This document shows positions 1-45,331 of a stretch of DNA of 45,331 nt, in pieces. Position numbers and translations under genes: made by a program. The notes beneath the pieces were generated by a model. That model was given only the letters and a program-made list of their open reading frames with translations, was not told the DNA's origin and did not search any database. Source of the stretch: a virus. Numbering within the stretch: position 1 is the first letter of the stretch; each line of letters starts with the position of its first letter. The stretch lies in IMG/VR virus record IMGVR_UViG_3300037560_000110, positions 1-45,331 of that record; one strand, 5' to 3'.

Positions 1-127
1 TCCCCGCCTCGAATACTGGCGACACTAAATGTAACCTCTCATCCTTCTGGCCTACTGGCTCCACTGGGATAATGCCTGATACCTCCTTTTTAAGAAGGGT
101 AATGATCGCTGGACCATTAGCCTTATT
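1..127. repeat. Exact terminal repeat (left copy)
   Basis: These 127 bases are identical to 45205-45331. The large terminase reading frame is continuous when the two copies are merged, so this is the overlap of a circular assembly. 127 is also a common maximum assembler k-mer length, which argues for an assembly overlap rather than a physical terminal repeat of the virion DNA. Confidence 0.95.
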
Positions 128-1339
128 CTCTATCAGTATCGTCCTGCACATGGGCCACGAACCAGCCATTGCTTTGATTGCTCTTTTAGATTCTATCACA
201 TCGGCTTTTTTATGATACATATCTATAACGTAAAAATCGGCTCCCTTCTTTACCAGGGTAACTCCAGCGGTAAAACTAGTGCCGGTTTCCTTAAATTGCA
301 AATCCCATGACATGACAAAAGGCGTCTGCCTTGGCCCTTCAATATCGAAGGGAAGCCTTGTGTAGTAGTTAATCCAATGGTCCTTGATGATAGCTCCACC
401 GATAACTTTAGGCTTCTGTTGGAACATAGCCGAGAAGAGGTAGCTTCCAACCTCCTCCTTAATTTCCATAAGTTCATCATAACCGCCCTTCTCCGCTGGC
501 CATAGCGGCTCGTTTGGATCTGTCCTAGGGTCATACTCGTTAGGATGCTCCAGGTCTGGCCCAAGTTCTGGGAAGCTCAGTATTTCCCACTTCTCCGCCT
601 GGTGCTCCAGGAGCCACCCCGCCAAATCTTCTTTATGCCATCTTGTGTGCATAAGGATGGTATTGGAAGTTTTGTGAATCCTTGTCTTGACAACTCCCTG
701 CCACCATACCAATTTGGCCTTTCTCTTCACTTTTGAGAAAGCATCAGCAGGGTCTTTATATGGATCGTCAAGGCAGAAAAAACCTGTTGGCTTAGATCTA
801 TCCTCATCAGCTCCGGCAATGACTCCGGCGCTCCTGCCGGTAGTGGAGCCGCCAACACCGACCGAGAAGAGATATCCTCTCTCAGATGTTACCATTTCAT
901 TTTGGGTCATCTTGAGGTTGTGGTCATGACAACCAATTTTCAAATCTGGAAATATAAGTTTATAATGCTCATGTTGAATTATGTCTTGACAATCTCGATT
1001 AAATGAATTTGCGAGATCGCCACTATATGAGGAAAGAATGTTTTTGGAACTCGGATGGTGGCCTAACCACCAGGCAGGAAAGTACCTTGAAACGATCTCT
1101 GACTTGCCTCGCTGTGGTCCAACGAAAATCATGATCCTCTGGCCTACCTGATCCTTAAGCTTGGTAAGTCTGTCACATATGGCCTTATGGTGCCAATTCA
1201 CCTGGTACGATGGATGCAAGAATTTAATGAACTCAAGGAGGTCGCCATGAGCAAGGTTAGCCCTTTGCTTTAATTCCTTCCTGCGATTGTACTCTTTCAG
1301 TATCTCGATGTTGTACGATAGATCACTTACTTGGGCCAT
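1..1339 (-). CDS. terL: Terminase large subunit, N-terminal 446 codons (continues at 45204)
   Basis: This is the ATPase-nuclease motor that cuts and pumps phage DNA into the prohead. Read from the ATG at 1339 and continued across the window edge (base 1 to base 45204), it gives an uninterrupted 499-residue protein. A Walker A-like loop GPQRGKS lies at residues 74-80 and Walker B FFCLDD at 187-192. The RNase H-fold nuclease shows SWD (Asp345), IEN (Glu404) and the C-terminal NDDIVD motif (about 472-477). The start lies inside the last codons of terS (17-bp overlap), preceded by a GGTGGA-type ribosome site. The gene is easily missed because it has no stop inside this edge of the window. Whether packaging is headful or cos cannot be told from these motifs alone. 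Confidence 0.95.
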   Translation of the reverse strand, partial: MAQVSDLSYNIEILKEYNRRKELKQRANLAHGDLLEFIKFLHPSYQVNWHHKAICDRLTKLKDQVGQRIMIFVGPQRGKSEIVSRYFPAWWLGHHPSSKNILSSYSGDLANSFNRDCQDIIQHEHYKLIFPDLKIGCHDHNLKMTQNEMVTSERGYLFSVGVGGSTTGRSAGVIAGADEDRSKPTGFFCLDDPYKDPADAFSKVKRKAKLVWWQGVVKTRIHKTSNTILMHTRWHKEDLAGWLLEHQAEKWEILSFPELGPDLEHPNEYDPRTDPNEPLWPAEKGGYDELMEIKEEVGSYLFSAMFQQKPKVIGGAIIKDHWINYYTRLPFDIEGPRQTPFVMSWDLQFKETGTSFTAGVTLVKKGADFYVIDMYHKKADVIESKRAIKAMAGSWPMCRTILIENKANGPAIITLLKKEVSGIIPVEPVGQKDERLHLVSPVFEAG

Positions 1340-1838
1340 GAGCTTCCACCACTTTTAATGCATGGGCAATACGCTCACTGATCTCATCGTCATCCATATC
1401 CTCTGGACGCTTCAGAGTTTCGTCTATGGTGACGATCTCTTGTTTGTCCTTCCATCCGAAGAGGTTTTTCCCGAACCAAACAAACGTCCCATTGTTGAAT
1501 CCTTCTATCTTTCCCTCGATAGCTTTCTTGCCCTTTTCAACATACCATTTCAGGTGAAGTTTATTACAAGCTTTTTTAGACTGTAAAAAAGTAGGGTACT
1601 TAGGAGTCCCATCTTCCTCGGTTGCATTGAGCCAATTGTATATGGTCTTTTCTGTGACGCCAATAGTTGGCCCAAATGTGCTCATGGGATATCCATTCAT
1701 CCCATGCTCCAGGAGCTTCCTAGAAAACTCCTCTTCAAACTTTACTGGCCTACCTAGTTTGATCTCTGCATATAGCTTATCGATTACCTCTTGATCTCTG
1801 GCTTCTTGCTCAATTTCTTCCTCGGTCTTTTTTGTCAT
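1323..1838 (-). CDS. terS: Terminase small subunit
   Basis: This 171-residue protein is the probable DNA-recognition subunit of the packaging motor. It is the first gene after the late promoter and overlaps the terL start by 17 bp, the usual terS-terL pairing. Residues about 27-90 read as a helix-turn-helix: a GRPVKF opening, then a predicted turn around GVTEKTIYNWL. The C-terminal part is acidic (PEDMDDDEISERI). The start is supported by AAAAGGAG about 7 bases before the ATG. The assignment rests on position and the HTH pattern; small terminases are poorly conserved in sequence. Confidence 0.85.
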   Translation of the reverse strand: MTKKTEEEIEQEARDQEVIDKLYAEIKLGRPVKFEEEFSRKLLEHGMNGYPMSTFGPTIGVTEKTIYNWLNATEEDGTPKYPTFLQSKKACNKLHLKWYVEKGKKAIEGKIEGFNNGTFVWFGKNLFGWKDKQEIVTIDETLKRPEDMDDDEISERIAHALKVVEAHGPSK

Positions 1839-1861
1839 ATCCGTTCTCCTTTTCTGTTGAC

Positions 1862-1891
1862 ATTATAACACAGGCATGTCTTAAACGTCAA
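1862..1891 (-). promoter_or_regulatory. Late promoter, sigma70-like
   Basis: On the minus strand there is a -35 TTGACG (1886-1891), an 18-base spacer and a perfect -10 TATAAT (1862-1867). It lies 24 bases before the terS start. It is the best promoter seen here and fits initiation of the whole late operon by host RNA polymerase. Confidence 0.75.
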
Positions 1892-1893
1892 AA

Positions 1894-1922
1894 GGCCAGA
1901 TTCTCCGAGGGAAAATCTGGCC
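1894..1922 (-). terminator. Probable terminator of the early leftward operon
   Basis: A perfect 9-bp stem GGCCAGATT/AATCTGGCC with an 11-base loop is followed on the minus strand by TTTT. That T-run overlaps the -35 of the late promoter. It sits 24 bases after the last early gene. The T-run is short, so termination may be partial. Confidence 0.6.
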
Positions 1923-1945
1923 AAAGTCGGAATGTAATCTGATAA

Positions 1946-2176
1946 TTACCCTTCGAAATCTTCGAAGTTTGTTTCTTTTTCTTCTTTATCTTCTACTACT
2001 TCAGCGTCCACTACAGCGCCGTCATCTAGCGTTGTCTGAGCTATCATAGCGTCCACAAGCTCACTAGTGGTGAAGCCGGTTTCCCTGGCCCAATTGAACA
2101 GCTTCAATGCGTTCTCTGGTAATAGGGAAACTGTTTTGCTTACTCTTTTGGTCTTCTTTGGCATTGTTAATTTCAT
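1946..2176 (-). CDS. Small ribbon-helix-helix-like protein
   Basis: This 76-residue protein is the last gene of the early leftward operon, directly before the terminator and late promoter. The N-terminus is basic (MPKKTKRVSKTVSLL). It is followed by two predicted helices (PENALKLFNWARET and TTSELVDAMIAQ), the order expected of an Arc/ParD-like ribbon-helix-helix DNA-binding fold. The tail from about residue 50 is very acidic. The start at 2176 was chosen over an upstream in-frame start at 2236 because AAGGAG lies 7 bases before it. Its position next to the late promoter makes a role in early/late control plausible, but that is inference; the fold call is by eye only. Confidence 0.6.
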   Translation of the reverse strand: MKLTMPKKTKRVSKTVSLLPENALKLFNWARETGFTTSELVDAMIAQTTLDDGAVVDAEVVEDKEEKETNFEDFEG

Positions 2177-2244
2177 GGTATTCTCCTTGGTTGATTCATT
2201 CATAATTCTTTTACATTCGTCGCCGTCTAAATGCAAGATCTTTT

Positions 2245-2487
2245 CTATCTACCATCCTTATAATTACATCCCTTATTACACTCATTGCAAGGACTACAAG
2301 CGTCAATGGTGATCTGAGGCAATGCATAACCTACCTCTGGCGCAGTTTCTACGATCTGATCAAAGATGATCTTATCCATGCACCGATTATCAGGCGTGAT
2401 AATTAACTCAATATCTAGCCTACGATCCTTTTTCATGGCTTCGGTAATCGTTGGAATATTGATTTCAACATTTGGCTTTATTCTCAT
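2245..2487 (-). CDS. Hypothetical protein with C-terminal Cys cluster
   Basis: This 80-residue protein is unrecognised. The body is predicted alpha/beta with no known motif. The end holds a tight cysteine cluster (CSPCNECNKGC), which could bind zinc or an iron-sulfur centre. The start at 2487 overlaps the stop of the upstream gene as ATGA, indicating translational coupling, and is preferred to an in-frame start at 2544. It is the first of four consecutive Cys-rich small proteins. Confidence 0.65.
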   Translation of the reverse strand: MRIKPNVEINIPTITEAMKKDRRLDIELIITPDNRCMDKIIFDQIVETAPEVGYALPQITIDACSPCNECNKGCNYKDGR

Positions 2488-2675
2488 GGTCCACAATCCT
2501 CTGATTTCGGATGGCATTTTGGATAAGTAAAAGGACCATCGCATCCCTCGACCTTGAACATAGGTATAGGCTTTATTGATCTATGACATTCCCAAGTTGG
2601 ACTAGGCTTAGATGAAAAACCTCTAGAGAAATGACACCATTCACATTTACCTATCCAATAAACTTTATCAGTCAT
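2484..2675 (-). CDS. Cys-rich mini-protein
   Basis: This 63-residue protein is unrecognised. It opens with a CEWC pair near residue 11 and carries five further Cys spaced through the second half, ending SEDCGP. The arrangement C-x2-C, then C about 20 residues later, suggests a small metal-bound domain. The start at 2675 forms an ATGA overlap with the gene before it. No catalytic residues are evident. Confidence 0.65.
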   Translation of the reverse strand: MTDKVYWIGKCEWCHFSRGFSSKPSPTWECHRSIKPIPMFKVEGCDGPFTYPKCHPKSEDCGP

Positions 2676-2887
2676 GACCCACAATCCTTACACCATACGG
2701 TAAAAATACCCAACCCATACGGTACAACGTGAAGCATCCAAGCGTCTTTAAACTCAACCTTATCCTTGCAGGCAACACAATAATCATCCCCATTTTCAAC
2801 CATGCAATCAAAAACTACGCTCATCGTATTCAGCTTGTCAGGTTGATCTTTAAACCACTCAACAATGTGTACAGGGTAGCTACTCAT
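2672..2887 (-). CDS. Zinc-ribbon-like small protein
   Basis: This 71-residue protein is unrecognised. It has two CxxC pairs (CVAC near residues 37-40 and CKDC near the C-terminus) with about 26 residues between them. That is the knuckle spacing expected of a zinc ribbon. Start and stop both overlap neighbours by 4 bp, so it is embedded in the coupled early operon. No partner or function can be read from the sequence. Confidence 0.7.
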   Translation of the reverse strand: MSSYPVHIVEWFKDQPDKLNTMSVVFDCMVENGDDYCVACKDKVEFKDAWMLHVVPYGLGIFTVWCKDCGS

Positions 2888-3081
2888 GCATGCTCCTCCC
2901 CTTTCTCATCTTGCCCTCTCTTCTCATCCTTAGTTAGATTTCTCCATAAAACAAAATAGCAACACCTAACATCCTCTTTATAAAGAACCTTCCAATTGCG
3001 AGTACAGATAGGCATAATCTTCCCGTCCCTATCTACTGGCTCGGCAAACCATAAGCATTTTTTACAAGCTAAATCATCCAT
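2884..3081 (-). CDS. Cys-rich mini-protein
   Basis: This 65-residue protein starts with a CKKC pair at residues 6-9, then a Cys in PICTRNW and a CCYF pair. The pattern C-x2-C-x-F/W ... C ... C-x-F recurs in small proteins at 6449, 8146 and 43233 of this genome, suggesting one metal-binding mini-domain used several times. The C-terminal third is highly charged. It overlaps both neighbours. Confidence 0.65.
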   Translation of the reverse strand: MDDLACKKCLWFAEPVDRDGKIMPICTRNWKVLYKEDVRCCYFVLWRNLTKDEKRGQDEKGEEHA

Positions 3082-3245
3082 TATTCCTCCTTTATGAATT
3101 TTAATAGCCGGTCATTTTCAGAGAGGCAAAGCTTAATTACAGCGTCGTAATATGCGCTATTCTTTAAACCTGGATCAAGTTGCTCCTTGAGCATAAGCTC
3201 TCTTTGAATCTCTAAATATTTGATTATCTCCTCAACCGTTATCAT
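3081..3245 (-). CDS. Hypothetical small helical protein
   Basis: This 54-residue protein is unrecognised. It is predicted to be almost wholly helical (TVEEIIKYLEIQRELMLKEQ, then a second amphipathic helix). The start at 3245 was chosen because it makes an ATGA overlap with the upstream stop; an upstream in-frame start at 3272 would overlap further. It could be an adaptor or inhibitor peptide, but nothing shows this. Confidence 0.6.
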   Translation of the reverse strand: MITVEEIIKYLEIQRELMLKEQLDPGLKNSAYYDAVIKLCLSENDRLLKFIKEE

Positions 3246-3514
3246 TTGCACTCCTCCCAATAATCCAACCAAACGGGTATTCTCATTTTCATCTTACGAA
3301 AATGCTTGTTCTCGGAAATAGTTGAAAGAGGCATAGATTCTTCATAATTCGTTACAAGCTCAATGGGATCATGAACAGCTACAGATACAATATCCCTATT
3401 GTACCCAACTGCACTAGGCAGATCTCTAACCGTTTCCACCTGGAATCCATCCCTTGTCAACGTATCCTCAAACTGACTAATTAACTCGCTAAAGCTAGGG
3501 ATGTAAATCTTCAT
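3242..3514 (-). CDS. Hypothetical protein
   Basis: This 90-residue protein is unrecognised. Its N-terminal half (SELISQFEDTLTRDGFQVET) looks like a helix followed by strands. A central segment has hydrophobic strands, and the end is aromatic (IPVWLDYWEECK). The start coincides with the upstream stop (TAATG). It is part of the early leftward operon. Confidence 0.6.
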   Translation of the reverse strand: MKIYIPSFSELISQFEDTLTRDGFQVETVRDLPSAVGYNRDIVSVAVHDPIELVTNYEESMPLSTISENKHFRKMKMRIPVWLDYWEECK

Positions 3515-3852
3515 TATACCTTCTCAACAGTTACTTTGAATTGATGTTGGCAGTCGCTATGTGCCTTATCATTCCAATTATTGACACCAAACAAGTATCT
3601 CTGTAGAGGGTTAGACTCTATATGAGGTTCTGGAGAATTAGAAGATAGCCAAATATTGGTACTGTAAGACTCAAATTCAACATCAGATAGATCAAGAACA
3701 TCCTGAGCCCTTGCAGCCTTGTTACTTCCTCTACAATTCAAGTATTGTAAAGGACACTCGGAACAAGTAATACCTGCGCAGCTATCCTTCTCAACTATCT
3801 GCCTTAGCACCCTTTTGTCTTCTTTGGTGATTCTATACTTTAAAATTTCCAT
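3514..3852 (-). CDS. Hypothetical protein with Cys motif
   Basis: This 112-residue protein is unrecognised. An N-terminal helical segment leads to a four-Cys motif (CAGITCSECPLQYLNC, about residues 24-39) that may bind a metal. The rest is acidic and Ser-rich. The start at 3852 shares a base with the stop of the first tandem paralogue (TAATG), and is preferred to an in-frame upstream start at 3885. Similar short phage proteins exist as uncharacterised families. Confidence 0.6.
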   Translation of the reverse strand: MEILKYRITKEDKRVLRQIVEKDSCAGITCSECPLQYLNCRGSNKAARAQDVLDLSDVEFESYSTNIWLSSNSPEPHIESNPLQRYLFGVNNWNDKAHSDCQHQFKVTVEKV

Positions 3853-4277
3853 TATACATTCACCTCTTTGATCTCTGTCCAACATGAGTCATAGGTGCAA
3901 GTGTTTCTCCTATCCTCATATTTGCCGCCAAAAGAACTCATCATCTCCGTGATAATGCAATTGTTCCAATTCTCGGCATTGATAGATCCATTATGACTTA
4001 TCCTGTAATTTTCTGCCTCGCTCAAAACCTGATGTAAAGGCTTAATGTATTTAACCTCCTTTTTCCTGTAGTTGAATCTATGCCTACTGTCGGGATGCTT
4101 AACACCATTAACAGAGAAAGATTCTGATAGGCCACTTTTCCAAACAACCACGCACCTATTATAGTGGGTAGCTTCTGGACAATGGGTAATACTCAGTATC
4201 TTACCTGTGTAATTAATATGCTTAATATCTTCAATATTCGCTAGGTGTAAATCAAATACCTGCTTTAGATCGTTCAT
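3852..4277 (-). CDS. Tandem paralogue family member 1
   Basis: This 141-residue protein is one of four adjacent, clearly related proteins. Shared landmarks in order: an N-terminal segment ending D-I-x-H; a strand with HC or YCP-x-A; a hydrophobic V-V-x-W/Y segment; a short IDGR-like stretch (here VNGVK); a K-x-x-x-K-Y-I/L-KPLH block; EA-x-x-Y-x-I-x-x-NG-x-I; a W-x-x-x-I segment; FGGK; and a terminal W-x-E-x-KE. This copy is the most divergent (lost IDGR, extra Cys near the end). I recognise no known family. No transmembrane or nuclease motif is visible. Placement in the early operon suggests a host-facing role. Confidence 0.75.
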   Translation of the reverse strand: MNDLKQVFDLHLANIEDIKHINYTGKILSITHCPEATHYNRCVVVWKSGLSESFSVNGVKHPDSRHRFNYRKKEVKYIKPLHQVLSEAENYRISHNGSINAENWNNCIITEMMSSFGGKYEDRRNTCTYDSCWTEIKEVNV

Positions 4278-4708
4278 TAGTTAATCTCCTTGGTTTCAAT
4301 CCATGAATGGTCATAACAAAAGCTACCTTGTTGTTTTCCGTGAGAAAAAACAGCATCTTTTCCATTAAACTCCTTGCCGAAATATTGAAACATACCAGAG
4401 GTTATAGAATTACGCCAGGAGTCGCTTCTAATAGTTCCGCTAGAATTTATTGTATAGTTATTCGCTTTACTCAGAATTACATCTAGAGGCTTTAGAAATT
4501 TAGCCTCCTTAGGTTTAAGAACGATCATAGGATCTCTGGTCACCATGTATCGCCCGTCGATAGTTGTAGTTGTAAATTTACTATCCTCGAAAACAATAAC
4601 AATCTTTCTATCGAGATCTACTGCTTTAGGACAATGGACAATGGCTATGATCTCTTGGTCATGCTCTATACTCTTAACATCTTCTGGCCTTAATTCGGTT
4701 AAATTCAT
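4277..4708 (-). CDS. Tandem paralogue family member 2
   Basis: This 143-residue copy of the four-member family carries the landmarks VHCPKA, TIDGRY, FLKPLDVIL, NYTINSSGTI, FGKEF and a terminal SWIETKE. It is one of the longer copies, with a small insertion before the final block (GKQQGSF region). It overlaps its neighbours by 1 and 4 bp, so the four copies are translated as a coupled set. Function unknown. Confidence 0.75.
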   Translation of the reverse strand: MNLTELRPEDVKSIEHDQEIIAIVHCPKAVDLDRKIVIVFEDSKFTTTTIDGRYMVTRDPMIVLKPKEAKFLKPLDVILSKANNYTINSSGTIRSDSWRNSITSGMFQYFGKEFNGKDAVFSHGKQQGSFCYDHSWIETKEIN

Positions 4709-5118
4709 GCCTCTTCCTCCTTGATTTCAATCCATGACTTCTCATAAAAATACGCACCTGCTTTATCAGCTCTTCCACCAAAAAACTTCATCATGCCTGT
4801 AATGATGGCAATATCCCAGACGCTACTGCATATACTTCCGTTTGAATTTATCGCATATTCTCCGGCTTCTTTCATCACTACATGTAGAGGTTTTAGATAT
4901 TTAACCTGCTTAGGCTTATAGAAAAACTTTCTCTTTGTTCCGAGGCTACATCTGCCGTCGATAGTGTACGCGTTAGAAACACCATCGGAATAAACGACTA
5001 CTATCTTCATATCCATTGGAGCATCTCGACAATAAACAATAGATACTATTTCATACGCGTTATATTCATGCTTAATATCGTCCGGTCTTACATTTCTTAA
5101 ATCTTTTACTTCTCTCAT
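4705..5118 (-). CDS. Tandem paralogue family member 3
   Basis: This 137-residue copy shows VKDLRNVRPDDIKH, IVYCRDA, YTIDGRC, VKYLKPLHVV, EYAINSNGSI, FFGG and SWIEIKEEE. It is close to copy 4 throughout. The start at 5118 was chosen over one at 5145 because it forms an ATGA overlap with copy 4, has a purine-rich ribosome site (GGAGAGGAT), and yields the same N-terminus as copy 4 (VKDLR). The conserved core is probably an alpha/beta domain with a mostly buried aromatic C-terminus. Confidence 0.75.
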   Translation of the reverse strand: MREVKDLRNVRPDDIKHEYNAYEIVSIVYCRDAPMDMKIVVVYSDGVSNAYTIDGRCSLGTKRKFFYKPKQVKYLKPLHVVMKEAGEYAINSNGSICSSVWDIAIITGMMKFFGGRADKAGAYFYEKSWIEIKEEEA

Positions 5119-5534
5119 ATCCTCTCCTCCCTTTCTTCCGTCCATCTATTATCATAAATAAAGCCCGTGCTCATAGCATCAAACTTTTTACCGAAAAAAT
5201 GAAACATTCCATAAACTATATTATTACCCCAATCTTTGCTCTTTATAGTTCCGTTATACTCTATGTGATACTCACTAGCCTCGTTCAAAATCACATGAAG
5301 AGGCTTCAAATATCGAACCATCTTGGTTTTGTACAAAAATAGTTGCTCCGTATCAGAGTACAACCGGCCATCAATCGTGCAAGTCATATTATTTGCGTCA
5401 GAGTATACAATAGCAATCTTGCTACACTCTTGAGCATCTGGACAATAAACAATACCAGCTACCTTTCTGCCGTTACTAGAGTGCTCAATATCCTCCGCCT
5501 TTACTTCTCTTAAATCCTTTACGTAATCTGTCAT
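5115..5534 (-). CDS. Tandem paralogue family member 4
   Basis: This 139-residue copy is the first of the four to be transcribed. It carries VKDLREVKAEDIEH, IVYCPDA, CTIDGRL, VRYLKPLHVIL, EYHIEYNGTI, FFGKKFD and a degenerate terminal WTEEREER. Copies 3 and 4 look like the most recent duplication. No family is recognised. Alternatives include small adaptor, inhibitor or nucleotide-mimic proteins, none supported by direct evidence. Confidence 0.75.
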   Translation of the reverse strand: MTDYVKDLREVKAEDIEHSSNGRKVAGIVYCPDAQECSKIAIVYSDANNMTCTIDGRLYSDTEQLFLYKTKMVRYLKPLHVILNEASEYHIEYNGTIKSKDWGNNIVYGMFHFFGKKFDAMSTGFIYDNRWTEEREERI

Positions 5535-5719
5535 GCTTTGTCTCCATATCGTTTAGTTATATTTCCATTATCATCGCAATCGGAAGCATATTTATAACTC
5601 TCAAAAGAATCTTCAAAACCCTCCCAATTATCAACGCCATTATCTTCTAAAAACTGTAGCTCCTCATATGCCTTGTAGATATCAAGATACCTCTCTTTGC
5701 TTATCGTTACGTTACTCAT
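5531..5719 (-). CDS. Hypothetical acidic small protein
   Basis: This 62-residue protein is unrecognised. It is acidic and rich in Asp, Glu, Tyr and Phe, with a helical first half (KERYLDIYKAYEELQFLED). The start at 5719 has AAAGGATG upstream and overlaps the previous stop by a few bases; a start at 5728 is also possible. Its acidity would suit a DNA-mimic or charged adaptor, but this is conjecture. Confidence 0.6.
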   Translation of the reverse strand: MSNVTISKERYLDIYKAYEELQFLEDNGVDNWEGFEDSFESYKYASDCDDNGNITKRYGDKA

Positions 5720-5984
5720 TGCCATCATCCTTTAATAAAGAATCCTTACGATAATCATCCATCATAATCCTAACATCATTTGACGCGCTGAGTATTATCA
5801 TGTTGGAATATGATCTATCTTTCCATCCTTCCAAGCTAAACATAACGTCTTTAGAAAAGCCATGATCGTTATAAGTCGTTTCCACCCTTACCTGAAAGTG
5901 CTTACTTTGCTCATCATAAGAAATTAGTAATCTTTGCTTTCTAATCAAAAGCTCCGCCATTACTCTTGGCCCTATCTCAAACAT
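5712..5984 (-). CDS. Hypothetical protein
   Basis: This 90-residue protein is unrecognised. It is predicted mainly beta in the middle (RLLISYDEQSKHFQVRVET) with a helix near the end. The start is well supported by AGGAGG a few bases upstream. It follows a tiny gene at 5994-6149 after a 9-base gap, so it is part of the early operon. Confidence 0.65.
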   Translation of the reverse strand: MFEIGPRVMAELLIRKQRLLISYDEQSKHFQVRVETTYNDHGFSKDVMFSLEGWKDRSYSNMIILSASNDVRIMMDDYRKDSLLKDDGNE

Positions 5985-5993
5985 CTAAACCTC

Positions 5994-6149
5994 CTACCAT
6001 TGGCTAAAACCGATTAAACAAGTTAAAGGACCAGCTAATACACAAATCTGAGCTGAACCATCACTACCATCTAAGAAAACGCCAGCACCCCATACACTCC
6101 ATGTAATCTCAAATTTTATCCTAAACCTGTCTATGTGAAATCTCTGCAT
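5994..6149 (-). CDS. Tiny hydrophobic-tailed protein
   Basis: This 51-residue protein has a basic N-terminus (MQRFHIDRFRIKFEI) and a hydrophobic C-terminal segment (AQICVLAGPLTCLIGF). It is marked as real by an almost perfect ribosome site (AAGGAGGTG) before the ATG. The start lies inside the end of the upstream DUF1737-like gene. It could be a membrane-associated peptide; nothing more can be said. Confidence 0.6.
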   Translation of the reverse strand: MQRFHIDRFRIKFEITWSVWGAGVFLDGSDGSAQICVLAGPLTCLIGFSQW

Positions 6150-6334
6150 TTAACCACCTCCTTATATTTCACCATTGCTTGAAAAAGATAATTCTCTGAT
6201 TCATCGCCAATTCCGTATGGATTTTTGTATAGCTTCCAACCGGCCTTAAGAAAGTTATTTACCTCATTATCTAGAGATTTTTCACTATTCCCAGTAAGCG
6301 TTTTATATTCACACACTTCAAATGCTTTAATCAT
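6131..6334 (-). CDS. DUF1737-like protein
   Basis: This 67-residue protein matches the pattern of the small DUF1737 family as I know it: EYKTLTG, then an eight-residue gap, VNNFLKAGWKLY, and a late aromatic-plus-QAMVK segment. The family is common in phages and prophages, and its role is unknown. The start at 6334 was chosen because GGAGGG precedes it; an in-frame start at 6424 would run through another gene with its own ribosome site. Confidence 0.75.
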   Translation of the reverse strand: MIKAFEVCEYKTLTGNSEKSLDNEVNNFLKAGWKLYKNPYGIGDESENYLFQAMVKYKEVVKCRDFT

Positions 6335-6335
6335 G

Positions 6336-6452
6336 TCACCCTCCAAATACAAATTTAGCTGTCGCCAAAGGAACAATAATACTAGACAGCAGCGACCATA
6401 CGACCATAGTGACTGCCGATACAACTACTACAACAAAAATTACTTCTTTCAT
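6336..6452 (-). CDS. Single-span membrane mini-protein
   Basis: This 38-residue protein is almost entirely one hydrophobic span (residues 4-32, opening VIFVVVVVSAV). It has GGAGGTG 7 bases before its ATG and an ATGA overlap with the upstream stop, so it is probably translated. It lies in the early operon, far from the endolysin region. A membrane-targeting function such as inhibition of a host membrane process is possible but unproven. Confidence 0.65.
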   Translation of the reverse strand: MKEVIFVVVVVSAVTMVVWSLLSSIIVPLATAKFVFGG

Positions 6453-6997
6453 TCTTTTGGCACCTCCGGAAGACGACACCAATCTGGTACTCCTACTGCA
6501 TTAGGGTTAATACTTCTATGCTCGTGGGTAGCTTCAAGGGGCTTCCTACAGAAGTAAACTGGACCTTGTCCCATATTGCTTTCTTTTGAGTACATACAAT
6601 CCTCACAGCTAACAACCTCTATATAAACTTTCTTCTTTTTCAGCTTTCTATTTCTAAACAAACCTATTTCCCCTTTTAATTTTACATATTCAGGCGGCCT
6701 CAATACATCCCATAAACCATTTAAAATCTTGTCACACTTCTGTTCGTCACCCCATCTGGTATCGATAGATACATCTGTATGACCATATGAATTATAGCTT
6801 GCTAAGGTGTAAACAATATAAAAACCTCTACATGATAGTTCTACCTTAACCCCGTAGTCTCTCGATGCTATCTCTAGAATTTGATCGCAGCTCATTTCTT
6901 CCCTTATTTTTATTGGCGTTAATGATTTATCACTAATAAACCTACTCACTACTCTTTCGCCTATTCTCATTTCATAATGTTTAAGGTCGAAGCTCAT
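6449..6997 (-). CDS. Hypothetical protein with C-terminal four-Cys domain
   Basis: This 182-residue protein is one of the largest in the early operon. Residues 1-115 are unrecognised alpha/beta. After a Lys-rich linker (NRKLKKKKVY) comes a small Cys domain: CEDC, then FCRKPLE, then a WCRLPE ending. The C-terminal domain resembles the mini-proteins at 2884 and 43233 and looks like a shared metal-binding module fused to a larger partner. The start overlaps the upstream stop. Confidence 0.65.
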   Translation of the reverse strand: MSFDLKHYEMRIGERVVSRFISDKSLTPIKIREEMSCDQILEIASRDYGVKVELSCRGFYIVYTLASYNSYGHTDVSIDTRWGDEQKCDKILNGLWDVLRPPEYVKLKGEIGLFRNRKLKKKKVYIEVVSCEDCMYSKESNMGQGPVYFCRKPLEATHEHRSINPNAVGVPDWCRLPEVPKE

Positions 6998-7239
6998 TAG
7001 TTATTCTCCCCTTTCTTGTAACAATCCACTGTATACCCATATCTCTCAAGCCTTTTGTAGGACTTGAAGAAATCATCACAAGTTCGGTTGCTTGGATTAA
7101 GCAGAATCGATTGTTGTTTCGGGATCTCTGTATGTAGAGGCTTCGATTCTCGATGGCTTCCAATCAAGATGACGCTCAATGACAATACTATTAATACCAA
7201 GGTCACCCATTTTACCCTCAATATACTTGACCAATTCAT
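6997..7239 (-). CDS. Membrane-anchored small protein, nested with upstream gene
   Basis: This 80-residue protein has an N-terminal hydrophobic span (WVTLVLIVLSLSVILIG, residues 11-27). A polar tail with two Cys (TCDDFFKSYK and TVDCYKKG) follows and is probably periplasmic. It is read in a different frame from 7097-7300 over 143 bp. AAGGAG lies 7 bases before the ATG at 7239, and the stop overlaps the next start, so this frame is probably translated. The arrangement recalls nested spanin genes, but it is not near the endolysin, so this is only an analogy. Confidence 0.55.
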   Translation of the reverse strand: MNWSSILRVKWVTLVLIVLSLSVILIGSHRESKPLHTEIPKQQSILLNPSNRTCDDFFKSYKRLERYGYTVDCYKKGENN

Positions 7240-7300
7240 CTACTTTCTCCTTGTCTGTATTTAGCTCGTGTCTAAAAGAAACATGATCCGATTTATACAT
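7097..7300 (-). CDS. Hypothetical small protein, overlapping 6997-7239
   Basis: This 67-residue soluble protein is unrecognised. The middle is helical (KEKVDELVKYIEGKMGDLG). It has its own ribosome site (GGGAG, 7 bases before the ATG) and overlaps the upstream gene by 8 bp, fitting the operon chain. Its last 47 codons are shared with the membrane protein gene in another frame. One of the pair may be spurious, but both start signals look genuine. Confidence 0.55.
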   Translation of the reverse strand: MYKSDHVSFRHELNTDKEKVDELVKYIEGKMGDLGINSIVIERHLDWKPSRIEASTYRDPETTIDSA

Positions 7301-7508
7301 TGTATTTCTCCCTCAAGTTCTTTGTCGCTTGCCGCCAGGAGACATTCTTGAGTATGCGGTAAATCGACGCATAGGATACAATACCCTTATAATCCCGCCA
7401 AATACTCATGCATCTCTCTCGCTTGATATGCCCTCTCTTCCAGATTAATCTTGCGTCTGATGCTGTTAATTTAGACTCTGTGTTCTTATTTCCCGGTTGC
7501 TGTGCCAT
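7293..7508 (-). CDS. Small helix-turn-helix-like protein
   Basis: This 71-residue basic protein contains KLTASDARLIWKRGH followed by a run with the spacing of a helix-turn-helix ending in YASIYRILKNVSW. This pattern is familiar from the DNA-binding modules of phage HNH nucleases and small phage regulators. No nuclease domain is attached. It could regulate early transcription or be a remnant; its own neighbours give no hint. Confidence 0.55.
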   Translation of the reverse strand: MAQQPGNKNTESKLTASDARLIWKRGHIKRERCMSIWRDYKGIVSYASIYRILKNVSWRQATKNLREKYNV

Positions 7509-7517
7509 TTCATTCCC

Positions 7518-7862
7518 TTACTTATATTCGTATCCGTTATTATTTAATCTCTTAATCAGATCGTCATAGTGTTCTTGTATAATACTTCTTCTATCTTCAG
7601 TAAGTACCGTTGCGACGCATTGTCTGTGATTAGAATTAACTGAGAACATCATCCACTTAACCCTATTTCTAGAACCGTTTAAACACCCTCCTCTATTTTC
7701 AGTAGATATCAGACATTTCTTGCATATACTATTTCCGTCTATAGAAGCGCAAATACCGCACGAAGTAAATTCTCTGTATTCTTCTATTCCTATATACTTT
7801 TTTGTGAGTAGATTCTCATACCACTCCAGGCGATTGGCTATAGCCTCTTCATGTTTGTTCAT
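7518..7862 (-). CDS. Hypothetical protein with Cys motif
   Basis: This 114-residue protein is unrecognised. A central Cys cluster (CGICASIDGNSICKKC, about residues 35-50) followed by GGC may bind zinc. It is flanked by a helical N-terminus and a helical C-terminus (RRSIIQEHYDDLIKRLN). The start at 7862 forms an ATGA overlap with the upstream gene and has AGGAG in front; an in-frame start at 7886 is less likely. Confidence 0.65.
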   Translation of the reverse strand: MNKHEEAIANRLEWYENLLTKKYIGIEEYREFTSCGICASIDGNSICKKCLISTENRGGCLNGSRNRVKWMMFSVNSNHRQCVATVLTEDRRSIIQEHYDDLIKRLNNNGYEYK

Positions 7863-8146
7863 ACTAACTCCTGGAATTGTACCCAATTTCCTATAGCAGA
7901 AGTCCTAGCTCCTACCCTGCCTCGCATAAGAAGGTTGATGTTTCCTATCTTCTTTATATCAAGCTTTTTAAAGGCCATGCCGTCTAGGTATTCTCTATTA
8001 TCTTGAATGCCGCTAAACGTAACAGCTCCGGTTTCCTTGTCTGTAGTAACTTCAAAAGCCAATCCGTGAGGATGTAAGAACTGCCTGTTAAGCTCATGAA
8101 GGTATCCAATCTCTCTAAACTCCTTGAGATCAATGTATTTTTGCAT
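7859..8146 (-). CDS. Conserved small phage protein (FREKGYLQELNR-type)
   Basis: This 95-residue protein has the pattern EFREIGYLHELNRQFLHPHG, followed by AFEV and a SGIQDNREYLDG segment. It matches a widespread uncharacterised phage family in which a leading GYLxELNRxFLHPxGLA motif is nearly invariant. Its function is unknown to me. It overlaps both neighbours (TAATG and ATGA). The family resemblance is from memory of the motif, not a search. Confidence 0.7.
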   Translation of the reverse strand: MQKYIDLKEFREIGYLHELNRQFLHPHGLAFEVTTDKETGAVTFSGIQDNREYLDGMAFKKLDIKKIGNINLLMRGRVGARTSAIGNWVQFQELV

Positions 8147-8328
8147 TATTCCTCCTTTCCCATCTCAAGAAACATTTTAGCTAATATCTGAGCTGCTAGG
8201 TGTTCATGACAATAAACAGACTCATTACCAAATGGGCAAATGGTGCAATTAAAAGCAGCATCAATACAGCCATTCTCTGCTAGATACTCAAGCTTTTTCT
8301 TTTCGTCCTTGCTATAGAAAATATCCAT
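8146..8328 (-). CDS. Cys-rich mini-protein
   Basis: This 60-residue protein has a helical N-terminus (DEKKKLEYLAENG), then CIDAAFNCTICPFG, then YCHEH, and a helical end. Cys and His spacing suggests a small zinc site. The start shares a base with the stop of the membrane mini-protein before it. The product is unrecognised. Confidence 0.65.
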   Translation of the reverse strand: MDIFYSKDEKKKLEYLAENGCIDAAFNCTICPFGNESVYCHEHLAAQILAKMFLEMGKEE

Positions 8329-8483
8329 TAGTGACCAAATACCTCCAATAGCTTATCTATAAGGCCCAACACTTCACAGCCCACACCTATTAATCCTCCA
8401 GTTGCCGCCACAAGAAGGTATCCTCCAGCCGTCATAATCTGCGCGTGTAGCTTGTCTGGGATCTTATCTATTAGCTTTCTCAA
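8328..8483 (-). CDS. Small membrane protein with TTG start
   Basis: This 51-residue protein has a basic amphipathic start (RKLIDKIPDKLHAQ), a Gly/Ala/Leu-rich hydrophobic centre (AGGYLLVAATGGLIGVG) and a second short amphipathic helix. The start codon is TTG at 8483, supported by AAGGAG 8 bases upstream and by a TTGA overlap with the previous stop. The stop is TAATG-coupled to the next gene. It may be holin-like or a host membrane effector; this is inference. Confidence 0.6.
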   Translation of the reverse strand: MRKLIDKIPDKLHAQIMTAGGYLLVAATGGLIGVGCEVLGLIDKLLEVFGH

Positions 8484-8638
8484 TTCCTTAGCTCCTTAGA
8501 TTTCTCCATGATGAAAATAAGCTCTTCTATCCTTGCTAAAATAAGAAGCTTCTCGGCTTCTGTCTTCGCTTTTCCTACATGGCTTTGGAGATGTATGGTC
8601 CTGTTCAACATCCAGATTTTAAATTCCTTATTCTTCAT
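8480..8638 (-). CDS. Hypothetical small helical protein
   Basis: This 52-residue, Lys/Glu-rich protein is predicted entirely helical. The ATG at 8638 lies inside the end of the upstream gene (11-bp overlap), and the stop overlaps the TTG of the next gene. It fills what would otherwise be a gap in this operon. The product is unrecognised; a coiled-coil partner role is possible. Confidence 0.6.
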   Translation of the reverse strand: MKNKEFKIWMLNRTIHLQSHVGKAKTEAEKLLILARIEELIFIMEKSKELRN

Positions 8639-8861
8639 ATATCAATCCTTCTAAATAAAATGCTTTATTCTCAGCAGGATCAAAACAATCCAGCCTGTAC
8701 TCTGATCCAAGATGTTTGATCTGTGTTGGGGGAGAAAATTTACAGTCTTTTCTAAAAGCCGTTGTTTTCCCATCATTCTTTTTGAGATAGATGGTATAGA
8801 CTTTTGGATTATACCGTGATTTCTCTCCGCCCGAATACATTGAACTATTATCTTTTCTCAT
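8628..8861 (-). CDS. Hypothetical protein
   Basis: This 77-residue protein is unrecognised. It has a basic, Ser-rich start, a beta-like core (YNPKVYTIYLKKNDGKTTAF) and an acidic C-terminus. The start at 8861 is set by GGAGG upstream; extending the frame to 8909 would use a TTG inside an inverted repeat. An inverted repeat (8882-8911) lies just before the gene and may regulate it. Confidence 0.6.
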   Translation of the reverse strand: MRKDNSSMYSGGEKSRYNPKVYTIYLKKNDGKTTAFRKDCKFSPPTQIKHLGSEYRLDCFDPAENKAFYLEGLIYEE

Positions 8862-8881
8862 AAACTTCCTCCTTGGCTCCA

Positions 8882-8911
8882 CCTTGACAAAGGCGTAAAA
8901 CAAAGTCAAGG
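8882..8911. promoter_or_regulatory. Inverted repeat upstream of 8628-8861
   Basis: CCTTGAC (8882-8888) and GTCAAGG (8905-8911) form a perfect 7-bp inverted repeat with a 16-base spacer, in the gap between two early genes. The right arm runs into AAGGGGAAAA (8908-8917). A regulator site or a weak hairpin are both possible. Confidence 0.4.
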
Positions 8912-8927
8912 GGAAAAGAGTATTTTT

Positions 8928-9143
8928 TTAAAATTTAGCTGATGTTGCAGAAGCTACCCATTTACCGCTGATGTTGTAAAGCTCACACTCAATAAATCCA
9001 GCTCTTTTAAAAGTATTTACAAGAGCGTTAGCAGATTGTTCTGTCTTCATTTCTACGTGGTAATTATTTCCGATAACGTAAGCATTAACGAAAGCTACGT
9101 TTGTTTCTTTTAGTGTTGCTCTTAATTTCTCTGAGTTAGTCAT
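8928..9143 (-). CDS. First gene of the early leftward operon
   Basis: This 71-residue protein is unrecognised. It appears to be a compact alpha/beta domain (VAFVNAYVIGNNYHVEMKT, a helix ANALVNTFKRAG, then strands). AAGGAG precedes the ATG. It is the first gene after the promoter at 9181-9209, so it is likely among the earliest and most strongly made proteins of infection. That position often holds host-takeover or anti-defence proteins in phages. Confidence 0.7.
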   Translation of the reverse strand: MTNSEKLRATLKETNVAFVNAYVIGNNYHVEMKTEQSANALVNTFKRAGFIECELYNISGKWVASATSAKF

Positions 9144-9180
9144 TTTTAATCTCCTTGGTGAATGTTTCCCCTATGCATCT

Positions 9181-9209
9181 GTTGTAGTTTTTCCCCTTCA
9201 ATAAGTCAA
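9181..9209 (-). promoter_or_regulatory. Early leftward promoter
   Basis: On the minus strand: -35 TTGACT (9204-9209), a 17-base spacer and -10 TACAAC (9181-9186), placed 38 bases before the ATG of the first leftward gene. The spacer contains an AAGGGGAAAA box (9189-9198, minus strand) that recurs upstream of other genes. Confidence 0.6.
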
Positions 9210-9225
9210 GGGTTTATTTTTCTGC

Positions 9226-9254
9226 TTGCATCTTTTTTTTCTTTCTCCTACAAG
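9226..9254 (+). promoter_or_regulatory. Rightward promoter for 9293-9811
   Basis: On the plus strand: -35 TTGCAT (9226-9231), a 17-base spacer and -10 TACAAG (9249-9254). The -10 hexamer lies inside the inverted repeat at 9245-9267, so occupancy of that repeat would block the promoter. Confidence 0.55.
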
Positions 9255-9267
9255 AACGGTGTAGGAG
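9245..9267. promoter_or_regulatory. Operator-like inverted repeat over the rightward -10
   Basis: CTCCTACA (9245-9252) and TGTAGGAG (9260-9267) form a perfect 8-bp inverted repeat with a 7-base spacer. It has no T-run after it, so it is not a terminator on either strand. Its overlap with the -10 at 9249-9254 suggests a repressor site. The binding protein is unknown. Confidence 0.55.
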
Positions 9268-9292
9268 AAATAAATACATAAGGAGAAATCTA

Positions 9293-9811
9293 ATGGAAAC
9301 TAAAATATCATCCAAGGACTCATTCAAAGCCTTGATAGAAGAGAGCAAGATCGAAGATAAGATCGATTCATTGAGTCAGGTCATTTTGGACCATGGCCCT
9401 TTGGCTATGTTTGAAGTAGAGAATTTAATACTTGAGAAATTAGAAGATATCGAAATGGACAATGAGGAGGAGATTCCCTTCAAAAGAAAAGCGGCGATCG
9501 TCCGATGTTTGAATACAGTTGCCGCCAAGGCAGTGAGGGATAGGCGTATATTCGTCTGTGAGGGCCGAAAGCTAAATGAGGGTACGAATAGGAGAGTGAC
9601 AACTTATCGAGCTCCAGAGGGATCGGAGATCCTTTTGCCATCAATCGAAGATCCCATGACCAAGGTAGATACTGTTGACGCTTTAGCCTTTCTGGAGAAG
9701 CAATTAGCCAAGTATCCATCCACTTTGACACTGTCAAAGCTGGCAGGAAGGGTAAAAGTAATGCAAAATCCGTACATTAGCACTCTAGATGGTCCGATTC
9801 CAGTAATTTAA
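9293..9811 (+). CDS. Hypothetical protein, possible winged-helix regulator
   Basis: This 172-residue protein stands alone on the plus strand between the leftward early promoter and the candidate origin. The first 100 residues are helical with a segment (AAIVRCLNTVAAKAVRDRRI followed by FVCEGRK) that has the helix-then-wing look of a winged-helix domain. The C-terminus has a second helical pair. The start has AAGGAG upstream. It has its own promoter with an overlapping inverted repeat, so autoregulation is plausible. No known family is recognised; a replication-initiator role is an alternative because the origin-like repeats begin at its stop codon. Confidence 0.65.
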   Translation: METKISSKDSFKALIEESKIEDKIDSLSQVILDHGPLAMFEVENLILEKLEDIEMDNEEEIPFKRKAAIVRCLNTVAAKAVRDRRIFVCEGRKLNEGTNRRVTTYRAPEGSEILLPSIEDPMTKVDTVDALAFLEKQLAKYPSTLTLSKLAGRVKVMQNPYISTLDGPIPVI

Positions 9812-10030
9812 GTGTGTATTTTTGTAAAAAAGCTTATACACATTCCAACTATCTAATATAATATATATATATAATATATATATATGTGTATATATAGGTA
9901 GACCAAATAAATAAAATAGGGGTGGTGCCACCCCCCTTATCATTCTCGCTCATTCGTTGTTTTTGATTGTAATACCGGGGGGATGAATGTGTATGTTAGT
10001 GTGTATATTGCTTATACATCTTATACACTC
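9812..10030. other. Candidate replication origin region
   Basis: This non-coding stretch holds a 40-base alternating A/T tract (about 9856-9895) and several copies of a TTATACACA-like 9-mer in both orientations: 9834-9842 (exact TTATNCACA, the DnaA-box consensus), 9813-9821, 9885-9893, 9988-9996, 10000-10008, 10012-10020 and 10021-10029. A GC hairpin (GGGGTGG/CCACCCC, 9919-9934) lies between them. Iterons plus an AT-rich unwinding element beside the primase-helicase gene are what an origin looks like. Function is inferred. Confidence 0.55.
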
Positions 10031-12210
10031 TTAACCGGGGGACGTTTTTTTATAGAGTAACCAACTCTACCTGGCGTTATCTGAAAATAAGAATCTTCCT
10101 TAATAACTTGTTGGAACAGGCTTAATAACTGTGGCTTGTTCTGAACAAATTGTCTAGTAAAACTTGTAAAGCCAACGTTCTTATTAGGAATTTTCTCTTT
10201 AGCCCGCTTCAAAGCCTTCGATATGGCATCATTATTGTTCTCATATAGCTCCACGCACCTAAGGCAAAAATGAAGGCAAGTCCGGCCAGCCCAATCCAGA
10301 TCTCTCTTTGATAGCTCCAGGCGTCCATTTACGGGATGCAAATTAAGCAAGGCTATCCTGGCCGCAAAAATCTCTACTCGATCTTTGTAATACGAAAACA
10401 AATGCTCATTGGATGGTTGACGATATTTGTGGTTGTCAAAAGCCAGTTGAATATCAATGAGAAAATCTTCTAAGTGATCTGGAGTCACTACGTCAACATA
10501 GTCCCTATTGGTTTTATCGTTTTTCTTGCTCCCTTTTTTGAACCTGTCCAGGATAACCTTAAATCTATTCACCACCTGATCGCTCAGAGGGATAGCTTCA
10601 CCATATCTCCTCCTGGCTTTGTAAACCTCCCTGGTCATATGCGGAGCCTTGATATAGATAAGATCAAATCTTCTCACCCCACCACCACCAAAAAAACTGT
10701 TCCCACGGTATTCATCAAAATTTACAAAGGTGTCATTCATAATTAGATTAACGATCGGCTCATAGACCGGCGGCGTATCGCTACTTGTCCGTCTTGACTT
10801 ACCCATGAGATAGCTACCTTTTCCGAGTGTAGCTACCTCCAGAAAAGACTGGAGGGGAGAGTATTCAGTTTTACAAGTGAAAAAATTCTTGGCTTCGTCC
10901 GAAGATATATTAAGGGTCGGCTCTGCATTTAAATCATCTAGTAAAGCTCCGTCACTTACAGGCATGTTATTTATAAACCCCTTGTATGTATTTCCGAACT
11001 CATAAAATTGCCGTATAGCTTCATCAAGAACCCCTTTGTTATAGGACTTCCCAGAATTAGAGTCACCCAATTGAAGCACCCTCTGGCTTATATTTCTCCT
11101 GCCGTAGTAGGCAACTTCAGCAAAGAAATAAGCTGGAAAAGTTTGGCTCCCAAAAGTTATCGCCGCTTCTTTATTCAATCCTTTATTGTTTATCAAGTCC
11201 CTCACGATGTCGCCAGCAAGCCCATGAGGTATGTCTAGGGGATCTTTTTTCAGCTTTAAAATGTGGGCATAAATATTAGGAGCTTCCTCTGTCTTCTTTA
11301 GCGCGCTCAAGAATGTCATCCCACTGAGATCCGTTTCCTCATCTGGATAGTCAAAATGATTGATAGCTATTCTCCTAAGACTCTCAAAATCAAAACGCCC
11401 TTTGCCCTTTGTTCTCCTGGTGTTCATCTCTATGTATTGATCGTTAGTATGTTTGTTTGGTATCCCAGTCCTTTTGCTCCATTCCTCTTGATCGAAAAAT
11501 CTATCAACCAAAGCCGCCGATGTTTCATCATGAAAACTCTCTGCAATAAACGCCACTACCTTCCATGCATCACCTTCGCTATCCCAGAATGAAGGGTCTT
11601 TCTCCTTGATAAACTCAAGCCTCTTGACTACCTCCTCATAGTTTGCTAAAGGTTCTTTGACTACCTGATTTCTTTTGTTAGCCTTTGTCTTGGTGGATAG
11701 TATTTTGTTAGTGAAGTTATCAGGCAAGTCGCCAATCTCCGGTACTACCCCATCATTAGAAACAAAATAACCCTCTGAACCAGCCATAAAAACAACACAA
11801 CCTGGACCACTCAGGAGCTCTATACCGCTGTCAGTGTATCGATACTTATCAACAGCGAATGGTTTGGATAGCTTTATATAGTAGTGCTCTCCTCCGTTTA
11901 CCGTTCCTTCACAATACCATTCTTTTATATCTAGTTTAAATTCTTTGATCCACTTGCCGAAAAGCTCGCTCCCTTTCTTGCCCTTTTTGTTGTCGATATC
12001 TATCACCAGGTAATTATCTAATATCATTGCGAGGCTATTCTGACGCACGCTATATGTGGTGTTCAGCTCTTCGAGTGAAGATATATATGGTGTATGGTCT
12101 TTACCCCATTTCTTTGGGAAAATTACCTCTTTTTCTTCTTTACCTGGAATTATCTTAATGTTTACAGGGAAGTATCTCTGCTTACCGAATTTTTCAATTG
12201 TTTTTTTCAT
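10021..12210 (-). CDS. Primase-polymerase / helicase fusion
   Basis: This 729-residue replication protein probably primes and unwinds phage DNA. The N-terminal third resembles a primase-polymerase (bifunctional DNA primase/polymerase family): DID at residues 71-73, then NGGEHYY around 105-111 with the conserved His109, then SGIELLSGPGCVV. The C-terminal half has a P-loop, GDSNSGKS at residues 382-389, in a helicase-like ATPase related to DUF3987/D5-type proteins. The gene points away from the recombination operon, from which it is separated by 90 bases, and ends at the candidate origin. No separate DNA polymerase is visible in the genome, so host polymerase is probably used. Confidence 0.85.
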   Translation of the reverse strand: MKKTIEKFGKQRYFPVNIKIIPGKEEKEVIFPKKWGKDHTPYISSLEELNTTYSVRQNSLAMILDNYLVIDIDNKKGKKGSELFGKWIKEFKLDIKEWYCEGTVNGGEHYYIKLSKPFAVDKYRYTDSGIELLSGPGCVVFMAGSEGYFVSNDGVVPEIGDLPDNFTNKILSTKTKANKRNQVVKEPLANYEEVVKRLEFIKEKDPSFWDSEGDAWKVVAFIAESFHDETSAALVDRFFDQEEWSKRTGIPNKHTNDQYIEMNTRRTKGKGRFDFESLRRIAINHFDYPDEETDLSGMTFLSALKKTEEAPNIYAHILKLKKDPLDIPHGLAGDIVRDLINNKGLNKEAAITFGSQTFPAYFFAEVAYYGRRNISQRVLQLGDSNSGKSYNKGVLDEAIRQFYEFGNTYKGFINNMPVSDGALLDDLNAEPTLNISSDEAKNFFTCKTEYSPLQSFLEVATLGKGSYLMGKSRRTSSDTPPVYEPIVNLIMNDTFVNFDEYRGNSFFGGGGVRRFDLIYIKAPHMTREVYKARRRYGEAIPLSDQVVNRFKVILDRFKKGSKKNDKTNRDYVDVVTPDHLEDFLIDIQLAFDNHKYRQPSNEHLFSYYKDRVEIFAARIALLNLHPVNGRLELSKRDLDWAGRTCLHFCLRCVELYENNNDAISKALKRAKEKIPNKNVGFTSFTRQFVQNKPQLLSLFQQVIKEDSYFQITPGRVGYSIKKRPPVKSV

Positions 12211-12226
12211 GTTTTCCCTTTTTGTG

Positions 12227-12255
12227 TTGCTTTCTGTTTCCTGCTAGTCTACAAC
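12227..12255 (+). promoter_or_regulatory. Promoter of the replication/recombination operon
   Basis: -35 TTGCTT (12227-12232), a 17-base spacer and -10 TACAAC (12250-12255) on the plus strand, 45 bases before the first gene. The hexamers resemble those at 9226-9254 and 9181-9209, suggesting a shared early promoter type. On the minus strand a TTGACT (12261-12266) may serve the divergent primase gene, but I see no good -10 for it. Confidence 0.5.
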
Positions 12256-12300
12256 AAATAAGTCAACGAAACAAGAAAAGCAACCAAGGAAAAATTAGCC

Positions 12301-13035
12301 ATGCAAATCATCAAAGGAAAACAGCTAGGTAAACCCTTCCGAGGAATTATCTACGGCCTCTCTGGAGCGGGTAAATCTACCCTCGCCAACACTGCCCCAA
12401 AAGCAATCTTTTTAAACTGTGAAGATGGTTTAAATCAAATTGACTGTCACAAAACGCCGCTAATTAAAAGCATAGACGATCTTAAGAATTATCTTGCTTG
12501 GCTACTAAAGGAAAAACATGGATATGAAACGGTTGTTCTTGACACAGCAGACGCTATGGATCTCGTCATATCAGAGGAGATTTGTAGAACTGCCAATAAG
12601 AAAAGCCTTGGTGATTTTGGCTATGGTGCTGGGTATGACCTCCTGGTGAGAACATGGAACAGTCTACTAACCAGCTTCGATAGTCTACATGCCAAGGGTA
12701 TAAATACAATTGTCACAGCTCACCCTGTGATAATGAGCTTTCAAGATCCCACTGGCGAAAGCTATGACAAGTTCACCCTAAAGGTTAACAAAAAGGTAGC
12801 TGGCACACTGATAGCGAGAAGTGATTTCTGTTACTTCCTCGACTATGAGAAAGTGATTAAAAAGAATGCTCAGGACAAAGGTAAAGCCGTAGCAACAGGC
12901 GATAGGATACTACATACAAAGTGTAAACTGTCATTTGATGCTAAAGACAGGTATTCAATGCCTGAAAAAATTATAGTCAATGATAAGTTTAACTTATCTA
13001 TTTTTAGCGAACTAATAAAGCAGGAGAGAAAGTAA
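12301..13035 (+). CDS. Sak4-like RecA-fold ATPase
   Basis: This 244-residue P-loop ATPase resembles the AAA_24/Sak4 single-strand annealing-associated proteins of phages. Walker A is GLSGAGKST (residues 19-27) and Walker B is TVVLDTAD (about 77-84), followed by a sensor-like IVTAHP. It probably loads on single-stranded DNA together with the DUF669 protein encoded next. The ATG has AAGGA 10 bases upstream. It is the first gene of a six-gene plus-strand operon, overlapping the next gene by one base. Confidence 0.85.
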   Translation: MQIIKGKQLGKPFRGIIYGLSGAGKSTLANTAPKAIFLNCEDGLNQIDCHKTPLIKSIDDLKNYLAWLLKEKHGYETVVLDTADAMDLVISEEICRTANKKSLGDFGYGAGYDLLVRTWNSLLTSFDSLHAKGINTIVTAHPVIMSFQDPTGESYDKFTLKVNKKVAGTLIARSDFCYFLDYEKVIKKNAQDKGKAVATGDRILHTKCKLSFDAKDRYSMPEKIIVNDKFNLSIFSELIKQERK

Positions 13036-13421
13036 TGTTTTTTGACGGAACTGACGTAGAAGATGGTTGTTTGGCAGTTGGTAGATACAAATCTGTAATC
13101 GTAAGTGCTGAACACGCACAGAATAAAGCTGGTACAGGAAGCTTTGTTAAGGTTGAATTTGAGATAGTAGATGAATCTGGCTTTACAGTTATGAACTGGT
13201 ACAACATCGAGCACAACAATATTAAAGTTCAAGCGTTTGGCAAGCGTCAATTCAAGGAACTTGTCCAAGCTGCTATGGGTGTACCAACCCTATCCGATCC
13301 AAGTGATCTGGTAGGCAAAAAGGTAGAGCTTATGTTAAATGTTGAGGATAGTGATTTCGGCAAGCAAAATAAAGTTATGTCAGCTACGGAAGTAGACGAT
13401 AGTTTTGGTGGTCTTATCTAA
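13035..13421 (+). CDS. DUF669-family, probable single-strand DNA-binding partner
   Basis: This 128-residue protein matches the DUF669 pattern: an opening acidic strand, then GRYKSVIVSAEHAQNKAGTG, VKVEFEIVD, and a C-terminal half with KVELMLNVEDSDFGKQN. DUF669 proteins regularly sit beside Sak4-type ATPases in phages and are thought to bind single-stranded DNA. The start is TAATG-coupled to the ATPase gene. Confidence 0.8.
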   Translation: MFFDGTDVEDGCLAVGRYKSVIVSAEHAQNKAGTGSFVKVEFEIVDESGFTVMNWYNIEHNNIKVQAFGKRQFKELVQAAMGVPTLSDPSDLVGKKVELMLNVEDSDFGKQNKVMSATEVDDSFGGLI

Positions 13422-13753
13422 TGAAATACGCTGTGGACGCTACCCATTTACTTAAAACTAAAACCAAGAACAGAAAGCCTTGTACTATAGTTTATTTTTT
13501 CTGTGGTGGCGTCCACTTCCGTAAATGGCTTATGGAATGGCATCATAAGGAAGTTGAAAGACTTGTCATGAGTGAAGCCTTTGAAATAGATGTTTCATTT
13601 GCCAAGTCCAAAAAATTTCCTGAGATAACTATTACAAAATATTCCCTTCGATCGTATATTAAAAAATGTGAACATGTTTGGATTGATACCGACATGAAAG
13701 AAACTATTTTTATCTGCGAGAAATGTAATGCCACCATTGAGATCAACCGATAA
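13421..13753 (+). CDS. Hypothetical protein with C-terminal zinc-ribbon-like end
   Basis: This 110-residue protein is unrecognised. The body is basic and aromatic (FFCGGVHFRKWLMEWHHKEVE). The end reads CEHVWIDTD, then ICEKCNATIEI, the spacing of a half zinc ribbon (C-x-H ... C-x2-C). It lies in the recombination operon, coupled by TAATG, so a nucleic-acid role is likely but unproven. Confidence 0.65.
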   Translation: MKYAVDATHLLKTKTKNRKPCTIVYFFCGGVHFRKWLMEWHHKEVERLVMSEAFEIDVSFAKSKKFPEITITKYSLRSYIKKCEHVWIDTDMKETIFICEKCNATIEINR

Positions 13754-14186
13754 ACACAAAGCCGCCAAAGCATCCGCTCACCTTAGAGAGTTCTGTCTGT
13801 ACTATCACCAACCGCGAAAGCTCGCAAAAGAAGCCTCCAAGATTAAGGAGTTCCAGAAAAAGAAAGATGGTACGATAGGAAAGAAGTACCTAGTCAAATG
13901 GAGATGTTGCCAATGTGGAATCCTTACAGAAAATCCTGATATGGATCATAAGTTTCCAGTTGGTAAAGCTCCTCTTTGGCCTTATGAAGTAGGCGAATTA
14001 TTAGCCTACATTAGAAAGATTCTAGTTCCTATTCACGAATGGCAATGTTTATGTAAGCCATGTCACAAAGTAAAAACCGATGAGGAGAACAGAGAACGTG
14101 CAAGAAAAAGAAGAGAAGCCAAAGAAAACTTACGACGAAAAGAGAATAGTGAGAGAAAAAAAGTCGGAGAAACAAAAGTTAAATAA
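13728..14186 (+). CDS. HNH endonuclease
   Basis: This 152-residue protein has a zinc-bound HNH/treble-clef core: C-x2-C at residues 60-63, DMDH around 71-74 (metal-site His74), and LCKPCHK (C-x2-C-H) around 108-114, followed by KTDEEN. The C-terminal 30 residues are a Lys/Arg/Glu-rich tail. The start overlaps the previous gene by 26 bp. HNH proteins in this position may process recombination intermediates, help packaging, or be free-standing homing nucleases. The lack of terminase linkage leaves this open. Confidence 0.8.
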   Translation: MPPLRSTDKHKAAKASAHLREFCLYYHQPRKLAKEASKIKEFQKKKDGTIGKKYLVKWRCCQCGILTENPDMDHKFPVGKAPLWPYEVGELLAYIRKILVPIHEWQCLCKPCHKVKTDEENRERARKRREAKENLRRKENSERKKVGETKVK

Positions 14187-14424
14187 GCTCAAGAATAGGG
14201 TAGTCTTTTATCATATCGATGCTGTCATGCTTAAAATGATAATGAGAATGTCATGTATGACACAGGATCAGATATCTAAAAAGACAGGTATTCACTACAA
14301 CTTTATATCAGCCTTTGTCACCGGAAAGATGAATCCTTCCAGGGATGAACTTATGACGCTCCGGAGAGTATTAGGTTTTACACTTACAAAAGTTAACGCA
14401 AAGAAAATAGAGGTATTGGTATAA
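14080..14424 (+). CDS. XRE-type helix-turn-helix protein (start uncertain)
   Basis: The conserved part is a Cro/C1-type HTH: MTQDQISKKTGIHYNFISAF, then GKMNPSRDELMTLRRVLG, at about residues 60-100 of the longest frame. From the ATG at 14080 the protein has 114 residues, but 107 bp overlap the HNH gene and the extra N-terminus is only charged low-complexity sequence. An internal ATG at 14227 gives a 65-residue HTH protein, though without a clear ribosome site. It overlaps the next gene by one base. It could be the phage's transcription switch; no lysogeny gene partner is seen. Confidence 0.7.
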   Translation: MRRTENVQEKEEKPKKTYDEKRIVREKKSEKQKLNKLKNRVVFYHIDAVMLKMIMRMSCMTQDQISKKTGIHYNFISAFVTGKMNPSRDELMTLRRVLGFTLTKVNAKKIEVLV

Positions 14425-14939
14425 TGGGTTCATTAAATGATATGTTAAAAACATTAGAGCAAGTAGATGAAGGTTACATCGTTTTAGATAACGAGGAGAT
14501 GAAGGAGATTTTTGGTGATATCAAAGGGAAAGTCGATGGCATATATACCCTCGTATCAAAGCTTGAATCAGAATCAGCCAGGCTCAAAAAAGAAAAAGAA
14601 GCCATGGAAGCTGCCCATAAGAATATGGAAAACCGTATTAAATCGATTAAAAATTATGTCGAATACTGTTTAACTGTAAATGAAACTCCGCTCCTGGTGG
14701 GGGATAGCTACCAGCTTAAATTGAATATTCGAAACAGCGTTAAAAAGAAAGATGTAGAGCTTACATCGAATGCCGCCACAATCCTAAAACTTCGCTACCC
14801 TAGCCATGTTCCCGTCCGTGAGAAGTATGAGCTCAATGCTGGCGACATGAAAAAGGTATTTAACAAAGAGGATATGGAAAAATATTTTGAGACCGGTGAG
14901 AGTAGATCCGTGAAGTTCTCAGTACGTAAGATTAAATAA
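14424..14939 (+). CDS. Gp157-like protein
   Basis: This 171-residue protein resembles the Siphovirus Gp157 family. It has a long central coiled coil (about residues 40-80, KLESESARLKKEKEAMEAAH), then IKSIKNYVEYCL, and a C-terminal beta region. Gp157 proteins accompany annealing/recombination genes in many phages; their exact role is not established. It is the last gene of the operon. Confidence 0.8.
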   Translation: MGSLNDMLKTLEQVDEGYIVLDNEEMKEIFGDIKGKVDGIYTLVSKLESESARLKKEKEAMEAAHKNMENRIKSIKNYVEYCLTVNETPLLVGDSYQLKLNIRNSVKKKDVELTSNAATILKLRYPSHVPVREKYELNAGDMKKVFNKEDMEKYFETGESRSVKFSVRKIK

Positions 14940-15008
14940 GTTACAAATACACGTTGATTTGTAACAGCAGGTAATCGAAAGCCTCACCCCTCAATGAAGG
15001 GTGAGGCT
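14940..15008. terminator. Convergent intergenic hairpins
   Basis: Two stem-loops lie between convergent operons: GTTACAAAT/ATTTGTAAC (14940-14948 with 14957-14965) and AGCCTCACCC/GGGTGAGGCT (14980-14989 with 14999-15008). The second is GC-rich with a 9-base loop. On the minus strand it is followed by TTTCGATT; the plus strand lacks a good T-run. It is probably a weak or bidirectional terminator. Confidence 0.5.
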
Positions 15009-15073
15009 CCGAACGAAACAAACCAAGCGAGAAAAAGCCAATCTACGCAAAGGAGAACTAACATAATAACATG

Positions 15074-16102
15074 TTAGCGCTTCATTTGCATTTCAATTCT
15101 TTTACCCTCAAGTTTTCGGTTAACTTCAGCTATGATCTCGTCAATAGTCTTAACCTCAAAAGGACGTCGCCCTCCACCATATCCGGACATATCTTTCCAC
15201 GAAAAAGACTTGGGAAGGTCCAGAAATAAATTTCTCGAACTCTGATAACCCATTAGTTTCCAGTTTCCAAATAATAGTCCAGCTTCTTTTGCAACGGTTT
15301 GAGGGTTGAAATGACTGATACCTCTAGCTTCGTACCAATATTTTTCGCCCTGGATGTACTTGTATCCACGATAAACATAACTTGCACCAACAACAGTATC
15401 ATCTGTTCCTGAGATCTGAAATGAATCAGCTCTCATATTTGGCAAGTCTCTATAATAATTTGGCCATCCCATCCCAAAAGCTGGTTCAATTCCAACTACT
15501 GCAACCTTAGCGGAAGGGTATTTATTCCCGTATTTAAACCCGCAATGATTAGCACTTGATCCACCTTGGCTGTGGCCGGTAGAAAAGAACATGTCACCGT
15601 CGGCATGTTCTAAGCCTCTCAGATATTCCATCCCTTCCATGCACATCTTAGCGTCTCCGCTCTGAGTTGTTTCAGCACATGAAACTAAGTAGCCATGACT
15701 AGCAAGATGCATAGCAATACTTTGATAGAAGATACACCTGGCTCCAGTACCGTTACCGATAGAAGCTATAGGAGCCTTGCAATTGTCAGGAAGTCCAGTA
15801 GGCAAATAAAGCTTGTGGCCATTCCTATCCTTTTTCTTAACTGAGTATGGGCCAGGTTTTGTGAAATCAAGTCCATCCTGAACACAGAAATTTTTCTCTG
15901 GATCTGGGGTAGGTACTGGCGGCACTGGTTCAGGTTCGGGGTTTTCGCAATCTTGGCATGGTGGACATTTTGGACACTCTGGCTTTGGATAAGTTACGGG
16001 TATCTCAATTGGATTTGCGATTGTCTCTTCTATGATTTCCTCCACCACGCCACAACAAGATATTATACTTAGCATTAAAAATATTGATAGGTATTTAAAC
16101 AT
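15074..16102 (-). CDS. Lipoprotein alpha/beta-hydrolase (esterase/lipase-like)
   Basis: This 342-residue predicted outer-membrane or membrane-anchored lipoprotein begins with a signal peptide and lipobox IISC (Cys16 as lipidated residue), then a Pro/Glu/Cys-rich linker (residues 30-70). The rest is an alpha/beta-hydrolase fold: nucleophile elbow GHSQGG (Ser178), acid in GTDDTVV (Asp234 or Asp235), base in GISHF (His264) and a Gly-rich loop near 116-121. This layout is that of secreted polyester/cutinase-like or chlorophyllase-like esterases. AAAGGAG precedes the ATG. As the last gene of the late operon, near the endolysin, it may help lysis by attacking envelope lipids, or alter the infected cell's surface. 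The substrate is unknown. Confidence 0.8.
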   Translation of the reverse strand: MFKYLSIFLMLSIISCCGVVEEIIEETIANPIEIPVTYPKPECPKCPPCQDCENPEPEPVPPVPTPDPEKNFCVQDGLDFTKPGPYSVKKKDRNGHKLYLPTGLPDNCKAPIASIGNGTGARCIFYQSIAMHLASHGYLVSCAETTQSGDAKMCMEGMEYLRGLEHADGDMFFSTGHSQGGSSANHCGFKYGNKYPSAKVAVVGIEPAFGMGWPNYYRDLPNMRADSFQISGTDDTVVGASYVYRGYKYIQGEKYWYEARGISHFNPQTVAKEAGLLFGNWKLMGYQSSRNLFLDLPKSFSWKDMSGYGGGRRPFEVKTIDEIIAEVNRKLEGKRIEMQMKR

Positions 16103-16168
16103 TACGCTCCTTTACGTTCGTTTAAAACATTAAAAGCTAGGGTTTTTTACGCCCTAACTTCTTGTGAA

Positions 16169-16393
16169 TTACTTCTTGACAGCTGCTTTTTCTGCGTTTT
16201 CTTTCATTATTTCTTTGATAAGCTCGCCGATATACTTGGCCCACTTGTCAAGTGTATCGAAAAAATCATCTTTTGGATCAGCCGCGCGTCGAGAAACATA
16301 CTCGATAACAAATTTGATAACTGCTTTGATGTTTTTGGGATCAAAAATCCAGCGAAGAAGATACTCTCCAAGCTTCTTTAAAATAGCACTCAT
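16169..16393 (-). CDS. Hypothetical helical protein in lysis region
   Basis: This 74-residue protein is unrecognised. It is helical throughout, with an amphipathic N-terminal half (LGEYLLRWIF, IKAVIKFVIEYV) and a Lys/Glu-rich C-terminal helix. AAGGAG precedes the ATG. It lies between the endolysin block and the lipoprotein hydrolase. It could be an amphipathic pinholin-like or accessory lysis protein; no clear transmembrane span is present. Confidence 0.6.
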   Translation of the reverse strand: MSAILKKLGEYLLRWIFDPKNIKAVIKFVIEYVSRRAADPKDDFFDTLDKWAKYIGELIKEIMKENAEKAAVKK

Positions 16394-16422
16394 GCCTTAC
16401 TCCTTTGTAAAAATTAAAATAT

Positions 16423-16441
16423 CCTGCTAAACCATAGCAGG
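16423..16441 (-). terminator. Rho-independent terminator
   Basis: On the minus strand CCTGCTA/TAGCAGG forms a 7-bp stem with a 5-base loop, followed by ATATTTTAATTTTT. It follows the small gene 16456-16593, so at least part of late transcription may stop before the last two genes. Confidence 0.6.
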
Positions 16442-16455
16442 GGATAACAATAAAA

Positions 16456-16593
16456 TCACTCATCTTCGTCAAGTCTTCCACCATTCTCTAAAAATTCATC
16501 TTCGCAAAGCTCGCACATGTCATCATAAGCTTGCCAATCGTTCTGAACAAAATCATTACCACAATGGATGCACTCAATTATCTCATGTATCAT
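16456..16593 (-). CDS. Zinc-binding mini-protein
   Basis: This 45-residue protein has two Cys pairs: C-x2-C in ECIHCGND and MCELCED, 22 residues apart. It then has a very acidic tail (RLDEDE). It resembles the tiny zinc-ribbon proteins found beside phage endolysins. The start overlaps the M15 peptidase stop as TAATG, so it is translated from the same message. Function unknown. Confidence 0.65.
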   Translation of the reverse strand: MIHEIIECIHCGNDFVQNDWQAYDDMCELCEDEFLENGGRLDEDE

Positions 16594-16955
16594 TAGTAAA
16601 CTCCATAACCACATTTCTTAGAGCCGTTACCAGGACGATCTAAATGGATATGTCTTGGATACAACCACCAGCGGAGTCCCAGGAGCATAGCTTTATCTAT
16701 CAGTATGTAAAGATCTTTGCTGTTTAAGTTGACTGTTGACACATCAACTGCTTTACAACGCATATGAAAAGAATTATCCGCTCCACCTTCGGCTGTATTA
16801 TGAGTTTGGCATCTGGCCCCGCTCTTTATATACAGAGGCTTTCCAACATCTCCCCGAATCTTATCGATGGCCATCATGATATAAGTGTCTTCGCTTATGA
16901 AAAGCCCACAACCACATTTACAAGCCGTTTCTTTTTCTGTGAAATATTTTAACAT
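16593..16955 (-). CDS. Endolysin, M15-type peptidoglycan peptidase
   Basis: This 120-residue protein is probably the lysis enzyme. It matches the peptidase M15 (VanY/D-Ala-D-Ala carboxypeptidase-like) core: SGARCQTHN (about residues 45-53), the zinc motif SFHMRCKAVD (His64, Asp71) and the terminal HIHLD (His102/His104, Asp106). An N-terminal Cys trio (CKCGCG, residues 12-17) is typical of this branch. There is no signal peptide, so export needs a holin. The start overlaps the preceding stop. Confidence 0.85.
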   Translation of the reverse strand: MLKYFTEKETACKCGCGLFISEDTYIMMAIDKIRGDVGKPLYIKSGARCQTHNTAEGGADNSFHMRCKAVDVSTVNLNSKDLYILIDKAMLLGLRWWLYPRHIHLDRPGNGSKKCGYGVY

Positions 16956-17134
16956 ATGACGTCATCCTCTATTAGTCCTAGCTCTGTACGGAGGTATTTT
17001 ACTTCTGTGATAAGAGGCTCTAGGTATCGAACTAAGCCCGTGAGAGTGCCAGCAGCGTCATCTGTGAATGCCCATAGATGTACGTCTTTATATTTCTCGA
17101 TCTCTTTTAAGATAATCGATAGATCTCTATACAT
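16949..17134 (-). CDS. Hypothetical small protein
   Basis: This 61-residue protein is unrecognised. It is helical with a Leu-rich second half (GTLTGLVRYLEPLITEVKYL). The ATG at 17134 has GGAG 6 bases upstream; an in-frame ATG at 17146 lies inside that site and is less likely. It overlaps the endolysin start by 7 bp and is probably part of the lysis transcript. No obvious membrane span. Confidence 0.55.
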   Translation of the reverse strand: MYRDLSIILKEIEKYKDVHLWAFTDDAAGTLTGLVRYLEPLITEVKYLRTELGLIEDDVIC

Positions 17135-17146
17135 ATTGTTCTCCAT

Positions 17147-17272
17147 ATTGCTCTACTTTATCGTAGCATCTATTTACCCTGGTGGAAAATATTTCTTTTT
17201 CTTTGTTGACAAGGGGAAAAGTATATGGGAGAAAGAATCTGTCGAAGGGGAAAATAAACCAAGGAGAAAGAA
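17147..17272. promoter_or_regulatory. Divergent intergenic region with repeated boxes
   Basis: This region contains TTGACA at 17206-17211 overlapped by an AAGGGGAAAA box (17211-17220), and an identical box at 17245-17254, upstream of the plus-strand unit. No convincing -10 at normal spacing follows TTGACA. A minus-strand TACGAT near 17165 may serve the leftward genes. The boxes also occur near 8908 and 9189, suggesting common control. Confidence 0.4.
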
Positions 17273-17431
17273 ATGGAAGAACTTTACGAGAATTTAAAAA
17301 AATCAAGAGACACTCTAATCAATTATTGCAACAATGGAGGCATGATTGACGGAGATACAGAAGCGGAACTACTTGCTCAGATTGTTACCTATCTAGATAT
17401 GATGGATAAATTTATATGGAGAAAAGGTTAA
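17273..17431 (+). CDS. Small plus-strand protein 1 of inserted unit
   Basis: This 52-residue protein is unrecognised. It is helical (EELYENLKKSRDTLINYC, then ETEAELLAQ-like helix, then DMMDKFIW). AAGGAG lies 6 bases before the ATG. It is read opposite to the surrounding late genes and is followed after 2 bases by a second plus-strand gene. Together they form a small extra transcription unit, as expected of a later insertion. Confidence 0.6.
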   Translation: MEELYENLKKSRDTLINYCNNGGMIDGDTEAELLAQIVTYLDMMDKFIWRKG

Positions 17432-17433
17432 TT

Positions 17434-17670
17434 ATGCCGATGTTTACAGTAATAGAAAAAGACGAAAGCCCTGACAGGATTCTTATGGTTGCGGCTGATA
17501 ATGAACTTCATGTTGTAAATGGTCTTACTAGAAAATGGAGCCCTAGATTTAAAGATAAGCATGAAAAAGGGCTGTTGATAATCAAGAGAATTGATCGAGG
17601 TAGCCACTACTTAAATCTATATGATGAAGGACCAAGGAGAACACCTTACGAAAGGTTTATGGGAGGATAA
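17434..17670 (+). CDS. Small plus-strand protein 2 of inserted unit
   Basis: This 78-residue basic protein is unrecognised. It looks like a compact beta-rich domain (FTVIEKDESPDRILMVAAD, LLIIKRIDRGSHYLNLY). The start at 17434 has AAAAGG upstream; an in-frame ATG at 17416 would overlap the previous gene. Its stop abuts the stop of the convergent gene at 17671 with no gap. Confidence 0.6.
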   Translation: MPMFTVIEKDESPDRILMVAADNELHVVNGLTRKWSPRFKDKHEKGLLIIKRIDRGSHYLNLYDEGPRRTPYERFMGG

Positions 17671-17871
17671 TCACTTCCTACTTACAAAGTAATTCCCCAT
17701 TAGTGGGAATACTAAACCCACGAATATAGTTAGAGCGCCAAAGACACCATTCAATCTTGATATTGATGTGGTGTTTTTTTGTGTTTGCTCCTGGAGAGAT
17801 ATAAAAATTTCCATCTTGCCTTTGATAAATCCCACGTCTTCAATCATTTTGATTTCTTGATCTTCTGTCAT
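17671..17871 (-). CDS. Holin-like / XhlA-like membrane protein
   Basis: This 66-residue protein has an N-terminal helical, charged half (residues 1-38) and one C-terminal hydrophobic span (VFGALTIFVGLVFPLMGNYF, residues 43-62). The layout is that of XhlA-like holin-associated proteins or single-span type III holins. It is the best candidate for the pore that releases the endolysin, about 700 bases downstream. The start is ATGA-coupled to the LysR-like gene. Confidence 0.55.
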   Translation of the reverse strand: MTEDQEIKMIEDVGFIKGKMEIFISLQEQTQKNTTSISRLNGVFGALTIFVGLVFPLMGNYFVSRK

Positions 17872-18170
17872 GACGATCCTTCAAAAGCTTTGATAGCATT
17901 GGAAGCTCTAGAAAAAATCTCTATCCCTTTTGTGGATAGTTCTATTCTGCTAGGCTTTGATTTTCTTGGTTTAAAAATATCATCACCGTAAATATCTCTG
18001 AGCTTTGTTACTCTCTGAGAGATCGCGCCTCGCGTTATATGAATATCCATGGCGATAGTGATATATTTACCTCCCTCAAGAAAGAGCTTCATAATAAAAA
18101 GATCCTGTAGATCCAACATCCTCAATTTTTTAAGTTGAGGATTTAGTCTATTATGCTCATCATACGCCAA
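17868..18170 (-). CDS. LysR-type DNA-binding domain protein
   Basis: This 100-residue protein reads as the N-terminal winged HTH of LysR-type regulators: LDLQDLFIMKLFLEGGKYI, then ITRGAISQRVTKLRDIYGDDIF, then SRIELSTKGIEIF. The usual substrate-binding domain is absent, although LysR proteins are normally about 300 residues. The start overlaps the propeller-like gene by 28 bp. As a late-operon gene it may adjust host or late phage transcription, and the lack of an effector domain suggests constitutive or partner-controlled binding. Confidence 0.7.
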   Translation of the reverse strand: MAYDEHNRLNPQLKKLRMLDLQDLFIMKLFLEGGKYITIAMDIHITRGAISQRVTKLRDIYGDDIFKPRKSKPSRIELSTKGIEIFSRASNAIKAFEGSS

Positions 18171-18859
18171 GCCTTACCACCTTCTGTCACTGCAACGATG
18201 TTGCCATCATTATCGTAGGCGATTGCCTCAAGCTGTCTTTTAGTTTTGAATGTATGGGTATATTCCCCCATAATTTCATCACCGTCAAGGACAAACTCAA
18301 TGATTCCGTAGTCATGGTTTGGTCCCTTCTCATGAAATGAGATAACCAACTTGCCGCCAGCCATATCCATCCCAGTAACATACCTCCCCACTATGGCAGG
18401 AAGTAAGATAAATTTTTGAGCCTTTCCTGAATTTGTCTTATATAACCAACCACTAGAGTCTTTTTTAATGAAATAAAAGAAACCATCTTGGAAAGCCATT
18501 GCCTCACAGTCAGAGGGGTAGTCTGAAAAGTGGTGGCCCATACCATTATTGTATTCCTCATGCCAGGTACTCAGAACGTATGTGGTGACTCCTCTACCTT
18601 TCCTTGCCCCATGTGCGTCAAGAATGTATATGTAGTCGCCAACCACAGATATATCTTCCCAGTCCCTATTGCGTATGGGTACTTTTCTCTTGGATCCGTT
18701 TTCATACTGGACCCCGTAGTAAGTATAGATCTCAGCTAAGTTACCGGAATCAGGGTGAGCGTACAATGCTCCATCGATTCCTACATCGATACCTGAGATT
18801 TCTTTGGCTCCAATATTTGGAAGAAAGAAGGAGGCTAAAATAATTGTCTCTAATAACAT
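18143..18859 (-). CDS. Secreted beta-propeller-like protein
   Basis: This 238-residue protein starts with a probable signal peptide (LLETIILASFFLPNIGA). Repeated strand patterns follow: EDISVVGDYIYILDAHGA, CEAMAFQDGFFYFIKK, VTGMDMAGGKLVIS and LEAIAYDNDGNIVAV. The DWED-I ... D-x-x-x and EA-x-x-x-x-G motifs resemble secreted phytase-like or SdiA-regulated propellers of bacteria. AGGAG precedes the ATG. It lies between the tail fibre and the holin-like gene. A periplasmic or surface role in the infected cell, such as envelope change or superinfection exclusion, is a guess. Confidence 0.6.
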   Translation of the reverse strand: MLLETIILASFFLPNIGAKEISGIDVGIDGALYAHPDSGNLAEIYTYYGVQYENGSKRKVPIRNRDWEDISVVGDYIYILDAHGARKGRGVTTYVLSTWHEEYNNGMGHHFSDYPSDCEAMAFQDGFFYFIKKDSSGWLYKTNSGKAQKFILLPAIVGRYVTGMDMAGGKLVISFHEKGPNHDYGIIEFVLDGDEIMGEYTHTFKTKRQLEAIAYDNDGNIVAVTEGGKAWRMMSIID

Positions 18860-18874
18860 GGGTTCTCCTAAACG

Positions 18875-21800
18875 TTAATTCAACTTATACACAGTGATTG
18901 TTAATCGTCCAGCGGTATTGGTGGTAGGTGGCCACATCTTAGTCCCGTCTGCTGAATAAAATGCAAATGAAATATAACCGGCAGGAAGTCCCGTTGTCAA
19001 TACACTAGAACTCCAACCTACTTTAGAAACAGAAATAGGCCTTCGGTTGGCTACCTCAATACCTTGAAGTGTGAAGGTAACTTCATACTGACTACCAGCA
19101 GCAAAATAGGAAGTGCCTACCAAGTCATTGGAGGGGTCACGAACTAAATAGGCAAGCCCATTAGCCTGATAAACCTTTAAACCTTTTCTCCTCAATACTG
19201 AGGATGTAACTTCTATGTAAGGTGTTCCAGTGTAATAAAACCTTTCTGGATTTAATACAATGTAGGCAATAGGGACTTTTATTGGGACTATTGCCTCTAG
19301 GGTAGTCAGCCTACCCTCGGTTGCAGTTACTCTTGGTTCTAAGGCATCCAGCCTACCATCGTTTGTAACGCTACGAATAACATTTGCATCTGATCGAGCT
19401 TCGTTGTTTGCGATAGTTACATCTTGAACATCATTGGCATTGTCTACGTAAGCCTTGACCGATTGTTGAGTCGGTAGGTGTTGATCACTATCAGAGTTTA
19501 ACCCATCCTCATCTAGCACTGGAATATAAGGAACTGAGTCCTCTGTAGATATAAAGGTAGAGGTAGTAGTCGGCACCCACATTGTAGGGTGTTGATCTCC
19601 TTGCTCCCCATATTTGTAAGTAGAGAACTGATCTTCTGTACCATATACATCGGAAAATACAGGTATGACAACACCATCTCTTCTTATCTCGCCCGGACTT
19701 AAACCTGTAGCAAGGTTAAACCTTGAGTTGTTACCTCCTAGAATATGGTAGCCTACAAGTTTATCAAACTCCCACTTAACACCGGCAGCATCATAGATTA
19801 CCAAAGGCCCATCGTCTAGATACTCTAAGTCTGGTGGGTTAGTCATGTCTCCATAGAACGCCAGCTCACTGACAGACTGGTACACCTGAGAATCATTGTC
19901 GTCAAAATCTGGAATTACCGCCGGTACTTCTTTAAAATATGTGGGAGGATATGAGGCACTAGTAAAGTTTTCGATAGCCTCTTTATTAAGAAGGGATCGT
20001 ATTGTGTTACCATCAGCCTGATCTTGAGCAACACCAATAGCCACATCTTGAGAGTCATTTTTATTGTTTACAGATGTAATGTCTGCTTTAAGAGCTATAT
20101 CCTCTTGGTTTTGAACACTACGAATAACATTCTGGTCTGACTGAGCCTGAATGTTTCCAATATTTACATTCTGAACTGCATTGCCATTGTCTACATAAGT
20201 CTGTACTGCTGCATCCCCTGCAATTCTAGATTGTTCTTCAGCAGCAAGGCCATTTAAAGCTGATAGGATATTTGTTGTGTTGCCAGCAATATCATTATTG
20301 TTAGCCACTATCATAGCTACTTGTTCAGAAGTTATAGTACTTGGCTTATTGAGTATCCTTGCATCACCAGCAGTAGCGTCCCAGTCCGATTGGACATTCG
20401 CATTCGCATTAGAGGGAGCATGAGCTGACACAGAATGGTTATAAGCACTAACTCCTCTATCCCCACGGTAAGCCGTTGCGGATGTAGTGCCTAGAACTAA
20501 ACCGGAGGCCATCTGTACATATACAGTACCCGCCCACCGAAACGATTGGTTAACGTCAATAGCAACGTAAATTACATTAGGTAATCCAGTAGCCGGAAAA
20601 GCGGCCTCATTTGCATACTCTTGAACATTGTCTATGTAGGCCGGTAGCTGACTCTCTGGCACCATACCGTCTACTAGGTCCGGTACAGATACCCCTACTT
20701 CTATAGAGTCTAGCTTAGACTGAGCCATATTAAATATAGCAGAGGAGTTAGTCCCTATGTTTGTAGACAGGAGATCATTGATGTTATCCACATAAGCTTT
20801 AACCGATTGTTGTGTTGGTAGTCTAGTAGCAGAGTCGCTGACTAAATCATCCTCATCTATACTATCTACGTAGACAACATTTTCAGGTGTTTTTCTCAAC
20901 ATACTAGATATGGAGGAGGAGCTAATTGATATAATAGGATCAACATCTACGTAATTAAAGTCAGCAAATGTACCGTCCTCACTAAAAGAGGGTACAGGTA
21001 CACCATCTTTTGTTACGTCCGTGCCAGTAGCAAAACGAAACCTAGTGTAGGCCCCAGTAGTGTCTACCAAATCTATATTCTCAAATATCCATTCTACTCC
21101 AGCACCGTCTACAATAGTTAGCCTATGATTTAAGTACTCAGATAGGTCTGGTCCTGTTATACCATCTGTATAAAACCGTATTGATTGTAGATATTTTGCG
21201 AAATATGATTCAGCAGGATCATCAAACCCCGGAATAAGTACTTGCGTTGGTACATCTAAATAATCTTGAACTGAGTGATCTTGTGACACCACCTCTTCAT
21301 TTATAGCCAGATTGTCCTGCCATTTAGTGTCGTCCCACTCACCAGTCACACCAGCATTAAGACAGGTGTAAATACTGAAGTGATCCCCAGTAGGGTTATG
21401 CCAGATAGTATTTCCTGTAGTATATGTGTTTTCTTCTTTGTAGGCAAAGTAGCTTGGTACTTTATGGACTTCCAAACTTTGTACATTCAATTCTACCTTT
21501 GGCTGTTCCCCATCCCCAAGTAGTGTAGTGTCTTCAGAGAAAGTATAGCAATAAATATACATCACCCCCTTGACCAGCGGAACATGAGGGTCAAGGCTTA
21601 TTAAGTTTGACTGTCCGGGCACTACTACCTTACCACCTCCAAAATTAGTAAATGAGTTTACACTCACGCTTTCATAAATTATGTTTCCAGATTCTTGGTG
21701 TATAATGTCAAATCTTAATCTAGTTCCTTCAGGGCAAGAAACTACATCGAGATTAACATCCTGTAGAACGATATCCGCCGGAGACAGGAAATAACCAGGT

Positions 21801-22270
21801 CTTGGGGTATTAGCTGGAACCGGACTATCTACAACACCATTATATAATGTAAAGGTAACGGACGATCCTTCTGGAAACTTATGGAGAAGTACATGGTCTT
21901 TGGTATAGATAATACCTTTACCCCCAGCATTACCAACAACAAAACCTTTGCCATCTGTGTAGGAGGGTCTAATTAGGTTTCTGTCTTCTCCGTCAGTTCC
22001 ATGAAAGGCGAACCCTCCTGAAAAATCCTTGAGGTAAAACTTGTCAGAGGAGAAAGAACTAAGCCAGTTACCTTTTTCTACCCATTCACCAGCCACCCTA
22101 TTCTCAACGTACAACCCACCATTTTCTGAATGGTAATGGAATCGCCAAGAACCATCGACAGACTCGCTACCCTGTATGTACTCTACACCTTCTACTTTTG
22201 TGACACTAGTTCCAGCCGGTCCTCTCGAACCTCTATCGCCTTTTTTCGCGCACTGGATAAATCCTTGCAT
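18875..22270 (-). CDS. Long tail fibre protein with duplicated domain
   Basis: This 1131-residue protein is probably a receptor-binding fibre. The start has a short collagen-like stretch (GDRGSRGPAG, residues 11-20). Two related domains, at about residues 328-500 and 777-945, share FDD, PDL-x-YL, GV-W-F, RF-LATG, DGV-VP-FS and end in PTQQSVKAYVDN. A long helical, N/Q-rich segment lies between them. The ATAYRGDRGVSAYNHS stretch is frequent in phage fibres. The C-terminus is beta-rich and is the probable tip. It is the last and longest of the fibre genes. Confidence 0.8.
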   Translation of the reverse strand: MQGFIQCAKKGDRGSRGPAGTSVTKVEGVEYIQGSESVDGSWRFHYHSENGGLYVENRVAGEWVEKGNWLSSFSSDKFYLKDFSGGFAFHGTDGEDRNLIRPSYTDGKGFVVGNAGGKGIIYTKDHVLLHKFPEGSSVTFTLYNGVVDSPVPANTPRPGYFLSPADIVLQDVNLDVVSCPEGTRLRFDIIHQESGNIIYESVSVNSFTNFGGGKVVVPGQSNLISLDPHVPLVKGVMYIYCYTFSEDTTLLGDGEQPKVELNVQSLEVHKVPSYFAYKEENTYTTGNTIWHNPTGDHFSIYTCLNAGVTGEWDDTKWQDNLAINEEVVSQDHSVQDYLDVPTQVLIPGFDDPAESYFAKYLQSIRFYTDGITGPDLSEYLNHRLTIVDGAGVEWIFENIDLVDTTGAYTRFRFATGTDVTKDGVPVPSFSEDGTFADFNYVDVDPIISISSSSISSMLRKTPENVVYVDSIDEDDLVSDSATRLPTQQSVKAYVDNINDLLSTNIGTNSSAIFNMAQSKLDSIEVGVSVPDLVDGMVPESQLPAYIDNVQEYANEAAFPATGLPNVIYVAIDVNQSFRWAGTVYVQMASGLVLGTTSATAYRGDRGVSAYNHSVSAHAPSNANANVQSDWDATAGDARILNKPSTITSEQVAMIVANNNDIAGNTTNILSALNGLAAEEQSRIAGDAAVQTYVDNGNAVQNVNIGNIQAQSDQNVIRSVQNQEDIALKADITSVNNKNDSQDVAIGVAQDQADGNTIRSLLNKEAIENFTSASYPPTYFKEVPAVIPDFDDNDSQVYQSVSELAFYGDMTNPPDLEYLDDGPLVIYDAAGVKWEFDKLVGYHILGGNNSRFNLATGLSPGEIRRDGVVIPVFSDVYGTEDQFSTYKYGEQGDQHPTMWVPTTTSTFISTEDSVPYIPVLDEDGLNSDSDQHLPTQQSVKAYVDNANDVQDVTIANNEARSDANVIRSVTNDGRLDALEPRVTATEGRLTTLEAIVPIKVPIAYIVLNPERFYYTGTPYIEVTSSVLRRKGLKVYQANGLAYLVRDPSNDLVGTSYFAAGSQYEVTFTLQGIEVANRRPISVSKVGWSSSVLTTGLPAGYISFAFYSADGTKMWPPTTNTAGRLTITVYKLN

Positions 22271-22273
22271 GTG

Positions 22274-22600
22274 CTACTCCTCTGTTTCTTCAGAGGCAGG
22301 TATTAAGTGTCCTGCATCTTCTACTAAGACAATGTTAAAGGTAGCATACCACAATTCTTTTTCCTCTAGTGATACCCCCTCACCAGACAGTTTATCCGCT
22401 GGAACCGTTGGAAACCCAAACCTACCATCGGTAAGATGATATATATCATCTACAGAAAACCATATTTCCGTCTTAGTCTTATCTGGTTCTGGAACACCTG
22501 TTTTTGCATTGCTTCCCGTGATAGGAAATCTTGAATCATCATTGATAAAGTTCAATGCATTGGTTGCTTCTAACAAGGTATCAGCTACGTTTAAATACAT
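22274..22600 (-). CDS. Hypothetical fibre-block protein
   Basis: This 108-residue acidic protein is unrecognised. It has a mixed alpha/beta look (DTLLEATNALNFINDDSRFP, then a strand-rich ELWYATFNIVLV). It lies 3 bases before the long fibre gene and may be a small fibre connector or chaperone. A short purine-rich site precedes the ATG. Confidence 0.6.
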   Translation of the reverse strand: MYLNVADTLLEATNALNFINDDSRFPITGSNAKTGVPEPDKTKTEIWFSVDDIYHLTDGRFGFPTVPADKLSGEGVSLEEKELWYATFNIVLVEDAGHLIPASEETEE

Positions 22601-22609
22601 TTTATACCT

Positions 22610-23395
22610 CTATACATAGGGTGGAGCATTTTCATATGGATGGCCACCGGGTAGATTACCTTGCAAACCCCACTTGTGGGCAAGGTATCCCTCTAGCTTT
22701 TGCCTAGTTTCTGTAGTGTTGTCGTTTAGTACAACCATCTCACTCCAAAAACCATCAATCCGTGTTGTTGTTTTATTTGTCATTATCTTTATCTGACAAG
22801 CTGGTCCGAGGTTATTATTCATAGATCCAGTTGAACCTCTAACATTTCCATCAACCCATGCACTAGTGTCAAGTTCGTCCCTAGAAAACCTAAGACAGTA
22901 CACTGATGGTCCATCGTTTGGGAATGGAGATAAGACTAGGTTAGCATTGTTTAGTATAGTTACCTTGCCTCGAAACTCGCTATTGATATCTGATTCAAAG
23001 ACATAATCGTTCCCTGCTGATGTCGTAGCCCACAAACCATCATTGTTATTGTTGATAACATCTACACCATGCACAGATATGAATGTAACATTTGTAGGTT
23101 GTGCTATTGCAAAATCACCACTACCTGACATGTTCAATTGTTCAGTACCGTCAAAATCAAGAACATTCAGTCCGTTTTGTGTTCGTGTTCCGGTTGTAGG
23201 TTGCAGACTTCCGGTAGCCTGTATGAGAGGTACACCACCTTTTTGCTCATTAACCTGTGACACTGAACCTCCTGATTCAGTAATGCTTCCTGTGTCTGAA
23301 GTATCCCACCAACCGAGAGTTGTTATATTTGCAGGTGTCCATAGCTCTTGTGTAGATAGCACTTTCATAAATGCAAACGGTATATGAAATGTCAT
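22610..23395 (-). CDS. Lectin-like tail fibre protein
   Basis: This 261-residue protein has the look of a concanavalin/LamG-like jelly roll: W-T-P-x-x-I-T-x-L-x-WWD, then NGLNVLDFDGT, and a C-terminal EGYLAHKWGL followed by LPGGHPYENAPP. That last motif is very common in fibre proteins of aquatic phages. It probably binds host-surface glycans. The start at 23395 was chosen as it directly follows the stop of the upstream gene (TAATAATG); an in-frame start at 23416 would overlap it. Confidence 0.7.
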   Translation of the reverse strand: MTFHIPFAFMKVLSTQELWTPANITTLGWWDTSDTGSITESGGSVSQVNEQKGGVPLIQATGSLQPTTGTRTQNGLNVLDFDGTEQLNMSGSGDFAIAQPTNVTFISVHGVDVINNNNDGLWATTSAGNDYVFESDINSEFRGKVTILNNANLVLSPFPNDGPSVYCLRFSRDELDTSAWVDGNVRGSTGSMNNNLGPACQIKIMTNKTTTRIDGFWSEMVVLNDNTTETRQKLEGYLAHKWGLQGNLPGGHPYENAPPYV

Positions 23396-23397
23396 TA

Positions 23398-25359
23398 TTA
23401 AAAATCCCTTTGCCAAACGCCTAACATTGCAGTCCCATCATCTATGATTGTGACTACTCCCCTTTGCCCGCTTGTTAACTCGTCTGGGGTATTGCCAGAC
23501 GGGAAAGATACACTTGTGAAAGTAGGTGTACCCGTTCCAGCCGCTTTAATGGATATTGAAATAGCTTTACCACCGCTTTGGTTTGTAGAGGTAAATGTAG
23601 TATTTCCTGTAAGGTCATGCCTGAATACTGTAGCTGCGTCCCAGTCTAGTGTTACCGCACCACTTGTAGGGGTTAGCACATGAAGACTAGGAAGCTTTAT
23701 TTCCTGAAAGGTTTTATCCCCTCTCCAAAACTGGGAAGTTGTACCCGAAGTGATAGATGGCTCTTTACCATCTAGTGCATTTTGAGTATCTGTAGAGATA
23801 GGCTTGTCCGCATCGCTTGTATTGTCAGCACTTCCTAAACCAACTTGAGCTTTAGTTACACTATGGGGGTTAGTCGTTAAACCTCTGTGAGTAGTGTTAG
23901 ATGAAACAGCAGCCGCATCTGTGTATGAGATCTTAGCAGTGTTAACACCTATGGCATCTAACTCAGCTTGTAGAATAAATTTATTGACAGTTGCAGAATC
24001 GTCTAGGTCATCAGGATCTAGGATAACCACACCTGTTTTCCCGTTAACCGAATCAACAGGAGCCGCACCACCAGCACCTCCACCACCAGTAGAGCCTAAG
24101 AGAAAACCTCTCTCATCTTGAAAGCCACCGGGAGCTGTTATCAAGTTAGTCCATCCGCCACCACCTACAGTAGTGTACTTAAATACTAGTCTAGATACTC
24201 GTACAGTAGTGGAGTTTACTGCTATCCCTGATGGAACTGTAGTTACAGCAAAATTATTCGCATCATTGATTGCATCATTATCATCATTATATCCGCCCTT
24301 AGGTAAGGTAAGTAGAGTTATACTACCCCCACCATCCGAGGCTTGGTTTCCAAATGTGTTTATACCGAATCTAGCATTGTTAGGAATAGTAGTGCCATCG
24401 GCATACTTAGTTATCTGGTTAAGATCAGAAAGCCTTCTAATCCCAATATCAGGATCGTTCACTACATAGTAAGTCGTGCCGTCTTGTATGGCAAAAGTTT
24501 GCAGGTGTAACTGCCAAGTAGTTCCTACAGTGGTAGTAAAATTTACACTGTCTGGTGTCGTTCCAGTATTTATAGTAACTGTAGGTAAAATACCAGATTG
24601 ATACGAGGCTCCAAGTTTTCTCAGCTTCTCAGTTATGTAATTGAGAATGCCATCGCCAACACCGTTATCCACGGCATTATTGAACCGCTGCCAACCAAAC
24701 GGCCTACCATCTGCGTCTGTAGTAGCTGCATCGAAAACAGAACAAATACCTATCCAAGCCTTAGCTACAATAGGGAAGGTGGCTGATGATCCAAGTGTGG
24801 CAACGCCAGTATCTAGGTACACATAAAGAAAATTTATTTGTGCTGTACCAGTAACTATGTTACCGGGGAGGAGAGCTACCCTTGCAGCTCCTCCAACACC
24901 AGTGCCGGTAAGAGTGTCTAACTCGTATCTCACCTTACCAATCATCACTGGTAGTTTGGTAAGTGGGTTCTGCTGATTGATTACATCGGCATATATAATT
25001 CCACCAACAACAACAAAGGTGACACCTTGTTTTTCTAAACAGATACCATTAAACATACCGTCAGCAGATAGTAGTGTGTCTGAAAGATCTCCACCAGCTT
25101 CATCATCAAATATGAGATTGTTGCCCTGAACCCTAACCACTTTACCATCTGCACCAACATAGTCTGTCGGAAGAACATCCGTTAAATCTAGAAAGGATGA
25201 AAGCTCACTGCCAATTCCTGATGTCTGTTTCCAGTCAGAAATTGCATCGGTCCCTGCCGATACATACGTTTTCTTACTGGTCTTATCGGTATAGTGAAGA
25301 GAAATTTCTGAGGGAATAAAATTAGGAGCACCGATTCCGGTTTTTACGTGTCTCGCCAT
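23398..25359 (-). CDS. Tail fibre protein
   Basis: This 653-residue protein is beta-rich, with low-complexity Gly/Ser/Thr stretches typical of trimeric fibres. A central segment has GGGGAGGAAPVDSVNGKTG followed by VVILDPDDLDD, a phrase familiar from phage fibre shafts (SVNGKTGxVxLxxxDL). It ends with GTTSQFWRGDKTFQEI and a small beta tip domain. The gene is TAATG-coupled to the tiny gene before it. Confidence 0.8.
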   Translation of the reverse strand: MARHVKTGIGAPNFIPSEISLHYTDKTSKKTYVSAGTDAISDWKQTSGIGSELSSFLDLTDVLPTDYVGADGKVVRVQGNNLIFDDEAGGDLSDTLLSADGMFNGICLEKQGVTFVVVGGIIYADVINQQNPLTKLPVMIGKVRYELDTLTGTGVGGAARVALLPGNIVTGTAQINFLYVYLDTGVATLGSSATFPIVAKAWIGICSVFDAATTDADGRPFGWQRFNNAVDNGVGDGILNYITEKLRKLGASYQSGILPTVTINTGTTPDSVNFTTTVGTTWQLHLQTFAIQDGTTYYVVNDPDIGIRRLSDLNQITKYADGTTIPNNARFGINTFGNQASDGGGSITLLTLPKGGYNDDNDAINDANNFAVTTVPSGIAVNSTTVRVSRLVFKYTTVGGGGWTNLITAPGGFQDERGFLLGSTGGGGAGGAAPVDSVNGKTGVVILDPDDLDDSATVNKFILQAELDAIGVNTAKISYTDAAAVSSNTTHRGLTTNPHSVTKAQVGLGSADNTSDADKPISTDTQNALDGKEPSITSGTTSQFWRGDKTFQEIKLPSLHVLTPTSGAVTLDWDAATVFRHDLTGNTTFTSTNQSGGKAISISIKAAGTGTPTFTSVSFPSGNTPDELTSGQRGVVTIIDDGTAMLGVWQRDF

Positions 25360-25511
25360 TAGGTTAAATCCTCCACGTCCATTGTTAGTACGTTTCCATT
25401 TTCGTCTATTAATACAGTATCAAATCCATCTACACCCTGAGAGTTTTCTGTAGTCAAGATCTGATCGAAGATTGTTTCCTCTTCACAACATCCACCAACA
25501 AATACTTTCAT
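25359..25511 (-). CDS. Tiny fibre-block protein
   Basis: This 50-residue acidic protein has two adjacent Cys near the start (GGCCEEE) and a predicted beta hairpin (VLIDENGNVLTM). It fills the gap between two fibre genes, with GGAGG before its ATG and TAATG coupling to the next. It resembles the small unnamed proteins common in fibre blocks. Product unrecognised. Confidence 0.55.
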   Translation of the reverse strand: MKVFVGGCCEEETIFDQILTTENSQGVDGFDTVLIDENGNVLTMDVEDLT

Positions 25512-25520
25512 GCATCCCTC

Positions 25521-25883
25521 CTAAATAGGAACTACTCTAATCGCCGCGCTTATATTACCTGATGATCCACTCGCATCAGGCTCCCAAATAAATCTAAGAT
25601 ATCCCATTGTCAGCCAGGCGTTAGGCAGAACAATAATGCAATGTTTAATTAATTCATCGCCAGTAATAACAAGCTCTACAGGCTCGCAAGCTTCCAAGTC
25701 TTCCCACAATCCCTCATAGATTGAAGCTTCCCAGGTAACTTTACCACTAACTCCAGCCTCCCATTTCAACTGATAGTTGATAGCGTTCATGGGAGTAGCT
25801 AGATTCGAGGGGTTAGTTTCAAAATATACAGAACTATCTTTATCGACAAGATAGCTCTCATTTATTTTTGCTTCTGTTGGCAT
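25521..25883 (-). CDS. Hypothetical beta-rich virion protein
   Basis: This 120-residue protein is unrecognised but has the alternating pattern of a beta-sandwich (YQLKWEAGVSGKVTWEASIY, YLRFIWEPDASGSSGN). Proteins of this look in fibre blocks are often fibre connectors or small tip subunits. It lies between the propeller protein and the fibre genes. Confidence 0.6.
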   Translation of the reverse strand: MPTEAKINESYLVDKDSSVYFETNPSNLATPMNAINYQLKWEAGVSGKVTWEASIYEGLWEDLEACEPVELVITGDELIKHCIIVLPNAWLTMGYLRFIWEPDASGSSGNISAAIRVVPI

Positions 25884-25897
25884 ATTAAGATCCCTTA

Positions 25898-27046
25898 TTA
25901 AAGACTAGTCATCACCCTGTTACCTGTACCACTATTAGCAACAGCGCAAAACATTCTCAACTCAGGTGACCAAGCTACATCTTGCCATTGTTCAAAATGT
26001 TCTGGTCTAACTGTCCAGTTTATTCCATCATGGCTAGTCATAACACCCTCAGAACCTGCACTAAAACCAACAGCACAAAATATCCCAAGATCAGGAGCCC
26101 AAACTAAACTATACCAATCCTCATTAGCTGCACTCACTCTAGAGGTCCAGTTTATTCCATCTGGAGATGTCATAACTCTGTCTCCTGAACCACTATTAGA
26201 AACGGCACAAAACAAACCTAGCGCAGGTGACCATTCTACCGCATGCCATAGGTTACTATTGGGTGTGGATTGGACAGTCCAATTTATTCCATTAGGAGAA
26301 GTCATCACTCCCTCATTTGCAGAGCCATATCCAACAGCGACAAATAAATTTAATTCAGGCGACCATGTCACCGATTGCCAAAAGTCATTAGCTGCACTTG
26401 TTTGAGCCGTCCAGTTTATTCCATCTGGAGATGTCATCACTCTATTACCTGAACCATTTTCAGCAACAGCACAAAACAAACTTAATTCAGGAGCCCAAAC
26501 TACATCTTGCCAAGGGTTATTAGTAGGGGTAGCTCTGTCAGTCCATGTAATTCCATCTGGACTTGTCATAACACAAAAGAAGCCAGCATCAAAACCAACA
26601 GCACAAAACAAACCTAGTGCAGGTGACCAAGTTATTGACTTCCAATCATCAGTATTTCCAATCGATCTAGCAGTCCATGTTGTTCCATTAGGACTAGTCA
26701 TAAAACCAGCAGAAGAAACAGCGGCAAATAATCTTAACTCAGGTGACCAAGCTATCCCGAACCAATTATGATCGGCTGAACTAGCTCTGGCGGTCCAGTT
26801 TCTAACAGAAAATTCTGCCTGTGTATGCCTGGTATCTTTGTTTACATCTTGTAAATGCCCAAACCATTTATGTACTGCATTTTGCCAATAGTTCTGTTGA
26901 TGGAGATTAGCTTTCTCTCCTATTCCGTCCGGTTGATTACCCCCTAGAGTCATCCAACCAAAGTTCCACCTGGTAGATCCTGTGGGTGTTATCAAGGCAG
27001 ATACATCTGTTGCCCAATCTGTCTTCTCTGTAGGTTTAGCAATCAT
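25898..27046 (-). CDS. Seven-repeat beta-propeller fibre protein
   Basis: This 382-residue protein has about 85 N-terminal residues that probably attach it to the baseplate. Seven repeats of about 42 residues follow, each W-x-x-x-x-W-S/A-P-x-L-x-x-F-x-A-V ... V-MTS-P-D/N-G-x-x-W-T. The seventh repeat ends at MTSL without its final NWT-x-R strand, while an unpaired NWTAR strand precedes the first repeat. That is the closure of a circular seven-bladed propeller. Repeats are also visible at DNA level. It probably binds a host surface molecule. Confidence 0.8.
   Translation of the reverse strand: MIAKPTEKTDWATDVSALITPTGSTRWNFGWMTLGGNQPDGIGEKANLHQQNYWQNAVHKWFGHLQDVNKDTRHTQAEFSVRNWTARASSADHNWFGIAWSPELRLFAAVSSAGFMTSPNGTTWTARSIGNTDDWKSITWSPALGLFCAVGFDAGFFCVMTSPDGITWTDRATPTNNPWQDVVWAPELSLFCAVAENGSGNRVMTSPDGINWTAQTSAANDFWQSVTWSPELNLFVAVGYGSANEGVMTSPNGINWTVQSTPNSNLWHAVEWSPALGLFCAVSNSGSGDRVMTSPDGINWTSRVSAANEDWYSLVWAPDLGIFCAVGFSAGSEGVMTSHDGINWTVRPEHFEQWQDVAWSPELRMFCAVANSGTGNRVMTSL
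25915..26800 (-). repeat. Tandem repeats inside the propeller gene
   Basis: Seven related units of about 120-130 bases encode the propeller blades. Phrases for TSPDGINWT recur near 26030, 26155, 26280, 26410, 26540 and 26680, with differences mostly at third positions. Such repeats can expand or contract by recombination and could vary the receptor-binding surface. Confidence 0.75.
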
Positions 27047-27084
27047 TTCTATATCCTTTGTTGTTTGTATTAATGATAAACTAT

Positions 27085-28107
27085 TTAGTCGTTAGTTAAA
27101 AGCGTTGAGTAATTCCCTGCCTCTGAGTCGTTTATTAAAACACCTGGCATCCCGTTTGGATTATTGGCATCAAATATTGAAACGTCAGGCTCAAAGTAGG
27201 TAGCAAAACCTAAAGCACCCATGTCCGTTACAGGAGTTCCATTTTTTGTTACTGTGCAAGTATTAGCTGTATTGCCTCCAGAGGTAAGATCTATCTGGAT
27301 GTAGTGCCTAGTTGATACACCGTAGGCATCACTTATATTTGTTGGCCCAAGCGCAGTAAATGTAAAAACTACCCCGTTTCTGTCCACTATTTCTAAAGAA
27401 CCACCAGCGGCACTAAAGGCAGAAGTTAATTCAGCTAGGAAAGATGAGGCGCTGGCGTCAGTAGTATTGAACTGAATTACCCGCTCTCCACCAGTAAAAT
27501 TTGTAAGTATTCTTTCAGAAAATCCATTGCCACCAGAGTAAAAATCGAATGAATAGGTAAGTAAAGCATATGTAGAAAATCCGCCACCGCTTGGATCATT
27601 TGAAAAAGCAAAGTAATTAGGTGGAACTAATGTAATAGGAAGATAACCAACTCCAGCGGACTTAGCGACGTCGATCGCCTCGTAGATGAATGATGAATCT
27701 ATAGGCAATGTAGGATTAATCAGGTCAATCCTAAAGTTGCCGCCACCAATATCCTCTACATAGATCGTCTCCGCCTCAATAATCTTCTGGAACATGTTGA
27801 ACATGTCTGAGGCCGTCCCATTTGAGTTGTACGCCGTGACAAGAGCATACAGAAGCTTCCTGTATTCCTCGTCGTCAACCTTCCTTGACCTGGCGTTCAG
27901 GATGTCTCCGATCAATGTTAGGTTAGCACCCATAGCAGTGCCCAAAGATAACTGAGTCTTGAATTTTACGAACTCATCTTCAAGCTCATTTATCTTCAAT
28001 AAAAAAGTGTTGATTAATACTTTTAACTTTTCGTCATCCTTGTATTTGGAAAGGATGTTTTTCAATCCCTCCACGCTATGGTCTACTGGCTCTAATTCTT
28101 TGGTCAT
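27085..28107 (-). CDS. Baseplate protein, DUF2612-like (tail protein I-like)
   Basis: This 340-residue protein resembles DUF2612 in residues 1-170: LLKINELEDEFVKF, GANLTLIGDILNARSRK, YRKLLYALVTAYNSNGT and DVAKSAGVGYLP. In contractile tails this protein follows the baseplate J-like wedge and links wedge to fibres. The remaining 170 residues are a beta-rich, Gly/Ser/Thr extension, probably a fibre attachment. The start overlaps the upstream stop (ATGA). Confidence 0.75.
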   Translation of the reverse strand: MTKELEPVDHSVEGLKNILSKYKDDEKLKVLINTFLLKINELEDEFVKFKTQLSLGTAMGANLTLIGDILNARSRKVDDEEYRKLLYALVTAYNSNGTASDMFNMFQKIIEAETIYVEDIGGGNFRIDLINPTLPIDSSFIYEAIDVAKSAGVGYLPITLVPPNYFAFSNDPSGGGFSTYALLTYSFDFYSGGNGFSERILTNFTGGERVIQFNTTDASASSFLAELTSAFSAAGGSLEIVDRNGVVFTFTALGPTNISDAYGVSTRHYIQIDLTSGGNTANTCTVTKNGTPVTDMGALGFATYFEPDVSIFDANNPNGMPGVLINDSEAGNYSTLLTND

Positions 28108-29660
28108 GGAATATAATCCTCTACTTTTAAGTTTCCAATTACTGTGGTTGCTGTTTGGTAAGCTGTTATAGGAATGTTATCCTCAAGAGTGGGAGAAGCA
28201 GAAGTACCTATAAGAATTACAACCTTGCTCATTCCTATAACTAAATTCACCGGCGTAAATAATCCATGATGTAATACAATCCTCCCGATTTCAAACTGAT
28301 TAAAATAGGCGATAAGATTGTTTTTGATTTGCTCATCTCCGTCATCTGGATAGTCTGGCGTTTTAGTTCTCTGAACAGTTACGAAAATTGGAACATCTAC
28401 AGTAGAGCTAAAAGGGATAATCAATCCAGGTTTTCCATTCACATCGGTATACTCTCCGGAGCGGCTTCCTCCGTCCGTAGATACTGCCTCGATCCCTAGA
28501 GACTTAGCATCGTATATAGATTGCGCTATTGCATCATTGGTGGAATCGTCATCGGTGGCGTTTACAAAGATCTCAAAGCTCTTTGGCGGCATCTTGTTTG
28601 GAAATAAAGCGCCATCGACCTCGGTATCTTTATCATTCTGAACCAAGGACACATTATAGATGTCGCTGTTTATAGCTTCTATCACTGCCTCTCTAATGCC
28701 GCCAGCAGTAGCCGTTCCCTTCCTGGCCAGCTCCTCATACCTTCTAAGCCTGTAGTTTCCATCCTCCTCTACAAGTCTACCCTCTACTGCCTTGTTAGGG
28801 TTATAAGAAAAATCCCAGCCAGAGATTACTGTTTTAGGATGAATCAAAGTGCCTGCCAAAGCTCTTATGGGTCCAGATTTTACAGATAAGGTATTTGCTT
28901 GAATTGCATATTTACTTAGAACCTCTAATGGATCGTCATTAGAATCTAGTAAAAGATTGGCATCAATCAACAGCTCTTTACTTGCCAGAGAACTTGATAT
29001 CAATTCAATGAAAACAAAATTTGGATCGATCATCCCTAACTCTGTTCCTGTGAAGTCTCCTTTAACATCTACGGTAGTAACTCCAGATAGTCCCTCAAGT
29101 CCTGACTTTATAGCCGCCGCGTTATCGTTCCATTGCGCCGTATAGTAATTCCCGTCATATCCTATCTTGATAGTTCCGCTCTCAGCCACACCATCAAGAA
29201 CAAGAGCACTAAGAGTAGATTCATCCGCTATAACATAGTCGCTTAGATCGTCCGGACCAGCGGGATTTTTGTTGGACAGCATAAAATCTTCTGTCGAATC
29301 AACAACAGCTATTTTACTGCCCTGTTCAACTACAGTGCCGCCGTCACCAATCAATAATACTACAGCAGCAGACGACCTGGCCTTTAGCCTTGTAGTATCT
29401 GTCAGGCTATTTGCATTGTCTAAAGAGCTTTTCGTGGACGTCAAAGGGAAGTAGGAATTATATATATCCTGCATCGCGTCCCAAGCTTCTGATAATTGCT
29501 TAGAGAATACATTTATATTCTGTCCAAATCTGGAGCTAGGATCGGTGTTGATAGTCTCACCTATGTTAGCGTAGGAATCAGACAATTCAATCCTTAATTC
29601 AGATTTGATCTCGCTACTAGTTTTAGGTGTAAAGCCTGTGTCAGATAAACCCGCCATCAT
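28104..29660 (-). CDS. Baseplate J-like wedge protein
   Basis: This 518-residue protein matches the baseplate J/gp47-like family: GFTPKTSSEIKSELRIEL near the start, SSRFGQNINVFSKQLSEAWD, LTDTTRLKARSSA, and a C-terminal region with DDGDEQIKNNLIAYFN and IPITAYQTATT. It builds the wedges around the hub and triggers sheath contraction. The ATG follows GGGG-type purines by a few bases. The downstream gene encodes the DUF2612-like partner, the standard order. Confidence 0.85.
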   Translation of the reverse strand: MMAGLSDTGFTPKTSSEIKSELRIELSDSYANIGETINTDPSSRFGQNINVFSKQLSEAWDAMQDIYNSYFPLTSTKSSLDNANSLTDTTRLKARSSAAVVLLIGDGGTVVEQGSKIAVVDSTEDFMLSNKNPAGPDDLSDYVIADESTLSALVLDGVAESGTIKIGYDGNYYTAQWNDNAAAIKSGLEGLSGVTTVDVKGDFTGTELGMIDPNFVFIELISSSLASKELLIDANLLLDSNDDPLEVLSKYAIQANTLSVKSGPIRALAGTLIHPKTVISGWDFSYNPNKAVEGRLVEEDGNYRLRRYEELARKGTATAGGIREAVIEAINSDIYNVSLVQNDKDTEVDGALFPNKMPPKSFEIFVNATDDDSTNDAIAQSIYDAKSLGIEAVSTDGGSRSGEYTDVNGKPGLIIPFSSTVDVPIFVTVQRTKTPDYPDDGDEQIKNNLIAYFNQFEIGRIVLHHGLFTPVNLVIGMSKVVILIGTSASPTLEDNIPITAYQTATTVIGNLKVEDYIP

Positions 29661-29666
29661 ATCCCC

Positions 29667-30041
29667 TTATGGTATTTGTATATTTTCTTTTATTAAAGCA
29701 CCCGTATCTGTTAAGCAAACAAAAGCTATTTCTAAATGTCTATCACCTCTAGTGAAATCAAGAGATATATTCTCTACGGTTGCTATTCCTTTGATCCTAA
29801 GCAAGCCCTCTCTAACTACTCTATCTACTCCCTCCGGATTGAATGGCTTTGCCTGGAATACTTCGTTAACCCAATCAATGCCGTAAGCACTATCTACAAA
29901 GCTCTCTCCTTTAAACGTATGTAGGAAAGCTATAGCGTTCTGCCTGATTCCCTCAGTTACGGAGATGTCAGAAGTAAAGGAAAGATCTCCATTCACTAAG
30001 ACTATGCCTTTGGTTATTTCATCGTAGTTTATATCTGCCAT
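29667..30041 (-). CDS. Baseplate wedge protein, gp25/DUF2634-like
   Basis: This 124-residue protein has the look of the gp25/DUF2634-type small wedge subunits: VTEGIRQNAIAFLHTFKGE, then YGIDWVNEVFQAK and a terminal strand pair. These proteins nucleate sheath assembly on the baseplate. It lies between the spike protein and the J-like protein, as expected. Confidence 0.75.
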   Translation of the reverse strand: MADINYDEITKGIVLVNGDLSFTSDISVTEGIRQNAIAFLHTFKGESFVDSAYGIDWVNEVFQAKPFNPEGVDRVVREGLLRIKGIATVENISLDFTRGDRHLEIAFVCLTDTGALIKENIQIP

Positions 30042-30043
30042 GA

Positions 30044-30739
30044 TTAAGCCTTTATCTTTTTAATGTCCGCAATAAGTTTATCAAGCAAGGGAGATGTAAC
30101 TATATCTATACCGCCGCCTCCGCCCTGTGCTAATTGCCCATAAGAACAATTCTTCATTAAGGTGAGAAAAGATTCCATTATCTGTAATAAATCTAGCTGT
30201 CCGGATGGGATATTAGTAGGCGCAAGGGGTCCAAGAACACCAGCCACCGCTGTGCCTTTAGCTGATAAAATAACCTCTGTCTTCTGATTAACATCACCGA
30301 TAAACATCTTATCGGAATTGATAACCATCGCCTTCTTAGGGCCTTTCTTCGCGTCCTTAATCATAGACTTGTGAGATACGCCAGGTATTAGAAAGGCATT
30401 CGACAATTGATATAGAGCCGAGTCCGCCGGTATCCTTCCTTCTCCTACCTTCCAGGAATCTAGATCCCTTTGGGATACTATGATAACGCCCTTGTCACCC
30501 TTACTAAGAGGGAAGGTAATAAACTTACCGGACGCCATAGGGAAGTTAATTGGAACTCCCTTTATTATTGGAGCCTCAATTACAGAACCATCTGAAAAAA
30601 ATGTATCTATATCAGGTTGTACATCGGCTAGGAACTCATCTCCATAATACTTCTTTACCGTGACTGGTAAACATACCTGCAAATCTAAGGCAAATTTGTT
30701 TATGGCTCCTGTGACTAAATTCTCTATGTTATATTTCAT
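30044..30739 (-). CDS. Baseplate spike protein, Gp138-like
   Basis: This 231-residue protein carries the N-terminal OB-fold pattern of the Gp138/gp5-type membrane-puncturing spike: GVPINFPMASGKFITFPLSKGDKG, then VIVSQRDLDSW, then a beta-rich stretch with DKMFIGDVNQKTEVIL. A Gly run (GGGGG) near residue 208 precedes a helical end. It should form the trimeric needle at the tail tip. The start is TAATG-coupled to the hub gene. Confidence 0.8.
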   Translation of the reverse strand: MKYNIENLVTGAINKFALDLQVCLPVTVKKYYGDEFLADVQPDIDTFFSDGSVIEAPIIKGVPINFPMASGKFITFPLSKGDKGVIIVSQRDLDSWKVGEGRIPADSALYQLSNAFLIPGVSHKSMIKDAKKGPKKAMVINSDKMFIGDVNQKTEVILSAKGTAVAGVLGPLAPTNIPSGQLDLLQIMESFLTLMKNCSYGQLAQGGGGGIDIVTSPLLDKLIADIKKIKA

Positions 30740-31827
30740 TAGATAATTCCCTCCGCTTTATAATCAGTTATGTCGGCTGAAAAGGAAGTAGTGAAATCAC
30801 CATTAAATGTATTGCCAGAATGAACCAGGCTTTTTACTTCGTAAAGAGCCCTCACATTAAGATCAGATTGTTGAGGGTCAAAGAATAGATCGGGGTCGCC
30901 AGAGAAAGTGCTATTGTGAATGTCTGTTCTCCTGGTGGCCATTATCTGCACAACAGTACCTACATTAAGCTCTGGAATCATAACCCCGGTCGCTTGTATT
31001 CCTGTTATGTTTCCTTCAAGCCCTTTCTTTGCCTCGTCAACTGGCTTTGATGTATACTGGATAGAATCTATTTGACCATAGTCTATTCCGAAAGCTGCAT
31101 AAGATTTTTCTGTTGTTGTCGCCTTTGTTAGCTTGTCCTTTTTCTTGAATTTAATATTTACGGTCATGTTGTCAGTAATAAAGATGCTAAAATTTGGTAG
31201 GAGTTGAGCAAGTAATACCTGAGCGTCACCCTTCATAGTTTTAGACGATCCATAAACATGATCTTTCAAATGGGCAAGATCGTTTATCCCCCTGTTGCTT
31301 TCCAGGGATACCTTGTTTTTTATTCCCGCGAAATACCCATTTCTAAGATGGCTTACTAAGTCCGTTACGATTGTGCTCTTTAAAGTTCCCTTATCGTATG
31401 TCCTGGAGAAGTATCTAGTCTTGTAATGATATACCCCAGAGGTAAGGGATAACTCTGTATATCTATCTTTTCCTTCTCTGCCGTTTTCTACAGAGGCTAT
31501 ACTACCGCTGTATATCTCCGAAACATAATTTCCATAGCCAACTGACAAAGAAAATAAGCCAGCCTGTAGGATGCTCCTGGAGGTATCAGGTGACATATTG
31601 TATATTCTTATTGTGGCGTAACTTGTTCCTACAACTCCAAAGGGGGGTTCTGACTTCTCCACCGTGAACTCTATAGCCAAGCCTGTTTCATGGTCTGGAT
31701 ACTCAGAAGGTATACCCTGGACGAAAGCAAAGGCCGCCTCACTTTGATCTTTTGGAGTGAACACAAGTTTATAGCTCCGGCCATAAGATAAACCATCTCC
31801 TATTCCTTCTTTGCTTACAGATCCCAT
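30739..31827 (-). CDS. Baseplate hub protein
   Basis: This 362-residue protein is a probable central hub like those of Mu gp44-type tails. A beta-rich N-terminus has LAIEFTVEKSEPPFGVVGTS, ATIRIYNMSPDTSRSIL and SVGYGNYVSEIYSGSI, the typical hub strand order. A middle helical domain and a C-terminal beta domain (GVMIPELNVGTVVQIMATR) follow. It lies directly before the spike gene. No lysozyme domain is present. Confidence 0.75.
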   Translation of the reverse strand: MGSVSKEGIGDGLSYGRSYKLVFTPKDQSEAAFAFVQGIPSEYPDHETGLAIEFTVEKSEPPFGVVGTSYATIRIYNMSPDTSRSILQAGLFSLSVGYGNYVSEIYSGSIASVENGREGKDRYTELSLTSGVYHYKTRYFSRTYDKGTLKSTIVTDLVSHLRNGYFAGIKNKVSLESNRGINDLAHLKDHVYGSSKTMKGDAQVLLAQLLPNFSIFITDNMTVNIKFKKKDKLTKATTTEKSYAAFGIDYGQIDSIQYTSKPVDEAKKGLEGNITGIQATGVMIPELNVGTVVQIMATRRTDIHNSTFSGDPDLFFDPQQSDLNVRALYEVKSLVHSGNTFNGDFTTSFSADITDYKAEGII

Positions 31828-31834
31828 AATAAAC

Positions 31835-32158
31835 CTAAATTATGTTAGAGTAAAAAAGTTGTGTTATTGTGCCAAAATTATCCCTGGTGCAATCAAGCCC
31901 GTTCCCTGATACATCAAACATAATCAAATCACCTATAGGAAAGGTATCAGCGTTTATCCTTCCTGTCATCTGAACAACGTTAGTTAAGCAAGGTATAGAC
32001 TCAGATAATATATTCAGATTGATATCGAACACTGTTATATACCAGGTATCGTTTCTCTTATTGTACTTGAATCTAAAGGTATACTTTTCAAAGTCCATGC
32101 CTTGAGAAATATCGTAATGTTCAAATCTGTTTTTTATTACTATCTTATATACTGCCAT
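31835..32158 (-). CDS. Baseplate plug-like protein
   Basis: This 107-residue protein resembles the small baseplate plug described for cyanophage Pam3. Its pattern is FRFKYNKRNDTWYITVFD, then NILSESIP, and a closing GTITQLFY. AAGGGAGG precedes the ATG. It lies between the Dit-like and hub genes, the position of the plug in such clusters. The assignment is by motif and order. Confidence 0.65.
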   Translation of the reverse strand: MAVYKIVIKNRFEHYDISQGMDFEKYTFRFKYNKRNDTWYITVFDINLNILSESIPCLTNVVQMTGRINADTFPIGDLIMFDVSGNGLDCTRDNFGTITQLFYSNII

Positions 32159-32170
32159 AGATTACCTCCC

Positions 32171-32938
32171 TTATGGTGACGCTGCTTCTGTTGCTCTTAG
32201 AGTATCAATATATCTCTGAGATTTGCTTCCATCCCCATTGACTACATGCTTATCCGCTTCGCTCATGCCTTTAATGGGAACACCATTAGCATCCACTAGT
32301 TGGCCGTCGGCGTTTCTCATTCCAGTTTCGCCCTCACTGGCCACATCCAGGATATCAATCCTAGCTATCTTCACTCTTCTGGATATGAAGGTTTTCTCTA
32401 GTGACATAGTGTATCCAATGGAGTCACCTGTCGTTTCGTCCCTTTGGATATTCAGGTTATTAATAAGGAAAGGAACAATGTCACCAATGGCTGATTTATA
32501 TCCACCTGGAGCGTATATACATTTGAGCTCCAATGGTATTCCTTTGGAAGCCCACTCATCAAGTTTGTTGTAAGCTCTTTGCACATTTGTTTCTATATCG
32601 GTAAAGTTCCCTGCAATATCTCCAGCAGCAGCATTGGCCAAAGTATCCAATGGACTACCTATCATATCTATAAGACTCATAGAGGAGTTAGAATTAAGCG
32701 CGCTTACATTCATGACGAAACTATTAACCCCGCCATTGTCAACTAATGGAAAGCCTGCTTCTACAGGGTATCTATTGACTTCAGCGTTTATTGTATAGCC
32801 CTCTGATAGTGTGGCATCAGAAGTAAATTCTTCTCCGATAGTAACCCAAGCACCATCTAGATCGCCGATGGTTTTGGAATAGTCCCAGGATAAAGCTTTA
32901 AGCTTAAACTTAGTTGATTTAAATATACTAAAACCCAT
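32171..32938 (-). CDS. Dit-like baseplate/tail protein
   Basis: This 255-residue protein has a mid-domain phrase (YTINAEVNRYPVEAGFPLVDN) close to the Dit-like N-terminal pattern in which a strand is followed by H/Y-PVE-x-G-x-x-x-x-D. A helical stretch (VQRAYNKLDEWASKG) and strands with IGYTMSLEKTFI follow. Such proteins join the tape measure/tube end to the hub. The last 60 residues are polar and may be disordered. Confidence 0.65.
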   Translation of the reverse strand: MGFSIFKSTKFKLKALSWDYSKTIGDLDGAWVTIGEEFTSDATLSEGYTINAEVNRYPVEAGFPLVDNGGVNSFVMNVSALNSNSSMSLIDMIGSPLDTLANAAAGDIAGNFTDIETNVQRAYNKLDEWASKGIPLELKCIYAPGGYKSAIGDIVPFLINNLNIQRDETTGDSIGYTMSLEKTFISRRVKIARIDILDVASEGETGMRNADGQLVDANGVPIKGMSEADKHVVNGDGSKSQRYIDTLRATEAASP

Positions 32939-32940
32939 AA

Positions 32941-34479
32941 TTACGCCATCCCATTATTTGCAGCAGCAGCGAACATGCCCGCGAGATTTCTTCTTACAGC
33001 ATCGGCTGGCTGGCTTGTATATATGGTGATTGTGTTATTGAAGTTAGCCGCTAATTTAGTTCCGTCATTAACATTAATGCTTGCATCCTTTTTACTTTTT
33101 TTAGGTAGAAGAGCATCAATAACTTTTTTAGTATCTCTTTTCTGCTGTTCTAATTCTTTTTTTCTGCCCTCTCCAGTAATAATATCACTTATTCCATTCT
33201 TAGCTTTAAGGAAAAATATGAGGGTTTTTAGCATAAATTTAACATCACGGTCTATTAGAGCTTTACCTGTTCCCTTTGCTCCCTCTTTCATAAGCTCACC
33301 AAGAGATGCGAAAACAATTTTCCAACCTTCTTTAAAGATCTCTATACCGATCTTTTTCATTAAAGGCCAAAATTCTTTGGTGCCAAAAATCTCTGCTATT
33401 GCCGATTTCTCTCCAGTAAAAAAATCGATAACATCCATCAGGAATATGCCACCAATTCTAATCCATCTAGAAACAACCTTAACAAAATTCTTAATCATTT
33501 TTTGAGGAGTGTTAAACTCTCCAGCAAGTCCTGTTCCTCCTATATACTTCCTATAGAAAGATCCTACGACACTGGCAAAAGTAGTTCCTATTCCTTTGAT
33601 GTTTACACCTCTAAGGAAAGTAGTTAGCCCTCTGGATAGAAAAGAAAACATATCCCTAATCGGTCTACCGGCTGATTTAAGAAATTCACCAAACTCCTCT
33701 GTTAGCCTCCTGGTGTTGGCGGCATATGTATTAAGCTGGCCGAATATTTTAAATCTCTTTAGATCTTTCTCCATGAAACTAAGAGCGCTTGCAGCTACCT
33801 CTGTCTTATCTGATATTTTCTCAAGCTTTGGAAAATACTTTTTTAAAGTCCTACCCAATACTCCTGTATTAAGAAGTTCCTGAAGCTCTTTCATTATCTT
33901 TGTTGCAGATGTTTTAGGCTCTAGTGCCGCCAGCAAGCCTGCTATGTTCATCGTTCTTTTTACTCGGCCTAGCTTCATTCCTCCTTGAACTTGAGTAGCT
34001 GCACCTAGTAAAAGGTCATCAGCACTTACGCCGCGAGTCCTTTGGATCTTTCCGGCTATATCACTAAATCCTTTTAGTGTTTCTCTTGTGTATTTTTTAC
34101 GTAAGAAAAGAGCTAGTTTTAAGTTCTCTACTGCCGCCTCTTCAGCAGCGGCAAATCTCACCGCACTACCTGTAAGAAGTGCAAGACCTCTAGATACAGC
34201 GTTTAATATCTGAGAAATTATTATGCCAAAGGTTACGTTTAAAGTCCTGGCGAAGTTTCCGAAAACAGATTGAACTACACCAAATGCTCCCCCTAATCCA
34301 ACCTTAGCAGCCTTCCCAAGCTTTTTAAAAACCATCCCAAATTTAGAGAACTTTTTAGTTGTTTTCTCTACCCCCTTATCTAATTTGTTCAACCCCTTTA
34401 GAGCGTCCTTGGCTCCGGTCAATCCTATCCTTACAAATAAGTCCTTTAGGGTATTGCTGCTATTAGGTGATTCCGCCAA
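32941..34479 (-). CDS. Tape measure protein
   Basis: This 512-residue protein sets tail length. It is largely helical, with a Lys-rich first 55 residues, a hydrophobic segment (VTFGIIISQILNAVSRGLAL) and further hydrophobic helices around residues 320-410, as in tape measures that insert into the host membrane. The start is TTG at 34479, supported by GGAG 6 bases upstream and by overlap with the end of the frameshifted chaperone. The length suggests a fairly short tail of roughly 75-80 nm (about 1.5 angstroms per residue, a known rule of thumb). Confidence 0.85.
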   Translation of the reverse strand: MAESPNSSNTLKDLFVRIGLTGAKDALKGLNKLDKGVEKTTKKFSKFGMVFKKLGKAAKVGLGGAFGVVQSVFGNFARTLNVTFGIIISQILNAVSRGLALLTGSAVRFAAAEEAAVENLKLALFLRKKYTRETLKGFSDIAGKIQRTRGVSADDLLLGAATQVQGGMKLGRVKRTMNIAGLLAALEPKTSATKIMKELQELLNTGVLGRTLKKYFPKLEKISDKTEVAASALSFMEKDLKRFKIFGQLNTYAANTRRLTEEFGEFLKSAGRPIRDMFSFLSRGLTTFLRGVNIKGIGTTFASVVGSFYRKYIGGTGLAGEFNTPQKMIKNFVKVVSRWIRIGGIFLMDVIDFFTGEKSAIAEIFGTKEFWPLMKKIGIEIFKEGWKIVFASLGELMKEGAKGTGKALIDRDVKFMLKTLIFFLKAKNGISDIITGEGRKKELEQQKRDTKKVIDALLPKKSKKDASINVNDGTKLAANFNNTITIYTSQPADAVRRNLAGMFAAAANNGMA

Positions 34480-34726
34480 TTGCGTCTCCGATCATAGAAA
34501 ATATATCTAGTTTGCTTTTCTCTTTTAACTCTAACACTTCATGAGCGTGAACTAAATCAATAAATGATATGGTGTTCAACTCCGTATAAGTTAAAAGGCC
34601 AGCTTGAACTGGCCCCCACAAAAATAAATCTGCTCTTATTTCAACTTCTGTATTGGCCTGATTATCCTCTACTCCGATTCTGACTCCGGCTCTTGCAGCC
34701 TCTTTAAGGCGTCGGCCAAAGGCGAA
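34463..34726 (-). CDS. Tail assembly chaperone, -1 frameshift extension
   Basis: This open frame has no start of its own. It is read in the -1 frame relative to 34669-35028. It begins just after an in-frame TGA that precedes the run of eight T and stays open for 87 codons to a TAA at 34463-34465, inside the tape measure start. The residues read FAFGRRLKEAARAG and onward, with DLFLWGPVQAGLLTYTEL in the middle. A slip at T TTT TTT (34732-34726) would fuse it to the first 101 residues of the chaperone, giving about 188 residues. This is the classic G/GT arrangement of tailed phages. Confidence 0.8.
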   Translation of the reverse strand, partial: FAFGRRLKEAARAGVRIGVEDNQANTEVEIRADLFLWGPVQAGLLTYTELNTISFIDLVHAHEVLELKEKSKLDIFSMIGDAIGGIT

Positions 34727-35028
34727 AAAAAATCATTGAAGTTGTGCTTCATAAATGCGACCGTACATTTACCAACCAAGCCGTATTTATTTAGATCCAA
34801 TTTCTTTCCGTCTACAATGATATTATCAGCAATCAATTCCAGCATCTCATAAAATTCTTCATGATCTGAGTTTTTAAATAGAGCTGAAATAGCAGAAGCA
34901 AAATTATCCTCGCTCGCTTCTACCAATGACTCCCCACCAATTCGGCCTAGATCGTGGAGCATCTTCCATCCCTGGCGTGCTCCGATTGTTCCGATTGTTA
35001 CTTCTTTTCCGTCGATTGTTGTTTTCAT
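34669..35028 (-). CDS. Tail assembly chaperone
   Basis: This 119-residue protein is in the invariant position before the tape measure. It is helical after a beta-hairpin start (MKTTIDGKEVTIGTI), with ALFKNSDHEEFYEMLELI and an acidic end (EPESESE). Such chaperones coat the tape measure during tail assembly. A run of eight T at 34732-34725, near codon 100, is a slippery site for -1 frameshifting into 34463-34726. Confidence 0.8.
   Translation of the reverse strand: MKTTIDGKEVTIGTIGARQGWKMLHDLGRIGGESLVEASEDNFASAISALFKNSDHEEFYEMLELIADNIIVDGKKLDLNKYGLVGKCTVAFMKHNFNDFFSPLADALKRLQEPESESE
34725..34732 (-). promoter_or_regulatory. Slippery T run for programmed -1 frameshift
   Basis: Eight consecutive T on the coding strand follow GA, giving codons GAT TTT TTT TCG. 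The heptamer T TTT TTT matches the X XXY YYZ slip rule. The -1 frame is closed by TGA just upstream and open for 87 codons downstream, so the slip can only happen in this small window. Confidence 0.75.
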
Positions 35029-35052
35029 AGCTTTTTTCGTCCTTGTTAAAAA

Positions 35053-35574
35053 TTAAAATGGAGAAGCCGGTATCTTCGATTTCACCTGATTTAATGATTG
35101 CTTTTTAAGCCCTACAATAAGCTTATTTAAAGCAGTATCCTTTATACCCTCTTCTCTATAGCCAGCCAGGAACATAATGAGGTTATCAGTTAATATCCTC
35201 CACTCCCTGATCTCCTCACCGTTCGAGAAAGTAATCGGTGGAATACTCTCGATAAAAGTAGACGCTGCTAGGATTGAAGTTCCTCCGTTTTTATCTCTAG
35301 CTAAAAACGGAAGCACTCCAAACCCTGTCAGGTCATCAAGATAATGAAAGGTAGATAACCAATCGTTAGAAGGTGAAGACGCCAGGAGCCTAACTACAAG
35401 AGTACCCGATCGTAGTTTGTTCTTTACCCTGGCGGCATCCCCATCGATCCCTTTTACAAGTCTAAATCTAGCCTCGTCATATGACGCCTCAAAGAAGTCA
35501 CTAGCGAAATCCTGAAGAGGATAGCCAGCGAAGGTGATTATAAAACCTTTAGGATCGAAGTATCTAACAGTCAT
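35053..35574 (-). CDS. Tail tube paralogue (possible tube initiator/terminator)
   Basis: This 173-residue protein is related to the tube protein encoded just upstream. Both open with FDP, share GIDGDAARVK versus GQGDVCRVK and the phrase SPSND, and have similar strand order. This copy is longer and has a helical C-terminus (LNKLIVGLKKQSLNQV). In contractile tails a second tube-like protein caps the tube at the baseplate or neck. Its position before the chaperone fits that role; the exact end is unknown. Confidence 0.65.
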   Translation of the reverse strand: MTVRYFDPKGFIITFAGYPLQDFASDFFEASYDEARFRLVKGIDGDAARVKNKLRSGTLVVRLLASSPSNDWLSTFHYLDDLTGFGVLPFLARDKNGGTSILAASTFIESIPPITFSNGEEIREWRILTDNLIMFLAGYREEGIKDTALNKLIVGLKKQSLNQVKSKIPASPF

Positions 35575-36036
35575 TTACGCAGCCTCTTCAGTCTTAGCCT
35601 TTGGATACTTTAAGTACAGTTTAGAAACATTGCCTACATTATAGAGAGGAGTATGAGCGCACTTAAAAACCCAAGAAATCTCTTGAGGAGAATTAGCAAT
35701 AGATAAATCAGGCTTTTTCTCAACAGAAGCATCAAAAGACTGGAGTATTAATTTCGAGTCATAATAGACGTCGATCTCTGTCACTCCCTCATTCTTGCTT
35801 TCATCGGCATTAGCAATGAGCGTAAAAAAATCATTAGAAGGAGAGCACTGAAGCAAGGAAAAAGTTACGTCTGCCATAGTGTTATTTGTTTTAACTCTGC
35901 AAACATCTCCTTGGCCTCCAACTTGGTAATTCCACATTGGGTCGGTTCTTGCGATAGTTACTAGAGTTTCCCCTAGACCTACTACGGGATTCCCGCCTAC
36001 GTTTATCACAATTAAGAGAGGGTCAAAAGATTCCAT
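35575..36036 (-). CDS. Tail tube protein, DUF3277-like
   Basis: This 153-residue protein follows the sheath gene, as tail tubes do. It shows GGNPVVGLGETLVTIARTD, GDVCRVKTNNTMADVTFSL, and SPSNDFFTLI, the pattern of DUF3277-type tube proteins. It should polymerise as hexameric rings to form the inner tube. Confidence 0.8.
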   Translation of the reverse strand: MESFDPLLIVINVGGNPVVGLGETLVTIARTDPMWNYQVGGQGDVCRVKTNNTMADVTFSLLQCSPSNDFFTLIANADESKNEGVTEIDVYYDSKLILQSFDASVEKKPDLSIANSPQEISWVFKCAHTPLYNVGNVSKLYLKYPKAKTEEAA

Positions 36037-36048
36037 TTAAAAAACTCC

Positions 36049-37425
36049 TTATTCTATAATAGTTCCATTAATTTTTACGGTAGATACTGAACCTTCAACA
36101 TAAGCTGTAAAGTTAATTGCATCCAATACATGATTGGCCTTATCAACTGCTGAAACATCAGAAACTAAAGGAACCTCTACAGTAAACTTAGGTGTCTTAG
36201 CAATAATACCTTTATCCTCTGCAATCTGAAGCCTTGCTGAAACAGCTCCGGCTAAAGAGACTATACCCGCATCAGAATAAGGAACTTTATCAGCAGCTTT
36301 CATTACAGCAAAAACATCTTCTGTAACTCTCTGTTCTACCCAAAGAACATTGATGTAGGTATCAATCCATCCACCATTACCAGCTCGTCCGTTGTATGTT
36401 AGATCACTTCCGCCAATGTTTGAATATTGGTTTGCGTGACCAGCTCTAAGAAGGGCCTCGTCTGAAGCTGTGATCTTGGATGCATCTGTAAGCTCAAGAC
36501 TTAGATATGCTGGATTATAAGAGCCGATCTCTCGTCCAAGCATAGTAGAGATAGCCGATCCATCAATCCATTTTTTGTTGGCGTCTGCACTGGATGTGTA
36601 CCAAGCTGAAGAATAGTTAGTACCAAGATTAGGAATAGAATTTACCGTAGCAAATTTAAACATTCCAACCTTTTTATTTGCCGCCAGTGCTGCTGCTGCT
36701 GTCTCCGCATCGGCATTGCTTGTGAAGGTATGAACATAGCCAAAGAAAGAAGGATCGGTCGCGACGATTGCATTGATATCTGATCCAAGGATTTTGTCTG
36801 TTGCTGGAGTAGTGATTACCTGAGCAATACTCTCATCAACAGTTGTTCCTGTCTTCACATCAGCAATAGTCTGAAAACTTACTCCTACGGCTGTGCCTGT
36901 GATAGTGATAGTATTCTCGTCATCGCCTCCACCAACAGTAGAGGATACCGCTGTGGCTACTCCTGATTCTGCTTGGATGGCTGATGCGATTGCTGCCATA
37001 GTAGTATCATGGTCTGTAACCCAAGCTACTGGAGAAGCTGCAATAGCAGAACCATTAATCTTAACCTCAACACTTTGACCGGTTATCAAAGGAATATTTT
37101 GGAAAGTCAATGTACTGATCTGAACCGCTGGAGTACCTTCGTCAATACGTGCGACATATACTGTAGGTATAGCTGGTATCTGAGCGAAAGTAGCAGTAGC
37201 AAGTTTTATCACATCGCTGTCAGGCTTAATGTGTACGTCTGCAACTAACTGGGGTAAAGAAGTATATTTCCTTACATCATGATTAACAAATCCCGCACTA
37301 AAGTTACCATCGTTTGTTCCTGTTCCACCATTACCCGCTATAAGGGCAGAATCAAAGCCTACCCTTGCTACGGCACTTGATTGAACAGATATGGTTACGT
37401 CAACCACTTCCTGAATTGTTGGCAT
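36049..37425 (-). CDS. Tail sheath protein, DUF3383-like
   Basis: This 458-residue protein forms the contractile sheath, which makes the phage a myovirus. It resembles DUF3383: VVDVTISVQSSAVARVGFDS near the start, GFVNHDVRKYTSL, a mid-region YTSSADANKKWIDGSAIS, and a C-terminal DAINFTAYVEGSVSTVKING that would make the handshake with neighbours. An inserted beta domain (about residues 105-205, rich in Thr, Val and Ile) is typical of this family. Confidence 0.85.
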   Translation of the reverse strand: MPTIQEVVDVTISVQSSAVARVGFDSALIAGNGGTGTNDGNFSAGFVNHDVRKYTSLPQLVADVHIKPDSDVIKLATATFAQIPAIPTVYVARIDEGTPAVQISTLTFQNIPLITGQSVEVKINGSAIAASPVAWVTDHDTTMAAIASAIQAESGVATAVSSTVGGGDDENTITITGTAVGVSFQTIADVKTGTTVDESIAQVITTPATDKILGSDINAIVATDPSFFGYVHTFTSNADAETAAAALAANKKVGMFKFATVNSIPNLGTNYSSAWYTSSADANKKWIDGSAISTMLGREIGSYNPAYLSLELTDASKITASDEALLRAGHANQYSNIGGSDLTYNGRAGNGGWIDTYINVLWVEQRVTEDVFAVMKAADKVPYSDAGIVSLAGAVSARLQIAEDKGIIAKTPKFTVEVPLVSDVSAVDKANHVLDAINFTAYVEGSVSTVKINGTIIE

Positions 37426-37445
37426 TGCCTACCCTTTCTTATTTA

Positions 37446-37958
37446 TCATAAATCATTAGCATTAGACCAATTGGATGGCCTTACAGTAGTAAAGTATCCA
37501 AGATCTTCTGTTGTTGAACCATCTTCAAGTAAAACATTAAATACGATATCAAAGGAAGCTCTACTCTCATAGCTACTATCTAGCAAAGTAGATAGATCCC
37601 TAACGGGGTCCATTCTCCATACTGATATACCGGCCAGCTCCTTGAGTTTATCCCTTACTGTTATCTTATTAAATGCACCCTTTATTTTGTTAGCCTCATC
37701 AAAGGCATTATCTCCGTAGCAATTTATAGTGTAGAAAATCTCTCTACATCCGTAATATTCAACTATGTTAGTCTCATGGTTAAATACAGGAATATCACCG
37801 GAACTGCCTTCACCTGTAATAGTAAGAAATTGAATAGAGGTATAAGGAAGCTTCGGCCTTGGAGCATTAGGACGAAAGAAAATAACCCTAGTATTGCTAC
37901 CAGCCAGGATCATTGCTTGGCGGATACTGTCTTCAATTGTAGCAAAGGGTAATGTCAT
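37446..37958 (-). CDS. Neck/tail terminator protein (gp12-like)
   Basis: This 170-residue protein resembles phage neck terminator proteins: QAMILAGSNTRVIFFRPNAPRPKLPYTSIQ is in their N-terminal style, with a central IFYTINCYGDNAFDEANKIK and a terminal strand pair. It should close the tail tube at the head side. It overlaps the upstream gene by 4 bp (ATGA). Confidence 0.75.
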   Translation of the reverse strand: MTLPFATIEDSIRQAMILAGSNTRVIFFRPNAPRPKLPYTSIQFLTITGEGSSGDIPVFNHETNIVEYYGCREIFYTINCYGDNAFDEANKIKGAFNKITVRDKLKELAGISVWRMDPVRDLSTLLDSSYESRASFDIVFNVLLEDGSTTEDLGYFTTVRPSNWSNANDL

Positions 37959-38497
37959 TTCTTAACGTTCTCCAAAACTTGAAAATCAATCGAGTTTTTT
38001 AATTGGCCCGTATCATGTAGAGGAGTGGCGCGTCCCTCCTTGTTCTTGCCTCCCCTGGTACGATCTTCCAGAGCGTCCCAATCATTTGTCCTAAACTTGT
38101 TCTTTACCTCTCCTACAAACCATACGCCCAACTTACTCAGTATCTTCTTAGGCTCAAAGTCATTGTCCTTGAGATCTCTCTTTAAAAGTAAAGTTGCCGT
38201 TTTCTCTATCTTACTCTTTTTATCTTCAAACGTCGATCGTAGGAAAGATCTCTGTGGGATGTTTCTTCTGTCATCCCCAAACTCATGAGTAATTGCCACA
38301 TCGTAAATTGTGGCTGTCGATGATTCCTCTACCGATCCTTCTGAGTCCCTTACCTTCTTGGCATCTGTGGACTTAATCTTTTTACTGTCTGGCTTTGCAA
38401 GTATTCCGACCTTAAGAATATTGGTACCTGTGAATAGCTCATTAAGCATATCCTCAAGCTTCTTATTGGTCTTAACTTTTACAACTACTCCAGCCAT
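37955..38497 (-). CDS. Neck/virion morphogenesis protein (gpG / HK97 gp10-like)
   Basis: This 180-residue protein carries AITHEFGDDRRNIPQRSFLR and a terminal PLHDTGQLKNSI. These are hallmarks of the Mu G-like and HK97 gp10-like tail completion family. It probably bridges the head connector and the tail. Its neighbours are other neck genes, as expected. Confidence 0.8.
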   Translation of the reverse strand: MAGVVVKVKTNKKLEDMLNELFTGTNILKVGILAKPDSKKIKSTDAKKVRDSEGSVEESSTATIYDVAITHEFGDDRRNIPQRSFLRSTFEDKKSKIEKTATLLLKRDLKDNDFEPKKILSKLGVWFVGEVKNKFRTNDWDALEDRTRGGKNKEGRATPLHDTGQLKNSIDFQVLENVKK

Positions 38498-38498
38498 T

Positions 38499-38849
38499 TT
38501 ATTTCTTACTCACCATTGTAATTTTCCAGTGAGGAATAACCATATCCCAATCCTCACTGGCAATCATGGAAAACCGCTTGCCCTTGTATTCAAATTCAGC
38601 AGAATCGACGATACCCGTTTCATTGTTCTCTATGAGCTGGATAACGTCGATCTGAGTAAAGAGCTTATAGCTCTCTGAGGCTCGATACCCCTCTTCCAAT
38701 AGTTGACGCTCTTCCATATTTAAACGCTGCGCACTGGCGATAATAGGCGTGCTCTGTTCAGCTCCCCTGACAAAACGACCATCGACGTATCCATCTCCGG
38801 TACGCCAATACATCGTAATAGTCTTCATGAATTTTGAATTGAATTTCAT
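38499..38849 (-). CDS. Head-tail joining protein, possible head closure
   Basis: This 116-residue protein lies between a DUF4054-like adaptor and a gp10-like protein, the usual place of a head-closure (stopper) protein. It is beta-rich (ITMYWRTGDGYVDGRFVRG, FEYKGKRFSMIASEDW). The start at 38849 is TAATG-coupled to the previous stop; an in-frame start at 38870 would overlap more. The function is by position. Confidence 0.65.
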   Translation of the reverse strand: MKFNSKFMKTITMYWRTGDGYVDGRFVRGAEQSTPIIASAQRLNMEERQLLEEGYRASESYKLFTQIDVIQLIENNETGIVDSAEFEYKGKRFSMIASEDWDMVIPHWKITMVSKK

Positions 38850-39253
38850 TACAGCACCATTGGGGTACATTTAAAAGTTCGCATCAAATACAAATATTCG
38901 GAGCCATATTTAGTCTGTGTCAAATATGCTTTCCAGCCCGATACGCTTTCGCTTGGGGTGCCGCCAGAATAACTAAACGAAGCATCACCAACACTTTCGC
39001 CGGTGATTGCTCCCCTGGTTATATCGCTATCTCCGATCTCAGGAGGAGAAGCGTCATCCATAGCGTAAAAATGAGCCACCAATAACGCCAAGCCGTGAGT
39101 CGCTTTCTTATCTGGAAATTGCTTCGGATTAATATATTGTGACTGCATGTCCTTGACAGCAGAAAATTCAGTACTATCATTAGTCCGTGCCGCATACTTC
39201 TTGCCAGTAAGCAAATCAACATAAGCCTTTGTGACGTCATCTGGATAAGCCAT
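38849..39253 (-). CDS. Head-tail adaptor, DUF4054-like
   Basis: This 134-residue protein matches the DUF4054 pattern: THGLALLVAHFYAMDD, then GAITGESVGDASFSY and a terminal KYGSEYLYLMRTFKCTP. DUF4054 proteins form the connector ring under the portal. The gene is TAATG-coupled to the preceding small gene. Confidence 0.8.
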   Translation of the reverse strand: MAYPDDVTKAYVDLLTGKKYAARTNDSTEFSAVKDMQSQYINPKQFPDKKATHGLALLVAHFYAMDDASPPEIGDSDITRGAITGESVGDASFSYSGGTPSESVSGWKAYLTQTKYGSEYLYLMRTFKCTPMVL

Positions 39254-39567
39254 TATTTACCCTCATTTTCATCAGGCATTTCTAAAAGCTTTAATTGAGC
39301 TTCAATAGCTGTCTTGTGTTTTCCTGTAGCTTTCTCTGCCCATTGCTCAAGTAGATCTTTATGTAGAGTTTTCTCAATTAGCTCAATGGAGACTTTGCCA
39401 TTTTTAATGACCTCTATTTGTCCATCTTTAATCATGCTGTCAATCTGTCTCTTGTGGATCTTACTGATTCTTTCCCAATCTCCATCCTCGACCTTGTTTA
39501 CTCTTGGTCCAAGAATTACGCCGGAGAAGTTAATAATGTGAACATTTTTGTTGTCTACTAATACCAT
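39253..39567 (-). CDS. Hypothetical neck-region protein
   Basis: This 104-residue protein is unrecognised. It begins with strands (VHIINFSGVILGPRVNKV) and ends with a charged helix (LHKDLLEQWAEKATGKHKTA). Its place between major capsid and the DUF4054-like adaptor suggests a minor head or connector subunit. GAGG precedes the ATG. A terminator lies upstream, so it may be transcribed less than the capsid gene. Confidence 0.6.
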   Translation of the reverse strand: MVLVDNKNVHIINFSGVILGPRVNKVEDGDWERISKIHKRQIDSMIKDGQIEVIKNGKVSIELIEKTLHKDLLEQWAEKATGKHKTAIEAQLKLLEMPDENEGK

Positions 39568-39601
39568 GATTTTTCCTCATTTGTTTCGTTCGTGAAATAA
39601 A

Positions 39602-39630
39602 CCCCTGGCCCACAATGTGAAGGCCAGGGG
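39602..39630 (-). terminator. Terminator after the major capsid gene
   Basis: CCCCTGGCC/GGCCAGGGG is a perfect 9-bp GC-rich stem with an 11-base loop. It is followed on the minus strand by TTTATTTC. It lies 15 bases after the capsid stop and probably reduces read-through so that capsid message exceeds downstream neck and tail message. Confidence 0.7.
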
Positions 39631-39644
39631 AGTAGTAGCTTTTT

Positions 39645-40601
39645 TTAAATACCTTTGAGAATTGTAGCACTCAATGGGTATGCTAAAATGACGCCTGCTG
39701 TGCGCATATGGCAAGGAATCTCGAACATTAGCCCGTCTTCTTGTGCTGGGAATTGCTCAAAATCTTGTGGCGTTTCTAACCAGATTTTATCTGGATTCTT
39801 TGTGTAAAGAATCAATGCATCAGATCCGTCATAATCACCAGGAGCTCCGCCGCCTCCACCCGTCGCAACAGAATTTTTCATGTTATAAACAGGAATTATC
39901 TCTTTGATGAATGGGTTAGATTTAAGGATATAATCCAGGATGGAAGTATCCGAAGTAGAGCTTCTTGGAGTAGTTGCAATATGAGTGTACTGAAGTTCTG
40001 GAATCATAACAGTATCAGGCGCCTCGACACCATTACTGCCATCTCTCACAGTTGCTGTGATATTTTTGAAGTCCAGTAGGATCTCGTCTGGGGATTTATC
40101 AACAAACTTAGTTGATCCACTAACACTATCGGTAGGAGCTGTCACAGGCATTGCAGGGTGGCCGATAAACGCAGGAATATCTGTTTTTGGGTCGCCCTCA
40201 AAAGCAAGCTTATTCTCTAGCTGCATACATTGACGCCGCGCCGCATTGGCCTTACGCTGCTCCAAAGGTTTTCCAGCCATTCGCGCCGATCTGACGTCGT
40301 GGACAGAATAGCCATACGCCACTCCGATACCGTAGATTTTCCTAGTGATTTCCTTAGCTAAGATTTCTACGTTGGGTAAATCCACGCTGTAGTTGCTCAG
40401 CAACCGAGCCATTCCGACATGGTCCCATGATTGATATGTCACAGTGTTCGCGCCAGTATCAGTTGTTGAATCAACTGGAAAAAGCGACCGTGCCAAAAGT
40501 TCAGGGTACAAGACGTCGTATGTCTTGGTCTTAACTGCTTCTAATTCTTTCTCGAAAAAGATCCCATGATCGTCATCGAGATTCTTAAATAATTCGCCCA
40601 T
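39645..40601 (-). CDS. Major capsid protein, DUF2184-like
   Basis: This 318-residue protein forms the icosahedral shell. It resembles DUF2184/HK97-fold capsid proteins: TYDVLYPELLARSLFPVDS and TVTYQSWDHVGMARLLSNYS near the start, RKIYGIGVAYGYSVHDVRSA, NKLAFEGD, and a C-terminal PCHMRTAGVILAYPLSATIL. AAAGGG precedes the ATG. It lies between the cement protein and a strong terminator. Confidence 0.85.
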   Translation of the reverse strand: MGELFKNLDDDHGIFFEKELEAVKTKTYDVLYPELLARSLFPVDSTTDTGANTVTYQSWDHVGMARLLSNYSVDLPNVEILAKEITRKIYGIGVAYGYSVHDVRSARMAGKPLEQRKANAARRQCMQLENKLAFEGDPKTDIPAFIGHPAMPVTAPTDSVSGSTKFVDKSPDEILLDFKNITATVRDGSNGVEAPDTVMIPELQYTHIATTPRSSTSDTSILDYILKSNPFIKEIIPVYNMKNSVATGGGGGAPGDYDGSDALILYTKNPDKIWLETPQDFEQFPAQEDGLMFEIPCHMRTAGVILAYPLSATILKGI

Positions 40602-40642
40602 AATTTAATTCCCTTTAAATAATGTGTTAGTTGGTGCGACGA

Positions 40643-41095
40643 TTACAGATCAATTGCCATGATGAAAACGTCACCATCAGCAGCGGCCTTAGTGTGAGCT
40701 TTACCTACCTTCAAAGTAGTGGATGCTCCGATAGTGGAACTGTACTTCTTTGTGGTTGGGTTATAACCAACATCTGCACCTTTAAGAATTGCACCGCCAG
40801 CAACAACATAAAGACGACCTTCTCTCATTACTGGGAATTGGCCATTAACAGGATAAGAATAATCTCCTGACTCATGCTCTTGGTTTGGCTCGTATACAGC
40901 TACACCTGTAACAGCAGCAGTTGTGGTGCCTGTCACATACTGGTCATCACTACCAGCAACATCCTTTACAGGAGCTCCAGCTAGAATAGGCAAAGCAGCA
41001 AGTCCGCTGTCGATTTGACGATTAGAAAAATGTTCCGCGATCATACCCATAAATCCGATATCTGGGGTATCCGCGTATGATGTTTGTCCTGACAT
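40643..41095 (-). CDS. Capsid cement/decoration protein
   Basis: This 150-residue beta-rich protein (GVAVYEPNQEHESGDYSYPV, PVMREGRLYVVAGG) lies between the protease/scaffold and the capsid gene. There phages of this type encode a cement protein (DUF2190- or gp24-like). The start at 41095 has GGAG upstream; the frame extends to a TTG at 41110 that is inside that site. It probably sits on the capsid three-fold points. Confidence 0.75.
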   Translation of the reverse strand: MSGQTSYADTPDIGFMGMIAEHFSNRQIDSGLAALPILAGAPVKDVAGSDDQYVTGTTTAAVTGVAVYEPNQEHESGDYSYPVNGQFPVMREGRLYVVAGGAILKGADVGYNPTTKKYSSTIGASTTLKVGKAHTKAAADGDVFIMAIDL

Positions 41096-41124
41096 ATTAT
41101 TTGTCTCCAAAATTAAAAGTTAAA

Positions 41125-42318
41125 TTACTTACGTTTCCACTGATTTTTGGCATCTTCAAAAGACTTCTTGCGAGCTTCCTCATATCCGCCAACCGCGTCT
41201 TTCTTGCCTTCTACGTTGCTCTTGCCAAGAATTTCCTCATCCTTGTTTACTGGTTTGAAATCTTCAACACAGATATCAAATCGAGCATTGATGTATTCAT
41301 CACTAACGCCATCGAGTTTCGCGTCCTTGCGAAGTTTCTCAATAACCTTAACCTTGATAGCTCTGTCATCAAGATTGGCGACGTCTTCAGAGTCTCCAAG
41401 GATCTTAACGCACTTAGAGACAAGCTCTACACGCTTGGTAACAGCCGAATCAAAATTTGCTTTATCCTTAGCTGATTTCTCTTCTGCCTTTCCATCTTCT
41501 GTCTTCACTTTCAACTCGTCACGCTCTGCTGTGATAGTATCCAGATTCTTTGTGGAGTCAGATAACAAAGTTGCTTTATCCGCCGAGTCTTTTTGAAGTT
41601 TAATCAAGAGCTCATAGGCTTCGTCTTCAACTTTGTATTCTTTCCCGTCGGATAAAAATACTTTCATTAATTCTTCCTTTTCCGTATCAACATCATTGTT
41701 AAAATTATCACCAAAAGAAACACCATCACAAATGAGATGTTGCTCTACTTCTACATCATCACTATCCATCAATACCCTGCAATTGGCTCCGCCCCTCGCA
41801 CGATCCACAAGGCTTAAATGATTATACTTGATATCTCTCTGCCTATAATCATATCGAATCCCGTTCCATTCTCCGGCGATCTCTTCAAGCTCACATTCGT
41901 AGCCTAGAGATAGCTCCCTTTTCTTTCCATCTACTATCTTCTTAATAGCAGCAGGATTAAAGAAGGTGACTAGCTGCTGAATATATTCTTCCTTGTCTCC
42001 ATTGAATTGAACACCAGGAACTCGCTTAGGTCGATCTGTTGACATTCCAACAATGCTGTTTAGAGCGTTCTCCGGAGTAACCAAATCTTTCGGGTGATTT
42101 TCTGTGGTAGGAAGTCCCACCAGGGTAGCCATGCTCTCTTCTTTAAAAACATCGTCTGGATGTCTTAACTGGCGAATGACTCGAACCGTTCCATCTGGAG
42201 AAATCTCCTGATATACGAAGACGCCCGTTCTTGTTAAATTACTTAGGATATTCAAAAAACCGTTAGGTTGTAATGGGATCTCATCAGTATTCAACTTAAT
42301 GTAATCTAAGTTTAGCAT
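41125..42318 (-). CDS. Capsid protease/scaffold fusion, DUF2213-like
   Basis: This 397-residue protein has a DUF2213 prohead-protease-like N-terminal domain (about 1-185: VGLPTTENHPKDLVTPENA, RELSLGYECELEEI and HLSLVDRARGG). A long charged helical region follows (about 215-397), typical of a scaffold. Asn-His-Pro and Ser-Leu-Gly-Tyr sit where catalytic residues occur in the family. The fusion fits self-processing during prohead maturation. The C-terminal Lys-rich end may contact the capsid. Confidence 0.8.
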   Translation of the reverse strand: MLNLDYIKLNTDEIPLQPNGFLNILSNLTRTGVFVYQEISPDGTVRVIRQLRHPDDVFKEESMATLVGLPTTENHPKDLVTPENALNSIVGMSTDRPKRVPGVQFNGDKEEYIQQLVTFFNPAAIKKIVDGKKRELSLGYECELEEIAGEWNGIRYDYRQRDIKYNHLSLVDRARGGANCRVLMDSDDVEVEQHLICDGVSFGDNFNNDVDTEKEELMKVFLSDGKEYKVEDEAYELLIKLQKDSADKATLLSDSTKNLDTITAERDELKVKTEDGKAEEKSAKDKANFDSAVTKRVELVSKCVKILGDSEDVANLDDRAIKVKVIEKLRKDAKLDGVSDEYINARFDICVEDFKPVNKDEEILGKSNVEGKKDAVGGYEEARKKSFEDAKNQWKRK

Positions 42319-42376
42319 TGATCTTTTTACCTCTTAAATGGTATATGTAAATAATACACCATATTGCATCCACTTA

Positions 42377-43249
42377 TCAAGCCTCTTCTAATTCCTGGAA
42401 ATAAGGAATAGCACTGCATCGACAATTCCAAGGCTCTCCAGGGATGGTTGGACTACTCGAAAATATCGGGTCAATAGCCGGTCCATAATTCTCCCCCTGT
42501 GGGGTAACTCCAGATGAACCATCCCAGGAAAATAATAGTCCATCCATAGACTCGTGTGTTTCCCTAACCCTCTCGTCATCTGCTGTTTGCCATCGGTACA
42601 ACTCTACTCCTGAAGCCCTTTGACGCTTTTCATTGATTGCTCCAAGAGCTGTAGACACCTCATTCCTTGCAATGAACTTAGCCCTGTTCACAGCCTTCTT
42701 TAATGGGTTCTTAGGCATATCGATTGCTGATAAGGATGATACTGATCCCCTGATATTTTTGGCTATCTCTTCCCATCGAGATCCTGTGGTCAATCCCCTG
42801 GATATCTCCCCTCGGATATCATCGACAAGATCCTTGGTATTCTTTTGGATCTTACCCCTGGTGGTCATAACTGAGTTATCGATGATCTCCTGAGTGTTGG
42901 AAGGGAACAGGGTTATCTGCTGCCTTTGGAACTCTCTAATCGTATCCTGTTCAAGCTCCCCGTCAATCTCTTTAAAAAAATGCCTTAGCTCCCCATCAAT
43001 ACGAGGCTTTCCCCACCGGCTTAAAAATTGAGCTTCCACCAGGTCAACCAATCCCATCAATGTTTCACCTGGACTCTCGTCTGTATTGACCTGTGAGCTA
43101 GTGAAGGATTGCGCCAGGTGCTCGATCCTTGGAACTAAGAACCTGTTGACCAACATGTTTAGATCTTCCAACATCTCGATATTAAGCCGCTCCAATTGCC
43201 TCTCAAACTTCCGATTCTTCTTTGATGTCTTCTTAGGAGCTCTGGCCAT
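42377..43249 (-). CDS. Head morphogenesis protein (Mu F / SPP1 gp7-like)
   Basis: This 290-residue minor head protein has the typical C-terminus: RWQTADDERVRETHESMDG, then PWNCRCSAIPYF. Helical regions precede it, including FIARNEVSTALGAINEKRQ. It is likely ejected with or bound to the portal. The start overlaps the end of the mini-protein gene before it. Confidence 0.85.
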   Translation of the reverse strand: MARAPKKTSKKNRKFERQLERLNIEMLEDLNMLVNRFLVPRIEHLAQSFTSSQVNTDESPGETLMGLVDLVEAQFLSRWGKPRIDGELRHFFKEIDGELEQDTIREFQRQQITLFPSNTQEIIDNSVMTTRGKIQKNTKDLVDDIRGEISRGLTTGSRWEEIAKNIRGSVSSLSAIDMPKNPLKKAVNRAKFIARNEVSTALGAINEKRQRASGVELYRWQTADDERVRETHESMDGLLFSWDGSSGVTPQGENYGPAIDPIFSSSPTIPGEPWNCRCSAIPYFQELEEA

Positions 43250-43373
43250 CTATAGCCTCCCAGGCACTACATCTCTTATGAAGTGATTCATGGTCCAAAA
43301 ATAGCGTTGCCATAGCGTCGCAAATATGATCCTCAGGAACAAAGAACTTACAGGAATGACAATTTCTAATCAT
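43233..43373 (-). CDS. Cys-rich mini-protein between portal and head genes
   Basis: This 46-residue protein has CHSCKFF at its start, DHICDA in the middle and RCSAWEA near the end: C-x2-C-x-F ... C ... C-x-x-W. That matches the mini-domain seen in the early operon (2884, 6449), here inside the late operon. It overlaps its neighbours by 8 and 17 bp. It is probably a small metal-bound protein; no function is known. Confidence 0.6.
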   Translation of the reverse strand: MIRNCHSCKFFVPEDHICDAMATLFLDHESLHKRCSAWEAIDGQSS

Positions 43374-43581
43374 TGTACAACCTCTTCACCAAAGCCTTAT
43401 CCTTCTTGATGGTGGGCCTCTCAGGGAACCAGGTATCAGAGGCGTCACAATATGAAATCTTCTCACCCTTTAGCGTTCTCTCTACAAGATCCTTATTCCT
43501 CTCAGATCTTAGCTCTTTCTCATCAATCGTAGATCCTTCAAAGATCTGTACTCGTTTTCTATTGATATCAATTACTTTCAT
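43366..43581 (-). CDS. Hypothetical small protein near portal
   Basis: This 71-residue charged protein is unrecognised. It opens with strands (KVIDINRKRVQIFEG), then a helix rich in Glu and Arg, and ends RPTIKKDKALVKRLYND. The start at 43581 overlaps the end of the preceding zinc-ribbon gene by 14 bp. It may be a virion-assembly accessory. Confidence 0.6.
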   Translation of the reverse strand: MKVIDINRKRVQIFEGSTIDEKELRSERNKDLVERTLKGEKISYCDASDTWFPERPTIKKDKALVKRLYND

Positions 43582-43726
43582 TGAACACCCCACAAACTGG
43601 ACAAAGGAAGGGAGCTATATTATCCCTTTCATATGAGCAAACTTTACACTTCCTCTTTAGGCTCTTTCTTCTTAGGCTCGGGTATATCTTCCAAAGGATT
43701 TTTGTCATCACCTTCTTTAAAGTCAT
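43568..43726 (-). CDS. Rubredoxin-like zinc-ribbon mini-protein overlapping portal
   Basis: This 52-residue protein starts inside the end of the portal gene in another frame (83-bp overlap) at an ATG preceded by AAGGA. The first half is Lys-rich and helical. The second half holds CKVCSYERD and LCPVCGVFN: two C-x2-C knuckles 16 residues apart with an aromatic after the first, the pattern of rubredoxin-like zinc ribbons. The Cys part is outside the portal overlap, so it is not a by-product of portal coding. Confidence 0.6.
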   Translation of the reverse strand: MTLKKVMTKILWKIYPSLRRKSLKRKCKVCSYERDNIAPFLCPVCGVFNESN

Positions 43727-45047
43727 TTCTTTCCTTCTCCTGGATCTGTGTTTCGTAGCTGTATTCACCTGAATTAAACCTGGACTCAGCAACATCAAAG
43801 GAATCATATGCACCCATTGTTGTATATAGAACATCTATCTCAGCCTGAAGTTTCTTAGTCTCTATGATGGTCTTCTGGTCTTCCTGATACAATGGCTTAA
43901 ACTCAAAACTCATGTTCTCCGGAGCGGATACTTTTAAAGACTGTTGAGCAAAGATAACCTCGATAATTCTATTCAAGGGATCTCTTAGCTTAACTTCCTG
44001 TTGAGCTGCTACGGTATCGTAGTAGTCGATTAATTCGCTTTTGCCTTGCTCTCCTAACGATGCTCCAGCGCTCTCCCCCAATAAACGTGTATGGGGGATG
44101 TCTGTGGCGGCAACTAGGCGCTCCTTGATAAGCTGAACTATATCTTTGACACCTGCCAACTTAGAATCCATCAGCGCGAACTCGTCCTCTTTATCGAGAA
44201 CGATGGCCCTCATAGACGACCTCATCTGGTTAATGAACTCAAGCCGGTTTAGTATCAGCTCGCTCTCATCTGCTGCAACGGCTTCTGTCATAGCATCCAT
44301 TCTGTAAACTGGCTGATTAATCTCTTGAGCCAATGACGCCATAGAACTTAATGTTGTAGCATAATCACGAACAGGCTCCCTAAGTTTGGTATAGATGGAA
44401 TCATGCCAATAGTTATTTCTTATAAACAGCCGGTCCGGTAACTGATCTCCGTCAAACCGTATAACCCGTGAATGGTGGATTTTGATATAACTCTCCGCTC
44501 CTGCAAGCATACCGGAAGGGGTATACCTATAAAATTCTGGAGTACCATATAAGGGGTCGCCAAGATCCGATATAATGTCAGCCGATTCGATCTCCAGCTC
44601 CCACCGATCAAATACTTTTATAGCCTTGATCTCTCTCAGCCTAGATAGCTCCAAGGGTTCTGCTAGGTCCGTAGATCCGTCATCTACAGATAGAAAGGCC
44701 AAGGCTCCACCGTAGGCCCTGGCAAGGGTCCAAGCCCAGTTGTATTGATTCCATACTTTAAGCCTATCGAACTCACCATCAACACTCTTGATAATATCCT
44801 TGGAATCCTCATCCGTATCCTCATCAGAAAACTTCCAGGTAATTCCCTCCCTGGTGCCATCAAAGGGAACGGTCCTAGCAACTTTGGACGCCATAGCATC
44901 GCCAGCAAAAAGGGCCTCTTGAACACCCCTATTCAGCTTGTTCCATGATACGGACGCGCTTATCTGCTTATCCTTACCAGCCACGCCAAGGCCAGTAATC
45001 ACATTTTTCCATCCATCCTTGATTACCTTTAAAACGGTCTTTTTCAT
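43644..45047 (-). CDS. Portal protein, DUF1073-like
   Basis: This 467-residue protein forms the dodecameric ring through which DNA enters. It resembles the DUF1073 portal family: NYWAWTLARAYGGALAFL-type segment near residue 100 (here QYNWAWTLARAYGGALAFLS), IKIHHSRVIRFDGDQLPDRL, and GAGASLGEQGKSELIDYYD-like segment (GESAGASLGEQGKSELIDYY). The last 35 residues are highly charged (KKKEPKEEV). The start overlaps the terL stop (ATGA). Confidence 0.85.
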   Translation of the reverse strand: MKKTVLKVIKDGWKNVITGLGVAGKDKQISASVSWNKLNRGVQEALFAGDAMASKVARTVPFDGTREGITWKFSDEDTDEDSKDIIKSVDGEFDRLKVWNQYNWAWTLARAYGGALAFLSVDDGSTDLAEPLELSRLREIKAIKVFDRWELEIESADIISDLGDPLYGTPEFYRYTPSGMLAGAESYIKIHHSRVIRFDGDQLPDRLFIRNNYWHDSIYTKLREPVRDYATTLSSMASLAQEINQPVYRMDAMTEAVAADESELILNRLEFINQMRSSMRAIVLDKEDEFALMDSKLAGVKDIVQLIKERLVAATDIPHTRLLGESAGASLGEQGKSELIDYYDTVAAQQEVKLRDPLNRIIEVIFAQQSLKVSAPENMSFEFKPLYQEDQKTIIETKKLQAEIDVLYTTMGAYDSFDVAESRFNSGEYSYETQIQEKERNDFKEGDDKNPLEDIPEPKKKEPKEEV

Positions 45048-45331
45048 GAGTATGCCCTTAATCTAGCTAGTCCTGTTAATTTACTGAATCTCTCTAATGC
45101 CTGTGACATACAATCCACGATGTCATCATTTGGAGAAGCTGGAAATGTTGTCAGCTCCTCCACAAATACCTTAGTCAATGGATGATCTGCCGGAAAGTGC
45201 ACATTCCCCGCCTCGAATACTGGCGACACTAAATGTAACCTCTCATCCTTCTGGCCTACTGGCTCCACTGGGATAATGCCTGATACCTCCTTTTTAAGAA
45301 GGGTAATGATCGCTGGACCATTAGCCTTATT
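45044..45331 (-). CDS. terL: Terminase large subunit, C-terminal part (continues at base 1)
   Basis: This is the C-terminal end of the gene at 1-1339; 45205-45331 repeats 1-127, so the unique part here is 45044-45204. It carries the last nuclease motif, PNDDIVDCMSQALERF, with the metal-binding Asp residues of the RNase H fold. The stop overlaps the portal ATG. A GTG at 45268 could look like a start, but the frame is continuous with the N-terminal domain. Confidence 0.95.
   Translation of the reverse strand, partial: NKANGPAIITLLKKEVSGIIPVEPVGQKDERLHLVSPVFEAGNVHFPADHPLTKVFVEELTTFPASPNDDIVDCMSQALERFSKLTGLARLRAYS
45205..45331. repeat. Exact terminal repeat (right copy)
   Basis: Identical to 1-127. 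It should be counted once when the genome is closed, giving about 45,204 bp. The join is inside terL and preserves its reading frame. Confidence 0.95.

Follow-up and report, generated by a model that had tools for sequence, protein, structure and literature searches.

What is encoded by four adjacent small genes of similar length in the genome of a phage, and why would the phage keep all four? This question is raised by a locus at positions 3852-5534 of a virus record. The window analyzed here is that complete record of 45,331 bases. It carries a 127-base direct repeat at 1-127 and 45205-45331, and the gene for TerL spans the junction of the record ends; the genome therefore appears closed and complete, while the length of the repeat suggests an assembly k-mer overlap. 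The window encodes a capsid protein of the Major_capside type, a Phage_portal_3 portal protein, and a tail sheath akin to that of contractile-tailed phages, together with an AAA_24 ATPase, a DUF669 gene, and a Gp157-like gene. No tRNA genes or Rfam families were found in the window, and so neither gave a hint of the host.

Four overlapping genes encode true paralogues

A sequence-only reading of this DNA had described four adjacent, overlapping genes of 137 to 143 residues, and these are present as described, all on the minus strand (Table 1). The overlaps are 1 to 4 bases long: the P1/P2 and P2/P3 junctions are ATGA, and the P3/P4 junction is TAATG, with one base shared. Ribosome-site-like sequences precede P2, P3, and P4. 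Because the P2 start at 5118 is preceded by the ribosome site GGAGGAGAGG and forms the ATGA overlap with P1, a longer form of P2 starting at 5145 is unlikely. A six-frame profile search of the window found exactly four copies, and P5 (3852-3514), the gene that follows P4, is unrelated to the array proteins (alignment z < 1.5).

Table 1. Coordinates of the array genes and of the two predicted parts of P2
Feature	Coordinates	Strand	Description	Evidence
P1	5115..5534	-	First paralogue of the array, 139 aa	ORF, alignment
P2	4705..5118	-	Second paralogue, 137 aa; copy used for structure prediction	ORF, ribosome site, alignment, model
P3	4277..4708	-	Third paralogue, 143 aa; insert of ~10 residues ahead of the final conserved Y...W	ORF, alignment
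P4	3852..4277	-	Fourth paralogue, 141 aa; the most divergent of the set	ORF, alignment
P2 N-terminal domain	4900..5118	-	Residues 1-73, predicted SH3-like barrel	pLDDT 86-94; PDB fold comparison
P2 C-terminal domain	4705..4899	-	Residues 74-137, signature A..Y.I...G.I....W...I...M...FG...Y...W.E..E	17/63 gap-free columns invariant; pLDDT ~55

All-against-all alignment gave local scores of 194 to 305, compared to shuffle means of 27 to 30 (standard deviation, 4 to 5), which places every pair 38 to 55 standard deviations above chance. Pairwise identity is 32 to 46%, and 26 columns are invariant. P1 to P4 are true paralogues, with similarity far above chance. The motif list of the sequence-only reading was broadly correct, except that three of its entries do not occur in all four copies. 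IDGR is found in P1 to P3 and is replaced by VNGV in P4; YCP-x-A takes the forms YCPDA, YCRDA, HCPKA, and HCPEA; and in place of FFG, P3 has YFG and P4 has SFG.

Among the four genes, first and second codon positions are 50 to 67% identical and third positions are 42 to 51% identical. Third positions are thus the less conserved ones, indicating that purifying selection acts on the proteins. With all four frames intact as well, the duplicates are or were maintained as proteins, and they are old. Synonymous sites are close to saturation, so the codon data neither show nor exclude diversifying selection; selection for variety among the copies is an inference of the sequence-only reading. The divergence among P1 to P4 exceeds that of TerL from the closest relative located (62% identity), a comparison between proteins whose rates are not comparable. 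Divergence may also be uneven along the proteins. The N-terminal half is less conserved than the C-terminal half in five of six pairs, and invariant gap-free columns number 9 of 69 in the N-terminal half versus 17 of 63 in the C-terminal half, a borderline difference (Fisher P = 0.051).

The N-terminal half is predicted to form an SH3-like barrel

An AlphaFold2 model of P2 was built from the four-row alignment. Residues 1 to 70 were modeled with pLDDT values of 86 to 94 (by blocks of ten), whereas the remainder stood at ~55. Strands were predicted at residues 15-17, 24-29, 39-43, 48-51, 65-67, and 70-75. When residues 1 to 70 were compared to known folds with VIA-align, the top matches were SH3-like or KOW-type barrels, namely, EF-P domain I, the eIF5A N-domain, ribosomal protein L2, and tudor, with Z scores of up to 4.8 and a root mean square deviation of 2.7 over 59 residues. 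These values are consistent with an SH3-like N-terminal domain in the model, although a Z score of 4.8 is under the tool's safe level and too low to claim kinship or function. The SH3-like barrel is a common binding fold, and small barrels often share no detectable sequence kinship. In this domain, no sequence homology to SH3, KOW, or tudor families was detected (no Pfam or NCBIfam family came near its cutoff, and no PDB sequence matched). EF-P and eIF5A themselves share ~3 to 16% identity with the predicted barrel, have no sequence match to it, and carry a different second domain, so the likeness is one of fold class only.

Given these matches, P1 to P4 might serve phage gene expression or replication by using a KOW/EF-P-like barrel to bind RNA, DNA, or ribosomes. 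The PDB comparison is indeed filled with domains of EF-P, eIF5A, and ribosomal protein L2, and the array sits within a run of non-structural genes. However, Z scores of at most 4.8 at low identity fall within the range given by unrelated small barrels, the protein-binding tudor and SAWADEE folds score nearly as high, and the isoelectric points of the four proteins range from 5.6 to 8.3 with no common basic bias. We therefore consider a nucleic acid- or ribosome-directed role distinctly unlikely.

A Foldseek search of viral models also returned several stand-alone uncharacterized phage proteins of 58 to 75 residues (probability, 0.8 to 0.97). Burkholderia phage BcepSauron was scanned for one such protein, ranked by Foldseek and 75 aa long, and no sequence relative was found. 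The best match in BFVD, A0A6J7W8A9 (127 aa, uncharacterized, from an uncultured Caudovirales phage; probability, 0.99), covers both halves over 139 columns, but with an E value of 0.0097, a TM score of 0.41 to 0.44, a root mean square deviation of 9.6, and 11% identity. The C-terminal domain of P1, predicted alone, reached a pLDDT of 59 and gave no usable fold match. The C-terminal half was considered as a possible Trp/Met/Gly/Trp module common to numerous small proteins of phages; regular expressions and half-profiles gave no convincing example in the genomes examined.

Searches for relatives of the array proteins

The family had been called unrecognized, and no library or sequence search used here names it. 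Pfam, PHROGs, NCBIfam, PADLOC, and PDB sequences contained no recognizable relative of P1 to P4. No kin were found by tblastn with all four proteins against 50,697 phage genomes or with P2 against plasmids. Pattern scans of IMG/VR (whole family or C-terminal half) and of 84,980 prokaryote species genomes, which detect fairly close kin only and may have lacked records close to the window, were likewise negative. Profile searches of 23 other phage records found no copy; relatives of the phage by portal and TerL, many of them fragments, had none either, and the window itself served as the positive control in one of the searches. The absence of known relatives holds only as far as these tools are sensitive. 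Two sets of weak matches were set aside: faecal-phage tblastn matches at an E value of 9 look like chance frames on reading, and PHROG, Pfam, and NCBIfam matches with E values of 0.02 to 0.3 were taken as chance, since they named a different family for each copy.

The profile and library searches returned no housekeeping or virion family, and no enzyme or virion protein was matched in Pfam, PHROGs, NCBIfam, or PDB sequences. Defense and anti-defense families were also absent from the matches in PADLOC, which holds mostly defense proteins and is a weak test, and from the significant matches in PHROGs, Pfam, and NCBIfam. Our literature search for other small phage paralogues in tandem, or for phage inhibitors of SH3-like type, found nothing specific.

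An arrangement similar to the array occurs in Salinivibrio phage CW02, in which gp6/gp7 and gp13/gp14 are likewise adjacent duplicated small proteins that look barrel-like by sequence pattern. Unlike P1 to P4, they are half as long, and they bear no significant sequence relation to the array proteins. Within CW02 (2206-6922), gp6/gp7 and gp13/gp14 are strong paralogues and gp4 and gp11 weak ones; the proteins have LLEEN-like tails, and their genes are interspersed with amidotransferase, amidoligase, and ATP-grasp genes.

Genomic context of the array upstream of TerS

From 9143 to 1946, the minus strand carries ~25 small ORFs with almost no family matches, a run that stops just before TerS (1838-1323) and has the array in its middle. 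One reading of this position, upstream of TerS and TerL, on the same strand as the terminase and structural genes and transcribed toward both, is that P1 to P4 are late proteins associated with the virion or with packaging. However, no structural family was matched, and the array is outside the portal-to-tail block (45047-18875). A sigma-70-like site between the cluster and TerS (1891-1862; 11/12 consensus match) hints that the small genes may be a separate transcription unit and that late transcription may start separately, although promoter-like sites in the region as a whole were not above shuffles. In addition, the family is absent from the examined DNA of relatives with similar terminases. 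Together, these observations make a virion or packaging role very improbable. Early expression, which the sequence-only reading had assumed, is not indicated by the shared strand or by the position upstream of TerS.

The records of the TerL relatives at 62% and 45% identity, both fragments, carry no array copy; upstream of their TerS genes are ParB-like and PP-loop-ATPase-like genes, as judged from sequence. Because these relatives carry other genes there, the region before TerS differs from phage to phage, as accessory genes or a swappable module would. The sequence-only reading had likened the array to host-range or anti-defense inhibitor families. Being small, coupled, duplicated, and orphan, and lying where genes are swapped, P1 to P4 could specifically be anti-defense or host takeover inhibitors diversified for several host targets, and this would fit the reported clustering of anti-defense genes in phages (PMC10286901). 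Against this, PADLOC, PHROG, and Pfam searches gave no known inhibitor, and no known accessory or anti-defense gene was recognized adjoining the array. An anti-defense role is plausible, but no result here favors it over another host- or phage-directed binding role, and we regard it as an unlikely special case of the binding role proposed below.

Within the same cluster, the proteins of P5 and of a minus-strand gene at 8146-8328 share the Cys motif K..L......C....C..CP (score, 39, versus a shuffle mean of 23; P ~ 0.01), and perhaps a small zinc-binding type is present there twice.

A proposed role for the array proteins

Phages often carry orphan, lineage-specific tandem families. The duplication described here is real, and the array is an orphan example of this known kind. 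The explanation we prefer, at about an even chance of being correct, is that a small phage accessory protein with two domains, probably a binder of macromolecules from host or phage, was expanded in tandem in this lineage. Real paralogy, coupled ORFs in a small-gene run, the predicted N-terminal barrel, and the lack of an enzyme or virion match count in its favor; the lack of a recognized anti-defense neighbor, the borderline difference between the two halves, the poor C-terminal model, and Z scores below 5 count against it.

According to this proposal, the overlapping genes probably sit on a single message and are translated jointly, within a small non-structural cluster before the terminase genes, and in each copy a predicted SH3-like barrel would precede the C-terminal half, the somewhat more conserved of the two. 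Binding is the most likely mode of action, and we infer both this role and its targets. The common C-terminal half may perform a shared job, such as oligomerization or contact with a common partner, whereas the more variable barrels may meet differing targets, for example, host or defense proteins. It is quite improbable that the array is, more narrowly, a new inhibitor family whose members display a variable SH3-like barrel on a constant C-terminal module, giving the phage four versions for four different host targets. If the copies do have different targets, they would offer a compact, naturally occurring series in which to study the retargeting of a small phage binding fold. If the targets do not differ, the array would be one more orphan phage family, useful mainly as a defined family that can be searched for by profile.

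Other features of the genome

Three further features were observed outside the small-gene cluster. A 729-aa primase/helicase-like protein (10021-12210, minus strand) has no Pfam match, and tblastn against the phage collection gave none either. Near endolysin-like and tail genes, the minus strand at 15074-16102 encodes a predicted lipoprotein with the look of an alpha/beta hydrolase (GHSQGG and a weak Chlorophyllase match), which would be unusual cargo for a phage. Between converging genes at 9918-9935, the palindromic sequence GGGGGTGGCACCACCCCT forms a terminator-like hairpin that can be read on both strands.

Follow-up and report, generated by a model that had tools for sequence, protein, structure and literature searches.

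A predicted lipid-anchored esterase of PETase/cutinase kinship encoded beside the endolysin gene in two phages with unrelated particles

What use would a phage have for a serine esterase predicted to be anchored to a membrane of its host, and why should the gene lie beside the lysis genes? The question is raised by IMG/VR record IMGVR_UViG_3300037560_000110, whose 45,331 nt were analysed in full and are called the window here. The window is taken as a complete genome because an exact 127-bp direct repeat stands at both ends. The phage is contractile-tailed (tail sheath, baseplate, major head protein), and no phage integrase was found in its genome, so lysogenic conversion would not be expected. 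A single gene of the relative L093 (12347-12766) is matched by both of two adjacent tail genes (35053-35574 and 35575-36036, minus strand); the stretch 35053-36036 is a gene duplicated in tandem, whose product is probably of tail tube type.

The predicted lipoprotein and its family

The open reading frame was confirmed exactly as the preliminary description had placed it (Table 1); it opens with ATG, and a good Shine-Dalgarno site (AAAGGAG, 16107-16113) ends 4 nt ahead of this start. The N-terminus, MFKYLSIFLMLSIIS followed by C16 and C17, has the positively charged n-region and hydrophobic core of a lipoprotein-type signal, and IISC at residues 13-16 agrees with the bacterial lipoprotein pattern [LVI][ASTVI][GAS]C. 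Residue +2 after the lipobox cysteine is Cys, not Asp; the enterobacterial rule by which Asp at +2 retains lipoproteins in the inner membrane is inapplicable to such a protein. Much of the stalk is poorly modelled (AF2 pLDDT below 50 for residues 33-53). The lipobox and the Pro/Cys-rich stalk, both reported in the preliminary description, hold up: this is the sole strict lipobox in 45 kb, and neither feature is due to chance, since the homologue in a second phage (below) has its own lipobox, MVA-C, and the same PECPKC and Pro/Asp stalk.

An alignment of 41 proteins, comprising the window esterase and 40 proteins from bacterial and archaeal genomes, shows the triad Ser178/Asp235/His264 to be invariant, together with the GHSQG box (G176-G180), Gly118-Thr119 and His132. 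The triad layout first described is thereby upheld, and its alternative acid, Asp234 or Asp235, resolves to Asp235. The oxyanion residues T88 and Q157 of HaloPETase1 find their aligned counterparts in T119 and Q179. As a description of the sequence, the earlier account is confirmed; its interpretation is supported in part, namely for a phage gene, a lipoprotein, a serine esterase fold, an endolysin neighbour and the lack of a lipoprotein spanin.

Table 1. Features of the window, with positions and the grounds for each
Feature	Position	Strand	Basis or remark
Terminal repeat, left copy (exact 127-bp direct repeat), inside TerL	1..127		repeat search
Terminal repeat, right copy (127 bp)	45205..45331		repeat search
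Primase/helicase, common to the second phage	10021..12210	-	genome comparison
Replication/recombination operon: Sak4-like, SSB-like, 110 aa, HNH, HTH, Gam-like	12301..14939	+	same order in the second phage
Two strong hairpins between convergent Gam-like and esterase genes	14940..15009		probable two-way transcription end
Lipoprotein esterase CDS (342 aa)	15074..16102	-	ORF list and Shine-Dalgarno site
C-terminal extension, residues 309-342, predicted helix 320-341	15077..15178	-	model; missing from the second phage's protein
Alpha/beta-hydrolase catalytic domain, residues 73-308	15179..15886	-	sequence matches, alignment, model
Catalytic His264	15311..15313	-	alignments
Catalytic Asp235	15398..15400	-	alignments
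Nucleophile Ser178 in GHSQGG (176-181)	15569..15571	-	alignments
Oxyanion-hole region G116-N-G-T119	15746..15757	-	six-cysteine clade and HaloPETase1 alignment
Stalk, residues 17-72: Glu/Ile-rich part, PECPKCPPCQDC, Pro-rich	15887..16054	-	low model confidence; PECPKC also in the second phage
Lipobox Cys16 (IIS-C), predicted lipidation site	16055..16057	-	lipobox scans; homologue has MVA-C
Signal peptide, residues 1-15 (MFKYLSIFLMLSIIS)	16058..16102	-	sequence and lipobox scans
Hairpin with short T tail between 74-aa and esterase genes	16127..16165	-	fold, -16 kcal/mol with flanks; possible weak terminator
74-aa Lys-rich protein right before the esterase gene	16169..16393	-	ORF list
M15-family single-domain endolysin, 120 aa	16593..16955	-	Pfam 5e-17, PHROG endolysin 5e-19; homologue beside the second esterase
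65-aa gene upstream of endolysin	16949..17146	-	homologue in same place in the second phage, 45%, 4e-10
Holin candidate: 66 aa, C-terminal TM segment	17671..17871	-	TM scan; no family match

To judge by its sequence, the esterase domain is a divergent relative of the PETase/cutinase-type polyester hydrolases, with an alpha/beta-hydrolase fold and the Ser-Asp-His triad at the family positions. The independent support for this kinship lies in the sequence E-values: phmmer against solved structures matched the window esterase to the P. mendocina lipase 2fx5 (5e-12), dsPETase05 (5.8e-9) and HaloPETase1 (7e-9), and a profile built from five six-cysteine sequences matched 2fx5 at 9.7e-30. In the AF2 model, residues 81-210 have a pLDDT of about 90 or above. 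VIA-align placed this model closest to 9k0h (Z 30.1, rmsd 2.0, 230 residues), with 2fx5 next (Z 30.0); the fold similarity does not count as evidence separate from the sequence, since the AF2 input alignment included family members. One further profile comparison was not independent either, the window protein being present in both alignments. A viral structure library returned general alpha/beta hydrolases only, with query TM-scores of about 0.4.

Within the family the phage enzyme is an outlier, because it has no match to PF12740 even at E 1; the gathering cut-off is reached neither by the window esterase (no match at E<=1) nor by its phage homologue (no match at E<=0.1). Bacterial relatives score as PF12740 'PETase'; of the two close ones described below, L108 passes (37 bits vs 28) and L115 fails. 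PHROG, NCBIfam and PADLOC gave no family match for the esterase. Chlorophyllase-like enzymes and LysB had both been put forward for comparison, and neither suggestion was borne out by sequence, the kin being PETase/cutinase-type polyesterases. Chlorophyllase and PAF-acetylhydrolase were rejected as the family, the phage proteins matching their Pfam models only below the cut-off, and kinship with LysB was rejected since no sequence homology with D29 LysB was detectable (BLASTP E 0.7; profile comparison probability 0.4%). Like the esterase, the mycobacteriophage LysB proteins (D29 gp12, Ms6 LysB), which act as mycolyl-arabinogalactan esterases, are alpha/beta-hydrolase serine esterases encoded near phage lysis genes; LysB, however, belongs to Pfam Cutinase PF01083 and is not a lipoprotein, and the phage esterase differs on both counts. 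LysB is a possible functional analogue.

Comparison with the published definition of type III PETases (PMC12442448) locates the divergence. The lipase box G-H-S-Q-G and the Thr/Gln oxyanion residues are present, whereas the subsite-I Tyr, the two disulfide positions and the extended loop 3 (assessed from the alignment alone) are not: Ala208 stands at the Tyr position, the C-terminal CxxC is missing and about nine residues are deleted at 166-175. On these three grounds, the Tyr, the disulfide positions and the loop lengths, the type III label was rejected, and cleavage of PET is not implied. What the esterase has in common with the type III PETases and the P. mendocina cutinase-lipase (2fx5, HaloPETase1 9hl5, dsPETase05 9k0h; PF12740) is the fold (Z 29-30), GHSQG, the Thr/Gln oxyanion positions and the triad; what sets it apart, besides Ala208 and the shortening before the nucleophile, is the predicted lipid anchor with its Pro/Cys stalk and a different set of cysteines. 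It would represent a new, phage-borne and lipid-anchored form of a known hydrolase family, and it places a PETase/cutinase-like fold, with a predicted membrane anchor, on a phage. No report of a phage-encoded PETase-like enzyme was found in the open-access literature searched, where absence is weak evidence.

A second phage and the bacterial relatives

A GHSQGG-centred scan of IMG/VR found a second carrier, IMGVR_UViG_3300033153_010880 (G002; 34,730 bp), which a 114-bp terminal repeat marks as a complete genome. Its esterase (L094, 314 aa) is 48% identical to that of the window and has the full active site, so the gene is conserved, with its active site intact, in another complete phage. It has the lipobox MVA-C, PECPKC and a long Pro/Asp stalk; the C-terminal extension is absent. 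The gene adjoins an M15 endolysin 42-44% identical to the window endolysin, beyond which comes the counterpart of the 65-aa gene. In addition, the whole Sak4-to-Gam operon, in the same order (36-57%), and the primase/helicase occur in both phages. No main virion genes are common to them, the terminase, portal and capsid of G002 being different. The esterase thus belongs to a replication-lysis half that is combined with two unrelated particles, and a role in the virion is unlikely since the phages have no virion genes in common. The pair shows a replication-lysis-esterase module common to two unrelated virion types. For the replication module itself (window 10021-14939; L096:1-3185 with L097:13105-14724), exchange across virion types is clear.

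Two carrier phages are known, no others having been found among 50,697 phage records (tblastn) or by pattern scans of IMG/VR. Single-protein and family-profile scans of IMG/VR missed G002 and the other scans gave nothing or the window contig only; more carriers may be missed, as only the GHSQGG-centred scan recovered G002. Portal-, capsid- or Sak4-related phages yielded no esterase gene, a little informative result drawn from 13 distant records, several of them fragments and some without the region covered.

Profile searches of about 1,700 sampled genomes, a sample beyond which closer cellular relatives may exist, found two close bacterial proteins. L108 (G015 C125, a Desulfobacterota MAG) is a chromosomal lipoprotein with lipobox LFG-C and a Pro/Thr stalk, is 33% identical and lies beside metabolic genes. 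L115 (G1034 C390, a Myxococcota MAG) is a tandem-domain protein with 40-42% identity across the catalytic domain, and no cellular protein closer than about 42% was found. The two tandem catalytic domains of L115 (L115:1-1764) are 77% identical to each other and follow an acidic Gly-rich repeat linker. In an IQ-TREE phylogeny with 47 rows, the phage proteins pair as sisters (100/97); together with L108 and L115 they make up a clade (100/100) to which none of the 42 other family members belongs. Cysteines 73, 108, 123 and 142 are present in all five rows of this six-cysteine clade, and all six in L115; pairing of Cys154 with Cys187 is suggested by their joint loss in L108. Triad and oxyanion residues are invariant across the clade, as is N117-G118-T119. 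The bacterial members thus have the four core cysteines and, in L108, also the lipobox and stalk, whereas they are bacterial genes with 33-42% identity over the catalytic domain, one of them a tandem duplicate. The phage gene is best read as an old phage gene of bacterial origin rather than a passing host gene; long-term retention in phages is indicated because the phage proteins are monophyletic inside a strongly supported clade with bacterial proteins.

The lysis region and the spanin question

The lysis gene said to adjoin the esterase is indeed there, as an M15-family endolysin (Table 1). No holin or spanin was found by homology in the window lysis region, nor was a coiled-coil inner-membrane partner with an N-terminal TM segment (i-spanin). 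Two further minus-strand genes of this part of the genome deserve mention. One, in the late block next to the holin candidate, encodes a 100-aa protein (17868-18170) that weakly matches a LysR-type HTH. The other, located between tail-fibre and lysis genes, encodes a 238-aa protein (18143-18859) with an apparent signal peptide and weak matches to phytase-like and strictosidine-synthase-like propellers, a second probable exported protein.

Lipoboxes were sought from every ATG, GTG and TTG start on both strands, a charged n-region and a hydrophobic core being required. Under strict settings the esterase has the only lipobox in the whole 45-kb genome; relaxed settings add two short plus-strand ORFs (20277-20423 and 42894-43031) opposite minus-strand virion genes. 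No other credible lipoprotein was found in any frame of the complete window genome, and because the genome is complete this absence is informative: no o-spanin of lipoprotein type and no u-spanin is detectable by such a scan. The esterase itself does not have the make-up of a spanin, as it is a 342-aa enzyme whose strongest hydrophobic stretch is the N-terminal signal. It resembles Rz1-type o-spanins in being a phage lipoprotein with a Pro-rich segment encoded near the endolysin, but differs from those short lipoproteins in its length and enzyme domain, and no i-spanin partner is seen in the window genome. The preliminary description had proposed that the esterase might replace spanins, none being evident. 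The absence stands, in a complete genome scanned in all frames; the replacement does not follow from it, because 91 of 677 surveyed phages (about 13%) have no identifiable spanin (PMC6139136). That survey includes spanin-less phages with no known route of outer-membrane disruption and leaves their passage of the outer membrane as an open question (PMC6139136), for which the esterase, in a complete genome without another lipoprotein, is a defined and testable candidate.

Transcription layout bears on the same issue. In the window, the esterase gene is the last of a minus-strand block, downstream of the endolysin gene and on the same strand; the hairpin ahead of it (Table 1) was not listed for the minus strand by a simple terminator scan. 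In G002 the esterase gene lies on the strand opposite the endolysin gene and converges with it. Ahead of it lie the gene of a 161-aa lipoprotein and a 50-aa ORF, the stop codon of which overlaps the esterase start, and a GC-rich terminator-like hairpin with six T's stands at its 3' side, so that it apparently has its own transcription unit. Co-transcription with the lysis genes is not conserved between the two phages; the neighbourhood is. The strand and hairpin layout of G002, with the hairpin before the window esterase, fits a separately expressed cargo gene. Promoter scans gave chance-level results only. The part in lysis envisaged at the outset is thus weakened by the arrangement in G002, while the endolysin neighbourhood on which it drew holds in both phages.

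Two other genes of G002 lie close by. The 161-aa lipoprotein (L097:9105-9587, plus strand; LLTA-C) has no family match, stands directly upstream of the esterase unit and has no counterpart in the window. A 102-aa protein (L097:11688-11993, minus strand), which has a TM segment at its N-terminus and perhaps a coiled coil and is encoded directly upstream of a 62-aa gene and the endolysin, is an i-spanin or holin candidate. The two could be a spanin pair.

Candidate roles and host

We tentatively favour, as the most likely role, a modification of the host surface at about the time of virion release, brought about by an exported carboxyl-ester hydrolase with a lipid anchor. Surface modification is preferred because the gene seems to form a separate unit and because phage outer-membrane lipoproteins that alter the host surface are known, T5 Llp among them (PMC9586334). 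The esterase would be made in the late phase of infection, as strand and position suggest; the host would export it and attach lipid at Cys16, and the Pro-rich stalk of some 55 residues would hold the enzyme off the membrane. There it would cut an ester of the host envelope, an acyl or acetyl group of a surface glycan, lipid or lipoprotein, and the altered surface would let progeny be released without being bound again by debris or by already infected cells. Such action would be like that of a receptor-destroying esterase or of a T5 Llp-type exclusion lipoprotein, achieved here by catalysis. T5 Llp and Cor, like the esterase, are phage-coded lipoproteins and change the host surface during lytic infection (PMC9586334); Llp, in contrast, is a small, non-enzymatic binding protein that acts on a receptor barrel, and no homology is claimed. 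The phage lineage would have acquired the gene long ago from the bacterial six-cysteine family of delta-proteobacterial MAGs.

The endolysin neighbour in both phages also fits a role in lysis. After wall cleavage by the endolysin, the esterase could attack outer-membrane lipids in place of spanins, much as LysB acts on the mycolate layer of mycobacteria; we judge this reading less likely than surface modification but a live rival. It draws on the Ms6 precedent for an esterase in the third step of lysis (PMC5707550), on the existence of spanin-less phages without a known outer-membrane route (PMC6139136), on the position of the window gene downstream of the endolysin on its strand and on the lack, across the complete genome, of any further credible lipoprotein that might serve as Rz1-type or unimolecular spanin. 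It is countered by the convergent, separate unit of G002, whose 102-aa and 161-aa proteins could be an ordinary spanin pair, and by the facts that PETase-type enzymes are not established phospholipases and that the esterase has no sequence homology to LysB; the host, moreover, may be monoderm. We consider unlikely the wider proposal that some phages of diderms, lacking spanins, disrupt or weaken the outer membrane by means of a PETase-fold esterase with a lipid anchor, a LysB-analogous catalytic step by a different hydrolase family in a module spread across unrelated particles. Should the host be monoderm, the outer-membrane readings are void: the enzyme would be anchored outside the cytoplasmic membrane and act on wall polymers or lipids, and spanins would be irrelevant. 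Faecalibacterium phage FP_Brigit is indeed among the best phage matches of the major capsid protein, TerL and endolysin, and Shine-Dalgarno sites are strong, but these matches are only 33-39% identical, other top matches are to proteobacterial phages and the nearest cellular homologues are delta-proteobacterial. The endolysin, moreover, is a single 120-aa domain without a wall-binding domain, which is the usual form in phages of diderms. We consider the monoderm reading improbable, although assignment by best phage match failed on conflicting hosts and the Gram-negative host of the preliminary description is itself an inference.

It is improbable that the gene is metabolic cargo whose product nourishes the infected cell through breakdown of a polyester, lipid or wax outside it, as the enzyme's free-living bacterial relatives may do. 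Those relatives are secreted polyester or lipid hydrolases, and the six-cysteine homologue L108 is a lipoprotein encoded beside metabolic genes; yet the phage gene sits with late and lysis genes, not with nucleotide or energy genes, the gain within one lytic cycle is doubtful and both phages show only the anchored form. Highly improbable is a recent host gene, carried by chance and without function for the phage. The bacterial origin of the family would allow this, but two phages with unrelated virions keep 48% identity, the triad, six core cysteines, the lipobox and the stalk, while the closest cellular protein found is more distant from the window esterase than is its phage homologue. The preliminary description had held that homologues recognisable as host genes carried by chance would overturn its reading; the second phage, with its different virion genes, points the other way.

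G002 carries, at L096:4342-8367 and L097:6144-7070, genes resembling a nonulosonate (pseudaminic/legionaminic-like) pathway, among them a Polysacc_synt_2 dehydratase, CTP_transf_3, a class III aminotransferase, a GNAT acetyltransferase and NeuB. Such a pathway is unusual in a 35-kb phage and may supply glycans for the virion or the host surface.
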